Assembly (NCBI GenBank): GCA_902624075.1
Contig: CACNWC010000002.1
Coordinates: 61,088-125,087 of the forward strand
DNA: 64,000 nt
Source of the DNA: an uncultured Pelagibacteraceae bacterium
GTDB lineage: Bacteria > Pseudomonadota > Alphaproteobacteria > Pelagibacterales > Pelagibacteraceae
Reading direction: 5' to 3'
Shown piece after piece: positions 1 through 64,000 of this stretch (position 1 is its first letter; each line of letters begins with the position of its first letter). A model generated the notes under the pieces. It saw nothing but the letters and a program-made list of their open reading frames with translations. It did not search any database and was not told where the DNA came from. The translations under genes and the position numbers were made by a program.

Positions 1-759
1 TGCCCATTTTAAATTAGCTTCTACTGGTGTTTTATCTTTATCAAGTTCATGGCCATATAAACATAAACCAGCTTCCAATCTAAGAGTATCTCTTGCACCT
101 AAGCCAATTAATTTTGCTCCATTTTCAATTAATTTTTTTGTGAATTTATCTGCTTGATCATTTAATAAAGAAATTTCAAATCCATCTTCTCCCGTATAAC
201 CGGATCGTGTTACATAAATTTTTTGATCTTCAAATGTAAACCAATTCCCAGACATGAAAGATAAGCCTTCTACACCATTAACAATATCATCCAATATTTT
301 TACTGATTTTGGTCCCTGAATTGCAATCAAAGATCTTTTTTCATCTAAAACCATTTTATATTTATTTTCCAATATTTCGCTTAAAATTTTAAAATCATTT
401 TCTTTACATGCAGCGTTTAAAATAATTAAAAAACCTTTTTCAATTTTTGTTATAATTAAATCATCATAGATACCAGCATCATTATTCATTAAAAAACTAT
501 ACTTTGAATGATTGAGTTTAAGCTCTTTTAAATTTAGTGGAAAAATTTTTTCTAAATCCACAATTAAATCGTCATCTCCATAAATAAATAATTGTCCCAT
601 ATGAGAAACATCAAATATACCTGAGTGACTTCTAGTAAATTTATGCTCTTCAACTATACCTTCTGAATATTGGATAGGCATTAGATAACCTGCAAATTCT
701 ACAAATCTAGCTTTATTATCTTGATGTAATTTGTATAAAGATGTTTTTTTTGTTTCCAT
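1..759 (-). CDS. gcvT: Aminomethyltransferase (glycine cleavage T protein), 3' end cut by window edge
   Basis: Own translation from ATG at 759 on the minus strand: METKKTSLYKLHQDNKARFVEFAGYLMPIQYSEGIVEEHKFTRSHSGIFDVSHMGQ...; GcvT motifs; preceded by glycine riboswitch; open to position 1. Confidence 0.95.
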   Translation of the reverse strand, partial: METKKTSLYKLHQDNKARFVEFAGYLMPIQYSEGIVEEHKFTRSHSGIFDVSHMGQLFIYGDDDLIVDLEKIFPLNLKELKLNHSKYSFLMNNDAGIYDDLIITKIEKGFLIILNAACKENDFKILSEILENKYKMVLDEKRSLIAIQGPKSVKILDDIVNGVEGLSFMSGNWFTFEDQKIYVTRSGYTGEDGFEISLLNDQADKFTKKLIENGAKLIGLGARDTLRLEAGLCLYGHELDKDKTPVEANLKWA

Positions 760-782
760 ATTAACTCTAAATACCCATCTGT

Positions 783-921
783 ATATTTGCCTGAGAGTTT
801 TGCTCCTTCGGCGAGAATTCAATCTCTTTCCAGAGTTAATATGCTACGGTCCTTTTTGCCTGAGAGATTCCTGGGTGGTTGCTCCTTCGGCGCTACGATA
901 TTTTGTAGTCTCTCCCGTATA
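783..921 (-). ncRNA. Tandem glycine riboswitch (two aptamers) in gcvT leader
   Basis: Two copies of the glycine aptamer core on the minus strand (GCCGAAGGAGCAA...CTCTCAGGCAAA), roughly 845-921 and 783-840, directly upstream of gcvT. Confidence 0.93.
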
Positions 922-949
922 TGTATAATCTAATAAGTAGAGAGAGATG

Positions 950-1828
950 TCAATGAGAAATGGTTTTTTCATTTTTTTTTAAAAGTGTATAAAACTGTAT
1001 TAAAACAGCCAAAAGAATTATAACTCCACCAATTAAACTAAATAATGAAGGTCTTTCGCTTACAAATAAAAAGGCCCATATAGGTCCAAGGACGGATTCT
1101 GACAGCATAATAATACCAACCATGGCTGAAGGGGTAGTTCTTGCACCAATAGTAATAAATATAAAACCAAATCCAATTTGAAAAAATCCAGCTAAGAAAC
1201 CTAAAAAAATATCATGGTATGAAATCATAATTTTGGTGGAAAAAAAATATCCAATTAAACAACAACAAATCCCTGCAACAAATTGAGCTGGAACCATGTC
1301 AATAGATGGATACTTTCTTACAATTATAATTAATATTGCAAATGTTATAGGCATTGAAAATGCCGCCAAATTTCCTGTTAGTTCTCCTGGTGACAAAGAA
1401 TTTCCCACCATTATTAAAACTCCTACCAAAGCTAATATAATTGAGAATAATGTAATTGAAGAAATCTTCTCCTTTAAAAAAAAATAGCCTAAAACTGCTA
1501 GAAATAAAATTTGCAAGGAAATAATGAAATTAGTATTAGCAACAGTTGTGCTATACATTGCTATTACATAACCACAAAAACCTAAAGATAAAATCACACC
1601 AGCTATAAATCCGGGAATTCCAGACAAATAGAATGAGTTAAATAATTTTTTTTTATAGGTAATTAATAAAAAAGTTAAAACAGTAATTGAAAAAAAAAAT
1701 GATCGCCAAAATAAAATTTGCCATAAAGAGGCACCTTCAAAAGATTTTACAATTAAACCACCAAAACTTAAACTAACAGCTCCTAAAAAGACTAAAAAGG
1801 GACCAGGTACATTTTTAATTAAATTCAT
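950..1828 (-). CDS. DMT superfamily (EamA) transporter
   Basis: 292 aa, about 10 TM helices, EamA-like repeats. Confidence 0.8.
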   Translation of the reverse strand: MNLIKNVPGPFLVFLGAVSLSFGGLIVKSFEGASLWQILFWRSFFFSITVLTFLLITYKKKLFNSFYLSGIPGFIAGVILSLGFCGYVIAMYSTTVANTNFIISLQILFLAVLGYFFLKEKISSITLFSIILALVGVLIMVGNSLSPGELTGNLAAFSMPITFAILIIIVRKYPSIDMVPAQFVAGICCCLIGYFFSTKIMISYHDIFLGFLAGFFQIGFGFIFITIGARTTPSAMVGIIMLSESVLGPIWAFLFVSERPSLFSLIGGVIILLAVLIQFYTLLKKNEKTISH

Positions 1829-2772
1829 GAAATTTGAGAAATTAAATTTTGAGTTTCTAATTCATACAGTTTAAATAGAGTTTCTGCATCAGTTAATCCA
1901 ACTTCTTTAAATTTTATTTTTGAGCCTGGTGGTAATTGTACTAATTTGTCATAGTCAGCACTTATCACAACTCCTATCTTTGGATATCCACCTATTGTGC
2001 CATGATCAGAAAGCATAATTATTGGATTTCCATCAGCTGGTACTTGTATAACACCTTTTATCAAACCCTCAGATTTTATGTTAGTATCAACAATATTTTC
2101 TATTTTGAGTCCTTCTAATCTCATTCCCATTCGATCAGATAACTTCGAGATAGTAAATTCTTTTTCTAAAAAAATTTTTTTTCCTTCATCTGAAAAATAA
2201 TCAAAATTTGTTCCCTTAATTACTCTTATATTTTCAATTTTTGTATTTATATAATGCAACTTTTTACTACTTGAGTTTTTATTGATTTTTAAAAGGTTGA
2301 TTTTCTGATTAGTTTCCAGTTTTTTTCCACCATTTGCACCTATATTTGCCTTAGTATTTATTGAACAACTTGACCATTGATATTTTAAATCAAATTCACC
2401 ACTAACTGCTAAATAGCCATAAACAGATTTATTAGTTGAAATAATATTTAATTCATCACCGCTATCTAGTGAAAAAGTTTGATAACAATTACCACTAATT
2501 AAATCATCTTTTTTTTTGATAGTAAAATTAACATCACCAGTAATAGCAATATTAATTTTTTCTCCTTTATATTTTAATAATGGTCCTTGGTAAGCAAATT
2601 CTAACACTGGAAAACCAGGTTTATTTCCTACCAATCTATTTGCCAATAAATAATTTCTGTTGTCCATAGCACCACTAAATGGAATTCCAATGTGATAAAG
2701 ATTTTTACGGCCTTCATCTTGAAAGGTTGTGTTGATCCCAGCTCTCAAAATTTTAAAATAGTTTTTATTCAT
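1825..2772 (-). CDS. pxpC: 5-oxoprolinase subunit C (biotin-dependent carboxyltransferase family)
   Basis: FQDEGRKNLYHIGIPFSGAMDNRNYLLANRLVGN, LSDHGTIGGYPKIGVV motifs; adjacent to pxpB. Confidence 0.9.
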   Translation of the reverse strand: MNKNYFKILRAGINTTFQDEGRKNLYHIGIPFSGAMDNRNYLLANRLVGNKPGFPVLEFAYQGPLLKYKGEKINIAITGDVNFTIKKKDDLISGNCYQTFSLDSGDELNIISTNKSVYGYLAVSGEFDLKYQWSSCSINTKANIGANGGKKLETNQKINLLKINKNSSSKKLHYINTKIENIRVIKGTNFDYFSDEGKKIFLEKEFTISKLSDRMGMRLEGLKIENIVDTNIKSEGLIKGVIQVPADGNPIIMLSDHGTIGGYPKIGVVISADYDKLVQLPPGSKIKFKEVGLTDAETLFKLYELETQNLISQIS

Positions 2773-3439
2773 TGTAATTTTGATATTGTTTTTTTTCTAT
2801 TCTTTGAAATACCACTGTGTCTCCTGGGTTTATTAAATTTGGATCTTTTTCTTTTGTACTATCAAAAATGTTTAAAGGTGTATTTCCAATAATATTCCAC
2901 CCACCTGGACTCTCGAAAGTATATATATTCGCAAATTGCTCTGTTAAACCAACAGAGCCTTTAGGCACTTTAACTCTTGGTGTTTCAAGACGTTGAGCTC
3001 TCATATTCTTATCGAGATCTCCAAGAAATGGCATACCTGCTATAAATCCTGTCATATAACAAAAAAATTCTTTATTAAAAAAATGTTCATAAATTTTTTC
3101 TCTATTCATTTTTAATTTTTCCTCTAATCTTTTTATATCAAGAGAAAAATTTTCATCAGTACATACTGGAATTTCAATTTTTTTACTTTTTAGTTTGTTG
3201 TTAGTATTAACATTTAGTTTTTCTATTAATTTTTTTATATTTTCATAATTTGTTTTTTTTAAATCAAAAGAAATTATCAACTTATTATAAGATGGCGTTA
3301 GATTAATAATTCCATCAATTTTTTCTTTTTGAATACTTTTAAAATATTTAATTACTTGGGTATTAATTTCTTTGTTTACTTCTGCGCCAAAGTCACAATA
3401 CATGGCTGCGTCACCAAGATTTGATATATTTTTTATCAT
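2765..3439 (-). CDS. pxpB: 5-oxoprolinase subunit B (KipI family)
   Basis: FIAGMPFLGDLD, RLETPRVKVPKGSVGLTEQFANIYTFESPGGWNIIGNTP motifs. Confidence 0.9.
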   Translation of the reverse strand: MIKNISNLGDAAMYCDFGAEVNKEINTQVIKYFKSIQKEKIDGIINLTPSYNKLIISFDLKKTNYENIKKLIEKLNVNTNNKLKSKKIEIPVCTDENFSLDIKRLEEKLKMNREKIYEHFFNKEFFCYMTGFIAGMPFLGDLDKNMRAQRLETPRVKVPKGSVGLTEQFANIYTFESPGGWNIIGNTPLNIFDSTKEKDPNLINPGDTVVFQRIEKKQYQNYNE

Positions 3440-3466
3440 GCCATGTTATACTTAACTATTATAAGT

Positions 3467-4240
3467 ATGGAAATTAATATAAATTGCGATTTAGGTGAAA
3501 AATCAAAACACCACTCTAATAAATATGATCCAGATTTATTAGAAATAGTAAATTCAGCAAATGTAGCCTGTGGTTATCATGCTGGTGATGAGGAGACAAT
3601 GAGTCAAGTCATTAAAATTTCCAAAAAAAATGGTGTAAGTATAGGAGCACATCCATCATTTAATGATCCTGATAATTTTGGAAGAGAGAGAATAAATTTA
3701 TCTTCCTCTGAAATAGAAAAGTTAATCGTAGAACAGTATGATATATTACAGAAAATTGCCTCACAACATGGAGAATCTGTATCTCACATAAAACCTCATG
3801 GAGCCCTTAATAATATGGCTTGTGAGGACATTGAATTGGCTACAACTTTGGCTAAAACTATAAAATCAATAAATAAAGATTTAATATATTTAGTTCCTAC
3901 TGGATCCAAAATGCAAGAGGCTGCAAAGAAATTGGATATGAAAATTGCCTGTGAAATTTTTGCTGATAGAAATTATGAGGATAATGGCAATCTTGTATCT
4001 AGAAAAAAACCATATGCTTTAATAACTGACCCTGAGCTAGCAAAATTACATGTTCTTAAAATGGTGAAAACTCAGTCGCTTAATTGTCACAGTGGGAAAC
4101 AAATACCTTGTGAAATAGATTCTGTATGCATACATGGAGATAATCTTAGTTCATTGGAAACAGCTAAATCTATAAGAAAAAATTTGGTTGAAAATGGCTT
4201 AGTACTAAAGACATTAAAAACTATGAAAAAATTTATTTAA
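3467..4240 (+). CDS. pxpA: 5-oxoprolinase subunit A (LamB/YcsF family)
   Basis: MEININCDLGEKS... NSANVACGYHAGDEETM, GAHPSFNDPDNFGRERI; internal Met at 3467 fits the family start better than 3443. Confidence 0.92.
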   Translation: MEININCDLGEKSKHHSNKYDPDLLEIVNSANVACGYHAGDEETMSQVIKISKKNGVSIGAHPSFNDPDNFGRERINLSSSEIEKLIVEQYDILQKIASQHGESVSHIKPHGALNNMACEDIELATTLAKTIKSINKDLIYLVPTGSKMQEAAKKLDMKIACEIFADRNYEDNGNLVSRKKPYALITDPELAKLHVLKMVKTQSLNCHSGKQIPCEIDSVCIHGDNLSSLETAKSIRKNLVENGLVLKTLKTMKKFI

Positions 4241-4243
4241 TTT

Positions 4244-4735
4244 ATGAAAAAATTTATTTTAATCTTTTTCCTTTCTTTTGCTTTATCTCATAATGCATAT
4301 GCCGCTGGATCTAGTGGCAATGATGAGGGTGGTGCAGTAAAATCACATTATGATCAAGCAGTAACATTAATTAAGTCTGCAAAAAAAAGTGATAAAAAAG
4401 GTAAAAAAGATAATGCCCAAAAAAAATATAAAAAGGCTTTTAAACTTTTGATAAAAGCAAATAAGAAAAATCCTAACAAACCAGACACCCTCAATTATTT
4501 AGGATTTACATCTAGAAAGCTTGGAGATTTTGAAAACGGTGAAAAATTTTATTTACAAGGTTTAGCAATAGACCCCAATCATATTGGTATTAATGAATAT
4601 CTTGGTGAATTATATGTTGCCACAAACAGACATAATCTTGCAGTTGAAAGATTAGAGGTCTTAAAGGGTTGTGGATGTGAAGAGTATGATGATCTAAAAG
4701 CTATTATAGCTGGAGAAAAAGTTTCTAAATATTAA
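4244..4735 (+). CDS. TPR-repeat protein with signal peptide
   Basis: N-terminal signal sequence, TPR pattern NKPDTLNYLGFTSRKLGDFENGEKFYLQGLAIDPNHIGINEYLGELY. Confidence 0.75.
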   Translation: MKKFILIFFLSFALSHNAYAAGSSGNDEGGAVKSHYDQAVTLIKSAKKSDKKGKKDNAQKKYKKAFKLLIKANKKNPNKPDTLNYLGFTSRKLGDFENGEKFYLQGLAIDPNHIGINEYLGELYVATNRHNLAVERLEVLKGCGCEEYDDLKAIIAGEKVSKY

Positions 4736-6042
4736 TTAAGATTTTTAACCATTTGTTCAGGCATCCATAAAGCTATTTCTGGGAATATAACAACTAGAAT
4801 TACAGCAAAAATCATTAATAAAAATAATGGAAAAGCACTTCTTGCAATATATCCCATATCTTTATTAGCCATACCTTGAAGAACAAATAAATTAAATCCC
4901 ACAGGTGGAGTTATTTGAGCCATCTCGACTACAATTACCAAAAATATTCCAAACCAGATCATATCAAATCCAGCTTGCCTTATCATTGGTTCTATAATTG
5001 CCATTGTTAACACAACAGCTGATATTCCATCAAGAAACATTCCTAAAATGATATAAAAAATCATTAGAACAAAAATTAAAACATAGGGTGATAAATCCAT
5101 ATTTTGTATCCATATTGCTAAATTTCTAGGCAAACCTGTAAAGCCCATTGCTAAAGATAAAAATGTTGAACCTGCAAGAATGAAAGCAATCATACACGAT
5201 GTTTTTGTTGCTCCTAATAATGATGATTTAAATGTCTCTAAATTTAGACTTTTTTGAAAATAGGATAATATTAAAGCTCCTACAACCCCAAGAGAGGCAG
5301 CCTCTGTTGCTGTTGCTATTCCAGTGTAAATTGATCCTATTACTGCTGAAATCAATATAATCACTGGTAAAAGTTGTTTAGATCTTTTTACTTTTTCTAA
5401 AAATGAATATTCTTCAAGAATTTTTGGCATATCTTTTTTATTAATTAATGACCAAATAATTACATAAAACATAAAAATTAGAGCAATCATTATACCCGGA
5501 ATAATTCCTGCAATAAATAATTTAGCAATTGATTCTTGAACAGCAACTCCATAAATTATTAAAATTATAGATGGTGGAATTAATAAACCCAAAGTTCCAG
5601 ATCCAGCTAAACTGCCGAGTAAAATTTTTTCTGGATAATTTCGTTTTCTTAATTCAGGAATAGACATTTTGCCTACCGTTGCAACAGTAGCTGCTGATGA
5701 GCCTGAAATAGCTGCAAATAACGCACAACCAACAACATTAACATGAATTAATCCACCTGGTAACTTTTGCATCCAGGGAGATAGACCTTTGAATAAATTT
5801 TCAGAGAGTTTAGTCCTAAACAATATTTCACCCATCCACACAAAAAGTGGTAATGCTGTTAAAGTCCATGAAGATGAAGTACCCCATATTGTTGTGGCCA
5901 TTGCGTCGCCAACAGGCCTAGAAGTAAATAACATCATTCCAATAGCAGATACACCGATCATACTCAATGCAACCCAAATACCTGATCCTAAAAAAAATAA
6001 TAAAACACTAATAAAAAAAATTGTTAAAAGAAATTCAGGCAT
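4732..6042 (-). CDS. TRAP transporter large permease (DctM family)
   Basis: 436 aa, multi-TM, GSSAATVATVGKMSIPEL and LLIPPSIILIIYGV motifs. Confidence 0.93.
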   Translation of the reverse strand: MPEFLLTIFFISVLLFFLGSGIWVALSMIGVSAIGMMLFTSRPVGDAMATTIWGTSSSWTLTALPLFVWMGEILFRTKLSENLFKGLSPWMQKLPGGLIHVNVVGCALFAAISGSSAATVATVGKMSIPELRKRNYPEKILLGSLAGSGTLGLLIPPSIILIIYGVAVQESIAKLFIAGIIPGIMIALIFMFYVIIWSLINKKDMPKILEEYSFLEKVKRSKQLLPVIILISAVIGSIYTGIATATEAASLGVVGALILSYFQKSLNLETFKSSLLGATKTSCMIAFILAGSTFLSLAMGFTGLPRNLAIWIQNMDLSPYVLIFVLMIFYIILGMFLDGISAVVLTMAIIEPMIRQAGFDMIWFGIFLVIVVEMAQITPPVGFNLFVLQGMANKDMGYIARSAFPLFLLMIFAVILVVIFPEIALWMPEQMVKNLN

Positions 6043-6525
6043 TTATTTCTGCTTAATCTTTAAAATAAATTGATGAAAAACACTTATAGAGAAAATTAGA
6101 GATCCTATAGCTACACTAGTTTGTGGTATCCAAATTAAAATCTCGTCTGCACCTTCGCTTCTTTCTTGAAACTTGTAAGAAATAATCAACATTTTCATAA
6201 AATAAAAAGCTAAATAGCCTGAAAAAAAACTAGCAATAGTAAGACACCATATTTCAACAATTTTTTTTTTAAGCCCAGATAACTTTTCTAAAAAAAGAGT
6301 AATTCTAATATGACCACCCTCTACAAATGTAAAAGCCAAAGCAAAAAAAGATGCTGAAGCCATACAATAACCAGAATATTCCGCCAAACCTCTAATATAA
6401 AACCCAAATATTCTTGACGAGATACCAATTAATATAAAAACTGCTACAAAAATTAAAAATGTTGCAGCAATATATCCAGAAATTCTATAAAGTTTATTTA
6501 AATTCGTATTAATGGATTTAAACAT
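6043..6525 (-). CDS. TRAP transporter small permease (DctQ family)
   Basis: 4-TM small protein between DctP and DctM; ATG at 6525 preferred to the GTG at 6543, which lies inside a hairpin. Confidence 0.85.
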   Translation of the reverse strand: MFKSINTNLNKLYRISGYIAATFLIFVAVFILIGISSRIFGFYIRGLAEYSGYCMASASFFALAFTFVEGGHIRITLFLEKLSGLKKKIVEIWCLTIASFFSGYLAFYFMKMLIISYKFQERSEGADEILIWIPQTSVAIGSLIFSISVFHQFILKIKQK

Positions 6526-6533
6526 AACGCGTG

Positions 6534-6563
6534 TTAAGGCCACTTAAAACTAAGTGGCCTTAA
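6534..6563 (-). promoter_or_regulatory. Perfect 13-bp intercistronic hairpin between dctP and dctQ
   Basis: TTAAGGCCACTTA-AAAC-TAAGTGGCCTTAA, exact inverted repeat. Confidence 0.85.
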
Positions 6564-6573
6564 AAAAATTTAA

Positions 6574-7545
6574 TTATTTGTAAGCTGATAAAACAGCATC
6601 TCCTCTTGATCCAGCCTTTTTAGACCACTCCTTAGCCATAGTCTCTCCAACTTTTTCAAAATGAGCTTGTAAAGATGAATTTACTTTGCCAACTATCATT
6701 CCGGCATCAGCTAAAGCTTTTTTATCTCCAACATTTCCTTGTTTTGATAATTGCCAACCTTTTCTTTCAGCTAAAGCTGCTTGTTTCATAACTAAATCTT
6801 GAGTCGCTTTATCTAGTTTATTCCAAGCATCTTTATTTACGATTATCATATTTTTTGGAAACCATGCAGCAATATCATAAAAATATTTTACTCCATTTTC
6901 CCAAATTTTAGAATTTTTTCCAGTAGTTGGTGATGTAATCATACTTTCTACAGCTCCTGTAGAAAATGCTTGGCTAATTTCTGCAGCTTCTATTTTGGTT
7001 GGGGCCATTCCTGTTAATTCAGCAATTCTTATTGTTGCAGAATTGTATGCTCTAAATTTTAAACCTTTTAAATCATTAACAGAATTAATTTCTTTTTTAC
7101 TGTATAGACCTTGAGCTGGCCATGGTACAGCATATAAAAAAACTAAACCCTTTTCATCTAATCCTTTAACAATTTCAGCTTTTGATGCTTTGTATAATTT
7201 CATAGCATCAGAATATGATGTTGCTAAAAATGGTTGAGAATCTACTTCTAGCAAAGGATCTTCTTTACCTAAAGCTGACATAAATCTCTCACCAATCTGA
7301 GCCTGTCCAGTTCTTACTGCTCTAAAAATTTCTCCGCCTTTAAATAATGAACCACCCGGATGAGTGACAATTGTTAATTTTCCACCACTTTTTTCAGTTA
7401 CATTTTTTGCAAACTCTGCCGCATTTGCAGAATGAAAATTTCCAGCTCCATAAGCTAAAGCCATATCCCATTTTTCTGCATTGGCGAAACTAATCGACAA
7501 AATTATTGAAACTAAAATAGTTAATAAATATTTAATAAACTTCAT
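6574..7545 (-). CDS. TRAP transporter solute-binding protein (DctP family)
   Basis: Signal peptide, AVRTGQAQIGERFMSALGKEDPLLEVDSQPFL, LKGLKFRAYNSATIRIAELTGMAP. Confidence 0.93.
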   Translation of the reverse strand: MKFIKYLLTILVSIILSISFANAEKWDMALAYGAGNFHSANAAEFAKNVTEKSGGKLTIVTHPGGSLFKGGEIFRAVRTGQAQIGERFMSALGKEDPLLEVDSQPFLATSYSDAMKLYKASKAEIVKGLDEKGLVFLYAVPWPAQGLYSKKEINSVNDLKGLKFRAYNSATIRIAELTGMAPTKIEAAEISQAFSTGAVESMITSPTTGKNSKIWENGVKYFYDIAAWFPKNMIIVNKDAWNKLDKATQDLVMKQAALAERKGWQLSKQGNVGDKKALADAGMIVGKVNSSLQAHFEKVGETMAKEWSKKAGSRGDAVLSAYK

Positions 7546-7657
7546 TTATCCTCCATTTTTTTAAACACATTTCATTATGTATTAAAAAAATTATCAATAA
7601 AAAAATAATACTACTTTTAATTGAATTTTAAGATAAATTTTATAATATACTCTCACT

Positions 7658-8269
7658 TTGTTAGAAGAAACGCTTATATTAATTCAAATTATTTTTATCG
7701 ACATTATCTTAGCTGCAGATAATGCAATAATCATTGGTTTAATTGCTGCAAATTTTGCTCCAAAAAATAGAAAACAGATTATTTTATGGGGTGTTGCAGG
7801 TGCATTATTATTTAAAATTATTTTTGCAATATTCGCTACGTATTTATTTGAATTTTACTTTATTAAAATTTTAGGAGGATTACTTTTAATTTGGATTGTT
7901 AATGATTTAAGAAAAGATCTTTTTGAAATAAAGAAAGTTAAATCACCAACAACAAAATCAAAAGAACCTTCATATATTCAAAGTGTCTATAAAGTTTTAT
8001 TTGCAGATATTACAATTAGCTTTGATAATGTTATTGGTGTTGTAGGTGCCGCAAAAGGAAATTTTAGTTTTATGATTTTTGGACTAGTTCTATCAGTAAT
8101 TTTAACTGGAGCAATGGCTACATATCTTGCCAACTACATTCAAAAACATTTGTGGATAGCTTATGTTGGTTTAGGTTTCATTCTTCTAGTTGCTATACAA
8201 CTGGTAATAGGAGGTTTGGTAGATTTGGAAATTTTATCAATTAACGAGCAATTTAAAAAATACTTCTAA
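7658..8269 (+). CDS. TerC/YjbE family integral membrane protein
   Basis: DIILAADNAIIIGL and ADITISFDNVIGV repeats typical of TerC family; TTG start. Confidence 0.85.
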   Translation: MLEETLILIQIIFIDIILAADNAIIIGLIAANFAPKNRKQIILWGVAGALLFKIIFAIFATYLFEFYFIKILGGLLLIWIVNDLRKDLFEIKKVKSPTTKSKEPSYIQSVYKVLFADITISFDNVIGVVGAAKGNFSFMIFGLVLSVILTGAMATYLANYIQKHLWIAYVGLGFILLVAIQLVIGGLVDLEILSINEQFKKYF

Positions 8270-9045
8270 TAAGAATGTTTCTTTGTTGGATATTTTTTTG
8301 ATCTTACTTCTAATGCAAATTTTTTCAAACCTGAATTAATATATTTTTTCAAATTTAAATATTTTTTAACAAACTTAATATTTGTTTCATTTAAACCAAT
8401 TAGATCATCTGTAACAAGTACTTGGCCATCACAATTAACAGAGGAGCCAATTCCAATTGTTGGAATATCTAATTTCTCGGTTATTTCTTTTGCTATTGAA
8501 GTTTTTACGCATTCTAAAACAATTGCAAAGACTCCATTTTTTTGAAGAAGTAACGCATCATTTATTAGTTGCCTTATTTCTTTTATATTTTTTCCTTTTG
8601 ACTTAAATTTTCCCTTAACAGATTGTGGTAGTAATCCAATATGACCCAATACTGGTATTTTATTTTTGATTAAAAATTTAATCTGTTTAATGATTTTTTT
8701 CCCACCCTCTAATTTTACCGCATCACACTTAGTTTCCTTTAATATTTTCTTAGCATTTTTAAAAGCAGATTTATTTGTATCATAAGTTTTGTAAGGCATA
8801 TCAACAACCATCAAACTTTTTTTAATCCCCAATCTCACACTTTTAGAATGATTAATCATTTCCGTAAGTGTAACTTTTCTTGTAGAAGAATAATTGTATA
8901 AAACTGAACCGAGTGAATCTCCAACTAGTGTAATATCAACATGTTTATCTATTTCTTCAGCAAAGTTTTTTGAATAAGCTGTAAGACAAACAATTTTTGA
9001 TTTATTTTTCTTATTAAGGATTTTTTGAATTTTTTTCATAATCAA
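8266..9045 (-). CDS. panB: 3-methyl-2-oxobutanoate hydroxymethyltransferase
   Basis: TAYSKNFAEEIDKHVDITLVGDSLG, GHIGLLPQSV, IGIGSSVNCDGQVLVTDDLIG. Confidence 0.95.
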   Translation of the reverse strand: MIMKKIQKILNKKNKSKIVCLTAYSKNFAEEIDKHVDITLVGDSLGSVLYNYSSTRKVTLTEMINHSKSVRLGIKKSLMVVDMPYKTYDTNKSAFKNAKKILKETKCDAVKLEGGKKIIKQIKFLIKNKIPVLGHIGLLPQSVKGKFKSKGKNIKEIRQLINDALLLQKNGVFAIVLECVKTSIAKEITEKLDIPTIGIGSSVNCDGQVLVTDDLIGLNETNIKFVKKYLNLKKYINSGLKKFALEVRSKKYPTKKHSY

Positions 9046-9048
9046 ACA

Positions 9049-10611
9049 TCATTCAAGCTCAATTGTGCTTGGTGGCTTAGATGTAATATCGTAAACTACT
9101 CTATTTATCCCTCTTATGCTATTCACAATTTTATTTGAAATCATTTGGATAAATGATTTTTTAAAATCATAAAAGTCTGCTGTCATTCCATCTTCAGAGG
9201 TTATCGCTCTCAATAAACATATATATTCATAAGTTCTATTGTCACCCATTACACCAACAGTTTTTACTGGTAGTAAAGCTGCATATGCTTGCCAAATTTT
9301 ATCATAAAGATCATTATCTTTTAGAGCTTGTATGAAATAATGATCAGCTTCTTTTAAAATTTCAATTTTCTCTTTTGTTATTATTCCAGGTATTCTTATA
9401 GCTAAACCTGGTCCTGGAAAGGGGTGTCTAAATGTGATTTCTTTACTTAAATTAAGCTCTAAGCCTAATTTTCTTACCTCATCTTTAAATAAAAATTTTA
9501 GTGGTTCAACTAACTTAAGTTTCATCTTTTTTGGCAATCCACCTACATTATGATGTGATTTTATTTTTGAAGTTTCGCTGCCAGTAACTGTTTTGCTCTC
9601 AATTATATCAGGATACAGAGTTCCTTGAGCTAAAAATTTGACATCTTTGATCTTTTTTGCGTAACGCTCAAAAATTTCTATAAATAGCCTTCCTATAATT
9701 TTTCTCTTTTTTTCTGGATTAGAAACATTTTTAAGTTCTTTTAAAAATTTTTTTTCAGCATTTACATAAATTAAATTAATTTTTAGTTTTTTTTTAAAAG
9801 TATTAATGACTTGTTTTTCCTCGTTTTTTCTTAAAAATCCTGTGTTAACAAATATACAATACAATTTTTTACCAACAGCTTTACTTAATAGTTGAGCAAC
9901 AACACTACTATCAACACCGCCAGATAATGCACAAAGAACTTTGTTTTTTTGAACTTGATTTCTAACTTTTTTTATTAATTGGACTTTTTGATTTTTAACA
10001 GTCCAATTTTTTTTTACTTTGCAAATTAAAAAAATAAAATTGCTAATGATTATTTTACCATTTTCAGTATGTGTGACTTCTGGATGAAATTGTACTCCAT
10101 AAAACTTTTTTGATTTATTCTCAATTATTGCAAATTTTGAATTTTGACTTGATGCTATAGTTTTAAAATTTTTTGGTAGTTTTGAAACTTGGTCAGCGTG
10201 ACTCATCCAAACTTTTATAGAATTTTTTTTTTTAAAAATTTTTTTAATTAAAATACTTTCTTTAATTTTAAAAAGATTTACGAGTCCAAATTCTCTATGT
10301 TTTGATTGCTTAATTCTTCCTCCATTTAATTTTGAAAGAATTTGATGTCCAAAACAAATACCCAAAATTGGTATTCCTTTTTTAATTATCTTTTTATCAA
10401 ATGAATATCTTTTGATTTCGTAAACATTTAATGGACCACCAGATAATATTATTCCTTTTGTGTGACTATCGATATTATTATTTTTTATTTGTTTATGACT
10501 TATTATTTCTGAAAAAACTCCAAGTTCCCTAATTCTTCTTGCTATTAGTTGCGTGAATTGGGAACCAAAATCTATTATTAAGATTTTGTTAAAACTTAAA
10601 TCAAGACTCAT
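9049..10611 (-). CDS. guaA: GMP synthase (glutamine-hydrolysing)
   Basis: [53 protein letters not shown]. Confidence 0.97.
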
Positions 10612-11041
10612 TATTTTTTGGTTCTATATTTGCCAAAGAGTCTAAAATTTTTTTATTTTCTTCGCATAAATTTTTACAAATATCACTAAATTTTTTAGAT
10701 AGATCTTTTACTTTTGAATAATTAGATTTCTCTAGCCCAATTTTCATTAGCATTAAAATAGCATCTTCATTATTTGGTTCTATTAATAATGTGGTGTTTA
10801 AATTTTTTTCTTCTTTTTTTTGATCCTCTTGATGATTATAAATTTTAGCTAAATATAAATATGAATTAGCATCTTTAGGGTTAAAAACAATATTTCTTTC
10901 GAACATAAATTTTGCATCTTCATATTTTTTATCTTGATATAATTCAAAACCTTTCTTAAAAAAATTTTCACTACCAAAAGCATTTGTAAAAAAACTTATA
11001 AGAAAGTAGATAGTTGTGAAAAGTTTTATTATTCTAGTCAT
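10601..11041 (-). CDS. TPR-repeat secreted protein
   Basis: Signal peptide; [32 protein letters not shown] motif. Confidence 0.65.
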
Positions 11042-11047
11042 TAAAGT

Positions 11048-12118
11048 TTAATTCTCATTTTTAATTATATCCACATTATGAACCATACTCTCATAAAATC
11101 CAGCCTTAGTAATTTTGATAAATTTTGGTTTTTTTCTTAAATATTTAATTTGATTTGAACCAAGATATCCCATTGATGATCTTAAACCACCTATTAATTT
11201 GAAAATTACATCATCTATTTTTCCTTTATATCTAGAAAGGCCTTCAACACCTTCTGGTACATACTTTGATATATCTTTTTGTTTTGACTGAAAATATCTG
11301 TCTGCAGACCCCTTATTCATTGCTCCTACAGATCCCATTCCTCTAAAACTTTTAAACAATTCACCATTTTTTTTTATCAATTTACCTGGTGCTTCATCTG
11401 TGCCAGCAAATAATGAACCTATCATTACCGCATCTGCGCCTGCGGCAAAAGCTTTAGCTAAATCTCCAGAATATTTTATACCACCATCAGATATTAATTT
11501 AACATTTTTTACTCCTAATCCATTTCTAACATTTAAAATTGCACTAAGTTGAGGAACTCCAATACCAGCTACCAATCTAGTTGTACAAATTGATCCTGGT
11601 CCTATTCCAACTTTTATGATGTCAACTCCTAAATTATATAAAAATTTGGCTGCCTCGGCTGTAGCAATATTTCCCGCACAAAGAGCTGTTCTTTTATTTT
11701 TTTTCTTTTTAATAAATCTAATTATTTCAGAAACTTTTTTGGTATGTCCATGAGCGGTATCAACTACAATCATATCTAAATTTTCTTTTAAAACTGCTTC
11801 TGCTCTTTCAAATTCATTAGGCCCAGCACCTACAGCAGCACCAACAATTAATTTTTTGTTTTTTACTTTTTTTATTTCCTTTATTTGTTTTTTTATATCT
11901 AAATTTCTATGAATTACTCCGATACCTCCAGCTTTTGCCATCGCAATTGCCATTTTACTTTCTGTTACTGTATCCATAGCAGAAGACATTAATGGAATTT
12001 TAAGTTTTAAAAAATTAGTTAATACGATACTTGTATCAACCTCTGAAGGTAATATCTTTGAGTATTTTGGTTCTAGGGTAACATCGTCAAAGGTAAGTGC
12101 TTCTTTTATAGAAATCAT
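11048..12118 (-). CDS. guaB: IMP dehydrogenase lacking the CBS (Bateman) module
   Basis: [27 protein letters not shown], catalytic loop [20 protein letters not shown]; only 356 aa. Confidence 0.93.
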
Positions 12119-12155
12119 AATCTTTTATATACGATTCCTTTTTATTTAAAAGACC

Positions 12156-12767
12156 CTATCTAATTTTTTTACAAATTATAAAACTTTCTTTAGAATCTTT
12201 TCGACTTGATTGAGGTTTAAAAACCTTTACTTCTTTAAAAATTTTTTTTCCAAGTGCGACAATTTCATTAAATGAGCTGCCCATAAAAATTTTTGATATA
12301 AAAAATCCATTTGAAAAAAGAATATCTTTTGAATAAATCATAGCTTCTTTACATAATTCACCAGTTTGGATTGAATCAAGATCTTTTATTCCCGTAGTAT
12401 TTACGGCCATGTCTGACATGACTACATCTAAACCTTTAATGAAATAATCTTTTATTTTTTTTTGAATATTTTGATTTGTAAAATCTCCTTTAATTTGAAT
12501 TGTATTTTTAATATTCTCCATGTCATTTAAATCTACAGATATTAGCTTACCATTTTTAATAACTTTTGATGCATATTGTGACCAACTTCCTGGAGCTGCA
12601 CCTATATCTAAAATAAACATTCCCTCTTTAAAAATTTTAAATTTTTTATCTATTTCTATTAATTTATAGACTGATCTTGCTCTGTAACCATCAATCTTTG
12701 ATTGCCTAACATAAATATCTCTTCGTTGTTTATTAATCCAATTTTTTGAAATTTTATTTTTTTTCAA
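12156..12767 (-). CDS. rlmE: 23S rRNA (uridine-2'-O-)methyltransferase (RrmJ/FtsJ)
   Basis: RARSVYKLIEIDKKFKIF, ILDIGAAPGSWSQYA, DVVMSDMAVNTTG. Confidence 0.93.
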   Translation of the reverse strand: MKKNKISKNWINKQRRDIYVRQSKIDGYRARSVYKLIEIDKKFKIFKEGMFILDIGAAPGSWSQYASKVIKNGKLISVDLNDMENIKNTIQIKGDFTNQNIQKKIKDYFIKGLDVVMSDMAVNTTGIKDLDSIQTGELCKEAMIYSKDILFSNGFFISKIFMGSSFNEIVALGKKIFKEVKVFKPQSSRKDSKESFIICKKIR

Positions 12768-13679
12768 TTAATTATTATATCTTAAACTTTTTAAGATTTT
12801 TTTACCGCTCAAGGTTTCAATTTCAATTTTAATACTTTTGTCAACTCTCATATCTTTGCCCTCTTTCCAAATTCCAGCTGCAAGATGCATAATTCCAATT
12901 TTATAATTTGGCAAATATGGTTCGACAAAAATATTTCTACTCTCATCATATTTTGGAAGTAAATTGCTAGTGATCCAATTAAAACTTAAAGGCAAAAACT
13001 CAGTTTCTAAATTATTAATATAAACTGCCATATTAATTGCCAGACCTTCTGAACCAAAAATATTTCCAGCTTTAAGTGTTTGTTCTAAATTTTTTTGCCA
13101 AATTTTCCATCCAGGTGAATTTTTATGAAGAGAAAATACACCAATATTTATATGCGGAGCAAATGCTAATTTTCTAGCCTTATCATAAGGTATTTTTGAT
13201 TTGACTGCGTGTTTGAAATTTTGTGACTTAATTATTGCTAATTTACCAAATAACCAATTTACCTTAGATGTAATTTTATATCCTGGACCAATTGTTTGGG
13301 TGATACCTAGCCTTCCATTGTCACAAGCTTTAAAATAATGCTCAATACAATCCCAATCGTTAACCCAAGCATCACAATCTATCCATAAATATTTTTCATA
13401 ATTAGGAAAGTATTTTGGCAAAAATGCTCTGGAGACTTGGCTCTTTAACCATTCTTGATCTTTGACTTTATAGCCAGGAACTTCTATGTCCCATTCTGCA
13501 GATTTTATCTCATCTATTTTATTTGAAATTTTTTTTTTTTGTTCTTCTGTTAATCCAGCATCTAAAATACAAATGGCAACGCTTTCACTTTCATGAAACT
13601 TTTTTATAGAATCAATTAATTCCTCTAGTAATGGAAAATAGTTAGCATCAGCTAAAGATACAATTACATTTTTTTTCAT
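12768..13679 (-). CDS. Glycosyltransferase-like protein (family 8-like)
   Basis: VIVSLADANYFPLLEELIDSI, KYLWIDCDAWVND (DxD-like). Confidence 0.6.
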   Translation of the reverse strand: MKKNVIVSLADANYFPLLEELIDSIKKFHESESVAICILDAGLTEEQKKKISNKIDEIKSAEWDIEVPGYKVKDQEWLKSQVSRAFLPKYFPNYEKYLWIDCDAWVNDWDCIEHYFKACDNGRLGITQTIGPGYKITSKVNWLFGKLAIIKSQNFKHAVKSKIPYDKARKLAFAPHINIGVFSLHKNSPGWKIWQKNLEQTLKAGNIFGSEGLAINMAVYINNLETEFLPLSFNWITSNLLPKYDESRNIFVEPYLPNYKIGIMHLAAGIWKEGKDMRVDKSIKIEIETLSGKKILKSLRYNN

Positions 13680-14482
13680 TAAAGTTCGTCTTCAAGGTCA
13701 TCATCCTCTTGAATTTTGTCATTTTCATGATTTTTTTTAATCTTTTGGTAATGGATAAAACTAATTGGTAATAAAAATAAATATATTATTGAACTAATTG
13801 CAATAACATTAAATGTATAAATAAGCAAAAGTCCAAAAAATAAGACGATGCTGAATAACAAAAATATAGTTGTTTTTCTCGGTATTACAATTTTTTTAAA
13901 AGAATAACTTGGAAATTTGCTAATCAATAAAAAAGAAGTCACAATAAAAAATGATGGAACAATTAAATCATAATTTAATTTTACTAAATTAAATCCACTT
14001 AAGCTAATAATTAAAGGTGTTAAAACTAAAATTGCCCCAGCTGGTGATGGAACTCCTTCAAAAAAATTGTCTTTCCAGGATGGTTCTTGATTTGAATTAA
14101 TATTAAACCTAGCTAATCTTAAAGCTACACAAATCACATAAATTAAACAAAGTAACCAACCGAACCTTCCTAAGGAGTTTAACTTCCAAAAATACATAAT
14201 AAAGGCTGGAGCAACTCCAAAACTTATCATATCTGTGAGTGAGTCTAATTCTTTACCTACCTTAGATGTTCCTTTAATTAGTCTGGCAATTCTGCCATCT
14301 AATCCATCAATTAATGCTGCAAAAATTATTGCTATAATTGCGAATTCAAATCTTTCATCTAAAGCAAATCTAATTGAAGTTAGTCCAATACATACACCAA
14401 TCAAAGTAAGCATATTGGGCAAAATAATTCTTGCACTTTTTTTATCAGTTACAATTTTGAAATTTTTTTTTTGAGGTTCCAT
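13679..14482 (-). CDS. pssA: CDP-diacylglycerol--serine O-phosphatidyltransferase
   Basis: CDP-alcohol transferase motif DGLDGRIARLIKGTSKVGKELDSLTDMISFGVAP. Confidence 0.95.
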   Translation of the reverse strand: MEPQKKNFKIVTDKKSARIILPNMLTLIGVCIGLTSIRFALDERFEFAIIAIIFAALIDGLDGRIARLIKGTSKVGKELDSLTDMISFGVAPAFIMYFWKLNSLGRFGWLLCLIYVICVALRLARFNINSNQEPSWKDNFFEGVPSPAGAILVLTPLIISLSGFNLVKLNYDLIVPSFFIVTSFLLISKFPSYSFKKIVIPRKTTIFLLFSIVLFFGLLLIYTFNVIAISSIIYLFLLPISFIHYQKIKKNHENDKIQEDDDLEDEL

Positions 14483-15129
14483 TATTTTTTAGCTAATAAA
14501 GTTTCCCCAGCAATAGCTGTTTGGCCGATCTTGACTAAAGGTTCAAAGTTTTCATAATAAACATCAGCTCTACTTCCAAATCTTATCATTCCTATTCGGT
14601 CGCCTTGGTTTAATTCTTGGTCTTTATTTGACTCACAAACAATTCTACGAGCAACTAAGCCAGCTATTTGCACAACTATAATATTATTATTTTGTTGATC
14701 TTTTATTTTATAATAATTTCTCTCGTTATCTTCGCTTGCTTTATCCAATGAAGCATTTAAAAATTTTCCTGGCTTATACAAAATTTCTTCAACTTTTCCT
14801 TTACATGGACTTCTATTTACATGGCAGTCAAAAACATTCATAAAAATACTAATCTTCTTAAAACTCTTATTTTCTAGCCCAAGTTCTTTTGGACCACTTG
14901 TCTCTTCAACTTTAATAATTTCTCCATCGGCAGGACTAACAAGGTAATTGTCATCATTAATAATTATTCTTTCTGGATCTCTAAAGAAATAATAAACCCA
15001 AATAGTTAAAACTAAGCCTACTAATCCTAAGAAGTTGCTAAAAGTATAAAAAATTATAGTTATTAAGCCTGCAATAATCAAAAATTTATAACCTTCAGCG
15101 TGTATCTTCGGAAATATTTTATTAAACAT
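14482..15129 (-). CDS. psd: Phosphatidylserine decarboxylase (short form)
   Basis: VSPADGEI, IFMNVFDCHVNRSPCKG, GMIRFGSRADVYY; next to pssA. Confidence 0.93.
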   Translation of the reverse strand: MFNKIFPKIHAEGYKFLIIAGLITIIFYTFSNFLGLVGLVLTIWVYYFFRDPERIIINDDNYLVSPADGEIIKVEETSGPKELGLENKSFKKISIFMNVFDCHVNRSPCKGKVEEILYKPGKFLNASLDKASEDNERNYYKIKDQQNNNIIVVQIAGLVARRIVCESNKDQELNQGDRIGMIRFGSRADVYYENFEPLVKIGQTAIAGETLLAKK

Positions 15130-15206
15130 ATTCTTCCATTTGATAATTTGTCATTAATATGTATATAAAATCGCGAAATTCAATTAATAAGATTAAATAA
15201 TAATAA

Positions 15207-16421
15207 GTGAGCAAAATTACCGTAAAAAACCCAGTCGTTGAGTTGGATGGTGACGAAATGACCAGAATAATTTGGGAATTTATCAAAAAAAAATTAATTC
15301 TTCCCTATCTAGATCTTGGTATCGAATACTACGATTTAGGAATGAAAAATAGAGATAATACTGATGATCAAGTTACAATTGACTCAGCTAATGCTATTAA
15401 AAAAATTGGAGTGGGTATTAAATGTGCAACAATTACTCCTGATGAATCGCGTGTAGAGGAATTTAAATTAAAAAAAATGTGGAGATCTCCCAACGGAACT
15501 ATAAGAAATATTATTGGTGGTACAGTTTTTAGAGAACCAATACTTTGTTCAAATATACCAAAATTAGTTCCTTCGTGGTCAGATCCTGTGGTAATTGGAA
15601 GACATGCATTCGGAGATCAGTATAGAGCAACAGATTTTAAAGTACCAGGGAAAGGTATAATGGAAATAAAATGGACTTCTGAAGATGGTAAAAAAGAAAT
15701 TAAACATGAGGTTTTTAATTTTTCAGGACCAGGCGTAGCTCTTTCAATGTATAATTTAGATAAATCTATTGAGGATTTTGCCAGATCTTGTTTCAGTTAT
15801 GGATTAATTAAAAAGTGGCCAGTTTATCTTTCTACTAAAAATACTATTCTTAAAAAATATGATGGAAGATTTAAAGATATTTTTGAAGATATATTTAATA
15901 AAGAATTTAAGAAAAAATTTGAAGAGTCAAACATAACCTATGAGCATAGATTAATTGATGATATGGTTGCTTGTGCAATGAAATGGAGTGGAAAATATAT
16001 TTGGGCGTGTAAAAATTATGATGGAGATGTTCAATCGGATACTATGGCTCAAGGTTATGGATCATTAGGTTTAATGACTAGTACTTTATTAACACCTGAT
16101 GGAAAAATAATGGAAGCAGAAGCTGCCCATGGAACTGTGACTAGACATTATAGAATGCATCAACAGGGTAAAGAAACATCTACAAACCCGATAGCCTCAA
16201 TTTTTGCCTGGACAAGAGGGTTGGCTCATAGAGGAAAATTAGATGGAAATAATGAGCTTATAAAATTTTCAAATGTTATTGAAAAAGTTTGTATTGAGTG
16301 TGTAGAAAGTGGATCTATGACTAAAGATCTTGCAATATTAGTTGGTCCTTCAAGTAAATATTTAACAACTAATCAGTTTTTAGATGTAATAGATCAAAAT
16401 TTGAAAAAGAAATTAAATTAA
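15207..16421 (+). CDS. icd: NADP-dependent isocitrate dehydrogenase (eukaryotic-like type)
   Basis: [54 protein letters not shown] start. Confidence 0.95.
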
Positions 16422-19079
16422 AGACTTAATTTTTTCAAATGCTTTATCAATTTTACTCTTATCTTGACCCCCTGCTTGAGCAAAATCTTTTCTGCCACCA
16501 CCGCCTTTGCCACCAATAATTTCTGAACCTAATTTTACAAATTTTACAGCATCATATTTATTGACTAACTTTTTAGTAATTCCAATTGCCAGACCAACCT
16601 TGTCTTCACTGCTTGCAAAAACTATTACAATACCATCGCCTAATTCTTTTTTACCATTATCCACTAATTTTCTTAAATCTTTTGGAGGTAAATCTTGTAC
16701 TTTTTGAAATCTAACTTTAATATTATTAATCTTTTCGTCTTTAATTATATTTTTTGTTTTATCTTGAAGAACTAAACTAACATTAAGTTGTTCTAGTTGT
16801 CTTGTAAGATTTTTTATGATTTCTTTAAGATCTTTGTTATCAACGTTTGGTTTACCTCCAAGTTTAATAATTTGAGATGACAGTCCTTTAATAATTTCTT
16901 CATCTTTTTGAGCAGATAAAGTTGATAATTTTTCTTTATTCTTAATAAAATCCTCAAGCTGTTTATCTCTAAGAGCTTCAACTCTTCTAACACCTGCAGC
17001 AATAGATGATTGGCTCACAATTTTAAATTTTCCAATTTCACCCGTATTTTTAACATGCGTTCCTCCACACAATTCTGTAGAAAAATAAGCTGCTTTTTCT
17101 TTACCCATAGATACAACACGAACTTCTTCTCCGTATTTTTCTCCAAAGAAAGCAAGTGCGCCTTTTTCTATGGCTGCTTTTGGTGTCATAATTCTTGTTG
17201 TTACTTCTGAACTATTTGAAACAAATTCGTTAACTAATTTATCAATAGTCTCTAACTCTTCATTAGTAATTGGTTTCATGTGACTAAAGTCAAATCTTAA
17301 CCTGTCTGGAGCAACTAATGATCCTTTTTGCATAACATGTTTGCCTAAGGTTCTTCTCAATGATTCATGGAGTAAGTGTGTAGCAGAATGATAAGCTTTT
17401 AAATTATCTCTTCTCTCCACATCTATTTTCATTTCTATTACGTCATTGATTTTTATTTCTCCAGTTTTCACAGATCCGTAATGAACAAACAAGTCTCCAA
17501 GTTTTTTTTGCGTATCCTCTACCTCAAAAACAGAGTTACCAGAAACGATTTTTCCTTTATCTCCAAGTTGCCCTCCAGATTCTCCATAAAATGGGGTTTG
17601 ATTTGTAATGATCATTCCCTCTTCACCAGTAGATAGAGATTTTGTCTCTTTGTTGTTTTTAATTAGATTTAATACAACGCCTCCAGATTGATTAGATTCA
17701 TAGCCTAAAAATTCTGTTGGGCCAGTTTTATCCTTTACTGAAAACCAAATTGCTTCTTCAGAACTATCTCCAGAACCTTTCCAGTTCTTTTTTGCAAGTT
17801 CTTTACTTTTTTTCATCAATTCATCGAATTTCTTATGATCAACCTTCAATGATTTATTTTTTAAAATGTCCTCTGTAAGATCTAATGGAAAACCGTAAGT
17901 GTCATATAATTTGAATGCCACATCGCCAGGTAAAACTTTGTCTATTTTTGAAATTTCATCATTTAAAATTTTTATACCTCTATCAAGTAAAACTAAAAAT
18001 TTTTCTTCCTCCATTCTTAAAGTTTCTTTAATTAAAGACTGTGACCTCTCAAGCTCTGGATAATTACCTGACATTTCATTTTTTAATGAGTCAAAAATTT
18101 TGTAAAAAATTGGTTCCTTGGATCCTAACAGATGAGAGTGTCTCATTCCCCTTCTCATAATTCTTCTTAAGACATACCCACGGCCTTCATTTGAAGGTAG
18201 AACACCTTCCGCTAAAAGAAACGAACTTGCTCTTAAGTGATCAGCAATCACCCTAAAACTTGATATATTATTTTCTGCTTGTTTGACTTTTGTTGCCTCA
18301 GATATTGAACTTATTAATTTCTTAAAATGATCGGTTTGATAATTATCGTGAGTACCTTGTAAAAGAGCTGCAATTCTCTCTAATCCCATGCCTGTATCAA
18401 CAGATGGTTTGGGTAAATCTATTCTTCTATCTTTTGAAACCTGCTCATACTGCATAAAGACTAAATTCCAAATTTCAATAAAACGATCTCCATCTTGGTC
18501 TTTCGTGCCTGGCAATCCACCTTTTAAATGATCACCATGATCATAAAATATTTCTGAGCAAGGACCGCAGGGACCAGTTTCACCCATCGACCAAAAGTTG
18601 TCTGATGTTGCAATTCTAATTATTCTATCATCATTAAATCCTGCTATTTTCTTCCAGAAATTAAAAGCTTCTTCATCTTCGTGAAAAACGGTTACATAAA
18701 GCCTATTTTTATCTAAACTAAAATCTTTGGTGATTAAATTCCATGCAAGTTCAATACCTCTTTCTTTAAAGTAGTCTCCAAAAGAAAAATTTCCCAACAT
18801 TTCAAAAAAAGTGTGGTGTCTTGGTGTATAACCAACATTTTCTAAGTCATTATGTTTCCCACCTGCTCTAACACATTTTTGTGAAGTAGTAGCCCTTTGA
18901 TAATCTCTTTTTTCAAGACCAGTGAATACATTTTTAAATTGAACCATTCCAGAATTGGCAAACATTAATGTTGGATCATTATTTGGGACTAAATTGCTAG
19001 ACTCAACAATCTTATGATCATTTTTCTCAAAGTATTTAAGGAATGTATTTCTTATCTCATTTAATGATTTGTCCGCCAT
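16413..19079 (-). CDS. alaS: Alanyl-tRNA synthetase
   Basis: 888 aa, [55 protein letters not shown]. Confidence 0.98.
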
Positions 19080-19129
19080 ATTTTTAAAATACAGCTTTTT
19101 TTTTCTATGTCTAGATAACGATAAGGGGG

Positions 19130-19154
19130 AAAGGCGCTTATAATAAGCGCCTTT
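19130..19154 (-). terminator. Hairpin downstream of recA (probable terminator)
   Basis: AAAGGCGCTTA-TAA-TAAGCGCCTTT perfect 11-bp stem in the recA-alaS gap; no long U-tract on the recA strand. Confidence 0.65.
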
Positions 19155-19178
19155 ATAATTTAAAGATGACCTTTAATT

Positions 19179-20327
19179 TTAGTTCTTTTTAGGAGAAGTA
19201 GCTTCTTTATTAGCTTCTTCTTTTTCAGCTACTTTCTTCTCTTTTTCAATCTTTTCAGGACTTAATGGATTTCCCTCAATTTTTTTTGAAATCACACCTG
19301 CTTTTTCCCTAATTGCCATTTCAATTTCTGCAGCAACTTGTGGATTTTGAGCTAAATAGACTTTAGCATTTTCTCTACCTTGTCCTATTTTCTCTCCTTT
19401 GTAAGCGTACCATGCTCCTGATTTTTCAATAATATCGGCCTTAGCTCCTAGATCTACTAACTCACCCATTTTGCTAATTCCTTTTCCATACATTAAATCA
19501 AACTCAACAACTTTGAATGGTGGTGCAACTTTATTCTTAACTACTTTCACTCTTGTAGAGTTACCAATAATTTCATCTTTATCTTTTATGGCACCAATTC
19601 TTCTAATGTCCATTCTTACAGATGAATAAAACTTAAGTGCATTTCCACCTGATGTTGTTTCAGGACTTCCAAACATAACTCCAATTTTCATTCTGATTTG
19701 GTTAATGAAAATCATCATTGTGTTTGTATTTGAAATTGAACCAGTTAATTTTCTTAAAGCCTGACTCATTAAACGTGATTGAAGACCAACATGATGATCG
19801 CCCATCTCACCTTCAATTTCAGCTTTTGGAGTTAGAGCTGCAACAGAGTCAATTACGATAACTGAAATAGAGCCTGATTTTACTAGCGTATCAGCGATTT
19901 CTAAAGCTTGCTCACCAGCATCTGGTTGTGAAATTAAAAGCTCTTCAGTATTTACTCCTAGTTTTTTTGCATAAACTGGGTCTAAAGCATGTTCTGCATC
20001 AACGAATGCACAAATTCCACCGGCCTTTTGAGCTTCAGCAACAACTTGTAAAGCTAATGTTGTTTTTCCAGAAGACTCTGGGCCATAAACTTCTATAATC
20101 CTTCCTTTAGGTAATCCACCTATTCCTAAAGCCAAATCTAAGCTTAATGAACCTGTAGATATCGACTCGATATCCATAGCTCTTTTTTCGCCAAGCTTCA
20201 TTACTGAACCTTTACCGAAATTATCAGTAATTTGGCTAATAGCAGCTTCTAAAGCCTTATTTTTCTCTTTGTTGTCCAATTCTTGATCTTTTGTAGATTT
20301 CACTACTTTTAAGTTATTTTTAGTCAT
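19179..20327 (-). CDS. recA: Recombinase A
   Basis: [48 protein letters not shown]; start at 20327 (MTKNNLK) rather than ORF start 20381. Confidence 0.98.
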
Positions 20328-20375
20328 TTTTACCTCTTTTTTTAATTTTTTTAGTACTCGAATCGTAAAATAAAT

Positions 20376-20391
20376 GTACACATTTTGTTCT
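20376..20391 (+). promoter_or_regulatory. Candidate SOS/LexA-type operator upstream of recA
   Basis: GTACACATTTTGTTCT: one mismatch to alphaproteobacterial GTTC-N7-GTTC; closely similar to the site upstream of umuD. Confidence 0.5.
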
Positions 20392-20432
20392 CATTAGCAA
20401 GAATAATTTATTAAAGCTAAAAAAAACCCAAA

Positions 20433-21728
20433 TTACCTAATTTTTAGATATTCACTATTAAGCAAACCAATTGATTTTAAAAGGTTAAACTGAGAGAGAA
20501 CATAGTTTCTCTCAGAATCAGCAAGAGAAATTTGGGCATTTAATAATAAAGAATTAGACTGAATTACCTCCAATGTTGTTCGGTCAGATCCACTATTATA
20601 TTCAGCTACTATTCCCTCATTTGCTATTTCTGCTGCATTTACTTGTGCTCTAACAGAATTTAGTAGACTTTTATTTGATTGATAGTTCGACCAAGCACTA
20701 GCTACATCAGTTTGATTTTTTGTGACCATATTTTCAAGTAATAAATTTTTTTGCAATTCTAAACTTTGATTTTTTTTTAAGGATGCAATATTCTTTCCAC
20801 CTGAAAAAAATGGCCAAGTAATTGTTGCTTTAAGAGTATCTTTTTCTCTTTCATCATAAGTGGCATTTAAATCATTAGTTTTAGATCTATCAAATGATAA
20901 TGTGGCGGATGGTGCTAAATCAGCTTTTGCACTTGTTGTATCTTTTTTTGATTGTTCATATTCTAATTGAGCTATTAATAAGTCTGGATTATTTCTTTTA
21001 GAAATTTCGATTGCAGAATTTAATCCATTAGGTAATTCCACTTCTATTATAGATGATTTATCCAATAATTCTGGATCTCCTAATTTTCCAATTACATTTT
21101 CATAATTTAGTTTGCTGGTCAAAAAATCATTTTCAGCTTGTATCAATTTTGCTTGAGCACCTGCCAATGAAGACTCTGATTGAGCAACATCTGAAAGTGA
21201 TATATTTCCTCTTTCAAGCCTAATTCTATCTGTTTCAACTTGACGATCTAATAAATTTACATTGGATCTATTAATCTTAAGTTTTTCACTAGCTGAAACT
21301 AATCCTGTATAAGCCTGAATTGATTTATATAAAATATCTTGTTCTTTTTTAAGAAGTTTTGTTTTAGCTAAATTTATTCCAATTTTACTTTTTGCTAATT
21401 CTGCACCTCTGCTAAAATCTATAAGTGTTTGTGTGATTGTAATCGATTTGACCGTTGGATCTACATTGGTTATTGATGCATTAGATCCATCACGATTAGT
21501 TAACTTATCAGTTTCCTCTTCGCTTTGACTACCACTTAAAGTTACCGTTGGAAGATAAGAACTTTTTGAAATATTTAATTCTTGTTCTGAAATATTTAAA
21601 CTTTCTCTTTCTGCATTAAGTTCTGGATTATTCTTATAAGATTTTTTTAACGCGCTTATAAACGTCTCAGCATTCACATAAGTAGATAAAAGTAAATTAC
21701 TTACAATTATTAAAAAAAAAATTTTCAT
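20433..21728 (-). CDS. TolC family outer membrane efflux protein
   Basis: Signal peptide; coiled-coil OEP pattern, SYLPTVTLSGSQ, LERGNISLSDVAQSESSLAGAQAKLIQAENDF. Confidence 0.88.
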   Translation of the reverse strand: MKIFFLIIVSNLLLSTYVNAETFISALKKSYKNNPELNAERESLNISEQELNISKSSYLPTVTLSGSQSEEETDKLTNRDGSNASITNVDPTVKSITITQTLIDFSRGAELAKSKIGINLAKTKLLKKEQDILYKSIQAYTGLVSASEKLKINRSNVNLLDRQVETDRIRLERGNISLSDVAQSESSLAGAQAKLIQAENDFLTSKLNYENVIGKLGDPELLDKSSIIEVELPNGLNSAIEISKRNNPDLLIAQLEYEQSKKDTTSAKADLAPSATLSFDRSKTNDLNATYDEREKDTLKATITWPFFSGGKNIASLKKNQSLELQKNLLLENMVTKNQTDVASAWSNYQSNKSLLNSVRAQVNAAEIANEGIVAEYNSGSDRTTLEVIQSNSLLLNAQISLADSERNYVLSQFNLLKSIGLLNSEYLKIR

Positions 21729-22654
21729 TTATTTTTATATACAGTAGATTTAATTTGATGGTTACTATTTAAATTTAATATAATTGAAGCATATTTAGGT
21801 GTGTATCTAAACATATTTTGTGTAATTCTTTGATACGTCTGCATAAAGCTTAGCACATCCCCTTTGCTCATAATTTTTGTGTTTGAATTTTTTTTACTTT
21901 TAACCCAAAGTTTTCTCTCTTGCTTTAATCTCCATTTTTGTAACAAACTAAAATTTTTTGCTTTTAGATAAATCAAACAATTTAATTGTGAATATAAGTT
22001 TTTATATTTTGATTTTAATTGATGGTTTACATATTTTCTCCAAACCTGTTTTTGATCTTGTGCTTTTTCCATCGAATTAATTGTTTTTTTTAGAGTATTG
22101 TTTTTTTCTGATTTTGCACCAACACACCATCCCTCAAAAATAATTACATCAGGTCTCTTCTTTAAATCGTACCATTTTTTTTTATTAAACCTATCGTCAA
22201 TAGCTTTATTAAACGTTGGTAATTTTAATCTTCTGAATTTCTTACTTTTTGACTTTTTAAAGAAATTTAACATCATATTTATATCGTGTGTTCCAGGAAC
22301 TCCTCTTGTTAAAAGCATAGGATGAACTTTTTTTGATAAATTTATTCGTTCTTTTCTTGTCTTATAAAAGTCATCTATTGAAATCCTAAAAACGTTTAAT
22401 CTAAAGTATTTAGTTAAGATAATTCTGATTAAAGAGCTAATTGTAGTTTTTCCTGTGCCTTGACCACCTGCTAAACCTACAAAATAAGGTCTTTTCTTTT
22501 CAGCTTTTTTGCTGATCCAGAAACATAATGGAATTAAGAAAGACTTAATCATTCTTTCTTTATTTTTGAATTTATCAGCTTTTGTTTCTTGAGACTTAAT
22601 AAAATTTAAACAATCTTTTTTTACCTTACCAAAACATAAACTAAATTGTTGCAT
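21725..22654 (-). CDS. Kinase of D-glycerate 3-kinase (plant GLYK-like) type
   Basis: P-loop GLAGGQGTGKTT, ISIDDFYKTRKER, LLTRGVPGTHD, IIFEGWCVGAK. Confidence 0.8.
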   Translation of the reverse strand: MQQFSLCFGKVKKDCLNFIKSQETKADKFKNKERMIKSFLIPLCFWISKKAEKKRPYFVGLAGGQGTGKTTISSLIRIILTKYFRLNVFRISIDDFYKTRKERINLSKKVHPMLLTRGVPGTHDINMMLNFFKKSKSKKFRRLKLPTFNKAIDDRFNKKKWYDLKKRPDVIIFEGWCVGAKSEKNNTLKKTINSMEKAQDQKQVWRKYVNHQLKSKYKNLYSQLNCLIYLKAKNFSLLQKWRLKQERKLWVKSKKNSNTKIMSKGDVLSFMQTYQRITQNMFRYTPKYASIILNLNSNHQIKSTVYKNK

Positions 22655-22658
22655 GAAA

Positions 22659-23021
22659 TTATTTTTTATCTAATGGATGATTTTGACCATCATTTACTGG
22701 AACTTCTTTCATATCAAAAGTATTTATTTCATCAATACACCCAACATTAAATCCTGTCATTGCTGGATTAATTCTTGGATTATGATGTGTGTAAATTCCA
22801 CAATCGGAACAAAAGTAATGTTTGGCTACTTTTGAATGAAATTGATAAAGTTTTAATTTGTCTTCACCTTTAACAATTTTAAAATCTTCATTTTTTACCA
22901 TCGACATAATTGCTCCTTTTCTTTTACATATAGAACAATTACACTTTATTACTTTAGCTAAATCTCCCTCTAAATTAATTTCTGCTTCAACTGCTCCACA
23001 ATGGCAAATAAGTTTTTTCAT
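22659..23021 (-). CDS. GFA/CENP-V domain protein
   Basis: CHCGAVEAEI, CNCSICKRKGA, HYFCSDCGIYTHHNPR zinc-binding pattern. Confidence 0.85.
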   Translation of the reverse strand: MKKLICHCGAVEAEINLEGDLAKVIKCNCSICKRKGAIMSMVKNEDFKIVKGEDKLKLYQFHSKVAKHYFCSDCGIYTHHNPRINPAMTGFNVGCIDEINTFDMKEVPVNDGQNHPLDKK

Positions 23022-23570
23022 TTATAAATCTATTCTATACATTACTTCGTTTCTTTTTAACATTGGTAAAGTAAATGGTGAATTGTAAGATGCTCTAATT
23101 GGGGGGCTTAGAATTTTAATATTATCTCTTTTAAGATGTTTTTCTAACATTTCTTTATTTTTTAAAAAGTTTTGATCTGAAGATCTACCAGAATATTTAA
23201 TTACAGCATAGTATCCACTTTCTATTGTTAAAATCTTTATTTCTGAATTGGATGGTTTTGGTGCATTATCTTTGTTAAATTTTGAAGGTAGATAAAATTG
23301 CATTGTCATATTCCCATTTTTATTCTCTTGAGTAACAGGAACTGTCATCTTAATTTCTTTTTTTTCCTGATTATTTCCTGAAATATAATTAAATAGTTTT
23401 CTAAAACCATTACCCTTTATAGAATTTGTTTCAATGACTAAACGATCAGAATATTTTCTTATTTCATATTCTTTATTTTCTTTTATCACCTCGTAATTTG
23501 CTTCCTCGTATGCCATAGCCTGAAAACTTAAAGTTAATATTGAAACTAAAATTATTAAAATTTTTTTCAT
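23022..23570 (-). CDS. SOUL family heme-binding-like protein
   Basis: YEVIKENKEYEIRKYSDRLVIET, KKEIKMTVPVTQE, YAVIKYSGRSSD. Confidence 0.88.
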   Translation of the reverse strand: MKKILIILVSILTLSFQAMAYEEANYEVIKENKEYEIRKYSDRLVIETNSIKGNGFRKLFNYISGNNQEKKEIKMTVPVTQENKNGNMTMQFYLPSKFNKDNAPKPSNSEIKILTIESGYYAVIKYSGRSSDQNFLKNKEMLEKHLKRDNIKILSPPIRASYNSPFTLPMLKRNEVMYRIDL

Positions 23571-23627
23571 TTATATTTAAATTAAACTATCTCTGGTTGA
23601 AGTTATCCACAAGCACACAAAATGTAG

Positions 23628-23661
23628 TTTTGATGTTCACGTTTTGATTCACTTTTGATTC
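23628..23661 (+). promoter_or_regulatory. Iterated repeat / candidate SOS operator upstream of umuDC
   Basis: Three TTTTGAT units at 23628, 23642 and 23653, with GTTCACGTTTTGATTC at 23635-23650. Confidence 0.5.
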
Positions 23662-23703
23662 AATTACGGACTCAAAATACAACCTCTTGCATGCATTGTA
23701 TAA

Positions 23704-24129
23704 ATGAGCTATAAATTAGAACAAAACAAGAACATGAAACTAACTATTCCTTATTATCTACATAAAGCTGGTGCTGGTTTCCCATCACCTGCCACTGATT
23801 ATATCGAAGAAGATATCGATCTAAACATGCATTTAATCAAAAATGTTCCAGCTACTTTTATTATCAGAGTTCAGGGTAAATCCATGGTTGATGTTGGGAT
23901 TAATGATGGAGACTTATTGGTTGTCGATAAAAGTTTAAAACCAAAAAATTTTTCAACGGTTATTGCAAATGTTCATGATGAGCTTGTTGTTAAAACTTTA
24001 GTTCAAGAAAGAGATAAGAAATTTCTAACATCAGGATCTAAAGATTTTTCTAATAGAATTTTAATCAATGAAGAAGAAGATATTTTTATTTGGGGGGTTG
24101 TGACTTATGTCATCCATTCTACGTACTAA
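23704..24129 (+). CDS. umuD: UmuD-like S24 peptidase
   Basis: AGAGFPSPATDYIEEDIDLN, VQGKSMVDVGINDGDLLVVDKS, VVKTLV (Ser/Lys dyad). Confidence 0.92.
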   Translation: MSYKLEQNKNMKLTIPYYLHKAGAGFPSPATDYIEEDIDLNMHLIKNVPATFIIRVQGKSMVDVGINDGDLLVVDKSLKPKNFSTVIANVHDELVVKTLVQERDKKFLTSGSKDFSNRILINEEEDIFIWGVVTYVIHSTY

Positions 24130-25387
24130 AAAAATAGGCTTAGTTGATTGTAATTCTTTCTATGTTTCTTGTGAGAGATTATTTAATCCAAAAATAAGAA
24201 AAAAACCAGTTGTGGTTTTATCAAATAATGATGGCTGTATTATTTCTAGATCTAACGAAGCAAAGGCTTTAGGAATTAAAATGGGTGAACCTTACTTTAA
24301 AGGAAAAGATATCATTATCAAAAATAAAGTTGAAGTTTTTTCATCAAATTATTCTTTATATGGAGATTTATCTAGAAGAGTAATGAGAACTCTTAAAAGA
24401 TTTAATACAGAAATAGAAGTCTATTCGATAGATGAGGCATTTATAGATTTATCTAATTTCCCAGACTCTGAAGTTGAAAAAGTTGGAAAAGAAATTAGAG
24501 AAACAGTTTTACAGTGGACTGGTATTCCAACTAGTATTGGAATCGCTAAAACAAAAACTTTGAGTAAAATTGCAAATCATATTGCAAAGAAAAAACAGTC
24601 AGGTGTTACTAGTTTAATTGGTATAGAAAATTTAGATCCAATTTTAGAAAAAGTCGAAATTAATGATGTATGGGGTGTGGGTAGACAACTCACTAAGTTT
24701 TATCAAAAAAACGGAATTTATAATGCAAAGCAACTTAAAAATAAATCCAATACATGGATTAAAAAGTGCTCTAATGTTTTAAGTTCTAGAACTGCAATGG
24801 AACTTAGAGGAATTCCTTGTATAAATTTAGAAACTACACAAACAAAAAGAAAAAGTTGTGTTGTCTCAAGATCATTTGGAAAGAGAATTGAAAAATTTCA
24901 AGAATTAAAAGAAGCAGTTGCAAACTATTGTTTAAATGCATCTGAAAAAATTAGATCAGAGTCTTTAGTTGCAAAAGCAATTACGGTGTTTGTCAGAACT
25001 AGTCCTTTTCAAAGAGACTATGGTTATTATTCAAATGCAAAGACAATTGATTTTCCAATCGCAACAAATAATAGTATTGAGACTGTTAAAACTGCGATTT
25101 TAATTTTAGAAAGCATTTTCAAAAATGGATATCGATATCAGAAAGCAGGTGTCATGCTTACAGGACTACGTAACGATGATGGTAGAAAAAATTTATTTTC
25201 ATCAGAAAAAGATGAAAAAATAAAAACCTTAATGCAATCAATTGATAATACTAACTATAGATATGGAAGATCAACTTTAAGTCTTGCGAGCGCAGGTGTT
25301 CATAAAAAATGGAATATGCGAAGACAATACTCTTCTAAAATAGATACTGCTGATTTTTATTGTTTACCAACAATAAGAGCTACTTAG
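24107..25387 (+). CDS. umuC: DNA polymerase V catalytic subunit
   Basis: GLVDCNSFYVSCERLFNP, VYSIDEAFIDLS, overlaps umuD. Confidence 0.95.
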   Translation: MSSILRTKKIGLVDCNSFYVSCERLFNPKIRKKPVVVLSNNDGCIISRSNEAKALGIKMGEPYFKGKDIIIKNKVEVFSSNYSLYGDLSRRVMRTLKRFNTEIEVYSIDEAFIDLSNFPDSEVEKVGKEIRETVLQWTGIPTSIGIAKTKTLSKIANHIAKKKQSGVTSLIGIENLDPILEKVEINDVWGVGRQLTKFYQKNGIYNAKQLKNKSNTWIKKCSNVLSSRTAMELRGIPCINLETTQTKRKSCVVSRSFGKRIEKFQELKEAVANYCLNASEKIRSESLVAKAITVFVRTSPFQRDYGYYSNAKTIDFPIATNNSIETVKTAILILESIFKNGYRYQKAGVMLTGLRNDDGRKNLFSSEKDEKIKTLMQSIDNTNYRYGRSTLSLASAGVHKKWNMRRQYSSKIDTADFYCLPTIRAT

Positions 25388-26573
25388 TAAAATGACAGTT
25401 TGCTTCGACTACTGTCCAAGAAGCTGAACCAAAAGGTCTATTACCAATATTTAGATAATGTTGAACTAAATCCCACTGATAACTATTAAGTTTACTTTTA
25501 TCTTGAGACCATTCTTTTAATCTTTGTACATTTTCATGATCAGGAAATCTTGAAACATAGGCATATAACCATCCCCAATTACTACTTGATCGACTATTGA
25601 GGTCTTGTTTTTTATAATTTTTTGCAGGTCCTGGATGCTTCATGCTTTTTGCGTATTCGAAAACAATTTCATTATTTTCAGTAAAATCTATAAAAAATTT
25701 AACAATGTTGTGATAATTTTTTTCCTTATGTTCATAATCCCAAACATTATAACCTTGATTTTCAGCTATCAAAGCAATGACCGCTAATGCATTCATGGCT
25801 CTAGCTTGATAAAACATTGCCCTTCCACCCCTTCTTGTTTCAATAGGCATGCTTCCATCTTTTCTTTGATATTTTATAGCAGCCTCAAAATTTTTAAAAG
25901 CGGTTCTAAATAATTTATTATCATTTAGTAAAATTCCTAATTGCATATGACTCATCGCGGATGATAAAGCATGATTATGTGCTCTTTTAGGTGTACCAGC
26001 TGCACCAGATCCTGATTTATAGTTTGAGTATTCGTACATTAAATGTTCATTTTTTTTTACAATCTTTTTAAACCAATCTTTTATAATTTTGTCCTCTGCT
26101 TCTGTAACTTCAATAACTTGTTTGGCAAATGAATATGCTGCCATCATTGGTGAAGCTATATAAAGATTAACAGTTAAAGTATCGTTCCAGTGTCTTCCTT
26201 CTCCATCAGAAGGTCCAGTTCTTTGGGCAGCATTAGCTTTTGCCCACTCTAAAATTACTCTTTTTACATTTTCACACGCTTCCACATTCCCACTACCACA
26301 AGGAAAACTAAAGTCTTCAAATTTGCTCTTAGCGTGATCAAATCTATTATCAAGTCCGTACCCAGAGGGTGCTTCAACTTTTAATACTGGTAAAACATAG
26401 TTCTTATCCGGACTCACATATAAATCTTTAATACATCCTTTTTTATCCTTTTGAATTGGAAAAATAATTTCTGGTTGAGTGACTGTTGCTTTTTTTCTTA
26501 TTTTTTTAAAATCAGCATAAGAAATATTTGAAATAAAAAATAATGATATGAAAAGTATTGAAATTTTTTTCAC
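25380..26573 (-). CDS. Alginate-lyase-like secreted protein (PL5/AlgL-like fold)
   Basis: Signal peptide; DGSMPIETRRGGRAMFYQARAMNALAVIALIAENQG resembles AlgL; RAHNHALSSAMS. Confidence 0.6.
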   Translation of the reverse strand: MKKISILFISLFFISNISYADFKKIRKKATVTQPEIIFPIQKDKKGCIKDLYVSPDKNYVLPVLKVEAPSGYGLDNRFDHAKSKFEDFSFPCGSGNVEACENVKRVILEWAKANAAQRTGPSDGEGRHWNDTLTVNLYIASPMMAAYSFAKQVIEVTEAEDKIIKDWFKKIVKKNEHLMYEYSNYKSGSGAAGTPKRAHNHALSSAMSHMQLGILLNDNKLFRTAFKNFEAAIKYQRKDGSMPIETRRGGRAMFYQARAMNALAVIALIAENQGYNVWDYEHKEKNYHNIVKFFIDFTENNEIVFEYAKSMKHPGPAKNYKKQDLNSRSSSNWGWLYAYVSRFPDHENVQRLKEWSQDKSKLNSYQWDLVQHYLNIGNRPFGSASWTVVEANCHFTK

Positions 26574-26578
26574 TACAT

Positions 26579-27925
26579 CTAATTTATTTGTTTACCTTTT
26601 TTAAATGGATCATGTAGAAGTTTTTTATGATTATATTTATATTTAGTGTTGTTATAATGGAGTGAATTAACAACCAATATTCTTGAATTTTCTACATCAA
26701 TTAAAATCATATTCCCACCATAGCCACCCATTCCAAATATAATTTTGTCTTTTAATCCTGGAAAATCCATATGAAATTGACCCCCATATGATTTTGTACG
26801 ATTAAATGCAGGCTCTTCTTTTTCTTTGCTTCCTTTTGGTATTCTTCTTTTGTAAATTTCTTTTAAATATTTTCCAACACAAGTATCATTCTGATAATCA
26901 TCCATTATAGCTTTTGCTATTCTAAGATAGTCAAATCTCGTTGCCATTATGTTAGGATGTCCATTTCCCCAAGTTTCATTAAAACTAGTGTAGCCATAAC
27001 GAATGCTATTTTTGATCTTTATTTTATCGTTGAAAACTTTGCTATAAAATTTGTCATAATCTTCACCAATTTTAAATTTCATATAGTTTAAAATTAACTG
27101 AGTGACAAATCCATTGTAATTGTATCTTTCCTTAGATTTTTTTGTATTTTGGTTGTTAAAGTAAGAGCGCATGGTTGTTGCAATATCTCTATCTTCATAT
27201 GCACCTAATTTACTGGTACCATCTTCAAATTCATCGATGTATTTTTGATCACCAGTATTCATATTTAAAAAATTAATTAATTTTTGATCATGATAAAGAG
27301 AATCTTTTATTATAGGCCAGTCATTTACTCTAGCATCAACTCCATCAATATAACCATCACATATTGCGTGACCTACTAAATAAGAAGTTACTGACTTACC
27401 CATTGACATTGAATAAAATTTTGTTTCATTATTCAAAAACTCTCCCAGTCTCTCTTTAGGAGAAAGTTCATCAATTAATACTTCACCATCTTGATAATAT
27501 AAATAGCTAAGGATACCTTTGGTTTTCATTTGCTTTTTTACAAATTTATCTTCAATTAAGTTGAATTTAAAATCGTAGGAACTATTTGTCGGTTTAAACT
27601 CTTTTAAATGTTGACTTCTATCTCTATATGAATATTTCCATAAATAATAAATCAGCGTATCTCTATTTGGGTTTGAATGATAGGCAATATTAGTAGCTGA
27701 TAATGCTTTATTTTTTATTTTGATATTTAGATTGTGAGATCCTTGCTCATTTAAATATTGATGATGTCCGTTTTCAGAAAGCCACTTACTAAAAAACCAA
27801 TTTAATCTCTCAGCAAATGCATTGCTTGAAGTTAATAAGCTTAAAGTAATGATTACTAATATTTTTTTCATAGTTATGCTATTTTTTTTTGTTGTCCCTT
27901 TATTTACAAGTGAGCACAACCACAC
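26579..27925 (-). CDS. Serine hydrolase (beta-lactamase class C-like)
   Basis: SMGKSVTSYLVGHAI (SxxK), YNGFVTQLI; start may be internal (MKKILVIITLSLL). Confidence 0.75.
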   Translation of the reverse strand: MWLCSLVNKGTTKKNSITMKKILVIITLSLLTSSNAFAERLNWFFSKWLSENGHHQYLNEQGSHNLNIKIKNKALSATNIAYHSNPNRDTLIYYLWKYSYRDRSQHLKEFKPTNSSYDFKFNLIEDKFVKKQMKTKGILSYLYYQDGEVLIDELSPKERLGEFLNNETKFYSMSMGKSVTSYLVGHAICDGYIDGVDARVNDWPIIKDSLYHDQKLINFLNMNTGDQKYIDEFEDGTSKLGAYEDRDIATTMRSYFNNQNTKKSKERYNYNGFVTQLILNYMKFKIGEDYDKFYSKVFNDKIKIKNSIRYGYTSFNETWGNGHPNIMATRFDYLRIAKAIMDDYQNDTCVGKYLKEIYKRRIPKGSKEKEEPAFNRTKSYGGQFHMDFPGLKDKIIFGMGGYGGNMILIDVENSRILVVNSLHYNNTKYKYNHKKLLHDPFKKGKQIN

Positions 27926-27972
27926 TTACTTATTTATGAAAGCTAAAATAATTAAGTAGTTTCGTCAAATAT

Positions 27973-28845
27973 TTATTTAAGTGTGTCGATATTTTTTATG
28001 TTTGATAAAGATTTATCAAATTCATCCATATTTTCTCTTAAAGCTAAACTAGAAATTGAATAAATCATTATTAATAATAATGCCAAAGGAATTACTGTAA
28101 TAACTGATGCATTGCTTTTAATCATTAAGATATAAACGATTATGAATAGAGCTGAGCGGTACAGAACCGATTTTCTGAAGACACTAATAATTGAAAGAGA
28201 ATGTTTAAGTAAATTAAAAAAACTCATCTTTGAAGGTCCAAAATATCTTGGGCCTCGAGTAGATGGTATTGGTAATAAATCTTTTTCTATTTTTGTTAAA
28301 GATCCAGAAAAACTATTCCAAGTAGCTTTTTCATTGATCATTTTTTCAACAACTGTCTTTGGTAAGCAAGTAAAATTACCAAATTTGATTGATTTACCTG
28401 TGAAAGCTAATGTAATAAATTTGTGTATTTTGTAACAAATTTTAAATACTAAGCCTTCTGACCTTTTTACCCTTTGTCCTATAATGGCTCTGCCATTTGA
28501 ATCCTCTATTTTATTTAAAAATTCTTTTATTTCCTCTGGTCTATCTTCTCCATCACCATCCATTGGAATAATAAAATCAAAATCTTCTTTTTCATAAATA
28601 TATTTTAATCCTGTGGCAATACATCTTGCATGACCTTGATTAATTTTCATATTGATAATTTTAAAAGATTGAAGATTTTCAAAGTTTTTTTGATTATTTT
28701 CACGATCATGATTTGATGCATCGTTAACTATAATGACAGAAATTTTAAAATTTGGATCAATTGACAAATCATTGATTTCATCAATCAATTTTGAAGCTGA
28801 TTTCCAATCATTGTATACAGGAATTAAAATTTTTATTTTCATCAA
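27973..28845 (-). CDS. Family 2 glycosyltransferase with C-terminal TM region
   Basis: ILIPVYNDWKSASKLIDEI, IIPMDGDGEDRPEEI. Confidence 0.88.
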   Translation of the reverse strand: MMKIKILIPVYNDWKSASKLIDEINDLSIDPNFKISVIIVNDASNHDRENNQKNFENLQSFKIINMKINQGHARCIATGLKYIYEKEDFDFIIPMDGDGEDRPEEIKEFLNKIEDSNGRAIIGQRVKRSEGLVFKICYKIHKFITLAFTGKSIKFGNFTCLPKTVVEKMINEKATWNSFSGSLTKIEKDLLPIPSTRGPRYFGPSKMSFFNLLKHSLSIISVFRKSVLYRSALFIIVYILMIKSNASVITVIPLALLLIMIYSISSLALRENMDEFDKSLSNIKNIDTLK

Positions 28846-29846
28846 TTAATCTTGTTCAGCCATTCATTCTTTGTTTTTTCATCCAAGAAAGAAGATTTAA
28901 ATGAATTCTCAATAAGTATTTTTACATCATTTAATTCTAAATTTAGAGCTTTTGAAGTATCAATTAAATTTTTATTTAAATATCCACCAAAGTATGCAGG
29001 GTCATCTGAATTCACCATTACTCTTAAACCTTTATCCAACATTTTCTTTAGATTATGGTTTTCCAATTTATTAAAAACACATAACTTAATATTAGACAAT
29101 GGACATACTGTTAACGGAATTTGATCCTGCTTAAGTTTATTTATCAACTTTTCATCTTTAAGGCATTGAACACCATGATCAATTCTTTTTACTTTTAGTA
29201 AATTTAAGCTATCCCAAATATATTCTGGAGGCCCTTCCTCGCCTGCATGTGCTACAGTTATAAAACCTTCTTGGATAGCTTTTTCAAATAATGATTTAAA
29301 TTTTTTAGGAGGATTCCCTTTTTCAGATGAATCTAAACCTACTCCAATAATTTTATCTTTATAATTACAAGCTTGCTTTAATACATCAAAACAAGAATCC
29401 TCATCTAAATGTCTTAAAAAACACATTATTATTTTAGACGTTATTTTAAGTTCCTTTTCAGCTTTTATTAAAGCTTTATCAATACCATTTATTATTTTAT
29501 CAAAACTAATTCCTCTTACTAAATGTGATTGCGGATCAAAGAAGATTTCTGTATGAACAATATTATTTTCTTTACATCTTAGAATATACTCCCAAGTCAA
29601 ATCAAAAAAATCTTCTTCATTAATAAGAACATTGGAACCCGCATAATAAATTTTTAAAAATGAGTCTAAATTTGTAAAATTATAAGCAGATTTAATCTCT
29701 TCAACTGACCTAAATGGTATTTCAACTTTGTTACGTTTAGATAATTTAAACATTAACTCAGGTTCTAAACTACCCTCTATATGTAAGTGCAGTTCTGTTT
29801 TTGGAGTTTTTTTTATAAACTCAGTTATGCCATCAAAGCTATTCAT
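28842..29846 (-). CDS. Adenosine/adenine deaminase family protein, probably adenine deaminase type
   Basis: KTELHLHIEGSLEPELMF, GVGLDSSEKGNPPKKF, HAGEEGPPEYIWDSL, VCPLSNIKL, VNSDDPAYFGGY. Confidence 0.85.
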   Translation of the reverse strand: MNSFDGITEFIKKTPKTELHLHIEGSLEPELMFKLSKRNKVEIPFRSVEEIKSAYNFTNLDSFLKIYYAGSNVLINEEDFFDLTWEYILRCKENNIVHTEIFFDPQSHLVRGISFDKIINGIDKALIKAEKELKITSKIIMCFLRHLDEDSCFDVLKQACNYKDKIIGVGLDSSEKGNPPKKFKSLFEKAIQEGFITVAHAGEEGPPEYIWDSLNLLKVKRIDHGVQCLKDEKLINKLKQDQIPLTVCPLSNIKLCVFNKLENHNLKKMLDKGLRVMVNSDDPAYFGGYLNKNLIDTSKALNLELNDVKILIENSFKSSFLDEKTKNEWLNKIN

Positions 29847-29851
29847 TGAGT

Positions 29852-31177
29852 CTATTTATATGTCCCTATACAGACATCATCAATACAAAGATATTCTTTT
29901 GCATCATTCAGTATTTTATTGTTGATAAACCCTTCCCATGTAGGTCTTGACTTTAGGTGATAAGATAAATTTCCTGCTTTCCACTCGTCGCCCAAAACAA
30001 ATTGTATAGGATCATTAAAATCTTGATCCCAAATTATTTGAACCTTTTGAGCAATTTGTTTTCCTGGATAATCAGTTCTTTTATCTTTTTGAGAAATTGA
30101 AACATATGAATAAAGAATTGGTGTGAAAAAAAATAAAAATAAGAAACTGGAAAAAAACACTTTAAGTTTTTTTAAATTAATTTGTGATTGAAACAAATAA
30201 ACACTAAATACACCAAAAAATAAATAGAAAGGTGTCATCCACATAGTTCTTATTTTAGAACCCATAAAAAATGATGTTAAAAGTATTAACACAATTGGTA
30301 AAAAATTAACAAAAATCAAAAATACTAATTTTTTATCTCTCAAGTCTATTTTAAATTTAAACTTTTTTATCAAAAGGTAACTTAAAAATATAAAAGGTAT
30401 CAATATTCCAATTTGTTTTATTAAAAAAATTATTGGATATTTAATATGAGCAATAGCATCAGAACTTTCTAGGCCTGTCCTTGCTAATCCATAAGTAAAA
30501 GTAATGAAATTATTTTCATACAACCAAACAAAATGTGGAATTAATAAAACTGCAAATACTTCTAATGCTATCAGATATTTAAAATCAAATTTTTTTAAAT
30601 ATCTTCTATAAATTGAATAAAAAAATAAAATTACGATCGACAGTAAAAGATAGGCAAATAAATATTTAGATAAGAAGCCTAAGGCGCCAAAGAAACCAAT
30701 TAAAAAACAATCAAAAAAATTAACATTTTTTGAATTAAAAACTTTCCAAGAATAGTAGACTACTAAAGACCAAAAGGGTAATTGGCAAATATTAACATTA
30801 AATTCAGGTGTAGTAAAATTATAGAAATAAATACTTTCTAATAATAAAACTGAAATAAAACTTAATAATCTATTATTTAAAATTTCTTGGGCAAACCTAA
30901 ATACATAATAGAATGAAATAATAATGAATAATTGACTTAAGAAATAAAATGCCCAATCACTTGAACCAAAAATATAATAAAAAATTTCTAAAAAAAAAGC
31001 ACTTGCAGGTGGATGTTTATTAAAACCCCAATCAAGATTACTGCCCCAAGCAAGGGCCTCTATTGTATCTAAAGGTAAATTATTATTTGTGATTGAAGGA
31101 ACAATTGTCCAAATAATTAAATGTGAAGTAACAAAAATATAAAAAACATTATTTATGTTTTTATTATAAATATTCAT
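29852..31177 (-). CDS. Family 39 glycosyltransferase-like membrane protein
   Basis: DTIEALAWGSNLDWGFNKHPPASAF, multi-TM (ArnT/PMT-like). Confidence 0.75.
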   Translation of the reverse strand: MNIYNKNINNVFYIFVTSHLIIWTIVPSITNNNLPLDTIEALAWGSNLDWGFNKHPPASAFFLEIFYYIFGSSDWAFYFLSQLFIIISFYYVFRFAQEILNNRLLSFISVLLLESIYFYNFTTPEFNVNICQLPFWSLVVYYSWKVFNSKNVNFFDCFLIGFFGALGFLSKYLFAYLLLSIVILFFYSIYRRYLKKFDFKYLIALEVFAVLLIPHFVWLYENNFITFTYGLARTGLESSDAIAHIKYPIIFLIKQIGILIPFIFLSYLLIKKFKFKIDLRDKKLVFLIFVNFLPIVLILLTSFFMGSKIRTMWMTPFYLFFGVFSVYLFQSQINLKKLKVFFSSFLFLFFFTPILYSYVSISQKDKRTDYPGKQIAQKVQIIWDQDFNDPIQFVLGDEWKAGNLSYHLKSRPTWEGFINNKILNDAKEYLCIDDVCIGTYK

Positions 31178-31209
31178 TATTACTTAATATTTACAATAAT
31201 TCACCTCAC

Positions 31210-31237
31210 TTGACACCAACAATTTGCTGAATATACT
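31210..31237 (+). promoter_or_regulatory. Sigma-70-like promoter for dksA
   Basis: TTGACA (31210-31215), 16-nt spacer, TATACT (31232-31237), 21 nt before ATG. Confidence 0.65.
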
Positions 31238-31258
31238 GCCTCGAATTCAAAACTGAAT

Positions 31259-31783
31259 ATGCCAAAGACTACTAAACTTAAAAAAAAAGTTTCTAAAACA
31301 AAAACAAAGACTATTAGCAAAACTAAGTCAAAAAATATAATTAAAACTAAAGAGGCTATCAAAGGTCCAATTAAGATTTCTAAAACTTATGTTCCTAAAG
31401 AAAATGAAAAATATATGTGTGAAAAACATAAAATTTTTTTCAGAATAAAATTACAAGAATGGAAAAAAGAGTTGATTAAGGCGAACAACGATGCACTATA
31501 CAATGGTAGTATGGATGATAATAGTATTTCAGCAGATATTGTTGATCAAGCAAGTTCATACACAGATAAAAATGTAGAAATGAAAGCGATCAACCGACAA
31601 ATCAAATTGATATCAGAAATTGATAAAGCTTTAGGGAGAATAAGAGAAGATACATATGGATACTGTTTAGATACAGCTGAGCCAATTGGGCTTAAAAGAT
31701 TAATGGCTAGACCAGTTGCTAAGTATACAATTGCTGCACAAGAAAAACATGAAAAGAATGAAAAGGTTCACGCCGATGAGTAA
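31259..31783 (+). CDS. dksA: DksA/TraR family transcription factor, cysteine-poor, with K/T-rich N-terminus
   Basis: YMCEKHKIFFRIKLQEWKKEL, ISADIVDQASSYTDKN, TYGYCLDTAEPIGLKRLMARPVAKYTIAAQEKHE. Confidence 0.92.
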   Translation: MPKTTKLKKKVSKTKTKTISKTKSKNIIKTKEAIKGPIKISKTYVPKENEKYMCEKHKIFFRIKLQEWKKELIKANNDALYNGSMDDNSISADIVDQASSYTDKNVEMKAINRQIKLISEIDKALGRIREDTYGYCLDTAEPIGLKRLMARPVAKYTIAAQEKHEKNEKVHADE

Positions 31784-31913
31784 AAAAAGAAAAAAAAACA
31801 AAAAAAGCAAAAAAGTACATAATCCTATTACTTACAACTTTACAAAAAAATATATTTATTTTTATTATGCTTTTTTTTGGATTTTTTTATTAATATTTGT
31901 ATTTAGCAGATGA
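31776..31913 (+). CDS. Small Lys-rich single-TM protein (45 aa)
   Basis: MSKKRKKNKKSKKVHNPITYNFTKKYIYFYYAFFWIFLLIFVFSR; ATG overlaps the dksA end by 8 nt. Confidence 0.55.
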   Translation: MSKKRKKNKKSKKVHNPITYNFTKKYIYFYYAFFWIFLLIFVFSR

Positions 31914-32014
31914 ATAAAAAGTTTATTTTAATAATAATCATTATTATAGCCATAGAACTTTCAGGACATGGTATTTTTGCTTCTTTATTTAGATTATTAA
32001 ATTCAATGAATTAG
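31910..32014 (+). CDS. Very small single-TM protein (34 aa), not in the ORF track
   Basis: MNKKFILIIIIIIAIELSGHGIFASLFRLLNSMN; ATGA overlap with the preceding mini-ORF. Confidence 0.45.
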   Translation: MNKKFILIIIIIIAIELSGHGIFASLFRLLNSMN

Positions 32015-32641
32015 TTATGGTTTTGGTGGTATTTCATTTGCGTTCATAAATGCAAAACCTTTTTTTACTGCTTTTCTCTCAGAAATTTCTTTATACCATC
32101 TGGTAAGATTATGAAATTTATTTAAACCTATATCGTGCCATTCATGTCTAGCTATCCAAGGAAAGGTTCCTATATCGGCAATGGTATAGTGATCACCAGA
32201 TAAAAAATTTGTTTTTGAAAGTCTTTCATCAAGTTCCTGATATATTCTTTTAGAAATTTCAAAATATCTATCTTCACCAAATTTACTTTTTCCAGGATTA
32301 TAATGATGAAATTGATGATGTTGTCCTAACATTGGTCCAATGTATCCCATTTGAGCCATTAACCATTGATTAATAACCGTTTTATCTTTTTCATTATAAA
32401 ATCTACCGCTTTGTTCTCCCAAATAAATTAATATTGCTCCAGACTCAAAAATTGTTTTATTATTTTTATGATCAATAATTACTGGTATTTTACTGAAGGG
32501 ACTAATCTTTTTAAAATCTTTTTTAAATTGCTCACCATTATTAATATCAATTTTAGTAATTTTGTATTCGTATTCAATTTCTTCAAGCATAATACTTATT
32601 TTTTTTCCATTTGGAGTATTTGCTGAAAATAGTTCAATCAC
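32015..32641 (-). CDS. Glutathione S-transferase family protein (YfcG/YghU-like)
   Basis: ELFSANTPNGKKISIMLEEIEYEY, FSKIPVIIDHKN, YTIADIGTFPWI. Confidence 0.88.
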   Translation of the reverse strand: MIELFSANTPNGKKISIMLEEIEYEYKITKIDINNGEQFKKDFKKISPFSKIPVIIDHKNNKTIFESGAILIYLGEQSGRFYNEKDKTVINQWLMAQMGYIGPMLGQHHQFHHYNPGKSKFGEDRYFEISKRIYQELDERLSKTNFLSGDHYTIADIGTFPWIARHEWHDIGLNKFHNLTRWYKEISERKAVKKGFAFMNANEIPPKP

Positions 32642-33653
32642 CTTTTACACCTAAGCGATCTTTTATAGTTTTTGATGAAGTTGTAAATTCAAATCTATAT
32701 TTTTCGTTAGGTCTTGCTAATTTAAAACACGCCCTTGCAGCTAAGGCACCTTCATGGAAACCCGACAAAATTAATTTTAATTTACCAGGGTAATTACATA
32801 TGTCACCAACTGCATAAATACCTTTTTGATTGGTCTCAAACTTTTCTGTATCAACTTCAACTGTTTTTTTATCAATATTTAATCCCCAGTTAGCTATTGG
32901 ACCTAATTGCATGATTAGTCCAAAAAATCCAAGCACGTAATCTGTTTTCAAGGTTTTAATTTCTTTATCATCACTTTTAATATCTATACTTTCTAAATCA
33001 TTGCCACCTTTAATCGAAGTCATTTGATACTTGGTAAAAAGATTAATTTTGCCTTCTTTTTTGAGACTCATCACCTTATCTACAGTTGCTTTTGCTCCTC
33101 TAAAATCATCTCTTCTATGAATCAAATTTACAGTTGAATTGTTAGATAATTCGACAGCCCAATCTAATGCACTATCTCCACCACCAAATATTGATACTGT
33201 TTTACCTTCAAATATTTTTTTGTTTTTTACGGAATAAAATAATGATTTGTTCTCATAATTTTCACACTCTTTAACAGGAAACTTTCTAGGTTCAAAAGAA
33301 CCCACACCTCCAGCTATTATTACATTCGGAGTTAAAAATTCAGTTCCATTATTAGTTTTAACAATCCAATTATCATTTTCTTTTTTTACCTCATCAACTC
33401 TTTCATTTAAATGAAACTTAATATCAAAAGGTTTTAATTGATTAATCAAATTATTAGTTAATTCTTCACCTGTACACTCAGGTACTGCAGGAATATCATA
33501 AATTGGTTTATCTGGATAAAGCTCAATACATTGACCACCGATTTTATCTAAATTATCAACTATTTCACAATCAAGTCCAATTAGTTTTAATTGATGTGCT
33601 GTAAAAAGACCTGTGGGCCCAGCTCCAATTATTAGTGCATCTGTTTTATTCAT
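32634..33653 (-). CDS. Ferredoxin--NADP reductase (thioredoxin-reductase-like)
   Basis: ALIIGAGPTGLFTAHQLKLIGLDCEIVD, SIFGGGDSALDWAVELS, GIYAVGDICNYPGKLKLILSGFHEGALAA. Confidence 0.92.
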   Translation of the reverse strand: MNKTDALIIGAGPTGLFTAHQLKLIGLDCEIVDNLDKIGGQCIELYPDKPIYDIPAVPECTGEELTNNLINQLKPFDIKFHLNERVDEVKKENDNWIVKTNNGTEFLTPNVIIAGGVGSFEPRKFPVKECENYENKSLFYSVKNKKIFEGKTVSIFGGGDSALDWAVELSNNSTVNLIHRRDDFRGAKATVDKVMSLKKEGKINLFTKYQMTSIKGGNDLESIDIKSDDKEIKTLKTDYVLGFFGLIMQLGPIANWGLNIDKKTVEVDTEKFETNQKGIYAVGDICNYPGKLKLILSGFHEGALAARACFKLARPNEKYRFEFTTSSKTIKDRLGVKGD

Positions 33654-33654
33654 C

Positions 33655-33975
33655 TTATCCTTGTTTTGATGGAATGTTTACTATTAGGCCATCTAGTTCA
33701 TCTGAAACTATTATTTGACAACTTAACCTACTATTTTTTTTTGGTTCGTATGCCATATCTAACATATCTTCTTCTCCATCTTCTTTCGCTGGTAGCTTAT
33801 CAAACCATTCATCCTTTACATATACGTGACATGTCGCACAAGCCATACCTCCTCCACAATCAGCATCAATTCCAGGAATATCATTTTGAACTGCTCCTTC
33901 CATGACTGTTAGTCCGTTCTGAACATCAATAGTGTGATTTTGGTTATCGTGAGTGATATAAGTTATTTTTGCCAT
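33655..33975 (-). CDS. [2Fe-2S] ferredoxin (adrenodoxin type)
   Basis: [17 protein letters not shown] ... RLSCQI cysteine motif; start at MAKITYITH (33975). Confidence 0.93.
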
Positions 33976-33994
33976 TAATATTATATAGTTATGC

Positions 33995-34033
33995 AAAAAA
34001 ATAGGGCAAGTATGTGAAAACATACTCGCCCTA
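33995..34033 (-). terminator. Rho-independent terminator after proteorhodopsin
   Basis: On the minus strand TAGGGCGAGTATG-TTTTCA-CATACTTGCCCTA then TTTTTTT: 13-bp stem with one G-U wobble and U7. Confidence 0.88.
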
Positions 34034-34055
34034 AAATTATTTAATTACTTAGTAA

Positions 34056-34826
34056 TTATCTGCTTCTAGCACCAGCTGAACTCATTGCAGCAGCCCAGAT
34101 TACAAGACCGAATGCAATTTTGTTAATAAAGTCAGCTAAGTTGTAAACAACGTTTAGTGAGTTAGCATCTACACCACCTGTTAGGTAACCAAATACATAA
34201 CCTAATGGGTAAATAGCCCAACCTACAGTTACAATCATTCTCATTGCACTGAACGCAGTCACAAGAGATTTATTACCACTCTTAGCAGCAGCTTTTCCTG
34301 CTTCACCTGAGAATACTTCATAAAGAATGTATACCCAACCTGCCATACCGATTACAAAACCAAGTGTAGCGTTGATGTATCCAGCTTCTCCTAAGTATCC
34401 ACCGATTAACATTACTAATGAACCGATCAACAATCTCCAGAAAATTCCAGAGTTTGCTTTTCTTACAGCTACTAGAATTAAGTAGAACTCTATCATCTGT
34501 AATGGAACAGTAATTAACCAATCAATATATCTATATACTGTTGGTGAATCTCCAGTCATCACCCATACTTCTCTCATGTACATGTAATGGATGAAGGCAA
34601 TACCAGTTACTAGACCTGCAACAGTTACTGACGTTTTCCAGCCAGGAGCAACAGTGTTTCTCTCCATAAAGAAAAACGCTGTAGCAGCCAACATACCCAT
34701 TGAAATTATCCAAAAAGATATTCCAACAAAGTCATCTTGAGCTAACATAGCGGTCGCTGCGTTTGCTACACCAGTTACACCAATCAAGGCAACAACTGTA
34801 AGAGCAAACAATTTAAGTTTTTTCAT
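34056..34826 (-). CDS. Proteorhodopsin, predicted blue-absorbing
   Basis: RYIDWLITVPLQMIEFYLIL, ADFINKIAFG (Schiff-base Lys236), D102/E113 and Q110 (Q105-equivalent). Confidence 0.98.
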   Translation of the reverse strand: MKKLKLFALTVVALIGVTGVANAATAMLAQDDFVGISFWIISMGMLAATAFFFMERNTVAPGWKTSVTVAGLVTGIAFIHYMYMREVWVMTGDSPTVYRYIDWLITVPLQMIEFYLILVAVRKANSGIFWRLLIGSLVMLIGGYLGEAGYINATLGFVIGMAGWVYILYEVFSGEAGKAAAKSGNKSLVTAFSAMRMIVTVGWAIYPLGYVFGYLTGGVDANSLNVVYNLADFINKIAFGLVIWAAAMSSAGARSR

Positions 34827-34860
34827 AAAAAACTCCCTCTTTAGTTAGTTTTTATTTATT

Positions 34861-34896
34861 TAGTTTATATAAACTAAGCTTAGGCTTCCCTAAGCC
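34861..34896 (-). promoter_or_regulatory. Two consecutive hairpins in the proteorhodopsin leader
   Basis: Minus strand GCTTAGG/GGCTTAGG-GAAG-CCTAAGC followed by the perfect palindrome TAGTTTATATAAACTA. Confidence 0.6.
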
Positions 34897-35042
34897 AAAG
34901 TTGTGCGTTAAATACCAAATCTAGAGGGATTATTGAAGACTTAATTATCATTAATTTACATTGATTTTACTTACTTTTTAAAATTAAATACAATTTATAA
35001 TTTAAAAATCTAATAAAAGGCACTAACGAATCAGAAAAATCT

Positions 35043-36944
35043 ATGTCTAGCAAGTTTAATGAAATTTATCAAAAATCAATAAATAATCCTGAAAAATTTT
35101 GGAAAGACGCATCAGATGATATCTTTTGGTTTAAAAAACCAACTAAAATTTTGAACAAATCCAATCCACCTTTTTATAAATGGTATGAAGATGGAGTAAC
35201 AAATACATGTTATAATGCGTTAGATATCCACATTGATCAAGGAAAAGGAAAAAAAACTGCTTTAATTTACGACAGTCCTATTACAGGAAATAAAAATAAG
35301 TTTACTTATGAAGAGTTAAAATCAAAAGTATCAAAATTTGCTGGTGCACTTAAAGATCAAGGTGTCAATAAAGGTGACCGAGTAATTATTTACATGCCAA
35401 TGATACCAGAAGCTGTTGTTGCTATGCTAGCATGTGCAAGAATTGGAGCAATACATTCAGTTGTATTCGGTGGATTTGCTTCTAACGAACTTGCAAGTAG
35501 GATTGATGATAGTAAGGCGAAGCTCTTAGTAACTGCTTCATGTGGTTTTGAACCAGGAAGGACTGTGGAATACAAACCGCTAGTAGATGAAGCAATAAAA
35601 CAAGCTCAACATAAGATTAGTAAGATGATTTTGTTCCAAAGAAAAGGTCATGAAGTTAAATTAAATGCGCCAATGGAGATAAGTTGGGATGAAGCTTATA
35701 CCAATGCTAAAGATACTGATTGTGTTGAAATGAATTCTAATGAATTTGCTTACATACTGTATACATCAGGCACTACTGGAACACCAAAAGGTATTGTAAG
35801 AGACATAGGGGGTCACATCGTTGCTTTAAAATGGACAATGAAAAATATTTATAACATTAATGAAGATGATATTTGGTGGTCAGCGAGTGATATAGGATGG
35901 ATTGTTGGACACTCTTACATAGTTTATGCTCCATTATTTAAAGGTTGCACTACTGTATTGTTTGAAGGTAAGCCTGTGGGCACACCAGATGCAGGAGCTT
36001 TTTGGAAGATTATTTCTGACTATAAAGTTAAATCTTTGTTTACTGCACCAACAGCTTTTAGAGCTATTAAAAAAGAGGATCCTGAAGGAAAATTCTTTTC
36101 TAAATATGATTTAAGTAAATTTGAAAGTTTATTTCTCGCAGGAGAACGGGCTGATCCAGACACAATTAAGTGGGCAGAGAATTTATTAAAAGTTCCAGTA
36201 ATTGATCACTGGTGGCAAACAGAGACAAGTTGGGCGATTAGTTCAAACTGTACTGGTATTGAAATGATGAAAACAAAATATGGATCTGCTTGTAAGGCAG
36301 TGCCTGGTTATGATGTAAAAATTATTAAGTCTGATCAAACTTTGGCAAAACCAAATGAAATGGGAGATATAGTTGTTAAACTACCCTTGCCTCCTGGAAC
36401 TTTTCCAACATTATGGAATGCAGATCAAAGATATAAAGAAAATTATATGTCAAATTATGAAGGTTACTACCAAACGTATGATGCAGGTCATATTGATGAA
36501 GATGGATATATCTGGATCATGTCCAGAACTGATGACATTATAAATGTTGCAGGTCATAGATTGTCTACTGGTGCAATAGAAGAAGTATTATCTGAACATC
36601 AATCTGTTGCGGAATGTGCAGTGTTAGGAATTGCTGATAAATTAAAAGGACAATTGCCAATAGGTTTAATTGTTTTAAAAGCTGGAGTTGATAAAGATAA
36701 CGAGACAATCTCTAAAGAATGTGTTCAAATGGTAAGAGATAAAATTGGACCAGTTGCTGCCTTTAAAGTTGCAATAGTTATTAAAAGACTTCCTAAAACA
36801 AGATCAGGAAAAATTTTAAGAGGAACAATAAGAAAAATTGCCGATAATGTTGAATATAAAATGCCCCCTACTATTGATGATCCTGCTATTCTTGAAGAAA
36901 TAAAACAAGACTTAATTGATAATAAGATACTAAATAATGGTTAA
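35043..36944 (+). CDS. prpE: Acyl-CoA synthetase, propionate--CoA ligase-like
   Basis: YTSGTTGTPKGIVRDIGGHIVAL, VFGGFASNELASRIDDSK, KTRSGKILRGTIRKIAD. Confidence 0.85.
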   Translation: MSSKFNEIYQKSINNPEKFWKDASDDIFWFKKPTKILNKSNPPFYKWYEDGVTNTCYNALDIHIDQGKGKKTALIYDSPITGNKNKFTYEELKSKVSKFAGALKDQGVNKGDRVIIYMPMIPEAVVAMLACARIGAIHSVVFGGFASNELASRIDDSKAKLLVTASCGFEPGRTVEYKPLVDEAIKQAQHKISKMILFQRKGHEVKLNAPMEISWDEAYTNAKDTDCVEMNSNEFAYILYTSGTTGTPKGIVRDIGGHIVALKWTMKNIYNINEDDIWWSASDIGWIVGHSYIVYAPLFKGCTTVLFEGKPVGTPDAGAFWKIISDYKVKSLFTAPTAFRAIKKEDPEGKFFSKYDLSKFESLFLAGERADPDTIKWAENLLKVPVIDHWWQTETSWAISSNCTGIEMMKTKYGSACKAVPGYDVKIIKSDQTLAKPNEMGDIVVKLPLPPGTFPTLWNADQRYKENYMSNYEGYYQTYDAGHIDEDGYIWIMSRTDDIINVAGHRLSTGAIEEVLSEHQSVAECAVLGIADKLKGQLPIGLIVLKAGVDKDNETISKECVQMVRDKIGPVAAFKVAIVIKRLPKTRSGKILRGTIRKIADNVEYKMPPTIDDPAILEEIKQDLIDNKILNNG

Positions 36945-37269
36945 AACATATGCTTTTTTACTTATCGCAATATTTTGCGAAGTAGCTGGAACAATGTTAT
37001 TGCCAGTGTCACAAAATTTTACAAAAATTATTCCAACGGTTTGTCTAGCAATATTCTACCTTGTATCTTTCTATTTAATGACATTTGTCATGGATAAACT
37101 TCCAATAGCAATTGTTTATGCTACATGGAGTGGATTGGGTGTTTTTACAATAGCTATACTTGGTTATTTCTTCTTTAAACAAACTTTAGCTTGGCAAGCA
37201 ATTGCAGGATTATTTTTGATTGTTATCGGAGTAATTCTTGTAAATAGTTTTGCAGGAAAAATTAACTAA
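36937..37269 (+). CDS. Small multidrug resistance (SMR) family transporter
   Basis: FCEVAGTMLLPVSQNFT, 4 TM, YATWSGLGVF; overlaps prpE by 8 nt. Confidence 0.9.
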   Translation: MVKTYAFLLIAIFCEVAGTMLLPVSQNFTKIIPTVCLAIFYLVSFYLMTFVMDKLPIAIVYATWSGLGVFTIAILGYFFFKQTLAWQAIAGLFLIVIGVILVNSFAGKIN

Positions 37270-38569
37270 ATTTTAAAGGAGTGCCCTCAGGATCACCTAA
37301 AATTTTACCATGTTTCATTTTTATTTTTCCAGCAATAATAGTTGCAACAGGAGTACCTTTAAACTCAACATCATTAAAGGGCGACCACCCACATTTACTC
37401 TCGATATTCTCATTTTTAATCATAATTTTTTTATTCATATCTATAATCGTGAAATCTGCATCATAACCCTCTTGAATAAATCCTTTATTCTGAATTCCAA
37501 AAATTTTGATCGGATTTTCACACACCAAATTTACCAGTTGTGTGAGTGACAATTTTCCATCATTAACATGATTTAGCATTACTGGCATAAGTGTTTGAAC
37601 ACCTGGCATACCTGATGGAGAGTTTGGATATTCTTTATCTTTATTCACTTTTAAATGTGGGGCATGATCTGATCCAATAGTATCATTTAAATTATTTTTT
37701 ACTGCATACCACAATCTATCGTAATGAGATTTGTCCCTTATGGGAGGATTCATTTGTGCATATGTTCCGAGTTTATCATAACAATCTGGTGCATAAATTG
37801 TTAAATGTTGTGGAGTAATTTCAAAAGTAATATTTCCTTTATGTTGAGATAAAAAATCTATCTCTTGTTTTGTTGTAATATGAAGTACGTGAGCTTTCTT
37901 ATTATGTTTCTCTGCTAGTCTAACAATTCTTCTTGTAGAAGACATTGCACACTCTTCACTTCGCCAAATAGGATGTGAATGTACATCTCCATTTTTAATT
38001 AATTTTTTATTCTTATTTAATACTTCTTCATCTTCTGAGTGAACTGCAACAACTTTTGAACAATTTTCAAATACCTTGTCTATATCTTTTTCTTCTGCTA
38101 CTAAAAGATTGCCAGTTGAAGAACCAGCAAATAATTTTATGCCACAGCAGCCTTCTAAATCTTTTAATTCAGCTAACTGACTTACGTTATCTGCAGTTGC
38201 ACCAAAATAAAATGCGTAATTGCAGTACATTCTATTTTTTGCAAGATCTAATTTTCTTTGAAACTCTTTTATGTTTGCAGTTGGTGGATTAGTATTTGGC
38301 ATTTCAAACACTGCCGTAATTCCTCCAGCTACCGCAGCTCTACTTCCAGAATGCAGATCTTCTGTATCTGTTGAGCCTGGCTCTCTAAAATGAGTTTGAG
38401 TATCTATACATCCTGGCAAAATAATAAGATTTTTTGCATCATAAACCTCCTTAGTCTCATCAGATATCTTACCAATCTTTGATATCTTGCCATCTTTAAC
38501 TGCTACATCTTTATTCTCTAACTTTCCGTTAATATAACATTGTCCATTTTTGATTATTAGATCTAACAT
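37262..38569 (-). CDS. Dihydroorotase family amidohydrolase
   Basis: GCIDTQTHFREPGSTDTEDLHSGSRAAVAGGITAVFEMPNT, TIGSDHAPH. Confidence 0.88.
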   Translation of the reverse strand: MLDLIIKNGQCYINGKLENKDVAVKDGKISKIGKISDETKEVYDAKNLIILPGCIDTQTHFREPGSTDTEDLHSGSRAAVAGGITAVFEMPNTNPPTANIKEFQRKLDLAKNRMYCNYAFYFGATADNVSQLAELKDLEGCCGIKLFAGSSTGNLLVAEEKDIDKVFENCSKVVAVHSEDEEVLNKNKKLIKNGDVHSHPIWRSEECAMSSTRRIVRLAEKHNKKAHVLHITTKQEIDFLSQHKGNITFEITPQHLTIYAPDCYDKLGTYAQMNPPIRDKSHYDRLWYAVKNNLNDTIGSDHAPHLKVNKDKEYPNSPSGMPGVQTLMPVMLNHVNDGKLSLTQLVNLVCENPIKIFGIQNKGFIQEGYDADFTIIDMNKKIMIKNENIESKCGWSPFNDVEFKGTPVATIIAGKIKMKHGKILGDPEGTPLKFS

Positions 38570-38612
38570 TTTCGAGAAAAGTTATTATATTAAAATTAAG
38601 TGTCAATCAAAT

Positions 38613-39500
38613 ATGAATAATAGTGTTTTTATATTAGAAGACAGAGCCATACTTTATATCAATGGTCTGGATGCAAAAGATTTTCTTCAAAATCTTATTA
38701 GCAATGACATAAATAAGGTATCTGATAATTCTAGTTGTTTTGCCTCTTTATTAACGCCACAAGGAAAGTTTTTATATGAATTTATAATTGTTAAACATAA
38801 GTCAGGTTATTTTATTGATTGTGAAAAATCTCAATCTGATGAGATATATAAACAATTAAATTTATACAAAATAAGATCAAAAGTAGAAATTCTCAATTTA
38901 AGTAATGAATTTGTTGTTGCTAGTTTTGGATACGAAAAATATTTATCTATTGATGGTTCAAAGGATATTTTAGGTTTTACTTTCAAATATAGAGAGGATC
39001 CAATTTTATTAGACCCAAGAAATAAAAATTTAGGTGCTAGATTGATTATTAATTTAGAAAAACTTTATTTATCATTAAAAAAACTCAATTTAAAAGATGA
39101 TAAAATTGAAAATTATTATAATCAAAGTCACAAGCTTGGAATTGTTCCTAAAGACCTTAATAAATTAAAAAATAAACTATTTGGAATTGAGTGTAATTAC
39201 GAGGAGCTAAATGGAATTGATTTTAAAAAAGGTTGTTATGTCGGTCAAGAAAATACTGCTAGAATTAAATTAAAAAATAAACTCTCAAAAAGACTTTTGC
39301 CAATCGAAATTATAAAAGGTCAATTATCTGAAGACGAAAAAATTTATAATAATGATATAGAAATAGGAAAAGTCCTAATTGATAAAAATTATCCTTTTGC
39401 TTTAATCAAATTTTTAGATAAGAATTTTGATAAAAATATAGTTTACAAATTAAGTGGCTCGACTTTTAAAATTATTATTCCATCTTGGCTTAAAATTTAA
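38613..39500 (+). CDS. YgfZ/GcvT-like folate-binding protein
   Basis: KGCYVGQENTARIKLKNKLSKRLLP (YgfZ signature K-G-C-Y-x-G-Q-E). Confidence 0.9.
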   Translation: MNNSVFILEDRAILYINGLDAKDFLQNLISNDINKVSDNSSCFASLLTPQGKFLYEFIIVKHKSGYFIDCEKSQSDEIYKQLNLYKIRSKVEILNLSNEFVVASFGYEKYLSIDGSKDILGFTFKYREDPILLDPRNKNLGARLIINLEKLYLSLKKLNLKDDKIENYYNQSHKLGIVPKDLNKLKNKLFGIECNYEELNGIDFKKGCYVGQENTARIKLKNKLSKRLLPIEIIKGQLSEDEKIYNNDIEIGKVLIDKNYPFALIKFLDKNFDKNIVYKLSGSTFKIIIPSWLKI

Positions 39501-39868
39501 GATAAAAACTTTGATAAATCTGGTTTAAAATAATTGGGTCCCTTCATCACTTTGCCCGACTCATTATAAATTGGTTTTCCATTATTATCTAATTTACTCA
39601 TATTTGAATTTTGCACTTCTTCAAAACATCTGTCTAAATTAATTCCAAATGCATGTCCAGCCCCATAAGTTACATAAAGAATATCAGTTAATGCATCGGC
39701 AACCTCTAATAAATCTTTATTAGTTATAGCCTCAGTTAGTTCGTCAAGCTCCTCTCTAATCAAATCTAATCTTAATTTGTTGATTTTTTCAGTGCTTAAT
39801 GAAGGTTTAGTTTTAACCTCTTGGCCAAAAGTTTTCATGAAAGTTCCAACTTTATTAAAATTTGTCAT
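39497..39868 (-). CDS. MazG-like / PRA-PH-type nucleotide pyrophosphohydrolase
   Basis: LIREELDELTEAITNKDLLEVADALTDILYVTYG (EExxE...ExxD). Confidence 0.8.
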   Translation of the reverse strand: MTNFNKVGTFMKTFGQEVKTKPSLSTEKINKLRLDLIREELDELTEAITNKDLLEVADALTDILYVTYGAGHAFGINLDRCFEEVQNSNMSKLDNNGKPIYNESGKVMKGPNYFKPDLSKFLS

Positions 39869-39934
39869 TTTGCTCCTGTAAGTTTAGATAAAATTAATAT
39901 ATACCTTTAATGTATACTTTAAAAAACAATATTC

Positions 39935-41323
39935 ATGAAATTAAGAAAAGAATTTGATAGCATTGGAAAAATCAGTGTACCAGATGATAAATATTGGGGA
40001 GCTTCAACACAAAGATCTAAAAAATATTTTGATATTGGTGAATTTTTAGTCAGACCAATTTTAATAGAGTCTATTGCAATGATAAAGAAAGCAGCTGCAA
40101 TAGTTCATGGAAGAGAAAAACAAATTTCACCAAATATTTCAAAAGCTATAATCAAAGCTTCAAATGAAGTAATATCTGGAAAATTAAATGAACATTTTCC
40201 TTTAAAAGTTTGGCAGACTGGATCCGGTACTCAAACTAATATGAATGTAAATGAAGTAATAGCAAATAGAGCAATTGAAATTTTAGGTGGAAAAAAAGGT
40301 TCAAAAAAACCTGTTCATCCAAATGACCATGTAAATAAATCTCAGTCAACTAACGATGTTTTTCCCACAGCAATGCATATTGCTATCGCAATTGAAACTA
40401 AAAATAAACTTTTACCTTCTATTGAATTGTTAAATAAAGAATTAAAAAAAAAAGTTTCAAAATTTAAGGATATAGTCAAAGTTGGTAGAACCCATTTACA
40501 AGATGCTACACCATTGTCGCTTGGACAAGAATTTTCGGGTTATCAATCACAATTAGAAAATTGTATTTATAGAGTCAAAAATGCATTAAATGAAATATAT
40601 CAATTAGCCCAAGGTGGAACTGCTGTTGGTACAGGTATTAACAGTAAAAAAGGATTTGATAAAAAAATTATAAATGAGATAAAAAAAATAACTAAACTCC
40701 CTTTTAAACCAGCAAAAAATAAGTTTGCAGCATTAGCTGCTCATGATGAAATAGTAAATTTTTCAGGAACATTGAATACTACTGCTGTTTGTTTGATGAA
40801 AATTGCTAATGACATTAGATTTTTAGGCTCGGGCCCAAGAGCAGGATATGGAGAACTTATCTTGCCCGCTAATGAACCAGGTTCTTCAATTATGCCTGGC
40901 AAGGTTAATCCCACTCAATCTGAAGCTGTTACTATGGTATGCGTTAAAGTTATAGGAAATCATAATGGAATAACCATGGCAGGATCTCATGGACATTTTG
41001 AGCTAAATGTTTTCAAACCACTCATTGCTCACAATATTTTGCAGTCTATAGATCTATTAGCTGATAGTTCTAAAAATTTTGCATTATTCTGTGTCAAAGG
41101 AATAAAAGCAGATAAAGATAAAATTAAACATTATTTGGATAATTCTTTAATGTTAGTCACGGCCTTGGCTCCTAAAATTGGCTACGATAACGCTGCAAGA
41201 ATTGCTAAAGCCGCTCTTAAAAATAAAACTACACTAAAAACTGAAGCTTTAAAATCAGGATTAATTAATGAAAAAGATTATAATAAAATTGTTGATCCCA
41301 AAAAAATGATTTACCCTGCATAA
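39935..41323 (+). CDS. fumC: Fumarate hydratase class II
   Basis: [35 protein letters not shown]. Confidence 0.97.
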
Positions 41324-42801
41324 GCTTTGAAAAAATCATTCACAAAATTTTTAAAAGTAATTTTATTAAATATTCTCTTTTCTTGTAAATTAAAATTATT
41401 TATAAAATCATCAAGTTTCTCATCAGAGTTATTGTCAATTTTTACATTATCAAAACTTATTTGTTTAGAATTGAAGTTATAATTAAAATCAATTTGAAAC
41501 TGTTTAATTTCTTTTCTAAAATCTTTTTTAATTTGAAAAGACCTAAAAAAATCATTTACATCTTTAATATCAATTAAAATTTTTCCTATAAGACGGACTT
41601 CATCTTGATCATTAATAAATAAACTCTCTACTAAAGTTATTTTTAAATCATCTTTCCACATTATGTTTGTATCTGAAGGACTTATATTTCCATTTTCTAT
41701 TTTTAATTTAAAGAATAATTCATTTAATTCATCTATATTAGTTATATCTGTAACATTTAAATCAACATCTATATTTAAATTGATGTTATTAAATATTTCT
41801 GATTTAATTAAATCTAACAAAATTGACTCCTCCTTAAAAAAATTTTTCGTACTTAATCCAGTGTATTTAAAATTGGCATAAAAATAAAAAGGTTTAAAAT
41901 CTATTTTTCCATTAAATGGATTCTTTTTATCTAAAGATGAAAAATTTAATGAATTTTCTTTAATCAAATAATCTATGGATGTATTTTTATTAACAAATAT
42001 AACATCTAAAATCCCATCAGTTTTTTCATTCTCATAATTAAAATAATTTTCTAAATTTAATCTGATTAATTTGGAATTTAGTTTTGTAAAGAATTGCTTA
42101 TTAAATTTATCATTTTTGACTGTAAGCTTAAATGGGATTTTAAAGATTTCTATTTTTGCTGTTAAAATATTTTCTAAGTTATTTGAGTCATAGTAATATT
42201 TACTATTATAAATTTTATTAAGAAATAAGACTTCATCATTATCATCTTTAAAAAAAATATTACTTTTTTTTATTACTATTTTATTTGCATTTGGCTCAGT
42301 TTTTAAAAGATCTTTAAAAAAATTAATGTCATCCTTATAAAAATTGAAATCAGTATTTTGAAAAATCAAATCTCTAATTTCAACTGTATTAAATGAAAAA
42401 AATTTATCTAAAGAAATAAATATTTTTAATTTTCCGATATCTGCAATATTATTTTTTTCTCTAATAATAAATGAATTTTTTGAAATAAAATGAGGCTTTG
42501 GTAATAAACCATATTTTAAATCCTCATCAAATTTAATATCAATATTATATTTTTTAAAAATTTGATTCTTGATTTCAGCTCTTATTATATTTTTATTATA
42601 CATGGTGGGAATTAAAAAATAGCTTAGAGTTAAAATAAAAACTATAGCTATACCCAAAATAACTCTGTCATTTCTACTTAAGCCTCTTTTTCTGACACTT
42701 GCTACAAAAAAACCAAACCTATTAAAATAACTTTCTATTGAGTCATTTATATATATTATTTGTTTCTTAAGTTTTTTTGTAAATAAATTATCTTTGCTCA
42801 T
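41311..42801 (-). CDS. AsmA-like membrane-anchored protein
   Basis: Single N-terminal TM then long beta-rich region, [15 protein letters not shown]. Confidence 0.45.
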
Positions 42802-42833
42802 AATTTGTGGAAACTTATAATGAAATATTTTAA

Positions 42834-44863
42834 ATGGTAAACTCTGATTATCTAAAAAATTTGAATAAAGCTCAAAAAGAGGCTGTAATATACCTAGACG
42901 GACCCTTGTTAATCGTTGCAGGCGCTGGTTCCGGTAAAACCAAGGTTCTCACATCCAGAATAGCTCACATCATTAAAGAAAAAAAAGCTTTTCCAAATCA
43001 AATTTTAGCTGTGACTTTTACAAATAAAGCTGCGAAAGAAATGCAAACAAGGGTAAGTAAAATTTTAGGTTCTTCTGCAATAGGATTATCGTGGCTGGGA
43101 ACATTTCATTCAATTTGTGCAAAACTTTTAAGAAAACATGCATCAGCCGTAGGTTTAAATTCTAATTTTACAATTATAGATAACGATGATCAAATAAGAT
43201 TAATAAAAAATATCTGTAAAGCTGAAAACATAGATATCAAACAACTGGCCCCAAGGTACGTTCTGGCAATTATAGATAGATGGAAAAATAAAGGATATTA
43301 CCCAAATGAAGTAATAATAAATTATAAAGATATTTATGAAAAAACTATTCTCCCAATATATAAAATTTATCAACAAAAATTAATAGATCTTAATTCATGT
43401 GATTTTGGAGATTTAATTTTACATACAGTAAAAATTTTTGAAAAGAATAAAGATATAAGACAAATTTACTCTAAAAATTTTAAATATGTTTTAGTTGACG
43501 AATATCAAGACACAAATTTTATTCAAAGTAAGTGGTTGAATTTGTTATCAGAAAAAAACAAGAATATTTGTTGTGTAGGAGATGATGATCAATCTATTTA
43601 CAGCTGGAGAGGTGCTGAAATAAAAAATTTCTTAGAGTTTGATCAAGTTTATGAAAATACTAAAGTAATAAGGCTGGAGGAAAATTATAGATCTACTCAA
43701 AATATTTTATCAATTGCATCAAAATTAATCTCTAATAATCAAAATAGGGTCGGTAAAACTTTAAAAACAACTTTAGATGAAGGAGATTTAGTAAAATTAA
43801 ATTGTTATAAGAATGGAAAAGATGAGGCAATTGGTGTTTCTGATGAAATCGAAAAAATTAATAAAAAATTTAATTTAAATAATATTGCGATACTTGTGAG
43901 AGCAATATTTCAAACAAGAGAATTTGAAGAAAGATTTTTAAAAATTGGATTACCTTATAGAATTATTGGAGGAACTAAATTTTATGAGCGAGCTGAAATT
44001 AAAGATTGTATTGCTTATTTAAGACTAATATATCAAGAAAAAGATGATTTATCATTTGAGAGAATTGTAAACAATCCAAAAAGATCTATTGGCGATAGTA
44101 CAATTAAATCCTTACATGAATATTCAAAAAAAAATTCTGTGTGCTTGGAAATTGCATCACGAAAAATGATTGAACAAAATTTAATTAAGCCAAAAACGAA
44201 AATTGGGCTATCTTCTTTTTTGGATTTGATTAGCAAGTGGAGAAATGATCTTAATGTTAAAAACATAGGGCATATAAAACTATTACAAATTGTTCTAGAT
44301 GAATCTGGATACTCTGGAATGCTTAAAAATAAAAAAGATTTAGAAAATGAAAATAGAATTGAAAACATAAAAGAGCTTTTAAGTGCGATGAAAGAATTTG
44401 AAAATTTAGAAAATTTTTTAGAACATGTTTCTTTGGCAACATCTATAGATCAAGATTGGGATGGACAAAAAATAAATATGATGACTATGCATGCGGCTAA
44501 GGGATTAGAATTTGATGTAATATTTTTACCTGGTTGGGAGGAAGGTCTTTTTCCACATCAAAAATCTATTGAAGAAAAGGGTCAAAACGGTTTGGAAGAA
44601 GAAAGAAGATTAGCTTATGTCGGCATAACAAGAGCGAAAAAACTTGTGAATATATCCTTTTCAATGAATAGGTTTTATCAAGGAGATTGGATTGATAGTT
44701 TGGCCTCAAGATTTATTGACGAATTGCCTGAAAAATATTTAGAAAAAAATTCTTTCTTTAATGAAAAAGAAAATATTGAGGACGATTTTGAGTTCAATCA
44801 AGATTTTGATGAAAATGAGGATTATAGAAGCCCAGGTTGGATAAGATACCAAAAGAGAATAAA

Positions 44864-44867
<4 letters not shown>
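42834..44867 (+). CDS. uvrD: UvrD/PcrA-type DNA helicase
   Basis: LLIVAGAGSGKTKVLTSRIAHII, DEYQDTNFIQ, CVGDDDQSIYSWRGAE, MTMHAAKGLEF; GTG/ATG start. Confidence 0.95.
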
Positions 44868-49415
<4,548 letters not shown>

Positions 49416-49444
49416 ATTTTCGTATTATTAGTTAAAAAATTATT

Positions 49445-50365
49445 TTATGCTATTGATTTAAGCATATTCTTTTGGATATAAGTATGAGGTAAACTTTTTT
49501 CTTTTATCTCTAAAACTGAGTAATTATCTTTATTATTAAACACTTTCCTTAATAATTGATTTGTTAAATAATGCCCTCCTTGTGAACAAGTTACATTCGC
49601 AAGCATTCTATAACCAGATGTAAATAAATCACCAATGCAATCTAAAATTTTGTGATTTACAAACTCTTTATTATTTCTTAATCCTTCCTTATTCAAAATT
49701 TCATTATTTTTCACAACAATAGCATTTTCTAAACTTCCGCCTTTTGCCAAACCATCTTTTTTAATTTGTTCTATATCTTCGTAAAGGCAGAAAGTTCGAG
49801 AGTCATATATATCTGTCAAATCATCCTCATAAACTTTAATTTTATTTCTTTGATTACCAATTAGCTCATTTTGAAATTTAATTTCAAAATCAATGTTCAA
49901 GTTTAATTTGGCTGGTTCAATAATTATTTTTTTATCGCCCTCTACAAACTCAACCCTTTTTTTTATTTTTATTATTTTAATTGGTGTTTCACTAAAATGT
50001 ATTCCGCTTTGGGTTATCTTTTTTACAAACTCTCTAGCTGAACCATCAAGAATTGGAACTTCTTCACCATCTATTTCAATTACAGCATTATCTATTCCTA
50101 ATCCAAATAAAGCTGCCATTAAATGTTCAATAGTTGATACTTTAACACCAAATTCATTAGAAATTGTTGTGTTTAAAGAAGTGTTGGTAACATTTGCAAA
50201 GTTTGGTTGAACAATGTTATTAGATTTTAAATCAATTCTTTTAAAATAAATACCTGAATTAGGCTCAGAAGGCTTAACACAAATTTTCACAAGTTTACCA
50301 CTATGTAAACCCATGCCCTCAAACTTAATTGAGTTTTTGACTGTTTTTTGATTTAAATAAGACAC
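49445..50365 (-). CDS. lpxC: UDP-3-O-acyl-N-acetylglucosamine deacetylase
   Basis: GMGLHSGKLVKICVKPSEPNSGIYFKR, STIEHLMAALFGLGIDNA, HKILDCIGDLF. Confidence 0.97.
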   Translation of the reverse strand: MSYLNQKTVKNSIKFEGMGLHSGKLVKICVKPSEPNSGIYFKRIDLKSNNIVQPNFANVTNTSLNTTISNEFGVKVSTIEHLMAALFGLGIDNAVIEIDGEEVPILDGSAREFVKKITQSGIHFSETPIKIIKIKKRVEFVEGDKKIIIEPAKLNLNIDFEIKFQNELIGNQRNKIKVYEDDLTDIYDSRTFCLYEDIEQIKKDGLAKGGSLENAIVVKNNEILNKEGLRNNKEFVNHKILDCIGDLFTSGYRMLANVTCSQGGHYLTNQLLRKVFNNKDNYSVLEIKEKSLPHTYIQKNMLKSIA

Positions 50366-50437
50366 ATCTAGATTAATAAAGTGAAAGGTTCTAGATTAAA
50401 AAACAACAAATATTACTATAAAATACAATTTATGCAT

Positions 50438-51145
50438 TTAGCCAAAAAGTTGAAAAAATCTCTCAAAAAATCCAATTTTTCTAGTAATTTTTGATGAAAT
50501 TATAACCTCGTTATCATTAAAACCTTCAATGATCTTTTTACTCATTAAAAATAGTTCTTCGTTTTTGCTCGATTTTGATGTTTTTTTTACATATTGAGCG
50601 CTTAAAAATTTATCAATTGATATTTGATATTTTTTACAAATTTTTTCAATTTCTTCAATAAGTTCGTTGGATAATGAAATAAAAGTTACATCTAAAGAAA
50701 AAGTCTTACATTTCATTTTTTGAGGCAAAGATAAAAATTCTTTCCCATCAATTAAATATTGATTTATTATCATGTGAATTATGGTTTTATTATTAAAACT
50801 ATCTTTAAATTGATATTTTATTTCATTAAGAGCATGTTTAATATTTTCTAGAGTAATTTCATCTCCATTATTATTTTTTTTAATTGAAATATCTACTGAA
50901 AGAATATCTTTATGATCAATTATAAGATTAATATCTTTAATGAATGTATTAAATAATTTTTCTATTTTGTAAATATTTTGGTCCAAAAATATTTCTAAGT
51001 CATCTAATGTTAATTCATTTTGATTATTATTTTTTATGTACTTATTAAGATAAATATTTTTAAAATCATCATACTGATGAACCGAAATTAAAAACTTATT
51101 TGAGTCTATATATAAAAAAACTTGAAGATTATTTTCATCCATCAA
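50438..51145 (-). CDS. Truncated FtsA-like protein (degenerate 1A + 1C domain + C-terminal amphipathic helix, no ATPase core)
   Basis: Occupies the ftsA slot between ftsQ and lpxC; IIHMIINQYLIDGKEFLSLPQKMKCKTFSLDVTFISLSNELIEEIEKICKKYQISIDKFLSAQ aligns by eye with the E. coli FtsA 1C region; ends KIGFFERFFQLFG. Confidence 0.7.
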   Translation of the reverse strand: MMDENNLQVFLYIDSNKFLISVHQYDDFKNIYLNKYIKNNNQNELTLDDLEIFLDQNIYKIEKLFNTFIKDINLIIDHKDILSVDISIKKNNNGDEITLENIKHALNEIKYQFKDSFNNKTIIHMIINQYLIDGKEFLSLPQKMKCKTFSLDVTFISLSNELIEEIEKICKKYQISIDKFLSAQYVKKTSKSSKNEELFLMSKKIIEGFNDNEVIISSKITRKIGFFERFFQLFG

Positions 51146-51797
51146 CGACTACCTGACTATTTTGTCTAAGATCAATAATTTTAAGATTTTCATTTTTTTT
51201 TTCTTTAATGAAGACATCTAATAATTCAAAAGATTCAATTAATTTTTCTTTTGGTAATTTTATTAGAACTCCATTTTTTGTCTCAATGTTCCATCTTTTA
51301 GATGGTAGGAAAGTTAATTTGTCAATATTCTCAAATTTAAAATTTGATTTATCAACAATTTCTTTAAAAAAGAAAAAATCTGAAACATTAAAATCACCAA
51401 AAATAATAGGTAAATTATTTATTTGTTCATTCGTTTTTATAAACTTACCATTGGATCCGATATAATTGTCATCAGCTGTTTTTATTATCAATCTAGTTTT
51501 TTCAATTTTTACTTCTATTGATGATGGATAAATTTTATATATTGTAAATTTTTCAACAAAATTATTAGAATTTATTATTTTATTAATTTTAGATCTATCT
51601 ATAAAAAATAAATTATTGACCTTTAGAACATTTAATTTTCTAGCTATATCTAAATTGCTTTTTTCATCTAAACCAGAAACAATTATATTATTTAAATTTG
51701 GGAAACTTAAATTAGCTAAATTTTTGTTGTTTATTGTTCCAATCATTAAAAATAAAAAAATATAAATTAAAACTTTTTTATTTTTGAATTGAGGCAT
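51135..51797 (-). CDS. ftsQ: Cell division protein FtsQ (short)
   Basis: N-terminal TM, POTRA-like segment NIIVSGLDEKSNLDIARKLN, position between ddl and the ftsA slot. Confidence 0.75.
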   Translation of the reverse strand: MPQFKNKKVLIYIFLFLMIGTINNKNLANLSFPNLNNIIVSGLDEKSNLDIARKLNVLKVNNLFFIDRSKINKIINSNNFVEKFTIYKIYPSSIEVKIEKTRLIIKTADDNYIGSNGKFIKTNEQINNLPIIFGDFNVSDFFFFKEIVDKSNFKFENIDKLTFLPSKRWNIETKNGVLIKLPKEKLIESFELLDVFIKEKKNENLKIIDLRQNSQVVVDG

Positions 51798-52692
51798 CTT
51801 TTAAAATTAATTCTAACAACTTGATAAAACTAATACCATGATAGCGAGCAATTTCAGGTACTAAAGATAGTTTAGTCATACCTGGCTGTGTATTAATTTC
51901 TAGTAAATAAAATTTTTTATTAAAAAATTTAAAATCAGAGCGTGAAACTCCTCTGCAATGAATTAATTTGTGTGCTTTCATGGTTACATTCATTAAATTG
52001 TTATAATCTTTTTTTGATAAATTAACTGGAATTAAATGTTGGGTTTTCGCATTAACATTGTACTTCGCTTGATAATCGTAAAATGTTCTTTTAGGTTTAA
52101 GCTCAATTGCCCCAAGTTTTTTCTTACCTACAATTGCTGCTTGAATTTCTCTTCCAGGAATAAATTCTTCTATTATAATTTTTTTATAATTCTTAAGAAC
52201 TCTAAGTTTTTTAAAGATATTATTTTTTGAACATATAAAAACATTTACACTGGATCCTTCATTAATTGGTTTAATCACAACTGGAAATTTGAGTTTTTTT
52301 TGTATTAAATTTAATAAAACCGTTTTTTTTTTATTAAATTCATACAAAATAAATTTTGGAGTTAATATTTTATTCTTAATAAATATTTTTTTTGATAATT
52401 CTTTGTCCATAGCCAATGCTGAGGAGATAACACCTGAATGGGTATATGGTATTTTGATGCCTTCCAAAATTGTTTGGATATAACCATCTTCTCCATACTG
52501 ACCATGCAAAGCATTAAAAATTTTTTTTGGTTTAAATGATTTTATAATTTTTAATAGATTAAAATTAGGCTCAGTAATTTTTACTTTATAACCATTTTTA
52601 GAAAGTTCTTTAGCTACTTGTCTTCCAGTATCAAGACTAATAGCTCTTTCTTTTGAGATACCTCCTGAAATTATTAAAATTTTTTTTTTCAA
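51778..52692 (-). CDS. ddl: D-alanine--D-alanine ligase
   Basis: NALHGQYGEDGYIQTILE, VVIKPINEGSSVNVF, LEINTQPGMT. Confidence 0.95.
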   Translation of the reverse strand: MKKKILIISGGISKERAISLDTGRQVAKELSKNGYKVKITEPNFNLLKIIKSFKPKKIFNALHGQYGEDGYIQTILEGIKIPYTHSGVISSALAMDKELSKKIFIKNKILTPKFILYEFNKKKTVLLNLIQKKLKFPVVIKPINEGSSVNVFICSKNNIFKKLRVLKNYKKIIIEEFIPGREIQAAIVGKKKLGAIELKPKRTFYDYQAKYNVNAKTQHLIPVNLSKKDYNNLMNVTMKAHKLIHCRGVSRSDFKFFNKKFYLLEINTQPGMTKLSLVPEIARYHGISFIKLLELILKDASIQK

Positions 52693-52693
52693 A

Positions 52694-53602
52694 TTATTCC
52701 AATATTTTAATTTCTTTTTCTAAACTAATTCCTGTTTTTTCTAAAACTTTTTTAGATACGAAGTCAATTAATTTTGACATATCTTCAAATGAAGCGTTGC
52801 CTTTGTTTACAAAGAAGTTGCAATGTTTATTTGATATATGTGCGTCTCCAAAGCTTACATCTAATGGCACTGAATCTTTTATAAGTTCCCATACTTTTTT
52901 TTCAGTTTGTGAGATTGGATTTTTGAAAGTACTTCCACTAGTTTTTATTTTTGATGGTTGATTTTTTTCTTTTTCAGCTTTTAATTTTTCCATTTCTTTT
53001 TTAATTTCAATCAATTCACCCTTTACACCTTTAAATGAAGCACTTAAAAAAATAAGGTTATCTGGCAAACTAGTCTTTCTATAATCAAACTTGATATCTT
53101 TAGATGGTATCGTAATTACATTGCCTAAATTATCAATTGCTTGAATTGATAATAAAATATCTTTAAACTCTTTTCCAAAACATCCAGCATTCATTCTTAT
53201 TCCACCACCAATAGTACCTGGAATACAGGATAAGAATTCAAATCCACTTAATTCATTTTCTGCAGCGAAATCAGATAATGATTTATCAAAAACAGCACTC
53301 CCAGCTATAATTATATCTTCTCCTAATAAAGAAATATTATTAAAATTTTTGCTTAATTTTATAACTACTCCATCAAATAACTTATCGGTTATTAAAGTGT
53401 TTGATCCTGCTCCTAAAATAAAAATTTTTTCCCTATTATCTATTTTTTTTAAAAAACTTACTAAATCTTTCAAAGTTTCAGCTTTAAAAAAAATTTTTGA
53501 TTTTCCACCTATATTAAACCAATTTTTTTTCTTTAAGTCTTGCTCATATTTTACATTTGCACCAAATTCATCCAATAAATCTTTCAATTTATCAATTTTC
53601 AT
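52694..53602 (-). CDS. murB: UDP-N-acetylenolpyruvoylglucosamine reductase
   Basis: NWFNIGGKSKIFFKAETL, ILGAGSNTLITD, CIPGTIGGGIRMNAGCFG. Confidence 0.96.
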   Translation of the reverse strand: MKIDKLKDLLDEFGANVKYEQDLKKKNWFNIGGKSKIFFKAETLKDLVSFLKKIDNREKIFILGAGSNTLITDKLFDGVVIKLSKNFNNISLLGEDIIIAGSAVFDKSLSDFAAENELSGFEFLSCIPGTIGGGIRMNAGCFGKEFKDILLSIQAIDNLGNVITIPSKDIKFDYRKTSLPDNLIFLSASFKGVKGELIEIKKEMEKLKAEKEKNQPSKIKTSGSTFKNPISQTEKKVWELIKDSVPLDVSFGDAHISNKHCNFFVNKGNASFEDMSKLIDFVSKKVLEKTGISLEKEIKILE

Positions 53603-54996
53603 TACATTAATTCTGGAAGACTTTTCATCCAACTAGATATTGTTCCAGCTCCCATACCAATTACAATTTTTTTTCCATACATATTTTTTTTAAGAAACTT
53701 TGCTAGTTGAAAATTGTCATTGACTATGAATAATTTTACTTTTGAATTTTTAATTATTTCTTTTGCAAATTTTATATAATTGAATCCTAACTTTATTTTT
53801 TCTCCAGCTGTATAAATTGGACAGAGCACTACTGTATTGGCATTTTTAAAAGATAATGAAAACTCTTTTCTTAAATCTTTTAATCGTGAAATACGATGTG
53901 GTTGAAAAATACAAACTTTATCATATCCTTTATAAACTTTTTTTAAACCATCCAAAACTTCTTTTATTTCTGTTGGATGATGAGCATAATCATCATAAAA
54001 ATCTATCTTATTATATGTAAAAATTTTATTAAATCTTCTTTCAACACCCTCAAAATTTAACAATCCCCTTTTTATATCTGAAATTGATATTCCAACTGTT
54101 AAAGCGACAGCTGTAGCAGCGACAGAATTTTTTACATTATGTATGCCAAGTAAAGGTATTCTAATTTTTTTAATAGTCTTTTTTTGTTTGTTTGGAAGAT
54201 TTATTATTAAATCATAATCAGTAAATCTCTTATCATATTTAACATTTTTAATTAAAAAGTTAGATTTTAAATTGCTTCCATATGTGTAAAAGTTTTTGGT
54301 CTTCAAATTTTTAATTAACTCAACATTCATTTTATCATCAATACAAATAAATGATTTACCGAAAGAAGGAACTTTATTCAAAAATTCTATAAAATAATTC
54401 TTTAATACATCCATTGATTTATAATAATCCATATGTTCTCTATCAATATTGGTAATAATAGAATAAGTCGGAGGAATGTGAACAAAACTACCGTCTGACT
54501 CATCAGCCTCTAAAATAGACCAGTCACTTTTTCCAAGTTTAGCAGAATTTTTAATAGAATTAATAACACCACCATTTATTATTGTTGGATCTATTTTTGT
54601 TTTTTGAAAGATTGAGGTTACTAATGATGTGGTTGTGGTTTTTCCATGAGAACCCACAACAACAATGTTTTTCATCAAAGAAACTATGTGCGCTAACATT
54701 TGACCTCTTTTAATAACCGGTAAATTTTTTCTTTTTGCTTCTAATAATTCTGGATTATTTTTTTTAATTGCTGAGGAAACTACAACAATTGTAGCATCCT
54801 TAAGATTTTGCTTCTTATGACCAATAAAAATTTTTATCTTTTCTTTTTTTAATCTTTCAATGTTCTTATTTAGCAATATATCACTTCCTTGAATCCTGAA
54901 ACCTTTGCCTTTCATTATTAAAGAAAGTCCACTCATCCCAATTCCACCAATACCAATAAAATGGATTATTTCATTTTTTGCTAATTCAATTTTCAT
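53602..54996 (-). CDS. murC: UDP-N-acetylmuramate--L-alanine ligase
   Basis: FIGIGGIGMSGLSLIM, VVGSHGKTTTTSLV, DDYAHHPTEIKEVL. Confidence 0.97.
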   Translation of the reverse strand: MKIELAKNEIIHFIGIGGIGMSGLSLIMKGKGFRIQGSDILLNKNIERLKKEKIKIFIGHKKQNLKDATIVVVSSAIKKNNPELLEAKRKNLPVIKRGQMLAHIVSLMKNIVVVGSHGKTTTTSLVTSIFQKTKIDPTIINGGVINSIKNSAKLGKSDWSILEADESDGSFVHIPPTYSIITNIDREHMDYYKSMDVLKNYFIEFLNKVPSFGKSFICIDDKMNVELIKNLKTKNFYTYGSNLKSNFLIKNVKYDKRFTDYDLIINLPNKQKKTIKKIRIPLLGIHNVKNSVAATAVALTVGISISDIKRGLLNFEGVERRFNKIFTYNKIDFYDDYAHHPTEIKEVLDGLKKVYKGYDKVCIFQPHRISRLKDLRKEFSLSFKNANTVVLCPIYTAGEKIKLGFNYIKFAKEIIKNSKVKLFIVNDNFQLAKFLKKNMYGKKIVIGMGAGTISSWMKSLPELM

Positions 54997-56050
54997 TTAA
55001 AGTATTTAATATTTTTTGATTAACACTAATCCAAGTATTTTGGTAATTTAATTTTTTTAAATTTTCCTTTTTTATAAAAAAATCCTCTTTATTTTTTAAA
55101 ATATTCAATAAAATCTCCTCAACGTTATCCTCAAATAAATGTTGATCAATAACCCAGCAACAATCATTATTTTTATAGAAATTTGCATTTTCGTATTGAT
55201 GGTTGTCTTTTGATGATGGCAAGGGGACAGCTAAAAAAGGTATGTTTGATATTGATAATTCCGCTAAAGTTGAGGCTCCCGCTCTTGTTATGCTGAAATC
55301 AGACGCTTGGATTATTTCCTTAAAATTCTCATTAAAACTGAAGATAAAGTTTTTTACGTTATTCTCTGAATAAAATTCTTTAAGATTAGAAATATTCTTT
55401 TCATTAGTTTGTTGAACTATTTTAATTGGATATTTTTTTGAAATATTAACAATAGATTTTTTTAAATTTTTATCAAAAATACTCGCACCCTGGCTTCCTC
55501 CTATTATTAACAGGTTAAATTGATTTTTTTCTATTGAAATATTATCATTTATATAAAATTCTTCCCTTACCAAGGGATTTATCAATACTATTTTATTTTT
55601 AAACTGATTAGGAAAATTCCTAATTTTATTACTATAGCAAAAAATTTTTTCACATGAACTTAAAAAAAACTTGTTAGCGCGCCCTAAAACTAAATTTGGT
55701 TCGAGTAAATAAATTTTTAATCCACAAAGTTTTGCAGCTAAAATAACAGGAAGAGACATATATCCCCCAGTGGAAATAATTTTTTGTATCTTTTCACTTT
55801 TTATAAATAAAAATGATTTAATTGTTAAAAATATTATCTTGAATAAATTAAAAGGTAGAAAAAAAAGATTGTTCAATCTTGGCGTATTTATAATTTTAAA
55901 TTTTTGAATATTTTTATCAAAAAAATTTGAGCCTCTTTTATCTGTAGTAATTATTACTTCAAATTCTTTCAATAAGTGTTTAAAAATAATTAAAGCTGGT
56001 ATTACGTGGCCGCCAGAACCACCAGTAGTAATTAAAAATTTTTTTTTCAT
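54986..56050 (-). CDS. murG: MurG glycosyltransferase
   Basis: TTGGSGGHVIPAL, LLIIGGSQGASIFD, TRAGASTLAELSI. Confidence 0.95.
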   Translation of the reverse strand: MKKKFLITTGGSGGHVIPALIIFKHLLKEFEVIITTDKRGSNFFDKNIQKFKIINTPRLNNLFFLPFNLFKIIFLTIKSFLFIKSEKIQKIISTGGYMSLPVILAAKLCGLKIYLLEPNLVLGRANKFFLSSCEKIFCYSNKIRNFPNQFKNKIVLINPLVREEFYINDNISIEKNQFNLLIIGGSQGASIFDKNLKKSIVNISKKYPIKIVQQTNEKNISNLKEFYSENNVKNFIFSFNENFKEIIQASDFSITRAGASTLAELSISNIPFLAVPLPSSKDNHQYENANFYKNNDCCWVIDQHLFEDNVEEILLNILKNKEDFFIKKENLKKLNYQNTWISVNQKILNTLNEN

Positions 56051-56051
56051 A

Positions 56052-57179
56052 TTATCTTACTTTCCTTTTAGTCAAATTTAGAATTATCCCAGATAAAATT
56101 GAAACACTGATAATAGATGATCCACCATAACTTATAAAAGGAAGTGTCATTCCTGTAGTGGGAAATAATCTTATGTTAACTCCGATATGAATCATTGCTT
56201 GAACTAAAATTAAACTTACACAGCCTACTAAAATTAATTTAACCCTTTCCTTATTTTCTAAATAGACTTTTTTAAATACAGAATAAATAAATATTAAAAA
56301 TAAAAATAAGATTAAAATTATGGCAATTACCCCAAACTCTTCGGATATCACAGAAATTATATAATCTGTATGAGCTTCTGGCACTCTATTTTTTAAAGTT
56401 CCCTCTCCTATACCTTTTCCAAAATACCCCCCGCTTGTAATAGAATCAATTGCTTTTTCTGATTGAGCATTATGTGTTCCTGTTTCACTATTAAAAAAAG
56501 ACAGTATTCTGTTTTTTATATATTCAAATTTAGGAACAAACCTTATCGAGAAATAAAGAACTGTGAATAAAGTCAAACAAGAACCTAATAGAAAGAAAAT
56601 ATTTATTCCAGAAATAAAAATTAAAACGGACCAGCTAAAAAAAACCAACAATGTTTGCCCAATATCTGGTTGTGCAGCTAATAACAAAGCTATTATTAAA
56701 GTTATTAAAAAAGAAACTAAATACTTTAAATAAATGTTTGTATATTTTTCACTACTTAAAATTATACTGATTAATACAATTAAAAATGGTTTGACTAACT
56801 CAATTGGTTGAAATCTAGGTAAAAAATACAAATCAATCCATCGTTTTGCACTATTCACCTCAACACCTATAATGGGAACTAATAACAAAAAAATTAGAGA
56901 AAATGAAAATACTATAGGAGAAATCTTAAATAGTTTTTCCTCATGAATTGAAGACAAAATAAAAATTATAAATATACCTAAAAAAACAAAAGATAAATGC
57001 TTGAAAAAAAAAGTATAGTCATTTGTATTTAATTTATCTGAAACTAATAAAGATGTTGATACCAATGAAAAAAATAACCCAATAATAAATAATAAAATAA
57101 TCAGTAAAAATAAAAATTTATCTATGTTTTTCCACCACTCATAATATACATTATAAATTGATTTATTTAATTCCATCAA
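56052..57179 (-). CDS. ftsW: FtsW peptidoglycan glycosyltransferase
   Basis: Multi-TM SEDS protein; PDIGQTLLVFFSWSVLIFISG, GGYFGKGIGEGTLKNRVPEAHTDYIISVISEEFG, LPFISYGGSS. Confidence 0.96.
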   Translation of the reverse strand: MMELNKSIYNVYYEWWKNIDKFLFLLIILLFIIGLFFSLVSTSLLVSDKLNTNDYTFFFKHLSFVFLGIFIIFILSSIHEEKLFKISPIVFSFSLIFLLLVPIIGVEVNSAKRWIDLYFLPRFQPIELVKPFLIVLISIILSSEKYTNIYLKYLVSFLITLIIALLLAAQPDIGQTLLVFFSWSVLIFISGINIFFLLGSCLTLFTVLYFSIRFVPKFEYIKNRILSFFNSETGTHNAQSEKAIDSITSGGYFGKGIGEGTLKNRVPEAHTDYIISVISEEFGVIAIILILFLFLIFIYSVFKKVYLENKERVKLILVGCVSLILVQAMIHIGVNIRLFPTTGMTLPFISYGGSSIISVSILSGIILNLTKRKVR

Positions 57180-58455
57180 AGTGCTTCTTAATCAATTTAT
57201 TAAAATAAAGACCTCTATCTTCAAAATTTTTAAAACTATCAAATGATGCAGCACATGGACTAAATAATATTGTTTTGTTTATAAATTTTTCTTTTTTAAT
57301 AAACAAAATTACCTTGTTAAGTGCTTCTTTTAAGTTATTGAAATTTTTAAAATTAATTTTACCTTGAAGTTTTTTATTAAAAAATTTTTTGTTTTTACCA
57401 TATACAAAAGCTTTGATATTTTTAAAATATTTTCTTGGTAGGTCGAATTTATCGCCCTTTTTGCAAATGCCACCTAATAACCAGTAAATATTTTGATTTG
57501 ATTTTAAAAGACCCATAGATGATGAAAAACTTGTAGATTTTGAATCATTAATAATGGTTAGATACTTTTTTTTAAAAATAACTTGTTGACGGTATTTAAG
57601 CCCGTTAAATTTTTGAATTGTTTTTTTTATTAATCCATATTTAAGATTAAATTTTTTTGATATTTCGAATGCAAATGAAAAATTTTCTTTATTTGTTTCA
57701 GTTAAAAAATATTTATTTTCTATATTTTTAAGTAGCTTATCTATTTTTTTTGTATCTACTTTAATAATTTTGCAATTTAAACTATTTGATCTTAATTCTT
57801 TATTAATTATAAAGTCTTTTTTTTTGACAAATGCAAAATGTTTATTTGATTGATTTTTTAATAATTTAAATTTAGCTTTAATATAATTTTTAAATGTTTT
57901 GTGTCTCTCAATATGATCTGGTGAAATATTTAAAATAGCAGCAAACTTTGACTTAAAAAGTCTACTATATTCTAATTGATAAGAAGAGGCTTCAATAATA
58001 AAGACTGTTTTTTTATTTACATTATTAACAGATAAAATTGGGTTTCCGATGTTTCCGACTAATCGGACATCAAATTTTTGATCAGAAAAAATTTCATAAA
58101 GTAATTGACATGTGGTAGATTTACCATTTGTCCCAGTTATTGTAATACAATCATTATTATAAAATGAATTAAAAACATCTAAATCGGAGTAGATTTTGTT
58201 ATAATTTTTTTTAAGAAATCTAGATAATTTACATTTATTGATGTCGATTCCAGGGCTTATAATTATTTGATCAAATTTTACTTTCAAAATATTTTGATAA
58301 TTAATTATATTTTTTTTTAAATTTAAGTTTTGAGTTTTCGAAAAATCATCATCGAATAAAAAAACAGAATTTTTTTTTTTTAGAAACTTAAAAGAAGATA
58401 ATCCACTTTTTCCCAAACCATAAATTAATATTTTTTTATTTAAAAAGATATTCAA
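57163..58455 (-). CDS. murD: UDP-N-acetylmuramoylalanine--D-glutamate ligase
   Basis: ILIYGLGKSGLSSFKFL, ITGTNGKSTTCQLL, FSPCAASFDSFKNFEDRG. Confidence 0.95.
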   Translation of the reverse strand: MNIFLNKKILIYGLGKSGLSSFKFLKKKNSVFLFDDDFSKTQNLNLKKNIINYQNILKVKFDQIIISPGIDINKCKLSRFLKKNYNKIYSDLDVFNSFYNNDCITITGTNGKSTTCQLLYEIFSDQKFDVRLVGNIGNPILSVNNVNKKTVFIIEASSYQLEYSRLFKSKFAAILNISPDHIERHKTFKNYIKAKFKLLKNQSNKHFAFVKKKDFIINKELRSNSLNCKIIKVDTKKIDKLLKNIENKYFLTETNKENFSFAFEISKKFNLKYGLIKKTIQKFNGLKYRQQVIFKKKYLTIINDSKSTSFSSSMGLLKSNQNIYWLLGGICKKGDKFDLPRKYFKNIKAFVYGKNKKFFNKKLQGKINFKNFNNLKEALNKVILFIKKEKFINKTILFSPCAASFDSFKNFEDRGLYFNKLIKKHFDGIK

Positions 58456-58466
58456 GCCTTAACCTT

Positions 58467-59552
58467 TTATCTGAGTTTTAACGTAGCTAAACCAATCATT
58501 GCTAGAATGATCGAAATAATCCAAAATCTGATTACTACAGTTGACTCTGGCCAACCTTTTTTTTCAAAATGATGATGTATTGGAGCCATTTTAAATATTC
58601 TTTTACCAGTCAATTTGAATGAAATCACTTGTACCATAACAGAAACAGCTTCAAGGACAAATAATCCGCCTATAATTGCTAAAACTATTTCATGCTTTGT
58701 AATTATTCCCACAGCACCCAGAGAACCACCTAATGATAAAGACCCAGTGTCACCCATAAAAATTTTTGCAGGAGGTGCGTTAAACCATAAAAAACCTAAG
58801 CACGCTCCAATGATAGCTCCACAAAAAATTGAAATTTCACCCGTTCCTTCAATATAAGGAATTTGTAAATAATCTGAAAAAACTATATTTCCAGTGACAT
58901 AACTTATAAATGCAAAACAAGCAGCAACCAGAATTACTGGTACAGTTGCTAAACCATCTAAACCATCAGTTAAATTAACTGCATTAGAAGATCCGATAAT
59001 TACAAAAATTGCAAAAGGAATAAAGAACCAACCTAAATTTATAATTAAATTTTTAAAGAAAGGAAAAAATAAATTTGTTAACTCACTGTTATTTGAAAAT
59101 TTTATCAAAAATATTATTCCAATTACAGCCAAAATTATTTGTAATAATATTTTTATCTTAGAGGATATTCCTGAGGAATTTTTGAATTTTATTTTTTGAT
59201 AATCGTCATAAACACCTAGCAAACCAAATGATATAGCAATATATAAAGCAAAAATAATATAAATATTTTTAAGATCAGCCCACATTAATACAGAGATTAA
59301 TAAACCAGTTAAAATAATCAAACCACCCATAGTAGGAGTTCCAATTTTTTTTATGATATGGTCTGTAGGACCATCATCTCTTATTGGGTTAGTAATTTCT
59401 TTGTTGGCAAAATATCTTATAAAAGGATTTCCTATCAATAATACGATAATTAATGATGTAAACACCGCTAAACCAGTTCTAAATGTAATATACTTAAAAA
59501 CATTTAAGAATGAAAAAATATCAACAAAGTCTAATAGAAAATTATAAAACAT
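58467..59552 (-). CDS. mraY: Phospho-N-acetylmuramoyl-pentapeptide-transferase
   Basis: GTPTMGGLIIL, NAVNLTDGLDGLA, FMGDTGSLSLGG, APIHHHFEKKGW. Confidence 0.97.
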   Translation of the reverse strand: MFYNFLLDFVDIFSFLNVFKYITFRTGLAVFTSLIIVLLIGNPFIRYFANKEITNPIRDDGPTDHIIKKIGTPTMGGLIILTGLLISVLMWADLKNIYIIFALYIAISFGLLGVYDDYQKIKFKNSSGISSKIKILLQIILAVIGIIFLIKFSNNSELTNLFFPFFKNLIINLGWFFIPFAIFVIIGSSNAVNLTDGLDGLATVPVILVAACFAFISYVTGNIVFSDYLQIPYIEGTGEISIFCGAIIGACLGFLWFNAPPAKIFMGDTGSLSLGGSLGAVGIITKHEIVLAIIGGLFVLEAVSVMVQVISFKLTGKRIFKMAPIHHHFEKKGWPESTVVIRFWIISIILAMIGLATLKLR

Positions 59553-62403
59553 TAATATTTCTCTTTTTTAATTTACTTATATAATTAAATAAACCCGTTG
59601 AATTAGATCCTTTTACCATCAAATAATCACCATCTCTTAAATTAGTTATCAAAAGATCATCTAATTCCGAATCATTTTTTAGAATATTTCCTTTTTTGGA
59701 TTTATTAATTCTTTTAAAAGTTTGAATAATATCCTTTCCAATAACATGCACTTTATCAATTTGAGTCTTATTTATTGAGTCTGCAATAGATGCATGTAAT
59801 TTTTTTGAATATTTTCCTAATTCAAGCATATCTCCAAGTAAAATATGTTTCTTATTATTATTAATTTTTATTTTATCAAAATTTTGCAATGCTGAATTTA
59901 AAGATAAAGGATTAGAATTATAGCTTTCATTAATTATAAAAATTTTCTTTTTATTGAGTGTTAATATTGAAATATTACCTCGACCTTCTCTCGTTTTTAT
60001 ATTTAAAAATAAATTTTTACTCAATTTATTAACATCAACAAAAACTTGCATGACTGTTATGGCTGCTAACATATTATATAAAAAACTATTAAAATTCCTT
60101 TTAATATAAAATTGCTTCTCTGTGTTATTTATATTCAGGATAATCTTAAATATATTTTTTTTCCTAATAATTTTTTTGATATTTACTGTTGTATTTTTGT
60201 TGTGTAGTGAAAATGACAAAACTTTTATTTTTTTTTTGTAGGCTAATTTTTTATGAAAATTAAAAAATTTATCGTCTGCATTAAGAACTATTGACCCATT
60301 AATGTTTATATTGTTAATAATTTCACCTTTTGCAGCAGCAATACCTGAAATATTCTTAAAATTTTTAATATGCGCAAAACTTACATTCGTTATAACTCCT
60401 ACATCAGGTCTAATTATTTTTGAGAGAAAATCAATTTCTCCTTTTTTATCCATTCCAACCTCTAAAACACCAAATTTATCCTTTTGACTTATATTAAATA
60501 AAGTCAAAGGCACTCCATATTTATTATTGAAAGATTTTTTGGAGTACGTTGTTTTATAGTTCTTGTTAAGAGCCAAACCCAATATATCCTTCAATGATGT
60601 TTTGCCACAACTTCCTGTAATTGCTATGATTTTAGTTTCTAAACTTTTTCTTTTAACTTTGGAACAATCAGTTAAAAAATTTAAACTATTTTTAACTTTA
60701 ATTTGTTTAGTATAACTTGATTTTTGTTTAATTTTTTCAACTATTGCTAATGATGCTTTTCTTTTAAATACTTCATTTAAATAATTGTGAGCATCATTTT
60801 TTTCACCTCTAAGTGTAAAAAAAATATCATCTTTACAAACTTCTTTTGAATTTATTACTGCTTCTTTTGAATTCAATTTTTTGACAGATATATTTGAGTC
60901 AGAGATTTCTTTAATAATATTCAAATTTAAATTTTTTGATAAAGTTTTATTTTTATCATTAATAGCTTTTAAAATAATTTCTCGATCAGAAAAAAATCGT
61001 ACTTTGTTTTTGTAAGTTTGAAATGTTTCGTGACCTTTTCCAGCTATTAATAAAATTTCTGAACTTTTGAGATCTAAAATAGCCTTCTTAATTGCTTTTT
61101 TTCTATCTGAAATTTCATAAATATATTTTTTTTTTATTCCCTCTTTAATTTTTTTTCTAATTTGATTAGGATTTTCATTTCTTGGATTATCATCTGTTAA
61201 ATAAATTTTTTGACAATAAGTGTCCACAATTTTTCCCATCAAAGATCTTTTTTTCTTGTCTCGATCTCCACCACATCCAAAAACTATTGATATATTTTTA
61301 TTAGGAAACTGTTCTTTTAAATTTTCTAAAACAATTCTTAAAGCATCTGGAGAATGAGCATAGTCTAAAATTACTTTTGAATTGTTCTTAATTTGACCAA
61401 TTTTTTCCAATCTTCCATCAATAGGTTTTAATTTGTTTAGACTTTTAATGACATTAGAGATATTGATGCCACTTTTCTCAGCAGCAATTAATGCCATCAA
61501 AACATTTTTAAGCTGAACTTTTCCTATTAGTTTTATTTGAAATTTAAAATTAAGTTTTTTATATTTTAAGTATATTATTTGATTATCTCCATCAAAATTA
61601 TGATGAATGACTTTAATTCCTAAATTTTTTTTTTCTTCAGAAATTGTATTAAGCTTTAAATTTTTTTCTTTTGAAATTTTTTGAATTCTAATGAATTCTG
61701 GAATAGAACTATCAGTTATAATATTTCCATTACTCTTTAATAATTTTTTAAACAAATAAAGCTTAGAATTAAAATAATCTCTAAAATTTTTATGATAATC
61801 TAAGTGATCATGAGAAAGATTTGTAAAAATTCCAATATCAAATAATAATCCGTCTAATCTATGTTGTTTTAAACCATGGCTAGATGCTTCCATTATAACA
61901 TTATCTATTTTCTTTTTTTTTAGATCTTTTAATATTTCACTTAATTTTATCGGATCTATTGTTGTATTGGGTAAACTTCTTAATGAGTAGTTAGTTTTAA
62001 TTCCTAAAGTTCCTATAGAAGCAACTTTTTTTTTATTTAAATTTAATATTTGAAAATAAAAATCTGCTATAGATGATTTTCCGTTAGTTCCAGTAACAGA
62101 AACTAAATTTTTTGGCTTTAAATAATTAATTTTAAAAGAAACTTGTGCTAACAATTTTCTAATATTTTTAGTGTAAATAAATAAAATTTTATTTCTGATC
62201 CCTGAAAACTTTTTTTCGTGAACAATTATTTTTGATCCCTTTTTGATAGCATCATTGATAAAATTATGGCCATCAATTTTATTACCCTTTATGGCAAAAA
62301 AAATAAAATTTTTTTTTACTTTTGAACTGTCAAAAGCAATATTAGAAAAGAAGTAATTCTTATATTTTTTTTCTATTTTGGGAAAGTAATCTTTAAGAAA
62401 CAT
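59542..62403 (-). CDS. MurE-MurF fusion protein (meso-DAP-type MurE + MurF)
   Basis: 953 aa with two Mur-ligase P-loops (VSVTGTNGKSSIADF and IAITGSCGKTSLKDI); MurE DNPRNENP motif; no stop between halves. Confidence 0.93.
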   Translation of the reverse strand: MFLKDYFPKIEKKYKNYFFSNIAFDSSKVKKNFIFFAIKGNKIDGHNFINDAIKKGSKIIVHEKKFSGIRNKILFIYTKNIRKLLAQVSFKINYLKPKNLVSVTGTNGKSSIADFYFQILNLNKKKVASIGTLGIKTNYSLRSLPNTTIDPIKLSEILKDLKKKKIDNVIMEASSHGLKQHRLDGLLFDIGIFTNLSHDHLDYHKNFRDYFNSKLYLFKKLLKSNGNIITDSSIPEFIRIQKISKEKNLKLNTISEEKKNLGIKVIHHNFDGDNQIIYLKYKKLNFKFQIKLIGKVQLKNVLMALIAAEKSGINISNVIKSLNKLKPIDGRLEKIGQIKNNSKVILDYAHSPDALRIVLENLKEQFPNKNISIVFGCGGDRDKKKRSLMGKIVDTYCQKIYLTDDNPRNENPNQIRKKIKEGIKKKYIYEISDRKKAIKKAILDLKSSEILLIAGKGHETFQTYKNKVRFFSDREIILKAINDKNKTLSKNLNLNIIKEISDSNISVKKLNSKEAVINSKEVCKDDIFFTLRGEKNDAHNYLNEVFKRKASLAIVEKIKQKSSYTKQIKVKNSLNFLTDCSKVKRKSLETKIIAITGSCGKTSLKDILGLALNKNYKTTYSKKSFNNKYGVPLTLFNISQKDKFGVLEVGMDKKGEIDFLSKIIRPDVGVITNVSFAHIKNFKNISGIAAAKGEIINNININGSIVLNADDKFFNFHKKLAYKKKIKVLSFSLHNKNTTVNIKKIIRKKNIFKIILNINNTEKQFYIKRNFNSFLYNMLAAITVMQVFVDVNKLSKNLFLNIKTREGRGNISILTLNKKKIFIINESYNSNPLSLNSALQNFDKIKINNNKKHILLGDMLELGKYSKKLHASIADSINKTQIDKVHVIGKDIIQTFKRINKSKKGNILKNDSELDDLLITNLRDGDYLMVKGSNSTGLFNYISKLKKRNINVL

Positions 62404-62404
62404 T

Positions 62405-64000
62405 TTAGTAAACTTGAATATACTTTGTGGCTAAAATAGGCCCAATTTTTTTTATAATTTGACCAGCAACTTCAACAGAAGTCCATCCTGCCGTATTAAA
62501 TGGTGTTCCAGTAAAACTGCCTTTTTTATTTCTATAATTATAAACATAAGTTGGAGAACCTTTTGGAGAATCTAACATAACAATAAATACAAATTCTGGT
62601 TTTGATGATGGAAAAATTGAGGCAAAAGTATTTATTTTAGTGTTTGAGTATTGACCATCAGCTACTTGTTCTGCTGTTCCTGTTTTTCCTGCAATTTCAT
62701 ATCCATTAATATTTGCTAATCCCGCGGTGCCTTCATCTTCTGTAACAACTTTTCTTAATATTTTATTTATCTCTGCCGAAGTACTATTTTTTAAAATAAA
62801 TTTTCCCTTATTAATTTTTTTTTGTTCTTTGAAAATTAACGTTGGATGAACATTATAACCACCATTAGATATAACCGCATATCCTTTTGCTAATTGTAAT
62901 AATGTAGTAGATATTCCGTGACCAAATGATGCCGTTGCCAATTTACATTTACTCATAGAAAAATCCTTTTGAACAGCAACTTCATTAATATCAAAATCAA
63001 TATTACCAATGACTCCAATTTTTTCTAAAAAACTTTTAAAATTATTCTCCCCGACTTTTTGTGCTATTCTTACTGATCCAATATTTCCAGATCTAATCAA
63101 TATTTGTTCCGCTGTTAGTCTACTAGGAATTTTTTTATCATATTCTCTAATTGGAAAGCCAGCACAATTAATTGATTTGGGTAAATTGGAGAACTCTGTT
63201 GAAGGCTCAACTAAACCTAAGTTTAAAGCTGCTGCTAAAGTAAAAGGTTTAAATACTGAGCCTAATTCATAGGAACCTTTACTAACTCTATTAATAAAAT
63301 TTTTGTCAGAAATTTTTTTTCTTTCATTCAAATCAAAATCAGGCAAAGAGACAAATGAGATTATCTCTCCGTTATGAATATTCATTAATATTGAAGCACT
63401 ACCTTTAGTCTGAAAAATTTTATTGAATTTTACTAATTCTTTTCTAATCAAGAATTGTATATTAGCATCTACTGTTAGTTTTAATGGTTTTGTAATACTT
63501 TTTAAGTTGTCATCCTGAGACTTCTCTAAACCTGATATGCCATTATTATCATTGTCAATTTGACCAATAATATGGCTGAATAAATATTTTTGTGGATATA
63601 ATCTTATGATACTTTCCCTTGGTTGTATAGATTTGTCACCAAGCTGCATTAATTTTTCATAATTTTCATCAGAAACTTTTTTTTCAAAATAAAAAAATCT
63701 ACCGTTTTTAATTTTCTTTTTAATTTTGGAATAATCTTTATTTGGAAAAATATATTTTAAATTTAAAACTAATTTTCTTTCATCAATAATTTGGATAGGA
63801 CTGATACCTATATCTATTGAGCTAATTGTTTTACTTAAATATTTGTTATTTCTATCGACAATATCGGCCCTATAAAATTTTTTATTTTTTTTTAAAAAAT
63901 AATTTTCATTAATTTTAGTATCTTCTCTTGAACCAAGATGAATTAAATGAATAGAATAGATAAGAGAAATGACAAAAAAAACGAAAAAAATAAATGCAAT
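62405..64000 (-). CDS. ftsI: Penicillin-binding protein FtsI (PBP3), 5' end cut by window edge
   Basis: SxxK motif in GSYELGSVFKPFTLA, AGKTGTAEQ; own translation continues in frame upstream of 63649 to position 64000. Confidence 0.95.
   Translation of the reverse strand: MAFIFFVFFVISLIYSIHLIHLGSREDTKINENYFLKKNKKFYRADIVDRNNKYLSKTISSIDIGISPIQIIDERKLVLNLKYIFPNKDYSKIKKKIKNGRFFYFEKKVSDENYEKLMQLGDKSIQPRESIIRLYPQKYLFSHIIGQIDNDNNGISGLEKSQDDNLKSITKPLKLTVDANIQFLIRKELVKFNKIFQTKGSASILMNIHNGEIISFVSLPDFDLNERKKISDKNFINRVSKGSYELGSVFKPFTLAAALNLGLVEPSTEFSNLPKSINCAGFPIREYDKKIPSRLTAEQILIRSGNIGSVRIAQKVGENNFKSFLEKIGVIGNIDFDINEVAVQKDFSMSKCKLATASFGHGISTTLLQLAKGYAVISNGGYNVHPTLIFKEQKKINKGKFILKNSTSAEINKILRKVVTEDEGTAGLANINGYEIAGKTGTAEQVADGQYSNTKINTFASIFPSSKPEFVFIVMLDSPKGSPTYVYNYRNKKGSFTGTPFNTAGWTSVEVAGQIIKKIGPILATKYIQVY

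Follow-up and report, generated by a model that had tools for sequence, protein, structure and literature searches.

In an uncultured Pelagibacteraceae bacterium, we identified a short FtsA in which domain 2 (subdomains IIA and IIB) appears to have been deleted. The stretch of DNA analyzed here, 64,000 nucleotides long and hereafter called the window, carries this protein as an ORF that encodes 235 aa if translation begins at a TTG and 234 aa if it begins at ATG 51142; we refer to the product as mini-FtsA. The best explanation of the data as a whole, to which we assign a probability of about 70%, is that mini-FtsA is the sole, domain-2-less FtsA of this bacterium and acts as a membrane adaptor. 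As judged from its sequence, it is FtsA by descent, it fails as an actin-family ATPase on the features tested (phosphate-1, phosphate-2, and IIA/IIB), and the most fitting name for it is a domain-2-less FtsA variant.

The initial annotation of this DNA had placed a 235-aa ORF, overlapping ftsQ, in the slot where ftsA is expected, before lpxC. The coordinates proved to be as claimed, and the neighbors were identified by Pfam. The gene order murG-murC-murB-ddl-ftsQ-[mini-ftsA]-lpxC is found in the window and in relatives, and the end of ftsQ overlaps the start of mini-ftsA by about 8–11 bp. The genes and the segments of mini-FtsA are as follows, with residues numbered on the protein.

49445–50365, minus strand: lpxC, the downstream anchor of the slot (Pfam LpxC, E 1.5e-95).
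50438–51145, minus strand: mini-ftsA ORF, start TTG 51145 or ATG 51142, stop 50438–50440, 234–235 aa; same-slot orthologues occur in dozens of genomes.
51135–51797, minus strand: ftsQ (Pfam POTRA_1 and FtsQ_DivIB_C above cutoff).
50951–51142, minus strand: N-terminal part of subdomain IA, residues 1–64 (AlphaFold2 strands 6–12, 16–23, and 29–36, helix 46–64).
50669–50950, minus strand: subdomain IC (SHS2), residues 65–158 (PF02491 above the gathering cutoff; AlphaFold2/Foldseek match to FtsA; H123 invariant).
50573–50668, minus strand: last part of IC, then the middle IA segment as far as the deletion point, residues 159–190 (the short-form profile reaches E. coli FtsA residue 195).
50519–50572, minus strand: junction and C-terminal helix, residues 191–208 (alignment to long forms; model helix 194–205).
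50474–50518, minus strand: linker with conserved E212-V213, residues 209–223 (pLDDT < 50 at 218–224; E212 invariant in 38 short forms).
50441–50473, minus strand: predicted membrane-targeting amphipathic helix GFFERFFQLFG, residues 224–234 (lowest column entropy; model helix 225–233).

The FtsQ encoded at 51135–51797 is short (220 aa) and has practically no cytoplasmic tail, with MPQFKNKK leading into the membrane helix; relatives are alike. Elsewhere in the window, a single ORF of 953 aa (59542–62403, minus strand) contains two Mur ligase modules (Mur_ligase_M and Mur_ligase_C each match twice) and is most likely a MurE–MurF fusion. The source genome is a draft of 34 contigs with 86.9% completeness; genomes of these SAR11-type bacteria are about 1.0–1.5 Mb.

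Profile searches connect mini-FtsA to FtsA. The Pfam profile PF02491 (SHS2_FTSA) scores 27.6 bits over residues 84–156 (cutoff 25.4), and the NCBIfam profile TIGR01174 (FtsA) matches residues 55–195 over positions 54–192 of 371 (E 2.9e-11). A profile built from 38 short forms likewise reaches E. coli FtsA 53–195 on sequence alone, with an E value of 7e-6. The equivalog cutoff of TIGR01174 is missed by mini-FtsA (43.1 bits vs. 175.85), as it is by a full-length congener (L033, 103 bits). Since the score lies far under this naming cutoff, an annotation pipeline that uses TIGR01174 alone would not give mini-FtsA the name FtsA. A Pfam search of mini-FtsA returned no match to PF14450 or to SepF (PF04472).

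Full-length congeners indicate what has been removed. These long forms carry PF14450, a phosphate-1 motif (IDFGSSK), a phosphate-2-like motif (LDIGFxKT), the motif GGxHITxDIS, and an adenosine-type motif (GEGSK). All of these motifs except phosphate-1 fall within the block missing from the short forms, so the deletion removes IIA and IIB and leaves IA and IC together with the tail. Mini-FtsA lacks phosphate-2, the adenosine motif, and everything else in domain 2. The phosphate-1 loop, within residues 1–64, is degenerate and reads YIDSNKF where long congeners carry a D-x-G-S-x-K loop; the conserved helix of this segment ends at E61-K62, both of which are invariant. Short and long forms align in frame on either side of the gap; the junction at residues 191–208 is where IIA and IIB (about 135–170 aa) are absent relative to the long congeners. 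The distance from Tyr184 to the C-terminal end is 49–52 residues in short forms vs. 188–223 in long forms. The initial annotation had recognized a middle resembling FtsA 1C, and this agrees with the PF02491 match above cutoff and the TIGR01174 match over 55–195. Its degenerate phosphate-1, missing phosphate-2, and FtsA-like C-terminal helix are likewise upheld by alignment and conservation. Two of its statements need adjustment. It was right that 1C is kept, but what is kept is all of domain 1, namely the N-terminal part of IA, IC, the middle IA segment, and the C-terminal helix before the linker. The domain-2 block is indeed gone, but it measures about 135–170 aa rather than about 200 aa.

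A comparison of an AlphaFold model with FtsA structures, which the initial annotation had named as a check, gave an IA and IC fold that is that of FtsA. The AlphaFold2 model of mini-FtsA, made with 38 short forms, has a pLDDT of 88.3 and a pTM of 0.82; confidence is low for the linker (pLDDT < 50 at 218–224) and for the tail, where the terminal helix spans 225–233. In a Foldseek search of the PDB, FtsA occupied places 1–19 (E 7.8e-12 to 6.2e-8), with the FtsN-bound Vibrio FtsA 7q6i among them; PilM came next, and then the cytoplasmic domains of EpsL/GspL. The model of a separate short-form group (group i, seven sequences, pLDDT 75) had FtsA as Foldseek hits 1–19 as well. That mini-FtsA is unrelated to FtsA is thus ruled out by the fold matches and by the profile matches (PF02491, TIGR01174, and E. 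coli FtsA 53–195). On sequence and model, the window ORF is almost certainly an orthologue of FtsA from which domain 2 has been deleted.

The slot was read in about 90 relatives, where it was located through lpxC or through the short-form profile. In the genus of the window, the slot holds a protein of either 220–237 aa or 368–399 aa, and in sister genera and the sister family it holds an FtsA of 393–413 aa. An order-wide survey covered 397 genomes. Among the 150 matches listed, 127 were 215–250 aa, 10 were at least 360 aa, and 13 were partial; short forms are over-represented here, because the matches were ordered by how similar they are to the query. The short ones include proteins from single-contig genomes. 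The uncultured Pelagibacteraceae assembly AG-439-O04 (L030) sits within the short-form group of the window. Among 289 sampled genomes of the class, the short-form profile found FtsA outside the genus only as full-length proteins of 396–452 aa. The literature searched, which left subscription journals mostly out of reach, yielded nothing on FtsA truncation in SAR11. Two proteins of the collection are shorter still, at 220 and 222 aa (L169 in G165 and L149 in G070), and lack about 12 residues of a 1C loop at nearly the same place. In another genus of the family (g8; L099, L107, and L124), FtsA is full-length with altered phosphate motifs (YLEINN.. and IQIGKDKS), and the genomes mostly have a single PF14450 match, presumably MreB; this FtsA is full-length yet perhaps no longer nucleotide-binding.

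These relatives bear on whether the short ORF is merely a normal ftsA disrupted by a sequencing, assembly, or frameshift error. The source genome is a draft (34 contigs, 86.9% complete), and one relative (G012) does have a frameshift in its short ftsA. However, the 127 short ORFs among the listed matches come from independent genomes, single-contig ones included, both gap ends align in frame, and no leftover domain-2 sequence was found in 19 short-form genomes. Given the number of intact short ORFs, the single-contig genomes among their sources, and the lack of a domain-2 remnant, an error is hardly credible, and we regard this reading as ruled out. The apparent frameshift in G012 (L126, about 7900–7945; single-contig, completeness 100) lies at a homopolymer run in the first third of the short ftsA, and could be a sequencing error, slippage, or a real pseudogene. 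Two other short ftsA matches were reported with internal stops (G388:C18:8802-9434 with seven and G184:C5:7426-8010 with three).

We also considered that a full-length FtsA or a separate domain-2 gene elsewhere might complement mini-FtsA in trans. The incompleteness of the source genome leaves some room for this. However, the sole PF14450 match in that genome is MreB, and in the cases compared, the PF14450 tally tracks ORF length, with typically one match in short-form and two in long-form genomes of the genus. A domain-2 profile was then run on seven long-form controls and on 19 short-form genomes, including five that are single-contig and 99–100% complete. It matched all seven controls (E 1e-35 to 1e-58), yet gave no credible match in the 19 short-form genomes, where a single chance fragment appeared at 0.03. 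Complementation in trans is ruled out by this profile for the five single-contig genomes and is very improbable for mini-FtsA. Mini-FtsA is thus, with little doubt, the only FtsA of its genome as far as sequence searches can tell. The core of the initial annotation, an FtsA without its ATPase and polymerization half that keeps 1C and the membrane helix, is strongly supported by the profiles, the structure prediction, the full-length congeners in the slot, and the lack of domain 2 genome-wide. It had listed observations that would speak against it; what we found instead is a match to the SHS2/1C fold, no error, and no complete ftsA elsewhere.

A gene that has lost half of its product could be a decaying remnant, drifting in cells whose division no longer uses FtsA. 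Fast evolution would fit, with only 20–45% identity between the window protein and other short forms of the one genus, and so would the degenerate phosphate-1 loop. However, dN/dS is 0.11–0.30 in seven close short-form pairs, similar to the 0.09–0.22 of long-form pairs. Length, helix, and the residues E61, K62, H123, and E212 are conserved genus-wide, and the gene is retained in streamlined genomes. In 38 short forms, the invariant positions besides the start are E61, K62, H123, E212, G224, F230, and F233, and the C-terminal membrane helix is the most conserved segment (mean entropy 0.94 bits vs. about 2.1 elsewhere). A remnant is therefore improbable, and the substitution patterns indicate that the short FtsA is kept long-term under purifying selection.

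How often the short form arose depends on the genes consulted. The long form is taken as ancestral, since all outgroups are long. A tree of flanking genes (lpxC, ddl, murB, murC, and murG; 78 genomes) requires five changes to explain the short form, and well-supported branches force four of them. A single short-form clade is rejected by the flanking genes (p-AU 2e-52) and, less strongly, by FtsZ (p 0.017). The tree of the ftsA core (235 columns) is compatible with one clade (p 0.43, or 0.49 under a mixture model). In all short groups, the retained C-terminal stretch from Tyr184 spans the same 49–52 residues. Two histories would fit: repeated loss of domain 2 at a site set by the structure, or one or two losses followed by spread of the short allele through recombination.

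Mini-FtsA is predicted to consist of a folded IA–IC module, a flexible linker, and the FtsA membrane helix. In FtsA, the cytoplasmic tail of FtsN binds the IA–IC cleft, longitudinal contacts are made by IIA–IIB, and lateral contacts by IC (PMC7613929). On this contact map, the retained module corresponds to the receptor half plus the membrane anchor, and the lost half to ATP, filament, and FtsZ-binding functions. Without its phosphate, adenosine, and longitudinal-contact elements, mini-FtsA would neither bind ATP nor form actin-like protofilaments of the known type, and with the nucleotide loops lost, its action should be independent of nucleotide. It is probably a nucleotide-independent, non-filamentous membrane adaptor, as both the sequence and the model suggest, and it may sit on the membrane as a monomer or as an IC–IC dimer. 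The IA–IC cleft could receive a tail that a divisome membrane protein extends into the cytoplasm, in the way that FtsA binds FtsN and PilM binds PilN; by this analogy, we lean slightly toward binding of such a tail. 1C is reported to be required for FtsA self-interaction and for recruitment of FtsQ and FtsN (PMC4281207). Of the partners that the initial annotation had proposed for 1C, FtsN and FtsQ, the latter is an unlikely one here, since only a few residues precede its membrane helix.

The way in which FtsZ is held at the membrane is a separate matter. FtsZ is present in these bacteria, in the order mraZ-ftsZ-mraW (loci L193, L183, and L176). Its gene does not adjoin ftsA but has mraZ and mraW as immediate neighbors, at the head of the cluster some 16 kb off (L003 = G000:C22, L193, L183, and L176); the contig of the window stops before ftsZ. 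The C-terminal peptide of FtsZ, DDLEIPAFLRRQKN, is common to short- and long-form genomes with at most one or two changes. We take the contact of this peptide to lie on IIB, as in the Thermotoga FtsA:FtsZ structure 4a2a. The initial annotation took mini-FtsA for a tether of the divisome, yet IIB, the known FtsZ-binding subdomain, is gone while the FtsZ peptide is intact. More speculatively, FtsZ would no longer dock by the canonical IIB site, and its peptide would be held by some other protein or by a surface newly acquired by mini-FtsA.

On the sequence evidence, we see even odds that FtsZ is not bound through mini-FtsA. The alternative, that mini-FtsA still tethers FtsZ, the peptide having shifted to a different site in IA or IC, and serves as a SepF-like Z-ring anchor without ATP or polymerization, is possible but falls somewhat short of that. 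The C-terminal peptide of FtsZ binds FtsA (PMC5832921), and its unchanged state would also be expected if mini-FtsA bound FtsZ by a new surface. No part of mini-FtsA is more conserved than its membrane helix, and no other FtsA is left. ZipA was not found in the short-form genomes, and no SepF exceeded its cutoff in 21 genomes. However, deletion of 2B is reported to abolish FtsZ binding in E. coli (PMC4281207), and the IA and IC columns vary away from the helix, at a mean entropy of about 2.1 bits, without any evident pocket of new conservation. The most far-reaching scenario combines several independent losses of the ATPase and polymerization half within one genus, division by a non-filamentous, nucleotide-free FtsA, and an FtsZ held at the membrane by another protein via its unchanged C-terminal peptide; we consider this combination unlikely as a whole.

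Why FtsA is an actin, and whether division needs its ATP cycle and filaments, are long-standing questions. The short FtsA suggests that many SAR11-type ocean bacteria divide without the textbook actin-like FtsA filament. Here, domain 2 has been lost naturally from an orthologous FtsA, with full-length close relatives available for comparison, and the partner-binding and membrane functions are thereby separated from those of ATP, filament, and FtsZ binding. With the FtsA docking site for FtsZ gone and the ligand peptide unchanged, these genomes point to a missing FtsZ anchor, which can now be sought.

Known systems resemble mini-FtsA to different degrees. It shares with canonical FtsA (E. coli, Thermotoga, and Vibrio; 7q6d, 4a2a, and 7q6i) the ftsQ-adjacent locus, the IA and IC fold with the middle IA segment, and the linker with a C-terminal amphipathic helix, and orthology is backed by synteny and full-length congeners. 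Unlike them, mini-FtsA has no IIA or IIB, and so no phosphate-2 or adenosine motif, longitudinal contact, or known FtsZ-peptide site, and its phosphate-1 is degenerate. PilM of type IV pili, the second-best Foldseek class, has a 1C-type insertion and a cleft that binds the short cytoplasmic tail of PilN (PMC7613929), but it retains the full actin-like core, binds ATP, and belongs to a different system. The cytoplasmic domain of EpsL/GspL from type II secretion (1yf5, 1w97, and 4pht; Foldseek E 2e-5) is a compact, membrane-attached adaptor of about 230 aa with a fold related to FtsA and PilM. However, it is part of a single-span secretion protein that binds GspE and lacks such a C-terminal amphipathic helix; the similarity is one of fold only, with 6–8% identity, and the neighbors of mini-FtsA are division genes, so its identification as GspL/EpsL was rejected. 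SepF, a small membrane-bound protein of the Z-ring that works without nucleotide and has an amphipathic helix, is an analogue of the role proposed for mini-FtsA, but its fold is unrelated, its helix is N-terminal, and it binds the FtsZ peptide. A laboratory counterpart, an E. coli FtsA lacking 2B (PMC4281207), also misses the FtsZ-binding subdomain. This construct is reported to lose the FtsZ interaction and the cells filament, whereas the larger deletion in mini-FtsA is a natural, maintained state.
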